From IMG/VR virus record IMGVR_UViG_3300032334_001981, positions 1 through 40,265 of that record: a stretch of DNA of 40,265 bases. One strand, 5' to 3'. The DNA comes from a virus. Shown piece by piece: positions 1 through 40,265 of the stretch. Position 1 is the stretch's first letter, and each line of letters opens with the position of its first letter. The notes beneath the pieces were generated by a model. That model was not told the origin of the DNA and did not search any database. It was given only the letters and a program-made list of their open reading frames with translations. Made by a program: the position numbers and the translations under genes.

Positions 1-300
1 ACAATGTATAGCAAAATTGATAAACCTGATGATTTAACAGATGAGGTTACTGGGTTTACTGATATTGATGACATCTACAAAACGACAGTTGATGAAATAT
101 TTTTAATTGAAGATCCCCTATTGAAAAATATTGCAATTGATAAAATGATCAAAAATAAAAAAGTGAAACAGATTGCACTAGATTATGAGATCAATGAAAA
201 TACAGTAAAGACTAAACTTCGTAAAATAAGATCAGATATCCGATCTTCTGTTCTATCGAAAAATCCTCATTATGAGGAAAAAATAAAAATGATACTATGA
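1..300 (+). CDS. Sigma-factor-like protein, region 4-type HTH (5' end possibly outside window)
   Basis: The first ATG is at base 4, but the frame is open back to base 1, so the true start may lie upstream. Residues about 40-85 form a helix-turn-helix of the sigma-70 region 4 kind (LLKNIAIDKMIKNKKVKQIA then DYEINENTVKTKLRKIRSDI), the module that contacts promoter DNA. An acidic stretch precedes it. In T4, gp55 is the late sigma factor and reads TATAAATA; this window is full of a close relative of that motif, so a late-sigma role is attractive but inferred. The stop overlaps the next start by four bases (ATGA), so the two genes are probably translationally coupled. It could also be an unrelated HTH regulator. 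Confidence 0.5.
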   Translation, partial: TMYSKIDKPDDLTDEVTGFTDIDDIYKTTVDEIFLIEDPLLKNIAIDKMIKNKKVKQIALDYEINENTVKTKLRKIRSDIRSSVLSKNPHYEEKIKMIL

Positions 301-758
301 TACTTGACTATCTTTCACCAATTAGAATATACAGGAGGCTCTCCATTCACATAACAGAATTATCACATTACCGAACTTTTAAAAAGATCATATTTGATCT
401 AAATGCTAGTGGTAAACTTGATGAAATAGGAATCAAAGCTGATTCAAATTTAAACATGTATATTGGGATAAACTTGAATCCTGAACTTTTATTGTATTCC
501 GATGCTTCACAAGAATCAGTTGAATTAAAACTAATCTCGGAAAAAATGAATAAGTATAATGATTTTCTGACCAAGGAAGGTATACTTGATTCCATTAAAG
601 TAGATTATGAAAGAATCCAAACAGAAGAGCATTATGGTTACGTATTGCAAATCGGCTTTAATTTTAACCAATATAAGAAGTCAGACTTTATTTATGGAAT
701 ATCCTATTTTCTAGTCGGTACTCTTGGAATATTAACTAGTCTGTTCCTGCTCCTTTAA
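297..758 (+). CDS. Unknown protein with C-terminal membrane anchor
   Basis: A 153-residue protein of unrecognised family. The body is soluble-looking and mixed alpha/beta; the last about 21 residues (from YGISYFLVGTLGI to the end) form one strongly hydrophobic segment finishing at the C-terminus, as in tail-anchored proteins. The start overlaps the sigma-like gene by ATGA. The following genes also carry membrane segments, so it may belong to an envelope-directed group. No function is assigned. Confidence 0.75.
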   Translation: MILDYLSPIRIYRRLSIHITELSHYRTFKKIIFDLNASGKLDEIGIKADSNLNMYIGINLNPELLLYSDASQESVELKLISEKMNKYNDFLTKEGILDSIKVDYERIQTEEHYGYVLQIGFNFNQYKKSDFIYGISYFLVGTLGILTSLFLLL

Positions 759-797
759 TAAATTTATAATTCTTCAATAAATAAAAAATAAAATCAT

Positions 798-1088
798 ATG
801 CAAAAATTAAACACTTTTATCACAGCTCACTATCCTAAAATATTACTGATTTTGGGTATAATTATCCTCTTTAATACTTGTGGAAATCCAAACAAATCCC
901 TTACTAAAAAGGTGGATACCCTATCTCAAAAGATAGATTCATTAGAGTCAATTACAGTGACCACTAAGGATCTAAAGATAGAGGGTCTTAGATCTGAAAA
1001 GAGAATGATTCAGTCAACTGATCGTAAAATACTAGACGTAACCCGCCAGTCTGAAATCGATAAAGAGATTAGCGAGTTAGAAAAATAA
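798..1088 (+). CDS. Small lipoprotein-like or membrane-anchored coiled-coil protein
   Basis: A 96-residue protein. Residues about 14-27 are hydrophobic and run into ILFNTCGN, which resembles a lipobox with Cys28 as the possible lipidation site, although the leader is longer than usual. The remainder is charged and predicted to form a coiled coil (KKVDTLSQKIDSLES and EKRMIQSTDRK). That plan, membrane or lipid anchor plus periplasmic coiled coil, is seen in phage spanins, but no partner gene is obvious and spanin assignment is only a possibility. An AT-rich late-promoter-like stretch lies 10-20 bases upstream. Confidence 0.7.
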   Translation: MQKLNTFITAHYPKILLILGIIILFNTCGNPNKSLTKKVDTLSQKIDSLESITVTTKDLKIEGLRSEKRMIQSTDRKILDVTRQSEIDKEISELEK

Positions 1089-1096
1089 TAACAAAT

Positions 1097-1927
1097 ATGT
1101 TTAATTGGATAAATCGAAATAAAAAATCAATAATTAGGATAGCGTTTCTTGTGCCTATTCTTTCAGTAGCAATAATCTCAATATCGCATGTAGTAAAATG
1201 GTATGACCTAGCTAACCCTATTAGTTGGGCAATATACTTATCTATTGCAATAGAGATAGCTGCGCTTTCATCAATTGCAGCAGCTTCAGTTAAAGTCAAA
1301 GGATTTTCAGTATGGTTTGTGTTTATTATTGTGACCTTAATTCAATTCATAGGAAATATTTACTTTAGCTATACTGAAATAAATGTATCTTCCAACGAGT
1401 TTAGGGATTGGGCAGAACTTACCGGTCCTCTATTTGAATCATTTAGTGATATCGAAGATATGGTTGCACAACGTCGACTTCTTGCAATCCTTGAAGGAGG
1501 TCTTCTTCCTTTAATCTCATTGACATGTTTACATTTCTTTATTAAATATGGAGATAGAGATCTTGAACAACCTGTAGTATATACTGAGGGAGATAATATT
1601 GAAGAGTCTCAAGAAAAAATAGAAGAATACGAAAAGTCATATTTACAAAAAGAAGCAGATAGGGTTTGGGAAAAAGTTAATCAATTACGAGAAGAGGGCA
1701 AGTTACCTATTCCAACTGAAGAAGATCTTGCAGGTGAACCTACGGCTTTAGCCAATTCTCGATATCGATTAGAGGAGATTGAAGATGTACCTTCAATCGA
1801 AGACACTGTAAAATTTATTAGTGGTGAAGAGCCTCGACCAGATAAGTCAGAATTGAATGAAGTAAAACCTGGAGTATCTTTAACTAAAAGACCAATGCTT
1901 AGTGGTAATAAATTAAGACGTCAGTAA
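1097..1927 (+). CDS. Four-helix integral membrane protein, unknown function
   Basis: A 276-residue protein with four clear hydrophobic segments at about residues 12-34, 40-63, 68-90 and 128-147, followed by a long charged C-terminal tail of about 125 residues rich in Glu and Lys. It starts 8 bases after the preceding coiled-coil membrane protein, suggesting joint expression. I do not recognise the family. A holin is possible from topology, but four helices plus such a tail is not typical, so no lysis role is claimed. Confidence 0.75.
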   Translation: MFNWINRNKKSIIRIAFLVPILSVAIISISHVVKWYDLANPISWAIYLSIAIEIAALSSIAAASVKVKGFSVWFVFIIVTLIQFIGNIYFSYTEINVSSNEFRDWAELTGPLFESFSDIEDMVAQRRLLAILEGGLLPLISLTCLHFFIKYGDRDLEQPVVYTEGDNIEESQEKIEEYEKSYLQKEADRVWEKVNQLREEGKLPIPTEEDLAGEPTALANSRYRLEEIEDVPSIEDTVKFISGEEPRPDKSELNEVKPGVSLTKRPMLSGNKLRRQ

Positions 1928-1928
1928 A

Positions 1929-1939
1929 ATAAATAATAA
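1929..1939 (+). promoter_or_regulatory. Late-promoter-like motif
   Basis: ATAAATAATAA ends 13 bases before the ATG of the next gene. It matches the recurrent element of this window and resembles the T4 late promoter TATAAATA. If initiation occurs as in T4, the 5' leader would be under 10 bases. Confidence 0.5.
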
Positions 1940-1952
1940 AAAATACTGGCGA

Positions 1953-2480
1953 ATGGTACCCAATTTAAACGAGATATGCGACTGTTGTGGTGGTTATGAA
2001 AATCAACCAGTGCTTCAACTTTTTGATAACAAGTGTTTCGGTATTGTTGACGGTAAGGACATAACGGAAGACTTTTGTATGAAGGATTTCGCCTTTCCTA
2101 CTGATGGTTATTCATGTGTAGGAATCACACTTCAAGAAAATGGAGGAACAACTACCCTATTTGATAATCAACTACCTGTTCCATTAGTAACGCTAGTCAG
2201 TGGTAAAGCCTATGCTAGAGGTATTTTATTAAAGGTTACATATCCAACAAATGATCTAAATTCAGAAGAAATATTAATTTCAGATAAAAACGCAGTATTA
2301 ACAATTGAGACATATAATGGGACCTCAACTAATTATCCACTATATAATTTCTTTTCAATCTTTACTAATCCGAAATCAAATGATCCAGCACAAATAATAA
2401 ATAAGATAGAATTAAGTAATCCTAATGTTGACTATCCAATTAGAATCTCAGCATTAATTTTATTTGGAAATGCCTTATAA
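1953..2480 (+). CDS. Unknown phage protein, probably structural
   Basis: A 175-residue protein with no recognised domain. The N-terminus has clustered cysteines (CDCCGG at about residues 9-14, then C28 and C42), possibly a metal site; the rest is beta-rich with many Asn and Thr. It sits behind a late-promoter-like motif and is followed closely by two more small unknown genes and a baseplate protein, so a virion role is likely from context only. Confidence 0.7.
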   Translation: MVPNLNEICDCCGGYENQPVLQLFDNKCFGIVDGKDITEDFCMKDFAFPTDGYSCVGITLQENGGTTTLFDNQLPVPLVTLVSGKAYARGILLKVTYPTNDLNSEEILISDKNAVLTIETYNGTSTNYPLYNFFSIFTNPKSNDPAQIINKIELSNPNVDYPIRISALILFGNAL

Positions 2481-2494
2481 AAAACTATAACGAA

Positions 2495-2902
2495 ATGACT
2501 AATTACTCAACTGAAATAATTGAAATTTTTGCTGGTATAAACTACGAGCCTACCTTTGTCAGAACAGATAAACGACTACCTAGTAATGTACCAACATCAC
2601 TAGGTTATTATCAAATTGGTGAACTTCAACAATATGGAAATGCTAGAGGTCCAATTTTTAGAGTTGAATTTGCAGACACCTCAGGAATTATTGCAGCAAC
2701 GCATGTTAAGATTTGGGGACTAGATAATGATGATACAAATGCGCCATTATATCCAATTACATATCTTCAAACTTGGAGACCCATCCTAGATATCTACGTA
2801 AAGAAATTTATCTTTTGTGATTCTGCAGGAGACGAAAAAGATGAAGAAGGAAATTACACAGTAATTGGATATAAGAAAAAGGTGCTGCCTACCGTATTCT
2901 AA
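2495..2902 (+). CDS. Unknown phage protein, probably structural
   Basis: A 135-residue protein of unknown family, beta-rich by eye, ending in a basic-hydrophobic tail (YKKKVLPTVF). It lies 14 bases after the previous gene and its TAA shares one base with the ATG of the next gene (TAATG), indicating coupled translation in a structural operon. No motif allows a firmer call. Confidence 0.7.
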   Translation: MTNYSTEIIEIFAGINYEPTFVRTDKRLPSNVPTSLGYYQIGELQQYGNARGPIFRVEFADTSGIIAATHVKIWGLDNDDTNAPLYPITYLQTWRPILDIYVKKFIFCDSAGDEKDEEGNYTVIGYKKKVLPTVF

Positions 2903-3369
2903 TGGAAAGACTAGACGAGTTTTATAGTGGGGCAGGAATGCCTTCCAAAGACTTTGCAAGAGGTCTACCTTTCTATGGAACTAAAGGCGACTTTAACTTT
3001 ACTACTGGTAAAAGTCAATTTACGCCCGGCGTATCTATAAAGCAGGTACCGCTAACTGATATGTCAGTCAAGGGAGATCCTGGGTTATCCCCATTTGACC
3101 TTGAACTAAGTAAACTAAGATTCTATTATAAACCTGGAGATAGGGTCAGAGGAACCATTGTTAACTCTCAGCTTACTTCAGAAAATGGTCGAGTTATTAT
3201 TGGAAAGCTTGACAAAATTGTTGCAGATTATGGAGCAAATTCCATTCGAGCATGGGTAAAGAATCCATCTACTCTCGAATCAACTGAGATCTATATAGAT
3301 TCAATAGAGAGAATCTATGAAAGTGCATCACGTAGATCACTAAGCTTCTCTCAATTCATTAATTCTTAA
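2902..3369 (+). CDS. Unknown phage protein with SH3-like beta segment
   Basis: A 155-residue protein. Residues about 70-130 (FYYKPGDRVRGTIVNSQ onward) read like a small SH3/KOW-type barrel, with a PGDRVRG turn followed by alternating beta strands. Gly- and Phe-rich segments precede it. It overlaps the previous stop by one base and precedes a baseplate gene, so a small tail or baseplate part is plausible. The barrel is an impression from the sequence pattern, not a family match. Confidence 0.7.
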   Translation: MERLDEFYSGAGMPSKDFARGLPFYGTKGDFNFTTGKSQFTPGVSIKQVPLTDMSVKGDPGLSPFDLELSKLRFYYKPGDRVRGTIVNSQLTSENGRVIIGKLDKIVADYGANSIRAWVKNPSTLESTEIYIDSIERIYESASRRSLSFSQFINS

Positions 3370-3432
3370 GTAAACTTTATTTTAGTAGAACCAATCATTA
3401 GTTTTTGTATATAAAATAAAAAACTATTTTTT

Positions 3433-4422
3433 ATGCAACCAAACGAAATTGATGACGACGCAGCTCGTTTTTTGGAAGAGCAGGATAGATTACACGGAGT
3501 AAATACTATTAGCGTTGAAGAGACTATCGAAGAGCCGGCTCAAACAAGCCTTGGCCAAATTAGAGGGTATTCTGAAACACCTGAATTATCAGCAGCCTCT
3601 GAATCTTCTTGGAAACTTCTAGACTTGAGATCATTGCCTTCACAAGGATTATTTTATCCTGAAGGAACTGAACTCCTATTAAGATCTGCAAAAACCAAGG
3701 AGATCCGTCACTGGTCTACGATTGATGAAAACGATCCACTTGACGTTAGAGAAAAAATTAATTTTGTTCTAAATGCGTGTACCAAAATTAAAGTATCTGG
3801 CGGAAGACCTCTAAACTTTAATGATTACCTAGAAATCGACAGATATCATATCTTATTTAGACTCTATGAGCTTACTTTCCCAAATCAAGAAAATAAACTT
3901 TGGGCAAATATTAAATGCGATCATGACGGCCATCTAAACCGAACACAAGTACTAAGTGCAAATCTAAAAGGTTTTGAATATCCTGCTGAATTAATGAAAT
4001 GGTATTCCGAGGAGGATCGATGTTTTAAAATAGTTTCTGAAAAACTTAATGAGACTTTCTATCTCTACTTGCCGACAATTGGAGTCGAGAATAAATTTAG
4101 ATTAAAACGACAGGATGATGCGGCTAAAGGAGTTGAGGTAGACGAATCATTTTACGAATTTGGACCATATCTAATTAAAGATTGGCGAGCTATCACTAAT
4201 TCTTCTCTTACTGACCTAAAATTTAGTTCAAATGCATGGCAAGATAATAAATTTATTGTCATACATAAGTTTACTAAACTATTAAAAGAGTCAAGCCTAA
4301 ACAAAGTATTAAGCATTTGTGAAAAATGTAAGAATACCACGGAGAGCCACATTTTTTTGGAGGGAAGCTTCACTGTCAAAGATATTTTCATTATTTCAGC
4401 TGGACTTGATGAACTTATTTAA
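3433..4422 (+). CDS. T4 gp26/gp28-like baseplate hub or hub-assembly protein
   Basis: A 329-residue protein. The core begins at about residue 60 with LDLRSLPSQGLFYPEGTELL followed by KEIRHWSTIDENDPLDVREK, the layout of the T4 baseplate family (gp26 and relatives), where a strand and PxxGxFYPxG turn lead into a helical domain. Two Cys pairs later in the protein, CDHDGH and CEKC, suggest a zinc-binding segment. T4 gp26 is only about 208 residues; the extra N-terminal about 55 residues here are acidic and probably disordered. The next small gene overlaps the 3' end. Assignment is from remembered family pattern. Confidence 0.55.
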   Translation: MQPNEIDDDAARFLEEQDRLHGVNTISVEETIEEPAQTSLGQIRGYSETPELSAASESSWKLLDLRSLPSQGLFYPEGTELLLRSAKTKEIRHWSTIDENDPLDVREKINFVLNACTKIKVSGGRPLNFNDYLEIDRYHILFRLYELTFPNQENKLWANIKCDHDGHLNRTQVLSANLKGFEYPAELMKWYSEEDRCFKIVSEKLNETFYLYLPTIGVENKFRLKRQDDAAKGVEVDESFYEFGPYLIKDWRAITNSSLTDLKFSSNAWQDNKFIVIHKFTKLLKESSLNKVLSICEKCKNTTESHIFLEGSFTVKDIFIISAGLDELI

Positions 4423-4627
4423 GCTTAATAAAGACTTGGCATTGAAGCTTAACCAATCGTTTGATACCCTATATGAAATGGAATACATGGAATATTCTCT
4501 ACTCTTAAACATTGTAAATGATGAGATCGAGAAAAAGAATAATCCGGATGATGTATTCACCAACATAATGAGCGGTAACAATCAGCCATTGAAAGTTAAT
4601 CTTCCAGACAACATAAAAATTAAATAA
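4409..4627 (+). CDS. Small helical protein after the baseplate gene
   Basis: A 72-residue protein when started at the ATG at 4409, which overlaps the previous gene by 14 bases; the same frame is open from 4319, but a 104-base overlap seems less likely. It is rich in Leu, Asn and acidic residues and looks mostly alpha-helical (LNKDLALKLNQSFDTLYEME). Its position behind a gp26/gp28-like gene suggests a small assembly factor, an inference only. Confidence 0.6.
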   Translation: MNLFKLNKDLALKLNQSFDTLYEMEYMEYSLLLNIVNDEIEKKNNPDDVFTNIMSGNNQPLKVNLPDNIKIK

Positions 4628-4634
4628 ATAATAA
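4624..4634 (+). promoter_or_regulatory. Late-promoter-like motif
   Basis: ATAAATAATAA overlaps the stop codon of the preceding gene and ends 15 bases before the TTG start of the next. It has the same spacing to the start as the other copies. Confidence 0.5.
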
Positions 4635-4649
4635 AAATAATCAAATATT

Positions 4650-6335
4650 TTGAGTGTTGAACTGTATATAAGTAAGGCTACTGAAGGGATTCAAAAGAGA
4701 ATTAAAGAAAATATTGAATTTGCAAAAGCTAATCCATATCCAAAGGATGAGCTAAAATCTGCCCTTGATTTAGCAGGACCGGGTTCCGCCTTATCTAAAT
4801 TATACACACTGACTGGCCAAACTAAGGATTTTACATCACAGCCGCCGGGAGTTATGGCGGCGGCAAAACAACAAGCTGATGTTTATCCAGGATTATTTAC
4901 TAGGCTACGTGCTGGTCAAATTAGTATGAATAAGCTTGAACTAGATAAAGGATTAGATCGTGATTGGGTTGAAAATAGCTTAAATTCTGCGTTTATTAGG
5001 TTTATAAATGAGTTGAACAAATTTATTAGTTTAGGTGCTAATATCAAAATAGAAGACATATTTTCAGATAAGACAAATAATAATACATTCGAAGAATATT
5101 TAGATGAATTTAACATTAACTTAAATTCATTTGGTGCAGATTCTTTACTTAGACCTGCATTTACTGAGTTATTCAATAAGCAACAATCAATTCCAAAACC
5201 AGTAGAATCTAAACCTTCTGCGGTTAATGCTGCATCTGTTCCTACTGAAAGTAAGAAAGGTACTTCACCGGTTAATGCAACGACGACTGGTCCGAAGCCG
5301 ACTGAACCTATTGCACGTGCTCCAATAAATCCAACTGCTACTAAATCAGTAGAGCCAACATCTGTTACTAATTTAGAAGGATCAGTTACGTCAAAGGCTG
5401 GAGAACTTCAAACTGAGAATATTTTAGAGACAGAACCGAGTAAGGCAATAAGCATTAATCTTGAAAATAAGCCGATTGAATCTAAATCTGCAGCAGGTGC
5501 TACTTCAAATTCATCAACTACTTCAACTACTTCAAATTCAACTACTGTAAACGATGCATCGTCTGCTTCTTCAGTAACAGGTAATCTATTAAATACGTCA
5601 ACTAATACTGGAGTAACCGGAGATAAGAATATAATGAATGTTGCAAATACTACTAATCAATCTTCATCCGGCACCGTGAATGAGAATAAACCTGAAAAGG
5701 AAAAGGGCGGGTTTCTATCTAAAGTAGGAAACCTTGCAAAGAAAGCGGGAGCCGTTTTAAATCTACCATCCATTGGCACACTTGGAGAACAGGCAAAAGG
5801 TCTATTTGGAGCCGCTGGAGCAAATATTAGTTCGAGGATATCTGAGGTCAAGGAGTCATTTGCAATCAATTCAAACAAAAGTGAATCACAATCGTCACCT
5901 ACTTCGTCTACTACAACAAATTCAGTAAATTCTTCAAATACTTCAACTAATACTGCACCTAATGTATTGGCTGTACCAAATACATCAGCCGTTTCAAATA
6001 CTGAAAATCTTCTTAAGACTGAGACTCAAAATTCAATGAATGTTGAACAAAAATTACCTGGAGTAACGGCTACTTCTACTCCTGCACCGGTTGTAAGTGC
6101 TCAAATTGCACCAGTTGCATCAACTGTTGTTTCAAATGCAGTTAATTCACAGACTGGGTCTTCTCCTCAAACCACAAATACAACAACTGCTCAAAATATT
6201 CAGGCAGCAGGCCAGCCTGCAAGTACTCCTCCTGGAATGGGCGTAAATGTTGATATGAATCAGCTTGCTCAATCTATAATGAGATTAGAAAGAATATTAA
6301 TAAGTGGAATAGACGTAACAATAAAAGATGCATAA
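4650..6335 (+). CDS. Large Ser/Thr/Asn-rich protein, probable virion component
   Basis: A 561-residue protein beginning with TTG, chosen because a late-promoter-like motif lies just upstream and the next in-frame ATG would remove conserved-looking helical sequence. Residues 1-180 are folded and helical; about 180-340 and 400-540 are low-complexity, rich in Thr, Ser, Asn, Ala and Pro; a short Gly/Lys segment (GGFLSKVGNLAKKAGAVLNL) lies between. The last about 30 residues look helical (MNQLAQSIMRLERILISGID). This folded-end, disordered-middle plan occurs in phage tail or inner-virion proteins, but I recognise no family. Confidence 0.75.
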   Translation: MSVELYISKATEGIQKRIKENIEFAKANPYPKDELKSALDLAGPGSALSKLYTLTGQTKDFTSQPPGVMAAAKQQADVYPGLFTRLRAGQISMNKLELDKGLDRDWVENSLNSAFIRFINELNKFISLGANIKIEDIFSDKTNNNTFEEYLDEFNINLNSFGADSLLRPAFTELFNKQQSIPKPVESKPSAVNAASVPTESKKGTSPVNATTTGPKPTEPIARAPINPTATKSVEPTSVTNLEGSVTSKAGELQTENILETEPSKAISINLENKPIESKSAAGATSNSSTTSTTSNSTTVNDASSASSVTGNLLNTSTNTGVTGDKNIMNVANTTNQSSSGTVNENKPEKEKGGFLSKVGNLAKKAGAVLNLPSIGTLGEQAKGLFGAAGANISSRISEVKESFAINSNKSESQSSPTSSTTTNSVNSSNTSTNTAPNVLAVPNTSAVSNTENLLKTETQNSMNVEQKLPGVTATSTPAPVVSAQIAPVASTVVSNAVNSQTGSSPQTTNTTTAQNIQAAGQPASTPPGMGVNVDMNQLAQSIMRLERILISGIDVTIKDA

Positions 6336-6336
6336 T

Positions 6337-6576
6337 ATGGAAAAAACATTAAAGAGTCAGTTACACAGCTTATACTCAACTTACTCTGCAATCAATGCTC
6401 AATTTAAAAGAATTGAGAATGATGCAATACGATTAGAGAGTGAGAGAAAAACAGTTAGTGAGGTACTTCACAATACTCGAGAACTGGAAAAAGAAATAAT
6501 AAATAACTTAGAGAACATTTTAGGCAAAAAATTAACGCCTAATGATATTCTTGAAATAATTAAACACTATGAATAA
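6337..6576 (+). CDS. Short coiled-coil protein
   Basis: A 79-residue protein from the ATG at 6337, one base after the previous stop; an in-frame ATG at 6328 would overlap. Nearly the whole length is a predicted coiled coil (heptad-like FKRIENDAIRLESERKTVSE). The stop region overlaps the start of the following membrane protein by 8 bases. It may pair with that protein, which also has a coiled coil; function unknown. Confidence 0.65.
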   Translation: MEKTLKSQLHSLYSTYSAINAQFKRIENDAIRLESERKTVSEVLHNTRELEKEIINNLENILGKKLTPNDILEIIKHYE

Positions 6577-7357
6577 GGATCTAGTATATCGAGTAATTGG
6601 AGCAATATTAGTAGGTGCAATCCTACTTTTACTATTTAAAAACTGTCAAATTCAAAAGGGAGCTGATCGCGACATCACTGAACTTAAAAAATCAATAATT
6701 GCATCTGACCGGCTTACAAAGGAAGCCGATGGTCGATATGCAAAACTCGTTGATTATTATGCGAGTCAAGGGGATCTTATGAAAGAGTTAAAGGAATCTA
6801 ATAAAGATCTCTATAAAACTATTAAGAAACAGGACGAGAGACTATTAAGCATAACTAGCTCAATAATAACACTAGACCGAAAAATTGTACAGGGATTTGC
6901 TGAACCTGATCCGATAGACACAAATAGATTAAACCTTTCTCTAAAATATCCTGACGAAAAGGATCCATTTGTATATTGGGATGGATGGGTAAATAAAAAT
7001 ACTGCTGCATATAAAGGCACTTTCTCTTTCGGTAAACTGCCAATTCAAATTATTTTAACTGAGGACACTCGAGGTCTTTGGAAAAGTAGAATTGTTGGAC
7101 CTGACTGGTTAAAAGTTGACTCTTTATCGATTAAAAGTCTTCCACCGACCGAGTACGCAAGCGTTAAACCTAAAAACATACAATGGCTAGTTGGAGGATC
7201 CTATATATACAATTTGACTACTGCTGGTCAAGGGCTAGGAGTAAATTTTGGACTGAGCCTATTTGATAAACATAATTTGATTATTGGTGCAAACACCCTA
7301 AATCAAGTAAGTCTTGGATACATGTATAAGATTAAGACATTTAAAAGAAACAAGTAA
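6569..7357 (+). CDS. Membrane-anchored coiled-coil protein with beta-rich C-terminus
   Basis: A 262-residue protein. One N-terminal membrane helix (about residues 8-24, RVIGAILVGAILLLLFK) is followed by NC, then a coiled coil (about 30-105) and a beta-rich C-terminal part. The last about 60 residues (IQWLVGGSYIYNLTTAGQGL then alternating polar-hydrophobic strands ending in LGYMYKIK) resemble strands of an outer-membrane barrel. A protein reaching from inner to outer membrane would suit a spanin-like lysis role or an envelope change, but this is inferred from topology alone. Confidence 0.7.
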   Translation: MNKDLVYRVIGAILVGAILLLLFKNCQIQKGADRDITELKKSIIASDRLTKEADGRYAKLVDYYASQGDLMKELKESNKDLYKTIKKQDERLLSITSSIITLDRKIVQGFAEPDPIDTNRLNLSLKYPDEKDPFVYWDGWVNKNTAAYKGTFSFGKLPIQIILTEDTRGLWKSRIVGPDWLKVDSLSIKSLPPTEYASVKPKNIQWLVGGSYIYNLTTAGQGLGVNFGLSLFDKHNLIIGANTLNQVSLGYMYKIKTFKRNK

Positions 7358-7360
7358 ATA

Positions 7361-9370
7361 ATGGCACAAAGTAGATTCATAAATTTATCGTCTTATTGTA
7401 TTGCGGAATACCAATTTGAACAATTGAACTCTCTTAATTTTTATAATGAAGATTTTACCTTTGTTGAAAATGCCATTACTGGCGAACATCAAATATTTAA
7501 TACAGATGCTTCATACAATACCCTAAAGAATATTCAAGATCTATCAGTAGTCTCAATAGGTAATAATTCATATGCTTATCTAGATAGTGAAAAGATTCCT
7601 AATTATCTTGCATATAATACACAATTGACTTCTAGTACCCTATCTGGATACAATGTAGTAATGGATAAGATAAGATTTCACTTTGTTGCTGGATTTGATT
7701 TTGATAATTTTAAAGCCTTAATCCTATCAATTAATAATACTGAAAATAATGGAACAAAGTGTATTTTTGCAAACATACTCCTGGCGCCGGAAACAATTGC
7801 AGAATTAATAATCTTTAATCCTAAGCCTCTATTTCTTTCAAATGCAATATACGATAGATACGTTGATATTTATGTTCCATCCATAAAAAATATTAATAAT
7901 GATTTTGTTACAGCACCAATTCCGGGAATTACATTTGCTGCAGCTATTACCCCAAGTATAAGTGGACCGGTTGGATTTATTGAAAACGCCCCAATAACAC
8001 TATCACTACTTGAGTGCGGAACCAAGAAGACGATTTATACAAATACCTCAATAACATATGATTCATATGAAGTTACAGAAGCTTTTACTGCAACCTTATC
8101 TCAAACAAATGAATTTAACAATGTTGGAGCATATGTTAATCAATCAGTAGTAGGAGATTATCTAGAATTTTACTTAACTTTTAATTCAGCATTTCCAGCA
8201 GAATTAATAGCTATTCTAAATAATCGAAATCCTTCAGATGATTGGATTATTGTGCACCAATTAAGTGTATTTGAACAGGTCGGCTCAGCTTTTATTAATA
8301 CTGCTAGACTAGTTTTCTTCCAAGAGGATTCATACGATGAACCTAATGTATTTAGACCAGTTCTTAAGTATGCTCATGAAGCTATCAGTATGTCCGTTGA
8401 CTATATTGCTAGATTAACTAATCGTCGAAATGGCGAACAGATAATCAGAGAAGCTTCATTTAATCTAGTTTCTCCAAAGAAATATGGACGAAACTTAATA
8501 AACCTGCCCTTACTTGAAAAACCACAGTCTCAGAAAATCTATAATAAAATTGTAAAGAATAACTTTGAAGCTACCTCACTATTTATTGAGCCTACTCCAG
8601 TCGGGCGACAGCCGGTCGTTGTACCTCAATCTCCAACTACTATTACTCAAATAACTGAAGTTGTTCGTACTGAGTTTATCCCAATATTCTTTAATAATAA
8701 CAATATTTCAATATCTAATGTTAATTCAATGGCGCAATCTACTGATTCATCAGAGGAGGTAATATTTGCACCAGGAAAACTTCGATTTGTACTTTCACCA
8801 TTTGATAATGTTCTTAAATTAAAAGTATTTACTGAAGCTACTCTAGCAAATGCCGAAAATCCATTAGTTTCACTAGACTTAAATGTGAACTCTGCAAAAT
8901 ACAGGCTTGTTTTTGAGACGACTACTGGTAAGATCTCCATTGACAATGTGAATGATGCTAATCGGGAAAATTTATCAACGGGTCAAGTCACATTTAATAT
9001 TGCTAAGAAAGACAGTGAATCAATTACTGCTTCATCAAATAGAACACTATATCTAGTGTCAGTTTCGCAAGACGGTAGAGAGACGTTAATGTATACCGGA
9101 GAATGGAGAAAACCTAGCGAGCAGGCAGAGGTAGATGCAGCAATTGCTCAAGCAAAAGCAGATGCAATGTCTAAAAAAGATACTACCGCTATACTTGCAA
9201 GCATTAAGGAAAGAATGGATCTTATTACTAAGTTTGATCTTGCAAATAAAGTTGAACTACGTTCTAATGTTAAAACTAAGGGCGAAGCACCAGTAGTAAA
9301 TAGGTTCGGTGTCGCTGGATCAAAGTCTATCCGCACTAGTGGTTTAAATACTACTGACCCGAATAAGTAA
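7361..9370 (+). CDS. Large structural protein, probable baseplate or tail component
   Basis: A 669-residue protein starting three bases after the preceding gene. It is Asn-, Thr- and Ile-rich and reads as successive beta domains; residues about 445-610 look like a separate beta domain followed by a helical, Ala-rich segment (EVDAAIAQAKADAMSKKDTT). The sequence CIAE near residue 16 resembles a T4-type prohead protease site but may be chance. Size and neighbourhood point to a virion protein; I do not recognise its T4 counterpart. Confidence 0.75.
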   Translation: MAQSRFINLSSYCIAEYQFEQLNSLNFYNEDFTFVENAITGEHQIFNTDASYNTLKNIQDLSVVSIGNNSYAYLDSEKIPNYLAYNTQLTSSTLSGYNVVMDKIRFHFVAGFDFDNFKALILSINNTENNGTKCIFANILLAPETIAELIIFNPKPLFLSNAIYDRYVDIYVPSIKNINNDFVTAPIPGITFAAAITPSISGPVGFIENAPITLSLLECGTKKTIYTNTSITYDSYEVTEAFTATLSQTNEFNNVGAYVNQSVVGDYLEFYLTFNSAFPAELIAILNNRNPSDDWIIVHQLSVFEQVGSAFINTARLVFFQEDSYDEPNVFRPVLKYAHEAISMSVDYIARLTNRRNGEQIIREASFNLVSPKKYGRNLINLPLLEKPQSQKIYNKIVKNNFEATSLFIEPTPVGRQPVVVPQSPTTITQITEVVRTEFIPIFFNNNNISISNVNSMAQSTDSSEEVIFAPGKLRFVLSPFDNVLKLKVFTEATLANAENPLVSLDLNVNSAKYRLVFETTTGKISIDNVNDANRENLSTGQVTFNIAKKDSESITASSNRTLYLVSVSQDGRETLMYTGEWRKPSEQAEVDAAIAQAKADAMSKKDTTAILASIKERMDLITKFDLANKVELRSNVKTKGEAPVVNRFGVAGSKSIRTSGLNTTDPNK

Positions 9371-9410
9371 TCAATATAAATCCTACAGTAAATAATTAGC
9401 GATTTATTGA

Positions 9411-9420
9411 GATAAATAAA
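9411..9420 (+). promoter_or_regulatory. Late-promoter-like motif
   Basis: GATAAATAAA followed by an A-rich run, ending 20 bases before the next ATG. The preceding gene stops at 9370, so this starts a new transcription unit. Confidence 0.5.
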
Positions 9421-9440
9421 AAAAAATAATAAGGCACGAA

Positions 9441-11036
9441 ATGAAAGGCTTCGTAGACAAGATATTAACTGAACTTAAGAATAATTCTACTCTTAAATCA
9501 GAACCACTCGTAAAACTTTTAACTGAATCTATTGATAAATCCATTTCTTTAGGTGAAACCACTCCTTCCATCTATGAGAATTTGAAGAGCGGTCTTACTT
9601 CAATAAATGCTAGAGTTAAAAGCAAACACCTAACCGCAATCCTAGAACAATTTACTAAGGTTGAGACTACTCCTGAATCTAGAACTTCTGAGATTTCAAA
9701 GAAAGCAAACCTTTCTGAAAAATTAAACGCAATTAAAGAATCTAAATCTGGCACTAATCCTATTGTTAAAGGACAAGTAGAAGTTTTTGAATCTTATTTG
9801 AATAACGGAACTCCTGATTTTGCACTATGTGAAGGATTTATTCAATTCTTCTCAAATCATAAATATGATTCAGCGATTAAAAAGCAGATTGAAAAGGTAC
9901 AGAAATACATTAATGAAAATAAATCAGAAATATTATTTTTGAATGCTATCTATACTATGGATTCAATGCCAAATCAACAGTATTCAACAGTTAGTTCAGA
10001 TCTTAAAAACATGTTGATAGGCGAATCATATACCTCAGATATTCTTAAGATGAAATATGGAACTACTGTTCCTATGATTAATCAATTAGTAAATGACCTA
10101 AGATTACTTGAATCTCAAACAATGGGATACTTTACACTGGGCGAAGGTGATTCATTCACAAAAGTAACTAACCTAATCACACCAGCGACGAAAGCAAAGG
10201 ATGGAATGATTCTTTATATGGACAATCGATTTGTTTCAATCCGTGAATCCAGAGGACTTACTGGTAAAGAAACTAAGGTGTATATTGATGGAAGCTTTAA
10301 AATAGCAGAAGTTGACCCTAACTATGTTAAAGAAAAGTTTCCAAAATTCTATAGTGTAGCTGAATCTTTTGCGACTTTAGGATTTACTAAAAATATTGAT
10401 GGATCTAGCGTAGATTCTTCAGCAATTAGAAATTTTAATATTAGCTTTAAAACAAACGAGGACAGAGAATTAGATCTTTATCTAAATGAGTCAAAAGTTT
10501 CTAACTTAGACGAAATCAACTTAATGGAGGCTCTTTCTCTAGAAAGTAACGAGATTAAAAATAAAGTAATCACTCTTTTTGAAAACTCAAATAACCTATT
10601 TAACTTTGATTTTATTAAGGAGTTAACTAATGATCGTACGCTAAGTGAAGCAGTTGTTCTTAAATTAAATGAAGAATTCTATATCTGTGAGAAATTAAAT
10701 TCAGCAGAAAAAGACTGGAGAAAAGTAGATGAGTACGAAATGTACGAGTTCTGCATGGAAAAATTTAATTATGATATTAGCCCTATCTTTAAAACTCAAA
10801 TTGACGAAAAAGTTGATTCATACAAAAAGATTGAGTCGAAAAAGAATGAAATTTCAGTTGACATTACTAAACTTGAAGAGACAATGGAAAAACTTCAAAA
10901 GGCAATCTCTAGCCCGGATCTTGATTCAGAAGCAACTAAGAAACTTACTGGCATTAGAGAATCAATTGAGTCAACTATTACTGCTCTTAAGAATGATTAT
11001 GTTGGATTAGATCTATTCAAAAAAGATATAAAATGA
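9441..11036 (+). CDS. 531-residue helical protein of unknown function, likely virion-associated
   Basis: The protein is Lys/Glu/Ser/Leu-rich and mostly helical. Residues about 1-90 and the last about 70 (SYKKIESKKNEISVDITKLE onward) look like coiled coil, the centre is mixed. Its own late-promoter-like motif and the following small genes with virion-type leaders suggest expression late in infection. The charged, helical composition would suit a scaffold or inner-head protein, but no homologue is recognised. The TGA overlaps the ATG of a tiny lipoprotein gene. Confidence 0.75.
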   Translation: MKGFVDKILTELKNNSTLKSEPLVKLLTESIDKSISLGETTPSIYENLKSGLTSINARVKSKHLTAILEQFTKVETTPESRTSEISKKANLSEKLNAIKESKSGTNPIVKGQVEVFESYLNNGTPDFALCEGFIQFFSNHKYDSAIKKQIEKVQKYINENKSEILFLNAIYTMDSMPNQQYSTVSSDLKNMLIGESYTSDILKMKYGTTVPMINQLVNDLRLLESQTMGYFTLGEGDSFTKVTNLITPATKAKDGMILYMDNRFVSIRESRGLTGKETKVYIDGSFKIAEVDPNYVKEKFPKFYSVAESFATLGFTKNIDGSSVDSSAIRNFNISFKTNEDRELDLYLNESKVSNLDEINLMEALSLESNEIKNKVITLFENSNNLFNFDFIKELTNDRTLSEAVVLKLNEEFYICEKLNSAEKDWRKVDEYEMYEFCMEKFNYDISPIFKTQIDEKVDSYKKIESKKNEISVDITKLEETMEKLQKAISSPDLDSEATKKLTGIRESIESTITALKNDYVGLDLFKKDIK

Positions 11037-11146
11037 AAACTCTCATAGTAATCATTATTATCTTAATATCAGTATCGTGTGCCTCATCTAAACAAGGAGG
11101 ATGTGATGCCTATGGCAAAGTTGAAAAAACTGAGAATCCTTCTTGA
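11033..11146 (+). CDS. 37-residue lipoprotein
   Basis: A very short gene: ATG at 11033 overlaps the previous stop (ATGA) and TGA at 11144-11146 overlaps the next TTG start. The sequence opens MKTLIVIIIILISVSCASSK: a positively charged start, a hydrophobic run and a lipobox (SVSC) with Cys16 as the lipidation site, leaving a mature peptide of only about 22 residues. Tight coupling on both sides supports it being real. Small phage lipoproteins often serve lysis (o-spanin) or superinfection exclusion; either is inference. Confidence 0.6.
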   Translation: MKTLIVIIIILISVSCASSKQGGCDAYGKVEKTENPS

Positions 11147-11394
11147 AAAACCTATTATCATATTCACAATATACACGCGACTCCCTAAAAGAGTCGCTTG
11201 ATCCATATATAGAATCCAAATTGAAATTTAAAATCGGTGATCAAGTTCAAGTAAAGGACCGAATCGGAAAGGTGACGGCGTTTAATGGGAAAGAATATTT
11301 AGTCATGATAGGTAGTAAAAACGAGAGAGTTCCAGAAGCACAAATTGAAAAAGTCGGTCGACTAAAGAAAAAGAAACCAGCAAAAAAGAAATAA
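11143..11394 (+). CDS. Small KOW-like protein with virion-type leader
   Basis: An 83-residue protein beginning at TTG, which overlaps the previous stop. Residues 1-17 (LLSYSQYTRDSLKE) resemble the short leader shared by several late proteins here, ending in LxE. Residues about 28-55 (FKIGDQVQVKDRIGKVTAFN) read as a KOW/SH3-type beta segment, followed by a Lys-rich tail (KKKKPAKKK) suited to nucleic acid binding. A packaged small nucleic-acid-binding protein fits, by inference. Confidence 0.6.
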   Translation: MKNLLSYSQYTRDSLKESLDPYIESKLKFKIGDQVQVKDRIGKVTAFNGKEYLVMIGSKNERVPEAQIEKVGRLKKKKPAKKK

Positions 11395-11416
11395 TAATAT
11401 TTTAATAAAAATATTG

Positions 11417-11447
11417 AAGGATGTAAATTTTTACATCCTTTTGTTTT
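11417..11447 (+). terminator. Rho-independent terminator
   Basis: A 10-bp perfect stem, AAGGATGTAA with TTACATCCTT, closes a 4-base loop and is followed by TTGTTTTATTT. It ends the transcription unit that begins near 9411. Confidence 0.85.
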
Positions 11448-11491
11448 ATTTGTAGTTTTTTATAAGTATAATAACTAAAAATTTCTATATT

Positions 11492-11767
11492 ATGAAAAAC
11501 TCAATTGTAATCGGTCCCATCCAAAAGACCAAACCCATGACTGAAAGAGCTTCAATCTTAAATCAGCGTTTATCTAAAATGAAAATTGGAAACTTCTTTG
11601 AAGTTACCGGTCTTTCAGACAAAACAGACGTTCTTAATTTTAGAGCATCTGTGAACTATTTCTCAAAAAAGAATAGCGTTAATGTCGCTACTTCAATGGT
11701 AAATGGTATTCTTAAAGTTGAAAGAGTGAGATCTATCAAAACTAAAGAGATATCCAAAGTAAAATAA
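11492..11767 (+). CDS. Small basic protein, unknown
   Basis: A 91-residue basic protein. Residues about 30-75 (MKIGNFFEVTGLSDKTDVLN then FRASVNYFSKKNSVNVATSM) look like a small helical DNA-binding-type domain, though no family is recognised. It follows a strong terminator and an AT-rich stretch with a possible -10 (TATAAT-like, about 11467-11472), so it probably starts a unit with the FkbM gene 17 bases downstream. Confidence 0.65.
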   Translation: MKNSIVIGPIQKTKPMTERASILNQRLSKMKIGNFFEVTGLSDKTDVLNFRASVNYFSKKNSVNVATSMVNGILKVERVRSIKTKEISKVK

Positions 11768-11784
11768 TACATAAACACTTTTAA

Positions 11785-12585
11785 ATGGATACTCGAATAG
11801 ATTTTAACACTGCCAAAAAGTTTGATCAACTTGAATTGATTGATTGGAAAACCAAATATGGTGATTTCCAATTCTATATCCGTAAAGGATTAAATGAGAT
11901 TAAGTACAATGTTGGTACGAACGTTTCAAAAAGTCCAAAAAGCGGTGAATATATCAAACCATTGACATCTGCTGCATATGGTCCAGAAATGGATGTAAAT
12001 GGAGTCTTTAATCAAGAAGATACGTGGTTAGATATCGGTGGACATATTGGTCTTTTCGCAATTCGAATGGCTCGACAGTTTCCTAAAATCAAAGAAGTTA
12101 TTTTATATGAAGCACTGCCTCACAATGCATCCTTTGCTCTAGAGAATATTAAAGTAAATGGTGTTGAGTCAAACTGTTCAATCGTACAAAAAGCAATTGT
12201 TCCAGGTGCAGAAGATTCAATTGACTTCTTTATTTCAAGTGACTCTGGCAAGCACTCAATTCTTCCAATTAGAGGTCGTGAGATCTTACACGTTCCAGCA
12301 ATCAATATCAATGATGCAATTAACGAACATGGAGCAACTGCTATTAAAATGGATGTTGAGGGAGCTGAATACGAATTGATTAAAGCAGTCACTGACTGGT
12401 CTAAAGTTCGAGTAATCATTATTGAGTACCATTTTATGTATAAGCCATTGAAGACTAATCGTGTTCAAAAATTCCAAGAGATCACAGCTATCCTTGAACA
12501 AAATTTTGATGTTGTTCGTAAGATAGAGGCAGTAGAGTACGGTAAGAACTTTATCACTCACATTGTTGCGATCAAGAATGATTAA
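11785..12585 (+). CDS. FkbM-family SAM-dependent methyltransferase
   Basis: A 266-residue protein. Motif I for SAM binding is at about residues 76-85 (TWLDIGGHIGLFA), and the FkbM hallmark KMDVEGAEYELI is at about 190-200, followed by IIIEYH. FkbM enzymes O-methylate sugars or small molecules. Downstream genes encode a DNA glycosylase and a probable glycosyltransferase, so the methyl acceptor could be a glycan on the virion, the host surface or a modified base; the sequence does not decide. The stop overlaps the next start by eight bases. Confidence 0.8.
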   Translation: MDTRIDFNTAKKFDQLELIDWKTKYGDFQFYIRKGLNEIKYNVGTNVSKSPKSGEYIKPLTSAAYGPEMDVNGVFNQEDTWLDIGGHIGLFAIRMARQFPKIKEVILYEALPHNASFALENIKVNGVESNCSIVQKAIVPGAEDSIDFFISSDSGKHSILPIRGREILHVPAININDAINEHGATAIKMDVEGAEYELIKAVTDWSKVRVIIIEYHFMYKPLKTNRVQKFQEITAILEQNFDVVRKIEAVEYGKNFITHIVAIKND

Positions 12586-13003
12586 GACCGAGAGTCCATA
12601 TTTGCTTCTTCAAGAAATATACAACGAGCATCCATGGCGGGTGCTCGTTTGTTGTATAATGTTAAATTGTACTTCAAGAAGACAGGTTGATAGAATACGA
12701 GAAGAATTTTTTAGGCTCTATCCTACACCATCGAGTGCAATACTTGCCAATCCAGCGGATATGTCTGAGCTTATTGCTTCACTTGGATTTAAGAATCGTC
12801 GGACCGGTGTTATACAGCGATTCTCTAGTGACTGGTTGACGCTAGATTGGAAAGAACCTAGTGAACTATATGGAATCGGTAAGTATGCTCAGGACTCATG
12901 GGATATCTTCTATAAGGGTGACTTAACAGTTGAGCCGACCGATGGAGTGCTAGGAAAATATTTAACTTGGGCCAGAACTCAGCCTGAAAATCCAGTAAAA
13001 TAA
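12578..13003 (+). CDS. MBD4-type HhH-GPD DNA glycosylase
   Basis: A 141-residue protein from ATG 12578, which overlaps the FkbM stop (ATGATTAA); an upstream in-frame TTG at 12563 is less likely. It aligns by eye with the glycosylase domain of vertebrate MBD4: PWRVLVCCIMLNCTSRRQVD, then LIASLGFKNRRTGVIQRFS, then ELYGIGKYAQDSW (helix-hairpin-helix) and VEPTDGVLGKY, whose Asp is in the catalytic position. No C-terminal Fe-S cysteines are present, as in MBD4. The family removes T or U opposite G, or oxidised pyrimidines. The likely role is phage base-excision repair or handling of modified bases. Confidence 0.8.
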   Translation: MIKTESPYLLLQEIYNEHPWRVLVCCIMLNCTSRRQVDRIREEFFRLYPTPSSAILANPADMSELIASLGFKNRRTGVIQRFSSDWLTLDWKEPSELYGIGKYAQDSWDIFYKGDLTVEPTDGVLGKYLTWARTQPENPVK

Positions 13004-13006
13004 AGT

Positions 13007-14062
13007 ATGAAAAAAAGTTTATATGCATATTTTGGTCTACTTGACCTACACGACATTGATTCACCGGGACACTCATTATACCAAATAGGACTAGTTGATT
13101 CTTTAAGAGAATCCTTTGGAGAAGAAAAATTTGACTTCTATTCCTATTATCCAGAAGAGGTAATTAAATCTGCAAGTATTCAAGGTTTTCCAGATACAGA
13201 GCTAGGTAAATTATTTCATAAATATCGAAATGAATTATTTGATAAACCTATCCACACAGTCGATGAGTTACTCCAACTAATTTCTAAGAAAACATATTCT
13301 AAATTATATTTAAAGGCCAGATTTAGAAATCTTTCAACTCTTTCTAAGAAATGGAAAGACGCTAGAGACTTTGATAGAATTATTGAGTGTGCTATAGATG
13401 CAGGATATACAAAGACTGATATTATCATACTTGATACTGATCTTTCTCTTTCAGATACTTTTGTTGAGCAGACTAAAGATTTCGTAACTATCTTAATTCC
13501 ATCGATTGATTTTCCAGGAATATCTAATATGTTTCTCGTAGATTGTGTGAACTTAAATCTTGCACAATCTAAAAAAGGAATAAGCAGTGTCTTTTATGGA
13601 AATATCGATACTTCAAAATACAAGAGCGGAAACTCTAAGAGTGAGATTTTACTCGATGTTCTTAAATGGATAAGTCGTAATCACTGGTCAAAAGATGAAG
13701 AGTTTTATCTAATTTGTAAAAAGAATGACTTTGAATCTCTTCCAAATATGCCCTTAGCTGATCATATTGATAGAAAAGACAGAGTTAAGATTTGGGAAAC
13801 ATTGGCTTCTTCTAGAATCATGGTCAATGTTACTAAAGAAAAGTATAGTGAAAGAAAGTTTATCCCGGCTCGAATATTTGAAGCGATGATCTTTGGTATG
13901 ATTCCAGTATCATATAAGTTTGACTTCTTATGTCCAGCCTTTTCTTTTGAGACAATTGAAGACTTATTTGAGATCTATGCATACTTTACCGAATGTGATA
14001 ATACTGGACTAGAACAAGCATACAAACATTTTATACACTGCTATCTTAATAGTTTAAAGTAA
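13007..14062 (+). CDS. Probable glycosyltransferase (GT-B-like)
   Basis: A 351-residue protein three bases after the glycosylase. The C-terminal part carries ERKFIPARIFEAMIFGMIPV (about residues 285-304), the donor-binding pattern of GT-B glycosyltransferases of the CgeB/GT4 kind, with a conserved Glu in FEAM. The N-terminus (SLYAYFGLLDLHDIDSPGHS) fits the first Rossmann half. With the FkbM enzyme and glycosylase upstream it could glycosylate DNA bases, as T4 does, or virion or surface glycans. The enzyme class is fairly likely, the acceptor unknown. Confidence 0.55.
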   Translation: MKKSLYAYFGLLDLHDIDSPGHSLYQIGLVDSLRESFGEEKFDFYSYYPEEVIKSASIQGFPDTELGKLFHKYRNELFDKPIHTVDELLQLISKKTYSKLYLKARFRNLSTLSKKWKDARDFDRIIECAIDAGYTKTDIIILDTDLSLSDTFVEQTKDFVTILIPSIDFPGISNMFLVDCVNLNLAQSKKGISSVFYGNIDTSKYKSGNSKSEILLDVLKWISRNHWSKDEEFYLICKKNDFESLPNMPLADHIDRKDRVKIWETLASSRIMVNVTKEKYSERKFIPARIFEAMIFGMIPVSYKFDFLCPAFSFETIEDLFEIYAYFTECDNTGLEQAYKHFIHCYLNSLK

Positions 14063-14087
14063 ATTTATTTATTTTATCGGGTTAGAT

Positions 14088-14097
14088 GATAAATAAT
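14088..14097 (+). promoter_or_regulatory. Late-promoter-like motif before the secreted moron
   Basis: GATAAATAAT lies in the 116-base gap before the secreted protein, 81 bases from its ATG. The rest of the gap holds a hairpin, CCCAT-GGAAG-ATGGG (about 14116-14130), and little else. The longer leader sets this unit apart from the other late genes. Confidence 0.4.
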
Positions 14098-14178
14098 CAT
14101 ATAATCTCGACCGGCCCATGGAAGATGGGGGTTTCCTAAAAAGATTCTTCAAGTGAGTTCAAATAAAATTTTTGAGCC

Positions 14179-16479
14179 ATGAAGTATCTATTTACAATTA
14201 TTTTCTTTCTTTTTACTTACATAACTATCTACTCACAGTCATGTACACACACTATTCGACGAACCGATACTTTTGGTGATGGCTGGAATGGTGGAACCGT
14301 TGCAGTTTCCGTCAATGGTGTTACTGTTTTAAGTGGCTTAAGTTGTGTTGGATTAGGTCCTACTACTTCTACATTTACAGCCGCAGTAGGTGCCACGATT
14401 AGAGTCTATCGAACAGCTGCTGGATTATACCCAACCGAAATGCGTATACAAGTCCTTAATGGAGCAGGGTCAATCATAATCAATACTATACAACCAGTTA
14501 CGGGTACTGCAACTACTGGTGGACAAACAGTGCTAGGAAGTTGCGCGGCTGCTGCCGGTCCTTGTACTAATACCTCATCGTACGGATCAGCAATTGCTCC
14601 ATCAACCCCAACAACTGTAACTATTAGTACTTGTCAATACCAAGCAGAGTATAGTACAATTACTTCGTGTGTTGCCGGACAAACATATCAATCATATTAC
14701 AATTTAGGTGGATATATTACGGTCAGATCTGGAACTTATAATGGTACTGTAGTTACTAGTGGAAACTCTCCACTAAATTGGGTTTGCCCATCTTCAGGAA
14801 CATATTTTGTGCATTACAATACAAATAATACGTGTGGGACTGCTTCAAGTTGTGGAACATCCTCTATTTCTTGTTTAACTTGTTCTGCACCAACACCACC
14901 ATCCAATGATTTAGTCTGTAATTCAACATCTATTACTTGCGGTCAAACATTATCTGGAACTACGGTAAATGCAACAAACTCAGGCACTGGTGAAAATGGA
15001 ACTTGCACCACCGTGCAAACAATGCCGGGTGTATGGTATTCTGTAACAGGAAATGGACAAATCATGACAGCTTCCCTATGTGCCACGGCTTGGGATAGCA
15101 AAATCGGTGTTTTTTCTGGACCGAATTGTAGCACATTAACATGCGTAGGAGGTAATGATGATTATGGCCCAGCTTGCGCTAGTACGTCTGCTTCATATTC
15201 ATGGACTTCCACAGTAGGAACAATTTACTACATAGTGGTTCATGGATATTCATCAAATAGTAGCTTTTCTGTTAATCTAACTTGTGTATCTCCACCTCCA
15301 CTGGATCCATCCTCTATATCTGCAACACAAAATACCATTTGTGATGGATCATCCACCACCTTAACCGCAAACGGTGCTATTGGAGTGGTTTATTGGTATA
15401 CCGGTGGCTGTGCTTCCACTTTTTTGTCAACTGGAAATTCCATCTCAGTGAGTCCATCATCAACCACTACATATTACGCAAAAAATCTAAACGGAGGACT
15501 TTTTAGTAATGGTTGTGCTTCAGTAACAATAACTGTCAATCCTAACCCTACCGTAACCATTAATGCTGTAACCAACACAATCTGCAATGGATCAAACACT
15601 CAATTAATTTCATCAGTAAGCAACACAGGTGGATCACCGATAACATATCTATGGACTCCATCAACTGGACTCTCAAATTCAGCCGCACCAAGTCCTTTTG
15701 CTTCACCTACAACTACCCAGACCTATCAATTAACTGCAACTGCAAATGGGTGTTCAACATCAACATCATCAACAATAACCGTCAATCCCACGGTTGGAGT
15801 AGTTTCTAGCATATCCGGAAACAATACTATTATAGCAGGAACGCAAGAAACCTATTCAATCACACCAATAGCAAACGTAACATACCAGTGGGCATACACA
15901 GAATCAGTAACTACACCATTGTGGATAAACATACCAAGCTCTAACTCTTCATCAATAGCGTTTACTTGGCCTCAAACAACAACAGACGGTTCAGTACGAG
16001 TGACTGTTTCCAATGGCTACAATTGTGGAACACAAATTGTCAATTACCTTATTGTTGTTATGGGAGCTCTTCCGGTTGAACTTCTATATTTTGACGGCCA
16101 TGAAAAGGGCAATTGGAATCTATTGGAGTGGTCTACGGCATCTGAACACAATTCCGATTATTTTCTTGTGGAAGTTAGTACAGACGGCGAATCTTGGGAA
16201 TCAGTTTCATATACTGATGCTTCATCAAATTCCAATCAAAAAATAAATTATAGTACATTGCATGCTTTTAATGAATACACATATCATTACTATAGATTAC
16301 TGCAATATGATTTTGACGGCTATAATAAAACATACGGTCCAATCTCTGTAAATAATACAAAAACATTTAAAAAAGTAAGTTATTATATTAATTCACTAGG
16401 TCAAATAGTCCAGCCTGAAACAAACGGCTTAATCTTTGAAGTCTATGTAGACGGGACCGTGAAAAGAATTATTCGGTGA
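14179..16479 (+). CDS. Secreted multidomain protein with type IX secretion C-terminal region
   Basis: A 766-residue protein with a signal peptide (about 1-19, ending IYSQ). Next come Cys-rich repeats, Thr/Ser/Gly-rich domains, a segment TFGDGWNGGTVAVSV common in secreted Bacteroidota proteins, two Ig/PKD-like domains (about 375-450 and 450-540), and from about residue 630 the linker LPVELLYFDG typical of T9SS cargo. The end (NSLGQIVQPETNG then EVYVDGTVKRIIR) resembles the type A sorting signal. No other gene here looks like this; GC and Cys use differ from its neighbours, suggesting acquisition from the host. It may be an adhesin or surface-exclusion protein exported by the host T9SS. Confidence 0.75.
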   Translation: MKYLFTIIFFLFTYITIYSQSCTHTIRRTDTFGDGWNGGTVAVSVNGVTVLSGLSCVGLGPTTSTFTAAVGATIRVYRTAAGLYPTEMRIQVLNGAGSIIINTIQPVTGTATTGGQTVLGSCAAAAGPCTNTSSYGSAIAPSTPTTVTISTCQYQAEYSTITSCVAGQTYQSYYNLGGYITVRSGTYNGTVVTSGNSPLNWVCPSSGTYFVHYNTNNTCGTASSCGTSSISCLTCSAPTPPSNDLVCNSTSITCGQTLSGTTVNATNSGTGENGTCTTVQTMPGVWYSVTGNGQIMTASLCATAWDSKIGVFSGPNCSTLTCVGGNDDYGPACASTSASYSWTSTVGTIYYIVVHGYSSNSSFSVNLTCVSPPPLDPSSISATQNTICDGSSTTLTANGAIGVVYWYTGGCASTFLSTGNSISVSPSSTTTYYAKNLNGGLFSNGCASVTITVNPNPTVTINAVTNTICNGSNTQLISSVSNTGGSPITYLWTPSTGLSNSAAPSPFASPTTTQTYQLTATANGCSTSTSSTITVNPTVGVVSSISGNNTIIAGTQETYSITPIANVTYQWAYTESVTTPLWINIPSSNSSSIAFTWPQTTTDGSVRVTVSNGYNCGTQIVNYLIVVMGALPVELLYFDGHEKGNWNLLEWSTASEHNSDYFLVEVSTDGESWESVSYTDASSNSNQKINYSTLHAFNEYTYHYYRLLQYDFDGYNKTYGPISVNNTKTFKKVSYYINSLGQIVQPETNGLIFEVYVDGTVKRIIR

Positions 16480-16508
16480 TATAACATTATGTTACGCGAG
16501 TGTCTCAA

Positions 16509-16520
16509 GATAAATAATAA
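16509..16520 (+). promoter_or_regulatory. Late-promoter-like motif
   Basis: A full GATAAATAATAA, ending 14 bases before the ATG at 16535. Confidence 0.55.
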
Positions 16521-16534
16521 GAAAGACTTAATTT

Positions 16535-18349
16535 ATGTCAAGTTTAACACTAAATGAGAGTCAGATTCAGCAACTCGACGCATTAAATTCAGTATTTGAA
16601 GCCGCTGAACCTAGACTTTCTAAAATTCTTACTTTTGATAATTTAGTAAATGAGGCACATGCCTTAAGAGTAATTGAATCAAATATTCCAGAGAGTTTAC
16701 GATTTGACCTTCACTTAGATATGATATTCGGTGAAAGTAGTTATAATATTGCTGATTACTATCGATCACTCTCTAATGGGACAAACTATATTTTAGAAGC
16801 AGCTCGAAAAGTACTACCTGATTCTCCATCAATCACTGAATCTATTGAGAGCCTTAAAGAGTATTTAGGTTCTTTACTAAATGAGGAGTCATTAACTTTA
16901 GGTATGCCGACTGATGCTATGTCAATGACAGCTCCATTAAAGCCGCGAAGTGGAGGTTTTTGGGGAACACTTAAAAGCCTATGGAATGCCGTTACTGAAG
17001 GAGGATCAGTTATAGGAATTATTCATTTTATAATCGATATTATTGGTTTAGTTGGCGACTTTATCTTTCCGGGAGTAGGTGTGGTTGCCGATATTATCAA
17101 TGCAATTATTTATGCTATTCGTGGAGAATGGTTAATGTGTGCAATCTCAGTTATTGCAGCAGTAGTTATTGGAGCTGGTGATGCTCTAAAACTTGTTAGA
17201 TTTGCGGCTAAGCCTGGACAAAAAGTATTAGCTACTCTTGCAAAAGAAGGAGGATCTAAACAGGCAGCAGAGATGTTGGCAAAACTGCCAGCCAAAGAAA
17301 AAGGAGGAGTTATTAAACTTCTTACTGGAATTTTTGGAAATCTTGGTGGAGCTCTAGGAAAAGCTACTTCTCTATTTGGCCAGTTTGTTTCAGCATTCGG
17401 TAAAGTCACAAGTTATATTCCCGGATTAGGCGGAGCTTTAAAATGGATATTTGATGGGCTTGGTAAAACTCTAACTGGTTTTGGAAAAAAAATGTCACTA
17501 TGCAGTGCTAACTTTAAATTAGCAACAACTGCTTCTAAAAAAGCAGCGGCAACCGCCGTTGATGCTACACTTAAGGGCGGAGGAGACTTTGTATTTGATG
17601 GACCGTGGGTAAAAGTATTTAATAAAGAAGGTAAGCAAGTAGGAAAATATCCAACTAAGCAGTTTGAAAAGATCTCAGGTGAAGCTCTTGCTGAAATAAC
17701 AGCTAAAAAGGCTGGTTCAAAGGAAGCATCTAAGATTCTATATAAAAATGGAGATGATGTAGCTAAAGTGACCAAGACTCTTGAGAGTCCAGCAGTTCAA
17801 GCATCTATGCGAAAACGAGCATATGCATTTTTTGACACCACTCCATTGTGGAAAGGATCTAGACGATTTGTAAAAGATCTACCTTTTTTCTTAGGTAAAC
17901 AGATTTATAAAATAATCTTTGGTACATCTTGGGTGGATGGAGCAAGTGCTAAATGGTCAAGAAGAGAAGTCGAAGGTCATGGAAACGGAGCAATGAATGA
18001 TTGGATAGATGATAAATTAAAGGAGGAAGGAAAACAGGATAAAATATTAATACTCGATTCATCTGACCAGGAAGTAGTTGACAGAGTTACCGATTATCAA
18101 AATCACTTTGCTAAACTTAATAATGAACGCAGTATAATGCCGGTCGTTACTAAGCAGTATGATAAAAATGGTCCAGGTGCAGAGTTTGCAGACTTCTTTG
18201 ATCAAATCTCAAAGGGTAATGTAAAAAGAGGAGGTGCCGGAGACATGGTAGACCACACTATTGCAGATGAAATAAATATTAAATCTAAACTTACTGAGAG
18301 TAAAACAACCCTCATTAGAACAATATCTAATTTTTCAGATTTTAAATGA
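16535..18349 (+). CDS. Pretoxin-like membrane-inserting protein with short virion-type leader
   Basis: A 604-residue protein. The N-terminus MSSLTLNES contains an LxE site like those of other late proteins here. Residues about 1-135 are helical. From about 145 to 215 there is a long hydrophobic hairpin (IIHFIIDIIGLVGDFIFPGV, then DIINAIIYAIRGEWLMCAIS and VIGAGDALKL), the pattern of pretoxin segments in polymorphic toxins. Gly/Lys/Ala-rich helices follow, and the last about 180 residues form a separate domain without a recognised toxin motif. A role in membrane penetration at injection, or delivery of an effector, is plausible but inferred. Confidence 0.65.
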   Translation: MSSLTLNESQIQQLDALNSVFEAAEPRLSKILTFDNLVNEAHALRVIESNIPESLRFDLHLDMIFGESSYNIADYYRSLSNGTNYILEAARKVLPDSPSITESIESLKEYLGSLLNEESLTLGMPTDAMSMTAPLKPRSGGFWGTLKSLWNAVTEGGSVIGIIHFIIDIIGLVGDFIFPGVGVVADIINAIIYAIRGEWLMCAISVIAAVVIGAGDALKLVRFAAKPGQKVLATLAKEGGSKQAAEMLAKLPAKEKGGVIKLLTGIFGNLGGALGKATSLFGQFVSAFGKVTSYIPGLGGALKWIFDGLGKTLTGFGKKMSLCSANFKLATTASKKAAATAVDATLKGGGDFVFDGPWVKVFNKEGKQVGKYPTKQFEKISGEALAEITAKKAGSKEASKILYKNGDDVAKVTKTLESPAVQASMRKRAYAFFDTTPLWKGSRRFVKDLPFFLGKQIYKIIFGTSWVDGASAKWSRREVEGHGNGAMNDWIDDKLKEEGKQDKILILDSSDQEVVDRVTDYQNHFAKLNNERSIMPVVTKQYDKNGPGAEFADFFDQISKGNVKRGGAGDMVDHTIADEINIKSKLTESKTTLIRTISNFSDFK

Positions 18350-19194
18350 AATTAAAGAATTTTAAAAGTTACTCTAGTCACTATTCAAAGGATCCAAAAA
18401 ACTTTGAAAAAAAGATTGCTCTTGCTTCAACTAGTGGGGATTCTCCTCTATTCGATAATTTTTCAACATTCGGTGATACACTGGGCATTTCAAAATCTGT
18501 GCCTGTTATAATTTGGGGAAACTTTAAATTTTCAAATGTTAATGAAAGTTTCTGCAGTGTAGTATACAATCAGTCTGCTATTCCAACTAAGGGAGAAATA
18601 GCTTCTGCTTTTCAAGAAGAGGACTTTATTCCAACTATCATAAAGGATAGATCATCAATAAAGAAGATGAAATTTCCAATTGTTGGAGTTTCTGGAGAAG
18701 AAGAGGAAGAGTTTAAAACATATGGGCAATTTAAAAAATCTGAAAAATTTTTTAATCACTTTAGAGAAAAACTCACCCCTACTTCTAGATTTGAAATATT
18801 AGTAGTTGATGATAAACCTATTCATGCACAAAAGAAGATAGTTAATACTCCATTTGATATTGACTTAAGTCGCTGGAAACACCTAGGTGAAGCTGAGTCT
18901 ATTTGTAAAAAGATTCACTCTAAATATTCTCCTGATTTCTATGTGGTAACCGTTCTTGAAGCTAATGGAAAAATCTATCTTGATTCAGTTACCAGAAATA
19001 TCGATCTTACTCCAGTACAAAGCGTAAAATTATATGAATCCGCATATAGAAAATACTATGAGTCTACATTGCCTTCATGGTTTAGAAAAAAGACATTTGA
19101 GGATCACGTGAAACCTTACTATGTTAAAAAGTATTATGATACTCTACTATTTAAACCTACTGGCGTAATCGATTACTCAAAATACTTAGATTAA
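18346..19194 (+). CDS. Unknown protein, weakly ATP-grasp-like, with leader-like N-terminus
   Basis: A 282-residue protein overlapping the previous stop by ATGA. The start MKLKNFKSYSSHYSKD resembles the leaders of neighbouring late proteins but lacks a clear LxE. The middle (KFPIVGVSGEEEEEFKTYGQ, then RFEILVVDDKPIHAQKKIVN) recalls the second half of ATP-grasp enzymes, with a nucleotide-lid-like turn and later the acidic-residue segment LEANGKIYLDSVTRN. The match is weak and the N-terminal third is unrecognised. Context suggests a packaged or late-expressed protein. Confidence 0.6.
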   Translation: MKLKNFKSYSSHYSKDPKNFEKKIALASTSGDSPLFDNFSTFGDTLGISKSVPVIIWGNFKFSNVNESFCSVVYNQSAIPTKGEIASAFQEEDFIPTIIKDRSSIKKMKFPIVGVSGEEEEEFKTYGQFKKSEKFFNHFREKLTPTSRFEILVVDDKPIHAQKKIVNTPFDIDLSRWKHLGEAESICKKIHSKYSPDFYVVTVLEANGKIYLDSVTRNIDLTPVQSVKLYESAYRKYYESTLPSWFRKKTFEDHVKPYYVKKYYDTLLFKPTGVIDYSKYLD

Positions 19195-19224
19195 CGCTCA
19201 TTGAGCACAACATAACTTTAAAAA

Positions 19225-19719
19225 ATGCTAAGCTTTAAAGACTTTTTAAATGAAAAATGGGGAGAGGATATTCAATTAAAGGATCGCCGTGCTGCTGGTG
19301 TAGCCGTGATATGGAACAATAAAATACTCTTAATTCATCCAACTAATTCATCATGGAAGAAATCTACATGTGGAATACCTAAAGGCAAGCTTGAATTTGG
19401 AGAAGATTCTTTATCTGGTGCTCTTAGAGAACTTGAAGAAGAAACAGGTATTGCATTAGATCCATCTCAAATTAATCCTGAACCTCATAAGATTGACTTC
19501 TATAATCGTAGAAACGAAGTCGATGGTCACTTAATATATTTTGTTTGTGAAATATTGGACCTCTCAGAAATAGGGCTAGAGTCTGATAGATTACCTAAAG
19601 ATCAGCTTCAATTAGAAGAAGTAGATTGGGGAAAATTTGTCAGTGCGGAAGAGGCATATCCTATTATTTCTAGAAATCAAATGATTATATTAGATAGACA
19701 CCTTAACCTAAATAAATAA
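19225..19719 (+). CDS. NUDIX hydrolase with virion-type leader
   Basis: A 164-residue protein with a complete Nudix box (GX5EX7REUXEEXGU) at about residues 54-76: GKLEFGE, then REL and EEETGI. NUDIX enzymes hydrolyse nucleoside diphosphates linked to another group, such as oxidised dNTPs, ADP-ribose or RNA caps. The first ten residues, MLSFKDFLNE, closely resemble T4 capsid-targeting leaders and end in LxE, raising the possibility that the enzyme is packaged and injected. The substrate cannot be told from sequence. Confidence 0.8.
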   Translation: MLSFKDFLNEKWGEDIQLKDRRAAGVAVIWNNKILLIHPTNSSWKKSTCGIPKGKLEFGEDSLSGALRELEEETGIALDPSQINPEPHKIDFYNRRNEVDGHLIYFVCEILDLSEIGLESDRLPKDQLQLEEVDWGKFVSAEEAYPIISRNQMIILDRHLNLNK

Positions 19720-19737
19720 CTAAAATACTTCAATTTT

Positions 19738-21075
19738 GTGAGTTTACTTAATTTCAACACATGGCATAGTTTAAATGAGGCAGTTGCCTTTGATAAAGGT
19801 GCAAACTATCCAGATAAAACATTTGGATATCCAGTAGGTGCAGTTGATACAGCAAAAGTTTTTCAAGGTGGTCCTGGAGGAGATTGGGGCGGTAGTATGC
19901 AAAGAGCCCTATGGTTTGCAAGAACAGCAGATGATTGGGCAACGGCTAATGGAAAAAATCGAAGTCTAATCAGCTCGCAAAAAAGATCTAGAGTCATGAC
20001 TGCGTCTGGTAATACTTCTGATCACTTTAAAGGAAATGATAACGCATATGCCGTAGATATTGCTATTGCTGGTGCAGAGGGTGATGCTCTACTTGCATAT
20101 ATAATGGAAAAGTTTGGCTATCCTGAATATAAGGGAGGTTCCTGGTTTAATATCACAATTGATGGATATCGATATCAGGTAGGTTGGAAAGTCAAGAATC
20201 ACTTTGACCACATTCACGTCGGTGTAAAGAAAACTGTCGGTGAACGAATATCATCAACTGTTAGTAATATGAAAGAGACCCTGGGCGCAAAATTAATAAA
20301 GCACCCAAAGATTGCAGAGTGGTTAAAGAAAAATGTGCCTAACCCAGTAACAGCTGAACAGCTCGATGGAATGTTAAAATCTGATCCTAAGACATTTGAT
20401 TGGTTTAAAAAGACATTTAGTATAAATGATGCAGGGGATCCTGTAAGTTTAGCAAACACCAGTGTTATGACAGGAAGTATTGAATCTAATTGGATGGATG
20501 TGACTAAAAAAGTCATTGATAACTTTGAAGGAGGTTATTGGAATTATTGGGAATGTAAAGATCATCCATATTCAGATATGTTTAAGAATTCTGGCGAAAC
20601 AATGTTTGGACTAGACCGTAAGGCTGGTGCAATTGAAACAGTTAAACCCGAGGGTGAAGAGTTCTTTAGACTAATCGACGCGGAAAAGAAGAAATTAGGT
20701 GCAGAATTTTGTAAGAAATGGAAATGGAATTATCGTGGAGGAGAACTAGAAGAGCAGCTTAAAGATTTAGCGTCTAAAATTATGTTTAAATCATACGAAA
20801 GAAATATGAAAAACTATGTAAAGGACCCGGAAACCAGGAAGAGAATTGAGAGCAATAGGGGTTTACTATTACACATGTCATATGCATGCTGGAATGGTCC
20901 AGCATTTTTTAGAGATTTTGCCAAGCTATTGGATTCTGGCGTAAAAGAAGGCAAAACCGACGCTGACTTATTAAAAATAGCAAAAGATTCAAGAACAGCT
21001 AGATTGTCTGGCGCTTGGGCCAAAGCTACAGTTAAGGTAAACTCACTAATCGATCAGGAATCTGGATTAGCTTAA
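19738..21075 (+). CDS. Bifunctional endolysin-like protein: M15 peptidase plus muramidase-like domain
   Basis: A 445-residue protein with a GTG start. Residues about 1-14 (LLNFNTWHSLNE) form a leader-like segment with LxE. Residues about 30-165 are an M15-type D,D-peptidase: SDHFKGNDNAYAVDI supplies His and Asp ligands and FDHIHVGV the HxH pair for zinc. Residues about 250-430 begin KKVIDNFEGGYWNY, like the catalytic Glu region of GH108-type muramidases, followed by a helical lysozyme-like domain. Two peptidoglycan activities in one chain suit lysis or wall penetration at entry; the leader favours a virion enzyme. Confidence 0.7.
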   Translation: MSLLNFNTWHSLNEAVAFDKGANYPDKTFGYPVGAVDTAKVFQGGPGGDWGGSMQRALWFARTADDWATANGKNRSLISSQKRSRVMTASGNTSDHFKGNDNAYAVDIAIAGAEGDALLAYIMEKFGYPEYKGGSWFNITIDGYRYQVGWKVKNHFDHIHVGVKKTVGERISSTVSNMKETLGAKLIKHPKIAEWLKKNVPNPVTAEQLDGMLKSDPKTFDWFKKTFSINDAGDPVSLANTSVMTGSIESNWMDVTKKVIDNFEGGYWNYWECKDHPYSDMFKNSGETMFGLDRKAGAIETVKPEGEEFFRLIDAEKKKLGAEFCKKWKWNYRGGELEEQLKDLASKIMFKSYERNMKNYVKDPETRKRIESNRGLLLHMSYACWNGPAFFRDFAKLLDSGVKEGKTDADLLKIAKDSRTARLSGAWAKATVKVNSLIDQESGLA

Positions 21076-21137
21076 TTTTTTACAATTAATAAAACCTGGC
21101 CAGATTATTTAGTTTAATACTCTAAAATATTAAACAT

Positions 21138-21629
21138 ATGTCTGAAGAAAAAACAACAATCGAAGAACAGGAAGTATTAATTGAAGATACTCAATCTGAA
21201 ACTATGCCAGAAACGGATGGAATAGTAGAGGAACCTCAAGCTGAACTTAGCGAATTAGACAAGGCTGTTCAGGCTAGGATGGGTCACTTTACAATCAATA
21301 TTTCACCATCTGACCTAAAATACGTTAAGAACTTGCTAAACAATAAGATCGAATGGAAAGGTCCAAATGAGGCATATTTAATGTTAATGGCACTTCTTTC
21401 TATCTCTAGCGAACTTAAAGAGAGAGATTCATCTTCTAGTGAAAGAGTACAAGTACAGTTGCCTTCTACTACACTTGAATCAATCAACTTTTTCTTAAAT
21501 CGAGTTACTGGTAAAGGCGAAGAATCTGCACATAGATTATTTGCAGTATCGATGTTACTTAGACCAGCAATGGAAGAAATCAAAAAACTTGACGAACTTA
21601 TCGAAAAGTTACAATCTGAGGAAAAATAA
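21138..21629 (+). CDS. Unknown acidic helical protein
   Basis: A 163-residue protein. The first about 40 residues are very acidic and probably disordered (EEKTTIEEQEVLIEDTQSET), the rest helical, with no recognised motif. It has a late-gene neighbourhood and begins about 60 bases after the endolysin gene. Internal-head or scaffold roles are possible; nothing decides. Confidence 0.7.
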   Translation: MSEEKTTIEEQEVLIEDTQSETMPETDGIVEEPQAELSELDKAVQARMGHFTINISPSDLKYVKNLLNNKIEWKGPNEAYLMLMALLSISSELKERDSSSSERVQVQLPSTTLESINFFLNRVTGKGEESAHRLFAVSMLLRPAMEEIKKLDELIEKLQSEEK

Positions 21630-21640
21630 ATCTATCCTTA

Positions 21641-21652
21641 GATAAATAATAA
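21641..21652 (+). promoter_or_regulatory. Late-promoter-like motif
   Basis: A full GATAAATAATAA followed by an A-run, ending 16 bases before the ATG at 21669. Confidence 0.6.
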
Positions 21653-21668
21653 AAAAAGTTTATTAAAG

Positions 21669-22004
21669 ATGAAAGTAAAGAACTTTGCAGGATTTATGAA
21701 AACTCGCAAACTGAATGAAAATGATGGTTGGGATAATTCAGAAGAATACGGTAATGACGAATATGCGGATGATTCTGAGGCAGGTTATTATGGAGCTAAT
21801 CCAGAAGACGAAGAAGAGCCAGAAGAAGGTGCTGAAGAAGGTGAAGAAGAGTTGACACTGGAAGATCTTAAAGCGATGGTTGATGATCTTACTGAGAGAG
21901 TTAAGAAACTTGAACCAGAAGAGGAAGAAGAAGGCGAGGGTGAAGAAGCTGAAGGCGAAGAAGGTGAAAAGCCAGCCGAAGGTGAAGCTAAACCAGAAGT
22001 ATAA
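21669..22004 (+). CDS. Small, extremely acidic late protein with capsid-targeting-like leader
   Basis: A 111-residue protein. Leader MKVKNFAGFMKTRKLNE ends in LxE and is basic, whereas everything after it is very acidic, with long Glu runs (EEEEEGEGEEAEGEEGE near the end) around a helical segment ELTLEDLKAMVDDLTERVKK. Basic leader plus acidic body recalls T4 inner-head or scaffold proteins. It is transcribed from its own late-promoter-like motif and closed by a strong terminator, so it is monocistronic and probably abundant. The next gene is a paralogue. Confidence 0.75.
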   Translation: MKVKNFAGFMKTRKLNENDGWDNSEEYGNDEYADDSEAGYYGANPEDEEEPEEGAEEGEEELTLEDLKAMVDDLTERVKKLEPEEEEEGEGEEAEGEEGEKPAEGEAKPEV

Positions 22005-22032
22005 TTCATAAATTTTTTAATTAAGAAACTAG

Positions 22033-22057
22033 AGCGAATGGAAACATTCGCTTTTTT
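22033..22057 (+). terminator. Rho-independent terminator
   Basis: Perfect 8-bp stem AGCGAATG / CATTCGCT with a GAAA tetraloop and six T, just after the acidic late gene. Confidence 0.9.
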
Positions 22058-22072
22058 AGTTTATTAAGACAA

Positions 22073-22084
22073 GATAAATAATAA
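22073..22084 (+). promoter_or_regulatory. Late-promoter-like motif
   Basis: A full GATAAATAATAA, ending 16 bases before ATG 22101, immediately after the terminator. Confidence 0.6.
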
Positions 22085-22100
22085 AAACATTCTAATCAGA

Positions 22101-22421
22101 ATGAAAGTACATAACTTTACTCGATTTATATCCTCTATTAAAACTAACGAAAACTCAGACTCTGATTGGAGTGATAAGAACTGGGATGAAGCTGGAGTAG
22201 ATGGAGAAAATCCACCTAACTCTGGATTAGAGGGTACTAGTGCAGAACCCATGGACTATACTGCAGGTGACTATGGTGAAACTGGCGAGAAAGATGCACT
22301 AATGGATGACGAAAGGGAGGATCCAATTAAAATTAAGGAGGGCATGGAAAATATCAAAGCCCTAATTGATGACCTTACTGAGAGAATCAATATGCTAACC
22401 AAGAATAAAACTACTAAATAA
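22101..22421 (+). CDS. Acidic late protein, paralogue of the upstream gene
   Basis: A 106-residue protein. The leader MKVHNFTRFISSIKTNEN parallels MKVKNFAGFMKTRKLNEN of the preceding gene, and both end in a helical DDLTERI/V segment, so they are diverged duplicates. The centre is acidic and Gly/Asp-rich. Here the putative cleavage site is TNE rather than LNE, so processing may be weaker. The TAA shares one base with the ATG of the DUF192 gene, linking it to the next operon. Confidence 0.75.
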   Translation: MKVHNFTRFISSIKTNENSDSDWSDKNWDEAGVDGENPPNSGLEGTSAEPMDYTAGDYGETGEKDALMDDEREDPIKIKEGMENIKALIDDLTERINMLTKNKTTK

Positions 22422-22858
22422 TGAGTCAGTTTATAAGAAATAGGAGAGTGATGCTATTCGAAGAACATTGTAGAAAGAATGATATTGACGGTAAAGAAGT
22501 AGACGCTGAGATTTCTGGTGTCCCACTAAAGTTAATGGTCGCATCTACTCCACAAAGTCAAATGAAAGGATATAGCAATTCTAAAGCATCACCTAGTGGA
22601 GATAATGGCATGCTCTTTATATACGACGATGATCAGCCCTTATCTTTTTGGATGAAGGGAGTAAAATTTGGACTTGATATTATCTTTTTTGATAGCATGA
22701 TGCAGTATATCGACCACCATACTATGGAGCCTGGACACGAGGTAGAGGAGAAGAATCTTCCAAAATATCAATCTAAAAAACCTGCAAGATTTGCAGTAGA
22801 ACTTCCATCAGGCTGGTGTGAAAAAAACATGGACTCTGATTGTAAACTTTCCTTTTAA
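22421..22858 (+). CDS. DUF192-family protein
   Basis: A 145-residue protein matching the DUF192 pattern: VASTPQSQMKGYSNS, then NGMLFIYDDDQPLSFWMKGV, then FGLDIIFFDSMMQYIDHH and a final PARFAVELPSGW. The family is small, beta-rich and of unknown activity in bacteria and phages. It overlaps the preceding gene by one base and is followed by the DNA ligase after 28 bases. Confidence 0.75.
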   Translation: MSQFIRNRRVMLFEEHCRKNDIDGKEVDAEISGVPLKLMVASTPQSQMKGYSNSKASPSGDNGMLFIYDDDQPLSFWMKGVKFGLDIIFFDSMMQYIDHHTMEPGHEVEEKNLPKYQSKKPARFAVELPSGWCEKNMDSDCKLSF

Positions 22859-22886
22859 TTTAGTACATTAACTAAAAGGAAAAACT

Positions 22887-24191
22887 ATGCTCCATACAGA
22901 AGACTTTCGAGAACTCCGAGAATTTGTCAATGAGATGAATTCATCAAACTCTACTAATCACAAAGTAGAAGTCCTTACAAAATACCAATATCACCCATTT
23001 ATTAAACGAGTCCTATTCTATACCTATCATCCGTATTGGAATTTTGGATTAACTTCAGCAAATCTTAAAAAACGTGAAGATCTTATTGCACCATCTGAAG
23101 TATATGATGATCTCTTCTTAATGCTTGATGATTTCAATGAGCGCAATATGACTGGTCACTCTGCAATTGAAGCAATGAATCGCTTTATTAAAGATTATGA
23201 AGCATGGTCTGACTTGATTTATCAAATAATTGATCGTAATCTTGAGACCAGAGCAACAGTTACTTTAATTAATCGGGTCAATCCAAAGTTTATTCCAACA
23301 TTTGACGTTGCTCTAGCTCATGATGCAGCTAAAGTAAAAGGTGTCGATATTTTTGATGGTACCTGGTTTGTTTCCAGAAAATTAGATGGAGTGAGATGTA
23401 TCTGCTTTGTTCATGGTGAGGATATAAGATTCTTTTCACGTAATGGTAAAGAGTTCCTGACCTTAGGAAAAGTAGCAGAGGAAATCAGACGTTTAGGGAT
23501 CACTGACCTAGTATTAGATGGTGAATTATGTCTCATGAATGAAGATGGCTCAGATGACTTCCAGGGAATCCTGAAACAGATACAGCGTAAAGATCATACA
23601 ATTGAGAACCCAAGATACCAAATCTTTGATATCCTACAGGCTGGAGAATTTGCAGGAGACGATGAATCCCCTCTATTTTCTACCCGAATTGCTTGTAGGG
23701 AACACTGGTTAGGCGACTTAAAATCATCCACTGTTTTGGAGATGCTGCCTCAAGTCAGAATTAAAGATGAGGATGCTCTTGAGGAATTAAAAGCTCAATC
23801 TAAAGATTCTAATTGGGAAGGACTAATTGCTCGACGAGATACTACCTACTCTTCAGGTCGATCTAAACACATGCTTAAAATCAAAGAGTTTTTTGATGCT
23901 GAATATGTTGTTACGGGCTTGATTATGGGACCACAGAGGGTGATCGTTAATGGTAAAGAGGTTGAGGAGGACATGTTAAGCGCTGTCACAATAGATCATA
24001 AAGGTTCTCAAGTTCAAGTAGGTAGTGGATTTACTATTGAGCAACGTCGACACTATTACCGAAATATTGGAGAGATTATGGGAGCAACTATTACAGTTCA
24101 ATACTTTGAGGAAACTACAGATCAACACGGCAATCATTCCCTAAGATTTCCAGTATTTAAAGGGAACCATGGAAAAACTCGTAGTATATAA
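22887..24191 (+). CDS. ATP-dependent DNA ligase
   Basis: A 434-residue protein. The nucleotidyltransferase motif I is SRKLDGVRC (adenylated Lys at about residue 165), with motif Ia/III FSRNGKE, motif IIIa-IV LDGELCLMNED and NWEGLIARR, and motif V MLKIKEF. An OB-fold follows (about 330-434). It seals nicks using ATP, as T4 gp30 does, in replication and repair. The N-terminal about 150 residues are helical, like the DNA-binding domain of larger ligases. It starts a group of DNA-metabolism genes. Confidence 0.9.
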   Translation: MLHTEDFRELREFVNEMNSSNSTNHKVEVLTKYQYHPFIKRVLFYTYHPYWNFGLTSANLKKREDLIAPSEVYDDLFLMLDDFNERNMTGHSAIEAMNRFIKDYEAWSDLIYQIIDRNLETRATVTLINRVNPKFIPTFDVALAHDAAKVKGVDIFDGTWFVSRKLDGVRCICFVHGEDIRFFSRNGKEFLTLGKVAEEIRRLGITDLVLDGELCLMNEDGSDDFQGILKQIQRKDHTIENPRYQIFDILQAGEFAGDDESPLFSTRIACREHWLGDLKSSTVLEMLPQVRIKDEDALEELKAQSKDSNWEGLIARRDTTYSSGRSKHMLKIKEFFDAEYVVTGLIMGPQRVIVNGKEVEEDMLSAVTIDHKGSQVQVGSGFTIEQRRHYYRNIGEIMGATITVQYFEETTDQHGNHSLRFPVFKGNHGKTRSI

Positions 24192-24195
24192 TACT

Positions 24196-24489
24196 ATGTC
24201 ATTCAATAAGAAAAGAATACCTGAATTAGCTGAATTAAAACAAAATCACTCTGCATTAGGAGATAGTTATCTTGAGCAATTTAGATCATGTGATGCACTA
24301 ATCGGCCCAATTGATTCTGGAAAATATCTAGATGAATTTTTTAAATCTAAAAATCCTGACTCTATTTCACAAGTACTCTCTCTTCTTATTGAGGCAAAGG
24401 AATTACTTCTTAATCGAGGAAGTTCAAAATACATTGATGATTTCAATGATCTACAAAAGGTAATTAATTCAATAACAAATAAACAATAA
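24196..24489 (+). CDS. Small helical protein, unknown
   Basis: A 97-residue protein from ATG 24196, four bases after the ligase stop; an in-frame ATG at 24169 would overlap the ligase by 23 bases. Mostly helical with no recognised motif. Its spacing places it in the ligase operon. Confidence 0.6.
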   Translation: MSFNKKRIPELAELKQNHSALGDSYLEQFRSCDALIGPIDSGKYLDEFFKSKNPDSISQVLSLLIEAKELLLNRGSSKYIDDFNDLQKVINSITNKQ

Positions 24490-24492
24490 ATT

Positions 24493-24693
24493 ATGTATTA
24501 CATCGCAAAAGTAAAGTTTGAGACAATTGATGATCAAACCGGAAGACCAAAAAAGATTTACGAACAGTATCTAGTAGACGCTGGATCAATCTCTGAAGCC
24601 GAAGAGCTACTAAAAGAAAGATTTAAAGATTCTATTGCTGAGTTTTCAGTAGTGAGTGTAGTTGAGTCTAAAATCATGGGAATCGTTAAGTAA
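24493..24693 (+). CDS. DUF4494-like small protein
   Basis: A 66-residue protein, MYYIAKVKFETIDDQTGRPK then EQYLVDAGSISEAEELLKER, matching my memory of DUF4494, a family found in Bacteroidota and their phages with a W/YYxAKVxYE start and EQYLVDAxSxxEAE centre. Function unknown. It is three bases after the preceding gene. Its presence supports a Bacteroidota host. Confidence 0.65.
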   Translation: MYYIAKVKFETIDDQTGRPKKIYEQYLVDAGSISEAEELLKERFKDSIAEFSVVSVVESKIMGIVK

Positions 24694-24695
24694 GT

Positions 24696-25001
24696 ATGAA
24701 AAAGATGCCAACCAAAGTCGCAGAACGTGTCTATGATGTGTTGTGCAAGTTTGCAGAAGCGAATCCGAATCACTATGAAAAGGAGACTTTCATTTTTCAC
24801 TTCGGTGTCTTAAGTACAACGTCGTCAAACTATAAACTTAACTGTATGGATGATGCTCAACGAACATTCCATTGTAGTTCTACTGGAAAAATGAGAGTTG
24901 ATGGAACCAGTTCAGGTAAAGTTAATGGAATACTGTGGAAAATGTCCGAAGAGTTAATGTCAAAAAACATTGAAACTAATGAAATTTCAAGTACCGATTG
25001 A
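24696..25001 (+). CDS. Unknown small protein
   Basis: A 101-residue protein starting two bases after the DUF4494-like gene. It has a helical first half and a polar, Cys-containing second half (MDDAQRTFHCSSTGKMRV). No family recognised. The 3' end overlaps the next gene by 23 bases. Confidence 0.6.
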   Translation: MKKMPTKVAERVYDVLCKFAEANPNHYEKETFIFHFGVLSTTSSNYKLNCMDDAQRTFHCSSTGKMRVDGTSSGKVNGILWKMSEELMSKNIETNEISSTD

Positions 25002-25404
25002 GAAAGATTTAGCCTTTACTCAGGATTTATTTTCCCTGATTTCAGAAAATATTTCTGAACTTGCCGGAGAATACGAAAAACTTCCTAGTAAAATAATCTT
25101 TATGGGAAACATCGGAAAGGAGCTCTTAGCTTTTATTCAAGAAAAAGAATGGAATTTTAAAGGATTTGAACTTGAGAGCGCTAGTAGTATATTAGACGCT
25201 CTCATTTTTAAATATAGTGCACCATTTACCCAAACTGAAGATAGAGGAGCAATCTTTGATGGAGGTACTCTGCACGGAAAAGAGATAAATGGAATCCCTG
25301 GACCAGAAACAGCACAAAAAATAATCTCTGCTTACTCTTCTCCTAGTTTTATGATAGAGAGGACAGTTAGACCAGAAAAACAAATATTATTATTTAGAAA
25401 ATGA
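24979..25404 (+). CDS. Unknown protein
   Basis: A 141-residue protein from ATG 24979 (an in-frame TTG lies at 24970). Mixed alpha/beta; includes KIIFMGNIGKELLAFI and a Gly-rich turn (DGGTLHGKEINGIPGPET). No motif is recognised. It overlaps the phosphoesterase start by ATGA, so the pair are coupled. Confidence 0.6.
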   Translation: MKFQVPIEKDLAFTQDLFSLISENISELAGEYEKLPSKIIFMGNIGKELLAFIQEKEWNFKGFELESASSILDALIFKYSAPFTQTEDRGAIFDGGTLHGKEINGIPGPETAQKIISAYSSPSFMIERTVRPEKQILLFRK

Positions 25405-25922
25405 GTACAGTTCGATTTATTGCAGATCCTCATCTTGGTCACTTAAATATGGCAAAACATCGTGGGTTTAATTCTTTTGAAGAACATGATGAATACTTTA
25501 TTAAGCAGTGGAACTCAGTAGTAGGTAAACGAGATCTTACCTATATCCTAGGTGATATTACAATGGAGTCATCTAAATACTATCATCTATTAGACCGGTT
25601 AAATGGTCGAAAGATAGTAGTTGGTGGAAATCACGATAAACCTGCACATACTAAAGAACTGTTAAAATATGTAGAGTCAATTGTTGGAATGATTCAATAT
25701 AAAGGAATCTTCTTGACTCATTGTCCAGTTCATCCACGAGAAATGGAATATCGAATTAAGCATAATATTCACGGACACATTCACGAAAATCGAATCGAAT
25801 ATCGAATACGATTATTTGGAATCAACCTATTTTCTCGAGTAGATCGTCGATATCACTGTGTTTCATGTGAGCATGTTGATTACACTCCCAAAACACTAAA
25901 AGAACTTGGAATTACTCGATGA
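25401..25922 (+). CDS. Calcineurin-like metallophosphoesterase
   Basis: A 173-residue protein with the full metal-binding set: ADPHLGH (motif I), LGDI (II), GGNHDK (III), THCP (IV) and HGHIHEN (V). Such compact phage or bacterial enzymes cleave phosphomono- or diesters, and the DPHLGH variant is common in phage phosphoesterases. Located between ligase and thymidylate synthase, it may act on nucleotides or nucleic acids, but the substrate is unknown. It overlaps the upstream gene by four bases. Confidence 0.85.
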   Translation: MSTVRFIADPHLGHLNMAKHRGFNSFEEHDEYFIKQWNSVVGKRDLTYILGDITMESSKYYHLLDRLNGRKIVVGGNHDKPAHTKELLKYVESIVGMIQYKGIFLTHCPVHPREMEYRIKHNIHGHIHENRIEYRIRLFGINLFSRVDRRYHCVSCEHVDYTPKTLKELGITR

Positions 25923-25967
25923 AAAGATTAATATCGAAACTAAATGCACTTTAAAAAAGAAAAAAGG

Positions 25968-26159
25968 ATGAGTACAAAAACCATTGAAGTCTGTGTAGGA
26001 GTTGGAATGAATCAGCTATTTCCAGAATATATTACAATTGAGATTCCTCAGGAATCCAAAAAAATTACAAAGGCAGAGAGAGAAAAACTTCTTGCTGAAA
26101 TAATGAAGCGCGATCAGGAGCTAGGATTATATGATGATCTTCCAAATGGAAAAGAATAA
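25968..26159 (+). CDS. Small unknown protein
   Basis: A 63-residue protein from ATG 25968, preferred over ATG 25944 because AAAAAGG lies just before it. Beta-rich start (TKTIEVCVGVGMNQLF), helical acidic end. No family recognised. The end overlaps the next small gene. Confidence 0.55.
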   Translation: MSTKTIEVCVGVGMNQLFPEYITIEIPQESKKITKAEREKLLAEIMKRDQELGLYDDLPNGKE

Positions 26160-26319
26160 AAAGACTCTTCCTTGTAATTTTGATCATAATGGGGAGTGCC
26201 TCATTTGCGATTGTTGGCCTGAAAACTGTGCATACACCAGATATTTGAAGAAAGATTATAAGTGGGAAACTAAAGAAGAACTAGAAGAAATGTTTAAGGA
26301 CTATGAACAACCTCGATAA
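26146..26319 (+). CDS. Small Cys-rich, probably zinc-binding protein
   Basis: A 57-residue protein from ATG 26146 (an in-frame ATG at 26131 is also possible). Four or five cysteines, in the order C, C-x2-C, then C (CNFDHNGECLICDCWPENC), suggest a small zinc site, followed by an acidic helix. It overlaps thymidylate synthase by 17 bases. Function unknown. Confidence 0.55.
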   Translation: MEKNKKTLPCNFDHNGECLICDCWPENCAYTRYLKKDYKWETKEELEEMFKDYEQPR

Positions 26320-27568
26320 ACAATATCAAACATTACTCCAAACAATACTTGATTACAGTATTGAAAAAGGAGATAGGACAGGTACCGGAACTAAATCTAT
26401 TTTCGGTTATACTATTCGTCACAATATGAAGGAAGGTTTTCCTCTCATAACTACAAAGAAGATGCCATTTCGACTTATCGTAACTGAACTATTATGGTTC
26501 TTACGTGGCGATACAAACATTAAATACTTAATTGAGAATGATTGTCATATTTGGGATGGGGATGCTTATAAGAATTACGTGAAAAATCAACCACACACAC
26601 CAATTGCTGGTACTAGTGTAGGTTTATTAGGTGAATATAAAAATCCAATTTTACCACAAGAACAATTCATCAACAAAATCAAAACGGATGATGAGTTTGC
26701 TAAGAAGTACGGAGATTTAGGTCCAATTTATGGGGCACAGTGGAGAACTTGGTACGGATACGAAAAAGTACCATCTGGATGGAATCATGGTGCTATAACT
26801 CATTATAAAGATGTTGCTAAATGTGACCAGATTGCAAGCCTAATCATCGACCTTAAGACAAATCCTGACTCAAGACGTTTGATGGTTACTGCATGGAATC
26901 CAGGGGAATTAGACCAAATGGTACTTCCACCTTGTCATTATGGATTTCAAGTTTATACAAGAGAGTTGAGTTTGAAAGAAAGAGTGGATTATGGATCAGA
27001 AAGAAATATGTGGAAATTAGGGCAGACAATTAATCACATGCATCTTGATGAAAATCATATTCCAACTCGTGCAATCTCTCTAATGTGGAATCAACGTTCA
27101 GTAGATACATTCTTAGGTTTACCATTCAACATTGCATCTTATGGACTTCTATTGGAAATCATTGCCAAAGCAGTGAATATGGTACCAGATGAATTAATTG
27201 GGAACTTGGGTGATACACATTTATACTTGAATCACATTGAGCAAGCGAAAGAACAGGTTGGTAAAAAATACGATCACGAAGAGAGACATGAAATGTTAAA
27301 AGTTGCAATGGGACCTTTAAGATACCAATCTGCAGTTGACGAACAGGTTCCATTTGGCGGAGGTCTTTCAGAATATTACGATATGTATAAAATTCCTTAT
27401 AAAACTAGAGAACCTTTAAAATTACCATCATTGAAACATATGAAAACTAATGAGTTTTATAAATCGTTATCTGAAGATGTTTCTCTATTTACTCACCTAG
27501 ATATTGAAGATTTTCAAGTAGAAAACTATCAATCTCACGCACATATTAAAGCTCCACTTAGTAATTAA
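26303..27568 (+). CDS. thyA: Thymidylate synthase
   Basis: A 421-residue enzyme that makes dTMP from dUMP and methylene-tetrahydrofolate. Visible are the start motif GDRTGTGTKSIFG, the catalytic LPPCHYGFQVY (nucleophile Cys), SRRLMVTAWNP, the LPFNIASYG segment and GDTHLYLNH. The Asn in FNIASY favours a true thymidylate synthase over a dCMP hydroxymethylase, which carries Asp there. It is far longer than E. coli ThyA (264), with an insertion at about residues 95-140 and extra C-terminal sequence. It ends the nucleotide-metabolism group. Confidence 0.9.
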   Translation: MNNLDKQYQTLLQTILDYSIEKGDRTGTGTKSIFGYTIRHNMKEGFPLITTKKMPFRLIVTELLWFLRGDTNIKYLIENDCHIWDGDAYKNYVKNQPHTPIAGTSVGLLGEYKNPILPQEQFINKIKTDDEFAKKYGDLGPIYGAQWRTWYGYEKVPSGWNHGAITHYKDVAKCDQIASLIIDLKTNPDSRRLMVTAWNPGELDQMVLPPCHYGFQVYTRELSLKERVDYGSERNMWKLGQTINHMHLDENHIPTRAISLMWNQRSVDTFLGLPFNIASYGLLLEIIAKAVNMVPDELIGNLGDTHLYLNHIEQAKEQVGKKYDHEERHEMLKVAMGPLRYQSAVDEQVPFGGGLSEYYDMYKIPYKTREPLKLPSLKHMKTNEFYKSLSEDVSLFTHLDIEDFQVENYQSHAHIKAPLSN

Positions 27569-27606
27569 TTTAGCTAATTACTAAACAAACTTCTATTTAA
27601 GTAGAA

Positions 27607-27618
27607 GATAAATAATAA
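27607..27618 (+). promoter_or_regulatory. Late-promoter-like motif
   Basis: GATAAATAATAA with further AATAATAAA repeats, ending 12 bases before ATG 27631, directly after thymidylate synthase. Confidence 0.6.
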
Positions 27619-27630
27619 TAAAATAATAAA

Positions 27631-29427
27631 ATGGCGTACATTTTAAATTTTAAAGACTGGTATAAAGTCTATGAATCTAACGGATTTAAGTTTGATTCAA
27701 CATTAGCTATTTTTGAAGGAGCTAAAGATGATCTTCGAACAATAGTTGCCAGCATAATGGAAAAAGAAGATCCTTCTGTTAAATCTCACCCAGAATACAC
27801 ACATATGATGGCATGGTTTCAAAACGCAGGAAATCCTCCAGGTAGAAGTAAAGACGCTAATGAAGTTATTCCTACACCTGAAGACATGTATCAATCTATG
27901 GTATATTGGCAAGGTGATCTAACTACCAAAGCATCAGTTGGTACTAAAATTGATGAACTTGCTTTAAAAATAGAACCTTGGACTAATATTGAAACTGTAA
28001 AATCTAATCTACAATGGTTGCGTAAACAGGATGAAAAAACTACTAAATTTAAACCAAGCAAACTTTATATTGAAGGCGGATATACAATGTCTGATGGAAC
28101 AAAGGCCCCTTTTTCTAAGCCTTGGGTTGAAGGATCAATTGATGCTGCTGCACAATTAATATCAACTAGGGTGACTGAATTAAGGACAATTTTTAGCAAT
28201 ATGTTAAAGTCAGGTAAAAGACCTGGAGCGCTAGTTGATCCATCTGATCCTGCATCATTAAAATATAGTATTGGCTTACTTGACTGGGAAAAGGACGAAC
28301 CGTCTGCTTATTCAAAAAGAAGTATTGGTGCTTTGCCATTTGGGGATATTGAAATCCCAGGTTGGGATTTTAAAAAATTAGAGCTTACTGACTCGAAAAC
28401 CCTAAGAAAATGGGGATATTGGCTAGCTACTCTATGTACAGATGCAGCATTTGCAGATTTAAAGAAAAAATTAGATAGTCCTAAATATATTGTTACTAAA
28501 TCAATTCCTATCACTAATGAAGACAAGATAAAATTGTTAGATGTAATTAAGCAGAGATCTGAGACTCGGCATAAATTTGTTATTGATGCATCTAGCATTA
28601 AAATCAAACCATCTAATGCTATTGAGAGTCGTACTACAACTACAATTAAAGGTGAAGACAAAGTAACAAAAACAATCGAAGAAGTTAATTACTCGTTTCC
28701 TTTTAGTAAAGAAGCTACTCAAGCAGATGCTATTGCCAAAACGATGTTTGATAACGATAGTGCAATAATCAAAGATAACATCAATATTCAATTATCTCAA
28801 GCGATTGACGAAATGTTGAAAGCAATTGGAGAAATAGGAGAGTTAGTTAGTCTAGAATATAGAACGATTGCATCAACAAGTGATGAACCTTCCGCATATA
28901 TTCGACCTAACAAAAAAGGTACTACTACTTCAAGTCAAGCAAATATTCCTTTGGCTGAAGATAGAGCAGCTGCGATTGAAACAGCATTCCTAGCAATTGC
29001 TGCACAAAAAGGAATAGATACAGTTAAGATTAAAAAAGGTACAGCTCAATTATATCCCAATAATACTATGGGAGGAACTGCCGTATATGAAAAAATGAAG
29101 GGAATGCGAGCTAAACTTGGAGGAACTCCTCAACAGGACGCTGAATATAAAGCAATTTTTGCACAACCTAAGTTTTCAGGAATTGCGTTTAAAGCTCAAG
29201 TAAATAAGACAAATACTACAATTGAGTCTACTGAAGAAAAAGTAGAAGACTACTCAGTAAAAGGAAACTGGGGAATCAGTATAAACTGGCAAAGTAAAAT
29301 TAAAACTGGAACGACTCGACCTTCTCGATATGTAAGACCAATTAACTTTGGTAAATTATTCCCAGTTATGGGATCAGGAGGAAGTGGACCTAGCGTAAAG
29401 GATTTGTGTGCAGCATATGGAGGATAA
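27631..29427 (+). CDS. Large late protein with leader and OmpA-like segment
   Basis: A 598-residue protein. Leader MAYILNFKDWYKVYESN resembles the capsid-targeting-like starts of other late genes (FKDF/W), with VYE as a possible cleavage site. The middle is helical and beta mixed without a recognised fold. Residues about 445-480 (IPLAEDRAAAIETAFLAIAA) resemble the ExRAxAV helix of OmpA-like peptidoglycan-binding domains, but the usual partner Asp/Arg motif is not clear. It stands alone behind a late promoter-like element, so probably it is a virion or injected protein. Confidence 0.65.
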   Translation: MAYILNFKDWYKVYESNGFKFDSTLAIFEGAKDDLRTIVASIMEKEDPSVKSHPEYTHMMAWFQNAGNPPGRSKDANEVIPTPEDMYQSMVYWQGDLTTKASVGTKIDELALKIEPWTNIETVKSNLQWLRKQDEKTTKFKPSKLYIEGGYTMSDGTKAPFSKPWVEGSIDAAAQLISTRVTELRTIFSNMLKSGKRPGALVDPSDPASLKYSIGLLDWEKDEPSAYSKRSIGALPFGDIEIPGWDFKKLELTDSKTLRKWGYWLATLCTDAAFADLKKKLDSPKYIVTKSIPITNEDKIKLLDVIKQRSETRHKFVIDASSIKIKPSNAIESRTTTTIKGEDKVTKTIEEVNYSFPFSKEATQADAIAKTMFDNDSAIIKDNINIQLSQAIDEMLKAIGEIGELVSLEYRTIASTSDEPSAYIRPNKKGTTTSSQANIPLAEDRAAAIETAFLAIAAQKGIDTVKIKKGTAQLYPNNTMGGTAVYEKMKGMRAKLGGTPQQDAEYKAIFAQPKFSGIAFKAQVNKTNTTIESTEEKVEDYSVKGNWGISINWQSKIKTGTTRPSRYVRPINFGKLFPVMGSGGSGPSVKDLCAAYGG

Positions 29428-29497
29428 TAAAGAATACGTTTATTTTTAAGTAGGATAAATTAATAGTATTTTAATTATAATCCATTAAATATAAAAT

Positions 29498-30118
29498 ATG
29501 AAAAACTTATTTTTATCTTTAGTATTACTGACTACATTTAATGGGTCAGCTCAAACGATCACTAGAAACCTATTCAAAGAAGACAGTGTAGTCACTTTTT
29601 ATTTGTTTGAACTGATTAATTCATATCGAATTGCAAATCACGTACCTAAGCTATTATTAGATACTATTATTACCCCTGCATGTGTTCATCATACTGAATT
29701 TATATCAATATATGATTTAAGCGGTCATGATGAGTTTATTCCAGCAAATAAACAAGATATTAGTCAATTAGTAATCAGTCATCCACTAGACCGAATTAAT
29801 TATTTTAAGATTAAAATGAATGGTGGCATGGGTGAAAATTGTTTAAATATAACTGGATGTCGTCAAAATTTTGAAGATAAACCAAATCCATCAGATGCTT
29901 TGAAATGGTCAGAGATTTGGAAGAAGTCGATTACTGATGGAAACTTAAATAGCAAAGCAGCCGCTTACTGTATTTTTTATTCATGGAAGTATTCTCCTGG
30001 ACATAATCGATTAATGTTGGATCCAGACATGAAGAAAGGTTCAGTATATATGAAAGCATACAATAAAAACGATGGATCTCCAATAAACCTTTGTGCTACT
30101 TTTCTAGTTACTCAATAA
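29498..30118 (+). CDS. Secreted CAP/SCP-superfamily protein
   Basis: A 206-residue protein with a signal peptide (about 1-19, ending GSAQ). The mature part follows the CAP domain plan: first helix VTFYLFELINSYRIANHVPK, then a His in VHHTEF, GENCLN, W..SEIW, and WKYSPGHNRLMLDPDMKKGS, where the family has GHyrxxm. CAP proteins are extracellular and varied in function. It is likely a moron altering the host surface or periplasm. A variant GATAAATTAA lies about 40 bases upstream. Confidence 0.75.
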   Translation: MKNLFLSLVLLTTFNGSAQTITRNLFKEDSVVTFYLFELINSYRIANHVPKLLLDTIITPACVHHTEFISIYDLSGHDEFIPANKQDISQLVISHPLDRINYFKIKMNGGMGENCLNITGCRQNFEDKPNPSDALKWSEIWKKSITDGNLNSKAAAYCIFYSWKYSPGHNRLMLDPDMKKGSVYMKAYNKNDGSPINLCATFLVTQ

Positions 30119-30125
30119 ACAATAT

Positions 30126-30449
30126 ATGACTCCTCAAGAAATTCAAAAATTTGGAGAAATCCAATACCTTAAAGGTAGACTTGATGAATTACATAAGGCT
30201 TTGCCTAATGTGACTAGCATGGAAAAGAGCAGAAGACTTGATCAGCGAGTTGAAAAATATTTTAATAAGCTTCGCGAAGTAGATGAAGTTGCATATCACC
30301 TATATCAAGTTGAGCTTCGAAACAGACTCAGAGCTAAAGAAAAATCCAAAGAGGAGATGAAAGATCTGCTTGAAGAAATTATCAATTCTAAAAATCTACA
30401 GGACTCCGAATTAAAGGAGCGTATCCTAAATAAAATAAACACATATTAA
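30126..30449 (+). CDS. Small coiled-coil protein
   Basis: A 107-residue, highly charged helical protein, 7 bases after the CAP gene. Pattern suggests coiled coil throughout (RLDQRVEKYFNKLREVDEVA, then EEMKDLLEEI). No family recognised; the next gene follows after one base. Confidence 0.65.
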   Translation: MTPQEIQKFGEIQYLKGRLDELHKALPNVTSMEKSRRLDQRVEKYFNKLREVDEVAYHLYQVELRNRLRAKEKSKEEMKDLLEEIINSKNLQDSELKERILNKINTY

Positions 30450-30450
30450 T

Positions 30451-30723
30451 ATGAACTACACAAATCCAAACGATCCTTACCATGAGGGTAAACCAGAAGA
30501 TTGGCTGAACTCTTCCCTAATCTTTGCACGGACACTGAGCCTAATCTTAAGAGAGGGAGAAGGTCTAGTTGTTGATATCGTAGGTGATGCAAAGTTTCAC
30601 CTAGATGAATCAGTAAAGAAAGTAATAGTATTTAGTAGAGAAGGCCAGATCGTAGTGACTGAGTGTGAGGAAGACTTAGAAGAAGGTCAATTTGTAATGG
30701 TACACAACGAAAATCCAAACTAA
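30451..30723 (+). CDS. Small unknown protein
   Basis: A 90-residue acidic protein with beta-rich second half (VVDIVGDAKFHLDESVKKVI, VFSREGQIVV). No motif recognised. It lies one base after the preceding gene and one base before the next. Confidence 0.65.
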   Translation: MNYTNPNDPYHEGKPEDWLNSSLIFARTLSLILREGEGLVVDIVGDAKFHLDESVKKVIVFSREGQIVVTECEEDLEEGQFVMVHNENPN

Positions 30724-30724
30724 A

Positions 30725-31537
30725 ATGAAAATATTTAACCTAAGAAAGGTAAAAGAGCGAAGCGAAATCTACTGGAAAAATGACTGGCTAGAATTTCATC
30801 CAGAATTTAGAATGGCGAATTTTAGGGTTGAAAAAACTGGCTACTATGACGCTCGACCTCAAGTAAACTTTACATTGACTACTCTAATTGGAATGATAGG
30901 CCTCTTGATCTCACCATTCGTGGGCACATGGTTTGCTTTGACTATGTTATCAGTTATTCTATTTATACCATGGGGACAAGTCTATCTCAAGATCCCATAT
31001 AATACTGGAATGGATGAAGCTAGTGATTCTCCGACTTGGGGATTCTATTTCTATGGAGAGGGTCGAAAAATTCCAGATAACGTTGTCATATGTAGAGGGG
31101 GTAAATTAAAACATATCGATTTGCCTTGGGCACTCGATTGGGTAAGAACTTCTAGAATGGCAAAAGACGGTTCCTGGTTACATGAAAGAAAGGGTGATCG
31201 TAAGCGAGGAATTGAGCACAATTGGTGGAGTGAAGAGACTCAAGCCAAGTTATGGAAGGAGACTCATCCATATCAATATGTATTGAGTGACGGTCGAATC
31301 CAGGACAGATTGGCTACTATTACAGTAGAGGAGAGAGAATGGAGACCTAGATGGTTTAGATGGACGAGTATCTTTGCTAAGATCCGAACAGATATTGATA
31401 TTGAATTCGACAAAGAAGTAGGCGAACGTGAAGGTTCATGGAAGGGCGGAACCGTTGGTTGCAGCTGGGATCTTCTGCCTGGAGAGACTCCATTAGAGTG
31501 TCTACGTCGAATGGAAAAGGAGAGAGTTTTTAGATAA
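30725..31537 (+). CDS. Membrane protein, unknown, Trp-rich cytoplasmic part
   Basis: A 270-residue protein with two adjacent hydrophobic segments at about residues 50-85 (TLTTLIGMIGLLISPFVGTW, FALTMLSVILFI), then a large soluble part rich in Trp, Arg and Asp (DLPWALDWVRTSRM, HERKGDRKRGIEHNWW). The last about 40 residues (GTVGCSWDLLPGETPLECLR) read like a conserved tail. I recall similar unknown proteins in T4-like phages, but cannot name a family. Confidence 0.7.
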   Translation: MKIFNLRKVKERSEIYWKNDWLEFHPEFRMANFRVEKTGYYDARPQVNFTLTTLIGMIGLLISPFVGTWFALTMLSVILFIPWGQVYLKIPYNTGMDEASDSPTWGFYFYGEGRKIPDNVVICRGGKLKHIDLPWALDWVRTSRMAKDGSWLHERKGDRKRGIEHNWWSEETQAKLWKETHPYQYVLSDGRIQDRLATITVEEREWRPRWFRWTSIFAKIRTDIDIEFDKEVGEREGSWKGGTVGCSWDLLPGETPLECLRRMEKERVFR

Positions 31538-31560
31538 CTAAAATTTAATACAATAATAGT

Positions 31561-31752
31561 ATGAGTAGAACAATAATAGGATTTGTAGACACTGACCCAG
31601 ACACTGGAGAAAAGTATCCATTTGTTAAGATGTGCGAGTGTGAACATGAGTGGGCAGTAACCTGGATAGTTAGCGTATTAAAAAGAGACTTAGGGGAAAA
31701 CGCAGATCAACCAAATCGAGAAATAAAAATAAAAACTGATGAAAATACTTAG
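31561..31752 (+). CDS. Small unknown protein
   Basis: A 63-residue acidic protein, with CEC and Trp residues in the centre (KMCECEHEWAVTWIVSVLKR). It overlaps the next gene by 14 bases. No function is visible. Confidence 0.55.
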   Translation: MSRTIIGFVDTDPDTGEKYPFVKMCECEHEWAVTWIVSVLKRDLGENADQPNREIKIKTDENT

Positions 31753-32005
31753 ACCCGAAGTTGAAGCATGTATCGTAAATGGCGGAGGAATCCAGGACAT
31801 GTTCGATAATGTAATAAAAGTCCTGTTTAATATTACAGATGACGAATATGATTTTATTGCAGAAACGGCAAACGATGAAGAGTTAAACATATTCTTAGCT
31901 GCACTTGGTGACATGGACAAAGGTTCAAGTTTTACTGAAAGGCGTAAGGCATTGGAGCTTCGAAACGAGATCCTACTAAAAATTAAGCCTTCAACTAATG
32001 AATGA
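31739..32005 (+). CDS. Small acidic unknown protein
   Basis: An 88-residue acidic, helical protein without recognised motif. It overlaps the previous gene by 14 bases and the GT2 gene by 8, so these small genes are translated as one chain. Confidence 0.6.
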   Translation: MKILRPEVEACIVNGGGIQDMFDNVIKVLFNITDDEYDFIAETANDEELNIFLAALGDMDKGSSFTERRKALELRNEILLKIKPSTNE

Positions 32006-32708
32006 GTTAATAACTATCGTGATTCCATGTAAAAATGAAAAGGCTGGCATATTAAAAACTCTCGATCTTTTAAATTACCAAGTAGATATTCATCAAGTAA
32101 AGGTGATTGTTTGTGATGCGTCCAATGATGGAATAACTAAACCTGATCTAGTAGAAAGATTAGAATCTTCGTCTGACTCCTTTGATTTATATTTAATGGA
32201 AGGCGGTCTTCCAGCAAAGGCAAGAAACAATGGATTTAAACTAGTGACTACTCCATATGTCCTATTTATGGATGCTGATGTTTTCCTATTGGATCCAAGG
32301 ACTATTAAACGATCCCTACTGCTTGCTCAAAAGAGAAAACTAGACCTAACTACGGTTAAGTTTAGAAGCGATAATGGAAAGTATAATTACGTGTACAAAA
32401 CATTTGATATTATTCAAAGCTTATCAAAATGGTCTACTCCGTTCTGTCTAGGAGGATTTATGTTAATTAAAAGCGATATATTTAAAAAGTTAGATGGATT
32501 TGACGAGGAGATTAAAGTAGCCGAAGACTATCAATTATCCAAAAAAATCAAACCTAGTCGATTTGGGCGGGTAAATAATATAGTGTTCACTCCACCTAGA
32601 AGATTTGAAAATAAGGGTGTAGTGTATATGCTAAAACTAATGATCGGTTCCTTCTTTAATCATAAAAATAAGAGATGGTTTACCGAGGACAAAAATTATT
32701 GGAAATGA
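31998..32708 (+). CDS. Family 2 glycosyltransferase
   Basis: A 236-residue GT-A enzyme: start ITIVIPCKNEKAGILKTLDL, nucleotide-binding CDASND, the LPAKARNNGF helix, and the metal-binding MDADVF (DxD) at about residues 90-95. Later, CLGGFMLIKSDIFKKLDGFD is the acceptor-side motif. It transfers a sugar from a nucleotide donor. Next genes are an LpxH-like phosphoesterase (overlap ATGA) and an acyl-CoA thioesterase, so the acceptor may be an envelope glycolipid. No membrane helix is seen. Confidence 0.85.
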   Translation: MNELITIVIPCKNEKAGILKTLDLLNYQVDIHQVKVIVCDASNDGITKPDLVERLESSSDSFDLYLMEGGLPAKARNNGFKLVTTPYVLFMDADVFLLDPRTIKRSLLLAQKRKLDLTTVKFRSDNGKYNYVYKTFDIIQSLSKWSTPFCLGGFMLIKSDIFKKLDGFDEEIKVAEDYQLSKKIKPSRFGRVNNIVFTPPRRFENKGVVYMLKLMIGSFFNHKNKRWFTEDKNYWK

Positions 32709-33400
32709 AAATAGAAGCACTATTCATCTCAGATGTACACCTAGGAAGCAAAGGAAGTAAAGCCGCCGACCTATTAGAGGTCTTAAAAAAATATGAGCCG
32801 AAATATCTTTTTATTGTTGGTGATTTTATTGATGGCTGGCTACTAAAAAAGAGACACTATTGGACTCAAGATTTTACTAATGTAATTAGAAAGATCTTAT
32901 CATATTCCAAAAATGGAACTCAAGTAATCTATGTTACTGGAAATCATGATGATTTCTTAAGACACTATTCTCCACTAGATCTAGGAGAAAACATAAAAAT
33001 AGTAGATGAATATATTTGGGAGAATTATTATATTACGCATGGAGATCTATATGACGGTATCGTATCCATGAAGTGGTTAGGCGTACTTGGATCAGTTGGC
33101 TATGAAATGGCAATCAGTATTGATCACTTTATGAAAAAGCTAGGTTACAAAAGATCTCTTAGCAAGTATCTTAAAAAGAAGGTAAAAAATGCAGTAAAGT
33201 TTATTACTGATTTTGAAAATCAACTAGTATACCAGGCACAGTGTCGAGGTTGTGAAGGTGTAATCGCTGGACATATCCATACTCCGGCTGATCGCGAGAT
33301 AAAAGGAGTACACTACCTAAATTGTGGAGACTGGATTGAAAACAATAGTTATATTATCTATAAAAATGGTGAATTTATATTAAAGACATGGAATTCCTAA
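32705..33400 (+). CDS. LpxH-like UDP-diacylglucosamine diphosphatase-type phosphoesterase
   Basis: A 231-residue calcineurin-like protein from ATG 32705, which overlaps the GT2 stop; an earlier in-frame start at 32675 is less likely. Motifs: SDVHLGSKG, VGDFIDGW, TGNHDDFLRHYS, THGDLYDG, and the C-terminal GVIAGHIHTPADREI and YLNCGDWIE. The DFIDGW and GHIHTPA patterns with the GDW ending are those of the LpxH/YbbF group that cleaves UDP-2,3-diacylglucosamine in lipid A synthesis. A phage copy could reroute or modify lipid A. Exact substrate is inferred. Confidence 0.75.
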   Translation: MKIEALFISDVHLGSKGSKAADLLEVLKKYEPKYLFIVGDFIDGWLLKKRHYWTQDFTNVIRKILSYSKNGTQVIYVTGNHDDFLRHYSPLDLGENIKIVDEYIWENYYITHGDLYDGIVSMKWLGVLGSVGYEMAISIDHFMKKLGYKRSLSKYLKKKVKNAVKFITDFENQLVYQAQCRGCEGVIAGHIHTPADREIKGVHYLNCGDWIENNSYIIYKNGEFILKTWNS

Positions 33401-33819
33401 ACTCACACCCAATTAAAAAGTCAGACCTTGGATTTCATGGGAATCTATTCGGTGGAAAACTTCTTGCATGGATCGATGCCTCCGCTGCTGGTTATGCAAT
33501 GCAACTGTGTGATACTCCTCGTATGGTTACCGTAAGTATAGATAAGTGTAATTTTGAAAAACCTGCAAGGGAGGGTCAACTTATAAAAATCTATGGGTTT
33601 CCACAAGCAATTGGCAATAGTTCAGTTAACCTGTATATGGAAGCTAGAGCACATAGCGTGTACACAGGCAAGCAGGTTATAGTGTTAAAGACACATATCC
33701 GGTTTGTACATATCGATGAGGACGGCAACCCTATTCCAATTGGTGAAAAAGGTAGAACCCGAATCCAACGATTAATTGAATCTGAATATGCGACGAGCGA
33801 TGTTAATCCTACGAAGTAG
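33388..33819 (+). CDS. Acyl-CoA thioesterase, hot-dog fold (YciA/BACH-like)
   Basis: A 143-residue protein overlapping the LpxH-like gene by 13 bases. It has the hot-dog thioesterase start HPIKKSDLGFHGNLFGGKLL followed by WIDASAAGYA (catalytic Asp region), then TVSIDKCNFEKPAREGQLIK. The family hydrolyses acyl-CoA, freeing fatty acids. Fatty-acyl thioesterases are unusual in phages. The chain GT2, LpxH-like, thioesterase suggests envelope-lipid remodelling. Confidence 0.8.
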   Translation: MEFLNSHPIKKSDLGFHGNLFGGKLLAWIDASAAGYAMQLCDTPRMVTVSIDKCNFEKPAREGQLIKIYGFPQAIGNSSVNLYMEARAHSVYTGKQVIVLKTHIRFVHIDEDGNPIPIGEKGRTRIQRLIESEYATSDVNPTK

Positions 33820-34195
33820 AGCGGACTTTCCTCAAAAGGTTGAGGAGATGCAGAAGATGTATCCATCTAAGGAGGGCGCCATGATGGAAGTTGACCATGC
33901 AATTGAATACGTACGTAAAGTCAGGATATATCGACAGTATACTGAGTCTGACGACATGTTTCATTATCAAGTAGTACTTCACATGCAACTTAAGAACTAC
34001 TTGGAAAATGTTCCAGACTGGAAGATAGAACCTGAAGTGAAACCTTCACTCTTTTCAAAAGCCTTTCATTTAATAACTACTTGGCATGTACAAGTATTAG
34101 TGTGGATAGTTAAAAACTTTCCTAAACTCTTTGCTAAAATACGAAAGAGTGTGCTGGTAAAACATGCTGAGCTAAAAAAGAAGAATTTAATTTAA
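33788..34195 (+). CDS. Unknown protein with amphipathic or membrane-associated helix
   Basis: A 135-residue protein from ATG 33788 (alternatives at 33776 TTG and 33800 ATG), overlapping the thioesterase. A hydrophobic segment (FHLITTWHVQVLVWIVKNFP) near residue 105 is followed by a Lys-rich end, suggesting peripheral membrane association. Family unknown; possibly part of the lipid-related cluster. Confidence 0.55.
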   Translation: MRRAMLILRSRADFPQKVEEMQKMYPSKEGAMMEVDHAIEYVRKVRIYRQYTESDDMFHYQVVLHMQLKNYLENVPDWKIEPEVKPSLFSKAFHLITTWHVQVLVWIVKNFPKLFAKIRKSVLVKHAELKKKNLI

Positions 34196-34245
34196 AACTT
34201 ACTTTAAAAAGAGTATTATAATTAAAACCTTTTAAATTTAACCAA

Positions 34246-34488
34246 ATGGCATTACGCACTTACATCATCGGTACCGAGAATGTTGGATTAACAACTCACA
34301 GAGAAGCAGCTGACTCTAACCTTCTTAAAATGAAGGCAAAAAGCGTTGAACACGTACTTCAAACACTTAAAGAAGATTACGATTGGGGCGAATACGAAAA
34401 GGGAGGAACCTTCCTCGACAAGTGGTATTTTCCAAAAGATCAAGTAATAGTTTGTGTTGACATACTAGCAAATCTTGATGAATTGTAA
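34246..34488 (+). CDS. Small unknown protein
   Basis: An 80-residue acidic alpha/beta protein, starting after a 50-base gap containing a TATTATAAT-like -10 (about 34213-34221), so it probably has its own promoter. No family recognised. It is the last ordinary gene before the tRNA region. Confidence 0.65.
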   Translation: MALRTYIIGTENVGLTTHREAADSNLLKMKAKSVEHVLQTLKEDYDWGEYEKGGTFLDKWYFPKDQVIVCVDILANLDEL

Positions 34489-34529
34489 AATAAATTTTTC
34501 AACAATTGAAACTTTTTATATTTTTGCAG

Positions 34530-34540
34530 TATAAATAATA
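34530..34540 (+). promoter_or_regulatory. Exact T4-type late promoter motif before the tRNA region
   Basis: TATAAATAATA contains the exact T4 late consensus TATAAATA. It is 26 bases upstream of a tiny ORF and about 415 bases upstream of the first tRNA. Confidence 0.6.
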
Positions 34541-34566
34541 CAACAAAATAACTATTGATACTTTCA

Positions 34567-34650
34567 ATGAAACAATTAACAAATATCTCAATCCTTAGAG
34601 CGGCCCTTCTGATAGAAGCAGGCGAGGGAAGAGTGCGGTTAATAAGTTGA
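34567..34650 (+). CDS. 27-residue leader-like peptide upstream of tRNA array
   Basis: A tiny ORF, MKQLTNISILRAALLIEAGE then GRVRLIS, with TATAAATA upstream and a strong terminator 22 bases downstream. It is placed like a leader peptide. A second small ORF with the same arrangement (promoter-like motif, ORF, terminator, tRNA) occurs at 37353, which argues for a repeated device. Translation is not proven; the RNA rather than the peptide may be the product. Confidence 0.4.
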   Translation: MKQLTNISILRAALLIEAGEGRVRLIS

Positions 34651-34672
34651 GTCAAAAATATAAGAATATTTA

Positions 34673-34702
34673 AACCTCAACCCAAAAAGTTGAGGTTTTT
34701 TT
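34673..34702 (+). terminator. Rho-independent terminator
   Basis: Stem AACCTCAAC / GTTGAGGTT (9 bp) with loop CCAAAAA and a run of seven T. It separates the tiny ORF from the tRNA leader. Confidence 0.9.
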
Positions 34703-34955
34703 GTTTTAATGCAGTTTGAAATAGAGTATTATAACAACACAAAAGAAAAACGTTCTTTGTAAAACATTGCGAAAAGTTCGATAGATCTATATTAAGACCC
34801 AGGGCACAAATCCGTGTGAGGGAGGCTGAGTAGAAGAAGAACCTGTCACTGAATAATGTGCGTACACGTACACTATATAGAAGCCCTAAAGAAAAGGCAA
34901 AGGAGTCGGAAAACACCGGTTAACTCTGACTTTATTTTTGTGACTAGCAATACTT
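34703..34955 (+). ncRNA. Structured leader of the tRNA array with boxA-like site
   Basis: No convincing gene is visible in 253 bases. A possible promoter lies at about 34713-34732 (TTTGAAA, then TATTATAA). GTTCTTTG at 34752-34759 is boxA-like. Pairings seen by eye include AGGGC (34801-34805) with GCCCT (34883-34887), a palindrome ATAGATCTAT, and a GTGCGTACACGTACAC element. This is probably a processed leader RNA. Confidence 0.45.
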
Positions 34956-35027
34956 GTTCCCGTCGTCTAACGGTTAGGACCTATGGTTTTCATCCATAAA
35001 ATCGGAGTTCGATTCTCCGCGGGAATG
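34956..35027 (+). tRNA. tRNA-Glu (UUC)
   Basis: Cloverleaf with acceptor GTTCCCG/CGGGAAT, anticodon stem TATGG/CCATA around TTTTCAT (anticodon TTC), and T arm CGGAG-TTCGATT-CTCCG. CCA is not encoded. Confidence 0.9.
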
Positions 35028-35033
35028 CGATAT

Positions 35034-35106
35034 AGCGGGGTGGAGAAGATGGTATTCTCGGCGGGCTCATAACCCGAGGACGTCAGTTCGAATCTGGCCC
35101 CCGCTA
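35034..35106 (+). tRNA. Initiator tRNA-fMet (CAU)
   Basis: Acceptor AGCGGGG/CCCCGCT, D stem GAGA/TCTC, anticodon loop CTCATAA in a stem with the three G-C pairs GGG/CCC, and T arm GTCAG-TTCGAAT-CTGGC. The GGG/CCC pairs and the A11-U24 pair mark an initiator. Unlike E. coli, position 1-72 is a weak A-U pair rather than a C-A mismatch. Confidence 0.85.
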
Positions 35107-35128
35107 CTTCGGTACATTTTGTACCAAA

Positions 35129-35145
35129 GTTCTTTGACATATTGG
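35129..35145 (+). promoter_or_regulatory. boxA-like antitermination element
   Basis: GTTCTTTGACATATTGG resembles the rRNA boxA sequence (GCTCTTTAACA type) bound by NusB/NusE. The identical 17-mer recurs at 37679. A hairpin GGTAC-ATTTT-GTACC (35111-35125) sits just before it. Confidence 0.55.
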
Positions 35146-35155
35146 ATCTAAAAAC

Positions 35156-35229
35156 GGTTCCGTAGCTCAGCCGGATAGAGCAACGCCCTTCTAAGGCGAA
35201 GGTCGCACGTTCGAATCGTGCCGGGATCA
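35156..35229 (+). tRNA. tRNA-Arg (UCU)
   Basis: Acceptor GGTTCCG/CGGGATC with two G-U pairs, anticodon loop CTTCTAA in CGCC/GGCG (anticodon TCT), T arm GCACG-TTCGAAT-CGTGC. CCA is not encoded. Confidence 0.9.
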
Positions 35230-35236
35230 CAAATAA

Positions 35237-35310
35237 GCAGGTATAGCTCAATTGGCTAGAGCGTCGCCCTTCCAAGGCGAGGGTTGTCGGTTCGAGTCCG
35301 ACTACCTGCT
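35237..35310 (+). tRNA. tRNA-Gly (UCC)
   Basis: Acceptor GCAGGTA/TACCTGC, anticodon loop CTTCCAA (TCC), T arm with TTCGAGT, discriminator T as usual for Gly. Confidence 0.9.
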
Positions 35311-35312
35311 CT

Positions 35313-35506
35313 AAACAAGTCTTACAGAAGTCCGAATAGCGCGGATGAAAGAAACCTTGGCTCTCACAGGATCGCAACCTTTACTGAGAGTTTGAATGCC
35401 CCAAGGTATCCTGTAATGGACCCTGCTCTGATGTGCACGTCAACAGGTGATGAGGAACAAACCATCAGTAAAATCTAAACCCGTGGTGATCACGGAAGAC
35501 TTGTTT
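35313..35506 (+). ncRNA. Structured RNA of about 194 nt closed by an 11-bp helix
   Basis: The ends are an exact inverted repeat, AAACAAGTCTT (35313-35323) and AAGACTTGTTT (35496-35506). Inside are TCCG/CGGA (35331/35342), CCTTGG/CCAAGG (35355/35401), CTCTCA/TGAGAG (35361/35385), and CCGTG/CACGG (35481/35491) stacked on the closing helix. CAGGAT (35367-35372) can pair with ATCCTG (35408-35413) across the inner stems as a pseudoknot. It fills the space between tRNA-Gly and tRNA-Ala exactly. No coding potential is convincing. Function unknown; a Ro60-bound RNA is one possibility. Confidence 0.6.
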
Positions 35507-35512
35507 TTTAAT

Positions 35513-35586
35513 GGGGTATTAGCTCACTTGGCTAGAGCGCTGCTTTTGCAAGGCAGAGGTATAGGGTTCGATTCCCTAATGCTCCA
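35513..35586 (+). tRNA. tRNA-Ala (UGC)
   Basis: Acceptor GGGGTAT/ATGCTCC with two G-U pairs, anticodon loop TTTGCAA (TGC), T arm TAGGG-TTCGATT-CCCTA. Confidence 0.9.
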
Positions 35587-35590
35587 CAAC

Positions 35591-35698
35591 GTGTTGTTTC
35601 TTGAGAAACAAAAGTGCGGTCGTGCCGGTGATATATTATTAAGGGTGGTTAAACAACAAATAATGTATCAAGGCTGGCTGCGGTACACCACACAACAC
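35591..35698 (+). ncRNA. Structured spacer RNA, closed stem
   Basis: GTGTTGT (35591-35597) pairs with ACAACAC (35692-35698). Inside, an 11-bp helix joins 35630-35640 and 35659-35669 with one G-U pair, and TGTTTC-TTGA-GAAACA is an alternative hairpin near the 5' end. The start and the tail (CACAG then TCAACCTCAACT) match the spacer at 35874-35955, so the two are related. Confidence 0.55.
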
Positions 35699-35721
35699 AG
35701 GGGACTTCTCAACCTCAACTT

Positions 35722-35873
35722 GGTTCTATAGCATAACGTGGGTAGCTCCCAGCAGTCGCGAGTGGGTAGATGATGGCAATTTGGTTTAACACTCCTTAAT
35801 ACTAGGATCGGAGTAAAAAGTTAAGGCATATTGCATGTAATTTACAAGGTGGGTTCGATTCCTACTAGAGCCA
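35722..35873 (+). tRNA. tRNA-like element, 152 nt, no recognisable anticodon arm
   Basis: The acceptor stem GGTTCTA / TAGAGCC (7 bp, one G-U) with discriminator A and the T arm GTGGG-TTCGATT-CCTAC are tRNA-like, but about 120 bases lie between them instead of about 45. The core shows a hairpin GGG-TAGCT-CCC but no 5-bp, 7-base anticodon arm that I can find. It may be an interrupted tRNA or a tRNA-like RNA. Confidence 0.55.
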
Positions 35874-35877
35874 CAAA

Positions 35878-35951
35878 GTGTTGTTCCCTTGATAAAGGAA
35901 AGACGGTGATGAAGTATATTGTTCACTTCCAGCACAGAGGTTATCAACCTC
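35878..35951 (+). ncRNA. Structured spacer RNA related to the one at 35591
   Basis: GTGTTG (35878-35883) pairs with CAGCAC (35930-35935), enclosing TTCC..GGAA and GAAGT/ACTTC hairpins; GAGGTT-ATC-AACCTC (35937-35951) forms a second hairpin four bases before tRNA-Leu. Both ends are similar to the 35587-35721 spacer. Confidence 0.5.
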
Positions 35952-35955
35952 AACT

Positions 35956-36037
35956 GCACGAGTGGTGGAATTGGTAGTCACGCTGGTCTTAGGAACCAGT
36001 GCCGTAAGGCGTGAGGGTTCGAGTCCCTCCTTGTGTA
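35956..36037 (+). tRNA. tRNA-Leu (UAG)
   Basis: Class II tRNA with acceptor GCACGAG/CTTGTGT, anticodon stem CTGGT/ACCAG around CTTAGGA (TAG), a long variable arm GCC-GTAA-GGC and T arm GAGGG-TTCGAGT-CCCTC. Confidence 0.92.
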
Positions 36038-36042
36038 CGATG

Positions 36043-36109
36043 TTGGGTAATTCCCAAATGAACTTAGGGCGGTATCGGGCTAGCCTAAGAGAGATCGACA
36101 AAAAGCCCG
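36043..36109 (+). ncRNA. Spacer RNA with hairpin and possible H-type pseudoknot
   Basis: TTGGG-TAATT-CCCAA (36043-36057) is a hairpin. CTTAGG (36063-36068) pairs with CCTAAG (36084-36089), and CGGGCT (36076-36081), inside that loop, pairs with AGCCCG (36104-36109) outside it, which is a pseudoknot topology. It ends five bases before the next tRNA-like element. Confidence 0.5.
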
Positions 36110-36114
36110 TCCAT

Positions 36115-36190
36115 AGTCAGGTGGGTGTAATGAGGGATTGGTCCCGAGTCCTTTAAGGTTGCTTATCCGGTTCGAATCCGGCCCTGACTA
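36115..36190 (+). tRNA. tRNA-like element 1 of the AGTCAGG family, 76 nt
   Basis: Acceptor AGTCAGG / CCTGACT (7 bp), discriminator A, and T loop TTCGAAT on a CCGG/CCGG stem. It is normal in length, but the core (GGGATTGGTCCC hairpin and CCTTTAAGG) does not give a clear D arm and anticodon arm; a weak CCTTTAA loop would read TTT. The 5' TGGGTGTAA resembles tRNA-Gln-type D arms. Confidence 0.5.
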
Positions 36191-36211
36191 CGACACATAA
36201 ACTTTAGTTCC

Positions 36212-36281
36212 CACACAGCGATGAGACGGGCTAAGTTATATACAATTTCTCGTAGCTGGAAGTAGAAAGCTGAAGAGTGTG
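36212..36281 (+). ncRNA. Spacer RNA, multibranched closed stem
   Basis: CACAC (36212-36216) pairs with GTGTG (36277-36281), enclosing ACGGG/CTCGT with one G-U pair and a hairpin AGCT-GGAAGTAGAA-AGCT. It occupies the gap between two tRNA-like elements. Confidence 0.45.
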
Positions 36282-36287
36282 TTTTAT

Positions 36288-36385
36288 AGTCAGTTGGTGT
36301 AACAGGCAACACGTGGTTCGAGTCCACAGTTTACTTGCGAGTAAATGCTAGAGGGGCGATGCAGGTTCGAATCCTGCCCTGACTA
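36288..36385 (+). tRNA. tRNA-like element 2 of the AGTCAGG family, 98 nt, two T-arm-like hairpins
   Basis: Acceptor AGTCAG / CTGACT (6 bp, mismatch at the seventh), a good D arm GTGT-AACAGGCA-ACAC, then GTGG-TTCGAGT-CCAC, which is a T-arm sequence standing where the anticodon arm should be (as an anticodon loop it would read CGA), then a 6-bp hairpin TTTACT-TGCG-AGTAAA and a normal T arm GCAGG-TTCGAAT-CCTGC. It could be a class II tRNA-Ser (CGA) or a recombinant tRNA-like RNA. Confidence 0.5.
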
Positions 36386-36551
36386 CAAGTAGCCCTCTGC
36401 CTAGCGCTGGGTATGGATCGAAGATAGGGATAGCCTCTTGAACGTTAGTTAGAATACTTCGGTATCTTTTAATCAATGCGCACTACTCCTTCCGAATCGT
36501 GTGTCGGCACAGTTTGTACGTTCTGGGGATAATCCAAAAACGTGCATTTTT
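36386..36551 (+). ncRNA. Structured spacer between tRNA-like elements
   Basis: A 166-base gap with no ORF. It holds ATAC-TTCG-GTAT, a UUCG tetraloop hairpin (about 36455-36466), and a domain closed by AATGC..AC (36475-36483) and GTGCATT (36542-36548), with a two-base bulge, enclosing CCGA/TCGG and ACGT/ACGT hairpins. Confidence 0.4.
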
Positions 36552-36667
36552 AGTCAGGTGGCGGAATGGTTAAAGCACTTGGTGAGCGGTAAATGGTAGG
36601 GAGTCATGACCTGAGAGTATACATTAAGTCTTGCCATGAGATGCAGGTTCGAATCCTGTCCTGACTA
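36552..36667 (+). tRNA. tRNA-like element 3 of the AGTCAGG family, 116 nt
   Basis: Acceptor AGTCAGG / CCTGACT, 5' part TGGCGGAATGGTTAAAGC like a Leu/Ser-type D arm, and T arm GCAGG-TTCGAAT-CCTGT. ACTTG (36577-36581) can pair with TAAGT (36625-36629) where an anticodon stem belongs, but encloses 43 bases rather than seven. An alternative long pairing ATGGTAGGG / TCTTGCCAT includes G-U pairs. Anticodon not identified. Confidence 0.5.
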
Positions 36668-36683
36668 CAAAAATATAGAAAGT

Positions 36684-36863
36684 ATGAAAATTAATATCAA
36701 TTATTGCTCAACGAAGCATTATGACAAAACGAACATTACTCAATGGATGTGGATGTTCAAAGGATACAAAAATGTAAAAGGATTTATCTGTCGAATATTT
36801 GGAATATACATAAATGTTCGAGAAAATAATGCTACAGATAAACTTATAGCTAAAAGTAAATAG
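36684..36863 (+). CDS. 59-residue protein inside the tRNA array
   Basis: A small basic protein from ATG 36684 (MKININYCSTKHYDKTNITQ, rich in Lys, Asn, Ile and aromatic residues). The stop TAG supplies the first two bases of the following tRNA-like element (36862). It stands between two members of the AGTCAGG family. No family recognised; codon pattern is AT-rich like the homing endonuclease gene nearby, so it may be a remnant of an inserted element. Confidence 0.45.
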   Translation: MKININYCSTKHYDKTNITQWMWMFKGYKNVKGFICRIFGIYINVRENNATDKLIAKSK

Positions 36864-36988
36864 TCAGGTGGCGGAACGGTAGACGCTTAGATTTATACAA
36901 GAACAGGTCGTATGTTATGAATTACGATACTAAATGTATGGGTGGCTTCACTTACAATACAATACAGGTTCGATTCCTGTCCTGACTA
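36862..36988 (+). tRNA. tRNA-like element 4 of the AGTCAGG family, 127 nt
   Basis: Acceptor AGTCAGG / CCTGACT, Leu-type D arm (GCGGAACGGTAGACGC, three pairs), T arm ACAGG-TTCGATT-CCTGT. TTAG (36887-36890) and CTAA (36930-36933) may form an anticodon-stem-like pairing enclosing 39 bases with an internal TCGTA/TACGA hairpin; a further hairpin TGTA..TACA follows. No 7-base anticodon loop is seen. Confidence 0.5.
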
Positions 36989-36991
36989 CAG

Positions 36992-37147
36992 CGGTTACCT
37001 GACTCCGATAGGACGGTAAAACTCATTGGGAACTCGGAAGTCCACGAATGAGGGCGTAAGTAACGGAAACTTACAATAGCGGAGTGCCAAATACACTAGA
37101 AACGAGTCCTTGGGTGATCAATGGATAGTCTGAAATCTCCGCTAACC
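36992..37147 (+). ncRNA. Large structured spacer RNA abutting tRNA-Met
   Basis: CGGTTA (36992-36997) matches TAACCG (37143-37148), and TAGCGGAG (37077-37084) matches CTCCGCTA (37137-37144); the two use overlapping 3' bases, so they compete or rearrange. Other hairpins are CTCATT/AATGAG, GTAAGT/ACTTAC, AGTG/CACT and TCC-TTG..CAA-T-GGA. The last pairing reaches into the first base of tRNA-Met, suggesting linked processing. Confidence 0.5.
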
Positions 37148-37221
37148 GGTCCTTTAACTCAGTCTGGTAGAGTGCCGCGCTCATAACGCGAGAGTCGTAG
37201 GTTCGAATCCTGCATGGACCA
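37148..37221 (+). tRNA. tRNA-Met (CAU), elongator type
   Basis: Acceptor GGTCCTT/ATGGACC with one T-T mismatch, anticodon loop CTCATAA in CGCG/CGCG without the GGG/CCC initiator pairs, and T arm GTAGG-TTCGAAT-CCTGC. A lysidine-modified Ile tRNA (CAU) cannot be excluded. Confidence 0.8.
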
Positions 37222-37338
37222 CTGGAAAATATTTTAAATAAAAATAAAAAAATATTTTACTTATTAAAATAAAAGGTGTATATTAGCAACCTTAAATGAT
37301 CAAATAGATCCAATACGTTAAAAATTAGAAATTGATAA

Positions 37339-37348
37339 GATAAATAAA
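37339..37348 (+). promoter_or_regulatory. Late-promoter-like motif, second tRNA leader
   Basis: GATAAATAAA, only 4 bases before an ATG, too close for that ATG to have a leader if initiation is as in T4. The 117 bases before it (37222-37338) are AT-rich with no feature I can support. Confidence 0.35.
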
Positions 37349-37352
37349 CACG

Positions 37353-37508
37353 ATGAAAAACATTAACAACATATTAAACACGTCATATCAGACTTTACCT
37401 AGTTCGCCGATGAACTGGAGTTCGATCTGTGACTTTAATGTTGTGCGTTTAAATAACACGTTTATTGATCCTAAACAACACTTAAAAAATACTCGGGAAT
37501 TGATGTAA
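37353..37508 (+). CDS. 51-residue ORF upstream of tRNA-Thr
   Basis: MKNINNILNTSYQTLPSSPM continues to a TAA at 37508. It is placed like the 27-residue ORF at 34567: promoter-like motif, small ORF, terminator, then tRNAs. The sequences of the two peptides are not alike except for MK and Asn/Ile-rich starts. The ORF may simply be leader RNA; translation is uncertain. Confidence 0.4.
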   Translation: MKNINNILNTSYQTLPSSPMNWSSICDFNVVRLNNTFIDPKQHLKNTRELM

Positions 37509-37533
37509 ATCTTTAATTATATCAAACTAACAT

Positions 37534-37564
37534 AAACCCGAGTCCAAAAGATTCGGGTTTTTTT
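37534..37564 (+). terminator. Rho-independent terminator
   Basis: AAACCCGA / TCGGGTTT (8 bp) with a loop of 11 and a run of seven T, just before tRNA-Thr. The tRNA downstream needs read-through or another promoter. Confidence 0.85.
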
Positions 37565-37572
37565 GTTTTATT

Positions 37573-37645
37573 GCTTTCGTAGCTCAGTCGGTAGAGTGCC
37601 TCACTTGTAATGAGGATGTCATCGGTTCGAACCCGGTCGAAAGCT
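37573..37645 (+). tRNA. tRNA-Thr (UGU)
   Basis: Acceptor GCTTTCG/CGAAAGC, anticodon stem CCTCA/TGAGG with loop CTTGTAA (TGT), T arm ATCGG-TTCGAAC-CCGGT. Confidence 0.92.
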
Positions 37646-37678
37646 CAAAAGATTGTTGAACTTCAATCTAAAAAAAAT

Positions 37679-37695
37679 GTTCTTTGACATATTGG
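37679..37695 (+). promoter_or_regulatory. boxA-like antitermination element
   Basis: GTTCTTTGACATATTGG, identical over 17 bases to 35129-35145, seven bases before tRNA-Gln. Confidence 0.55.
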
Positions 37696-37702
37696 CTCAC
37701 AC

Positions 37703-37791
37703 TATCCGGTAGACGAATTGGCAAAGTCACCAGGTTTTGGCCCTGGAGGAGGTTTACCGCCCCACTGAAGGTTCGACTCCTTCCCGGATAG
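37703..37791 (+). tRNA. tRNA-Gln (UUG) with long variable region
   Basis: Acceptor TATCCGG/CCGGATA with U1-A72 and discriminator G, both Gln identity features; anticodon stem CCAGG/CCTGG, loop TTTTGGC (TTG); T arm GAAGG-TTCGACT-CCTTC. The variable region is 20 bases, as in class II tRNAs, which is unusual for Gln. Confidence 0.8.
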
Positions 37792-37835
37792 CAAAACTAT
37801 ATTTTCATGATATAGTAAAAAATAATTATTAAAGT

Positions 37836-38750
37836 ATGATTGTTTCTAAATTAGATAATACTGTCTGTAAAAACAAGTTAGGTCTATCGACACATTTGAA
37901 AAAATTCAATATGACTCTTCTTGAGTATTATGTAAAATATGAATTTTTTCAAATACCTGTCTGTAAATTTTGTGACAATTTAGCAAAACATCGACGTTCG
38001 CTTAACTTCAAACAAACTTGTGGATCTGCTGAATGTCATTCAAAATTATTAAAAGCTAGAGAAACCTCAAATGAAACTAAGGAAAAAATTAGACGCGCTA
38101 GATTTAATTATCTAAGTAATAATGAAAATAGAAAAAATACTGCATGGTACAAAAAGAGCAATGATATTTTTACATATGGAGAAAAGATGATTAATTTAAT
38201 TTTCATTGAAAATCAAATTTATGAAAAATATGATGTGGTTAGAGAATATCCAATTTATCCATACTTTATTGATTTTGCATTCATAAATGAAAAAATAGCC
38301 TTTGAATACGATGGAAAATGTCATTTCATTAATGGGAAAAGAATAGAACATGATAAAAACAGAGATGAGTATTTATTGAAGAGAGGCTGGCGAACGTATA
38401 GAGTTACTTATGAAGATATTAAATCATTCGATATTTCAAATTTTTTAGACTTTATAGGAAATCCAACAATAAAAATTCATTCACCGACTCTTCAAAAGTA
38501 TAAGAAAGAAAAAAATTCAATACGTACTCGTGAAACAACTCGACTAAAATACGAAGAATCGCAAAAGATTTATATCAATACGATATTATTATCAAAAATA
38601 GATTTTTCAAAAATCGGATGGGTAAATGATGTTTCTAAGATACTTAATATTTCGCCACAAAAAGTAAATCTCTGGATGAAAAGATTTATGAATGATTTCT
38701 ATGAAAAATCATGTTTTAAAAGGAAGACAACAATAAGGAAGTTTAATTAA
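37836..38750 (+). CDS. Vsr-like (EDxHD-type) homing endonuclease with zinc-finger N-terminus
   Basis: A 304-residue protein. Residues about 43-66 carry CKFCDN and CGSAECH, a zinc-binding knuckle. Residues about 140-195 hold the nuclease core: YFIDFAFINEKIAFEYDGKC then H, followed by EHDKNRDEYLLKRGWRTYRV, as in Vsr-related DUF559 nucleases and homing enzymes such as I-Bth0305I. The C-terminal about 60 residues look like a helix-turn-helix (DVSKILNISPQKVNLWMKRF). It sits among tRNAs with its last 14 bases inside tRNA-Ser. It is probably a free-standing mobile gene cutting allelic sites in related phages. Confidence 0.7.
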   Translation: MIVSKLDNTVCKNKLGLSTHLKKFNMTLLEYYVKYEFFQIPVCKFCDNLAKHRRSLNFKQTCGSAECHSKLLKARETSNETKEKIRRARFNYLSNNENRKNTAWYKKSNDIFTYGEKMINLIFIENQIYEKYDVVREYPIYPYFIDFAFINEKIAFEYDGKCHFINGKRIEHDKNRDEYLLKRGWRTYRVTYEDIKSFDISNFLDFIGNPTIKIHSPTLQKYKKEKNSIRTRETTRLKYEESQKIYINTILLSKIDFSKIGWVNDVSKILNISPQKVNLWMKRFMNDFYEKSCFKRKTTIRKFN

Positions 38751-38822
38751 GCTGGCGCTTAACCTAGTCTTGAAAACTAGTGGTACTGAAATATGTATGG
38801 GGATCGATACCTCAGGCTTCCT
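38737..38822 (+). tRNA. tRNA-Ser (UGA), degenerate T loop, overlapping a CDS
   Basis: Acceptor GGAAGTT / GGCTTCC begins inside the endonuclease gene. Anticodon stem CTAGT/ACTAG holds CTTGAAA (TGA), D stem is TTAAG/CTTAA, and the variable region is long as expected for Ser. The T loop is ATCGATA instead of TTCGANT and the discriminator appears to be T instead of G, so function may be impaired. Confidence 0.7.
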
Positions 38823-38831
38823 CAAAAGCGA

Positions 38832-38881
38832 TCCACTGTGCGCTATATAAAAAGTCTTGCTTCGGCATGCTACACAGTGGA
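38832..38881 (+). ncRNA. Closed hairpin RNA of 50 nt
   Basis: TCCACTGTG (38832-38840) pairs perfectly with CACAGTGGA (38873-38881); inside is TGC-TTCG-GCA, a UUCG-type tetraloop. It ends 3 bases before tRNA-Pro. Both ends paired plus a loop domain is the general plan of a Y RNA, a resemblance only. Confidence 0.5.
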
Positions 38882-38884
38882 CAA

Positions 38885-38957
38885 CTAGGCATGGGAAAGT
38901 TGGTAATCCGCGTGGTTTGGGACCACGAGACCGCAGGTTCGAGCCCTGCTGCTTAGA
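38885..38957 (+). tRNA. tRNA-Pro (UGG)
   Basis: Acceptor CTAGGCA/TGCTTAG, anticodon stem CGTGG/CCACG with loop TTTGGGA (TGG), T arm GCAGG-TTCGAGC-CCTGC. Confidence 0.9.
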
Positions 38958-38962
38958 CGATA

Positions 38963-39012
38963 TGGCTCATTTAGAAGTATTTTATGGATCAAATACTAGT
39001 CTAAATGAGCCA
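38963..39012 (+). ncRNA. Long bulged hairpin, Y-RNA-like
   Basis: Thirteen perfect pairs (38963-38975 with 39000-39012), a two-base AG bulge on the 3' side, then seven more pairs AGTATTT/AAATACT and an 8-base loop: 20 bp in 50 nt. No T-tract follows, so it is not a terminator. The bulged helix with paired ends is reminiscent of the Ro60-binding stem of Y RNAs. Confidence 0.6.
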
Positions 39013-39093
39013 CAAGTAGAAACAAGATGATCCACAAATAAAAAATCCAAGTAATATGGAAAGTGACAAGAGCGACAAGAGTCGCAAACTAGA

Positions 39094-39168
39094 GATCTCG
39101 TAGCTCAGTTGGTTTAGAGCACCTCACTTTTAATGAGGGAGTCGTGGGTTCGAGCCCCACCGGGATCA
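39094..39168 (+). tRNA. tRNA-Lys (UUU)
   Basis: Acceptor GATCTCG/CGGGATC, anticodon stem CCTCA/TGAGG with loop CTTTTAA (TTT), T arm GTGGG-TTCGAGC-CCCAC. A hairpin GCGAC-AAGA-GTCGC (39072-39085) precedes it. Confidence 0.92.
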
Positions 39169-39172
39169 CAAC

Positions 39173-39245
39173 GGGTATAGTTTATCTTCCTGCTGAGGGA
39201 TAAAAACAACTAGAAATAGATAGATTGGTGAATTGCCACCTACCC
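39173..39245 (+). ncRNA. Cloverleaf-like spacer RNA
   Basis: GGGTA (39173-39177) and TACCC (39241-39245) close a region with three short arms: TTTATC/GATAAA, CTA-GAAA-TAG and GGTG-AATTGC-CACC. The outline is cloverleaf-like but there is no T loop or anticodon. A tRNA-like module is possible. Confidence 0.4.
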
Positions 39246-39253
39246 CGCAAATT

Positions 39254-39296
39254 CAATAAACATAAATTTGTATCAATAAACTAATACTGTTTATTG
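39254..39296 (+). repeat. Direct and inverted CAATAAAC repeats
   Basis: CAATAAAC at 39254-39261 and 39274-39281 as direct copies, and its complement GTTTATTG at 39289-39296, giving alternative hairpins upstream of tRNA-Val. Confidence 0.5.
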
Positions 39297-39317
39297 TAAC
39301 AAAAATGAGTTTATTAT

Positions 39318-39393
39318 GCACCGTTAGCTCAGCTGGTAGAGCGCTTGTTTTACATGCAAGATGTCACAGGTTCGATCCCTGTATGGTGCACCA
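39318..39393 (+). tRNA. tRNA-Val (UAC), CCA encoded
   Basis: Acceptor GCACCGT/ATGGTGC, anticodon stem CTTGT/GCAAG with loop TTTACAT (TAC), T arm ACAGG-TTCGATC-CCTGT, discriminator A and encoded CCA. It is the only tRNA of the array with CCA in the DNA. Confidence 0.9.
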
Positions 39394-39488
39394 AACCTTT
39401 TTCGAAAAAAGTTTAAACAAAAAGTGAAACTATCAATTTAATTATTGTATAGTATTAATCGCAAACAAAAAATTAATTCCTTGTACTA

Positions 39489-40265
39489 ATGACAAAGTTT
39501 AGAAACGACAAACTTCGTTCGACGCTAGCTGGAATGCAGCCTCAAGCGAACCTGGTAGAAGCGGTGAAAATCCCAAAACCAGACACTAAGAATCGTCAAG
39601 GACATGCAGCTTATTCACAAGATAAGTGGCTTCGTCTCCTGACGATGTTAAACACACTAAAGCTAGAAAATCAATTCTATCGTTCTGAGACAGAAACAAT
39701 GAAGGAGTTGAAAGGACTAGTCGATGAGTGTGCCGAAGAAGATGCATACTTAGTAGCTCAATCAATCGTTTATTCGAGATGTGTAGGCGAAGGAATGAGA
39801 TCAATCAACCACCTTGCGGCAAGCTACTTAGCTCCACACTGTGCGGGTCAAGAATGGGCAAAACGTTTCTATTCCTTATGGAACAAGCGTACTCAATCCG
39901 GAGGAACTCTATTCCGTCCAGATGATATGGCGGAAATCGTTGCCTGCTTCTCAGCACTGAATGGAACAAAGGTAACCAACGCGATGAAAAAAGGATTCGC
40001 TGATGCTCTTGAAAACTTAGATGCTTATGCACTACTTAAATATAAGAGTTCTCTAGTTGACGTGATTAACTTAGTTCACCCGAATCCAAAAGCTTCTAGC
40101 GCAGTCGCTGAAGTTGATGGAGAAAAAGTGCCAGTTCTTTCCGCTATCATGAAAGGCCTAAGCGTTTCAGCTGATACTTGGGAAGTAGCACAATCTGACG
40201 CAGGTCAAGAGGTTGCTAAAGCTGTGAAAGAGGGTAAAATCGACAAGTCAGAAGCAGAGACAATC
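39489..40265 (+). CDS. TROVE-domain protein (Ro60/Rsr homologue), 3' end outside window
   Basis: An open frame of 259 codons from ATG 39489 to the window edge. The sequence follows the TROVE (HEAT-repeat ring) domain of Ro60: GHAAYSQDKWLRLLTMLNTL, then FYRSETETMKELKGLV, AEEDAYLVAQSIVYSRCVGE, MRSINHLAASYLA, a helix ending ALENLDAYALLKYKSS, and DVINLVHPNPKAS, which matches the DVLRLAHP signature. Ro60 binds Y RNAs and the single-stranded ends of misfolded RNAs; bacterial Rsr works with PNPase or RtcB. The vWA-like C-terminal half would lie beyond the window. Codon use is richer in G and C than the neighbours, and a TATAGTATT -10 precedes it. Confidence 0.85.
   Translation, partial: MTKFRNDKLRSTLAGMQPQANLVEAVKIPKPDTKNRQGHAAYSQDKWLRLLTMLNTLKLENQFYRSETETMKELKGLVDECAEEDAYLVAQSIVYSRCVGEGMRSINHLAASYLAPHCAGQEWAKRFYSLWNKRTQSGGTLFRPDDMAEIVACFSALNGTKVTNAMKKGFADALENLDAYALLKYKSSLVDVINLVHPNPKASSAVAEVDGEKVPVLSAIMKGLSVSADTWEVAQSDAGQEVAKAVKEGKIDKSEAETI

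Follow-up and report, generated by a model that had tools for sequence, protein, structure and literature searches.

Introduction

Bacteriophage T4 encodes, inside its tRNA cluster, a small stable RNA of 139 nt known as species 1 RNA (rnaC), which was detected by Northern blot (PMC9697503) and whose role is still listed as unknown (PMC3014915). Other structured RNAs have been associated with phage tRNA genes or with tRNA mimicry. GOLLD and ROOL RNAs are phage RNAs of several hundred nucleotides, of unknown function and often located near tRNA islands (PMC12286853), and the bacterial Y RNA YrlA (RF02553) is a modular RNA of 90–150 nt which carries a tRNA-like domain and has Ro60/Rsr as a partner (PMC8394870). 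Phage tRNAs themselves are known or proposed to counter tRNA-targeting defences, such as Septu and retron-Eco7, which cut the tRNA-Tyr variable loop (PMC13096335), and anticodon nucleases (PMC10264068).

We have analyzed a stretch of 40,265 nucleotides of an uncultured virus (IMG/VR record IMGVR_UViG_3300032334_001981, positions 1 to 40,265, hereafter the window), in which a sequence-only reading had noticed four tRNA-like elements with the same acceptor stem, unrelated cores and no clear anticodon, and had interpreted them as the amplification of a tRNA end-cap around diversified inserts. Here we report that these elements belong to a large class of phage sequences which keep the two ends of a tRNA while the middle is replaced by many different cores, structured in the families tested. 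No description of this class was found in the literature searched, which included few subscription papers, so that this absence proves little.

Results

Five tRNA-capped elements in a phage tRNA array

The sequence-only reading was correct regarding the position, the common acceptor stem and the T arm of the four elements. In element 2, however, the seventh acceptor pair is T/C. In each element a T arm with a TTCGAAT or TTCGATT loop abuts the 3' acceptor strand. ARAGORN found 12 ordinary tRNAs in the window but called none of the four elements, whereas the Rfam tRNA model recovered three of them, with very large inserts, at 33–45 bits and missed element 1. A fifth element with the same layout but another acceptor, which the sequence-only reading had missed, was found just upstream (element 0). 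No Rfam match was obtained for the cores, and the window contains no match to tmRNA (RF00023), GOLLD or ROOL and no YrlA hit at gathering score. The array also contains non-coding spacers which are themselves conserved at 72–93% in other phages, so it probably holds several more unnamed RNAs without a cap.

Table 1. Features of the RNA array and its surroundings. Positions are those of the window; loci retrieved from viral contigs are designated L followed by a number.
Feature	Position	Strand	Description	Supporting data
RNA array	34956..39393	+	12 ordinary tRNA genes, five capped elements and conserved non-coding spacers	ARAGORN, Rfam and comparison with other phages
Element 0	35722..35873	+	152 nt with A73; acceptor GGTTCTA/TAGAGCC	Relatives in other loci; 11-sequence alignment
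Element 1	36115..36190	+	76 nt with A73; acceptor AGTCAGG/CCTGACT; T arm CCGG-TTCGAAT-CCGG (4 T-stem pairs); helix P2 enclosing hairpins P3 (GGGA/TCCC) and P4; no local D arm, no anticodon arm	27-sequence alignment
Element 2	36288..36385	+	98 nt; AGTCAGT...CCTGACT, 6-bp acceptor; second T-arm-like hairpin (GTGG-TTCGAGT-CCAC) where the anticodon arm should be	Fold; relatives L330, L127, L217/L344 with the same internal T-arm hairpin; Rfam tRNA 33.3 bits
Element 3	36552..36667	+	116 nt; acceptor AGTCAGG/CCTGACT; Leu-type D-arm region TGGCGGAATGG; large structured core	Same core on other caps or D arms in L222, L225, L528, L494; Rfam tRNA 44.9 bits
Element 4	36862..36988	+	127 nt; acceptor AGTCAGG/CCTGACT; Leu-type D arm TGGCGGAACGGTAGACGC; core without a clear relative in the sample	Homology with near relative L342 resumes inside its T arm at 36963
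5' cap sequence of element 1	36115..36124	+	AGTCAGGTGG; homology with L342 stops here	Window 35930-36124 matches L342 7424-7618 at 98.5%, then breaks
T arm and 3' acceptor of element 2	36359..36385	+	Homology with L342 resumes here	Window 36359-36673 matches L342 7686-8001 at 95.9%
boxA-like leader	35129..35140	+	GTTCTTTGACAT	72 sites in the retrieved loci against 0.5 expected
Second boxA-like leader	37679..37690	+	GTTCTTTGACAT	As above
freshwater-1 RNA (RF02979)	35412-35473		Function unknown	Also in the related array L344
Conserved spacers	35321-35498, 36016-36114, 36193-36285, 36466-36551, 36990-37120, 39168-39222		Non-coding	
Small ORF	36684-36863		59 aa, between elements 3 and 4; stop codon overlaps the first bases of the element 4 cap	
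tRNA-Gln(ttg)	37703-37792		Long, class II-type variable arm, unlike normal tRNA-Gln	ARAGORN; L342 and L344 have an ordinary short tRNA with a TTG anticodon near this place
DUF559/REase-type nuclease gene	37836-38750		Inside the array; position recalls T4 segB, a homing endonuclease in the T4 tRNA cluster	Absent at the same place in L342
Acb3-like CBASS-inhibitor domain	30725-31537		3.4 kb upstream of the array	PF25187, E 3e-45
TROVE/Ro60-like gene	39489..40265	+	Directly downstream of the array, divergent, cut by the window end	phmmer against TROVE-domain PDB chains, E 4e-4; missed by the Pfam TROVE model; full-length 542-aa homologue (TROVE plus vWA) L218:4954-6582

A large and unsaturated class of elements

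To estimate the extent of this class, uncultured viral contigs were scanned for elements with a GTCAGG/CCTGAC stem. This led to the recovery of 463 distinct elements of 62–199 nt (median 102, 59% longer than 95 nt), the cores of which fall into 303 BLAST clusters, 232 of them singletons. Rarefaction does not flatten and Chao1 is about 960. To avoid a bias from this first pattern, sites found by the 3' half alone were examined: 79 of 90 have an exact AGTCAGG 60–300 nt upstream, 1.5% being expected per site, and 10 of the other 11 show a G-U variant (AGTTAGG or GGTCAGG), so that the 3' half predicts the 5' half in about 99% of the sites. Genome collections gave 8 hits in metagenome-assembled genomes, mostly of Bacteroidota. 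In contrast, no match to element 1 was found in 50,697 records of cultured phages, and no cultured record matched both ends of the consensus cap. The likely hosts are therefore freshwater Bacteroidota, an inference helped by a CHU_C-type Ig domain in the window.

The ends have the geometry of a tRNA

The D region of the caps is usually TGGCGGAATTGGTAGACGC, which is tRNA-Leu-like. Where the 5' D strand is not GCG, the 3' strand tends to follow it (100 of 128, permuted 66.6 ± 4.9), and the D-loop GG is present in 95% of caps; the element 1 family, in which P2 pairs at long range, does not have this D arm. Position 74 is a C in 98% of caps and in 89% of ordinary tRNAs of the same loci, and a T precedes the first base in 88% of caps. 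Every cap with a tRNA within 1 kb lies on the strand of this tRNA (230:0), and adjacent caps agree 173:0. Together with the boxA-like leaders, these are the marks of stable-RNA operons. In the absence of transcript data, RNase P cleavage and CCA addition, which the sequence-only reading had proposed, are inferred from them.

The cores are structured in the families tested and generally lack an anticodon arm

ARAGORN called 26 of 141 elements, with assorted anticodons, against 16.7 ± 2.5 with shuffled cores. Anticodon arms are thus only modestly commoner than chance, indicating that most of the class does not decode although a few members might be real tRNAs. Cores fold slightly better than dinucleotide shuffles (mean z -0.54, p 1e-7), but this was not significant for the single elements of the window.

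Single families are more telling, although most clusters are singletons and covariation could be tested for only a few of them. About 50 relatives of element 1 were recovered with its core pattern. In the alignment of 27 of them, 98.7% of pair cells are formed, 10 of 23 pairs show changes on both sides and the covariation score was reached by 0/500 shuffles. The same core is found on different caps, the acceptor itself appearing as AGTCAGG, TGTCAGG, GGTCAGG, GGGTAAG, AATTAGG and others. The junction of this core (GTAATGA-stem-GAR-stem) has a hammerhead-like topology, but C3 and G5 appear to be replaced and Rfam gives no hit, and we treat it as chance. For element 0, 6 of 7 acceptor pairs change on both sides and the score of the whole structure was reached by 0/500 shuffles. 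A separate family of six shows 7 pairs changed on both sides. Another capped family (L149:277-367 and relatives L223, L247, L251 and L286) carries a second T-arm-like hairpin near its 5' end, and internal T-arm hairpins occur in 9 of 396 cores against 0.4 expected. Hairpins inserted in the D loop are shared by elements whose cores differ (L053, L063, L064, L106, L080, L128), so the D-loop insert and the core look like separately exchangeable modules. No target was found: the cores are not antisense to their own locus (longest complement 9.39 against 9.38 for shuffles).

Cores are exchanged in place

The window has two near relatives, L342 and L344. Between the two points where homology with L342 stops in element 1 and resumes in element 2 (Table 1), L342 has one cap with an unrelated core. 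Among all pairs of caps with both flanks homologous, 66 of 386 have cores no more alike than unrelated ones. In L009 and L036, the flanks are identical at 297 of 300 and 266 of 266 positions, while the caps (129 and 79 nt) share only the first 10 and last 25 bases. When at least 100 aligned bases were required on each side, 32 of 275 cap pairs had unrelated cores, against 5 of 731 ordinary tRNA pairs with another isotype or anticodon. These pairs are not independent, as 11 distinct core-cluster replacements underlie the 32. Since the contigs are metagenomic, misassembly at shared cap ends is not excluded, but it is unlikely because caps are shorter than a typical read and several alternatives recur in independent contigs. 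The sequence-only reading holds in its main claim, with RNA processing inferred, but "amplification" is too narrow: many cores are conserved RNA families shared between phages (elements 0, 1, 2 and 3 all have relatives), so that horizontal exchange of cassettes is at least as important as duplication within a genome.

Discussion

Taken together, these results are best explained, with fairly good confidence, by tRNA-capped RNA cassettes, in which the 5' and 3' ends of a small non-coding RNA form a tRNA acceptor stem and T arm, usually with a tRNA-Leu-type D arm, while the anticodon and variable arms are replaced by an independent structured core. Comparison shows that the cap is conserved by compensatory change, that cores are structured in the families tested and often shared between phages, and that they are exchanged in place with breakpoints in the cap. 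We infer that the array is transcribed as one stable-RNA operon, that RNase P cuts the 5' end while the 3' end is trimmed and CCA is added, giving stable and individually released RNAs, and that recombination between the identical 5' (10–17 nt) and 3' (up to about 26 nt) cap sequences swaps the cargo and keeps the cap uniform, which would explain why one acceptor sequence is so common.

The least certain step is the function of the cores. Their fast replacement, a pattern expected of parts under host-phage conflict, their place in tRNA arrays, which are known counter-defence loci, and the Acb3-like gene upstream of the array make them good candidates for counter-defence RNAs. That each core is an effector, most likely acting against host defence or against host RNA or translation machinery, is our favoured guess but remains tentative. 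It is likewise possible, although less likely than not, that phages possess an arsenal of hundreds to thousands of kinds of interchangeable RNA effectors, traded as plug-in cassettes in an arms race with their hosts, the tRNA-shaped holder serving at once as RNA-processing signal and recombination handle. These data suggest that phage tRNA arrays are also an expression and exchange platform for a very diverse and mostly undescribed set of structured RNAs, which standard annotation misses, since ARAGORN skips most of them and Rfam labels some as tRNA. Phage-encoded RNA effectors become directly searchable by finding the cap and reading the core.

Among the alternatives, the one that survives best, although we consider it unlikely, is that the cap is a bait: decoy tRNA ends would saturate or escape tRNA-cutting defence nucleases, the core being varied only so that it cannot be cut. 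In agreement with this view, the anticodon and variable arms, the usual targets, are just what is missing here. However, several cores are conserved RNA families with compensatory change across phages, which is not predicted if the core does not matter.

The capped RNAs could also be ligands of the TROVE/Ro60-like protein encoded next to the array. Indeed, 29 of 38 viral TROVE loci sit in long same-strand tRNA arrays; DNA-ligase loci were a poor background, because this gene lies near the array in the same phages. However, only 7 of 50 records searched carry a recognisable TROVE gene, several records of 200–320 kb lack one, and the canonical GGTCCGA motif is not found in the array of the window. 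This explanation is improbable as the general answer, although in this phage alone some binding remains possible.

It appears equally doubtful that the cap is chiefly a DNA site, att-like or a homing-endonuclease target, with an incidental RNA fold. Breakpoints do fall in the cap and a DUF559 nuclease gene lies in the array, but acceptor sequences differ between families while pairing is kept, the strand always follows the tRNAs, and no recombinase gene was identified beside the caps in the window.

Intron-containing tRNAs are very unlikely. The intron mode of ARAGORN can force a tRNA, mostly with an intron, on 75 of 131 elements, but the forced anticodons and intron positions are haphazard, and what stays constant in swaps is the acceptor/T arm, never an anticodon stem. 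In element 1 the core is a long-range helix enclosing two hairpins, so that no single cut leaves an anticodon arm, and in the families examined removal of the core leaves none, although splicing itself could not be tested. Finally, degenerate tRNA genes drifting in a tRNA array, suggested by the tRNA-like ends and the occasional ARAGORN calls, are contradicted by the compensatory changes in acceptor, D stem and T arm, by the 5' acceptor partner present in 89 of 90 sites, by the covariation of the cores and by far too many intact copies.

With respect to described systems, decoding tRNAs (RF00005), class II tRNA-Leu in particular, share with the caps the acceptor, the T arm, the Leu-type D arm, the T at -1 and A73-C74, but here there is no constant anticodon arm, and the variable and anticodon arms are replaced by unrelated structures of about 20–150 nt. 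In YrlA, the own ends of the RNA form the Ro-binding stem and the tRNA-like part is internal (PMC8394870), whereas here the ends form an acceptor stem and the variable part is internal. GOLLD and ROOL RNAs have one conserved fold each and are not tRNA-ended; related arrays L359 (4494-4854 and 5541-5963) and L080 (5724-6218) also encode tmRNA (both) and GOLLD RNA (L359). The closest precedent is T4 species 1 RNA, the one example of small tRNA-like RNAs of phage tRNA clusters whose expression is documented. It differs in being present as one copy, with a core conserved in most of 710 T4-type records, in the tandem U-U mismatch of its acceptor and in the absence of a known swarm of exchanged cores, and a common origin with the AGTCAGG caps is not shown. 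Nevertheless, like the elements of the window, it is a non-tRNA RNA gene inside a phage tRNA cluster, on the same strand, and we find that it has a perfect T arm abutting a 3' strand which pairs 5 of 7 with the 5' end, one compensatory change in each helix between T4 and its relatives, A73-C74 and a core of long hairpins. Kosakonia phage 305 keeps these ends with a largely different middle. T4 RNAC is thus built like a capped RNA, and the present class provides a comparative frame for it, with a real chance that the class deserves a category of its own.
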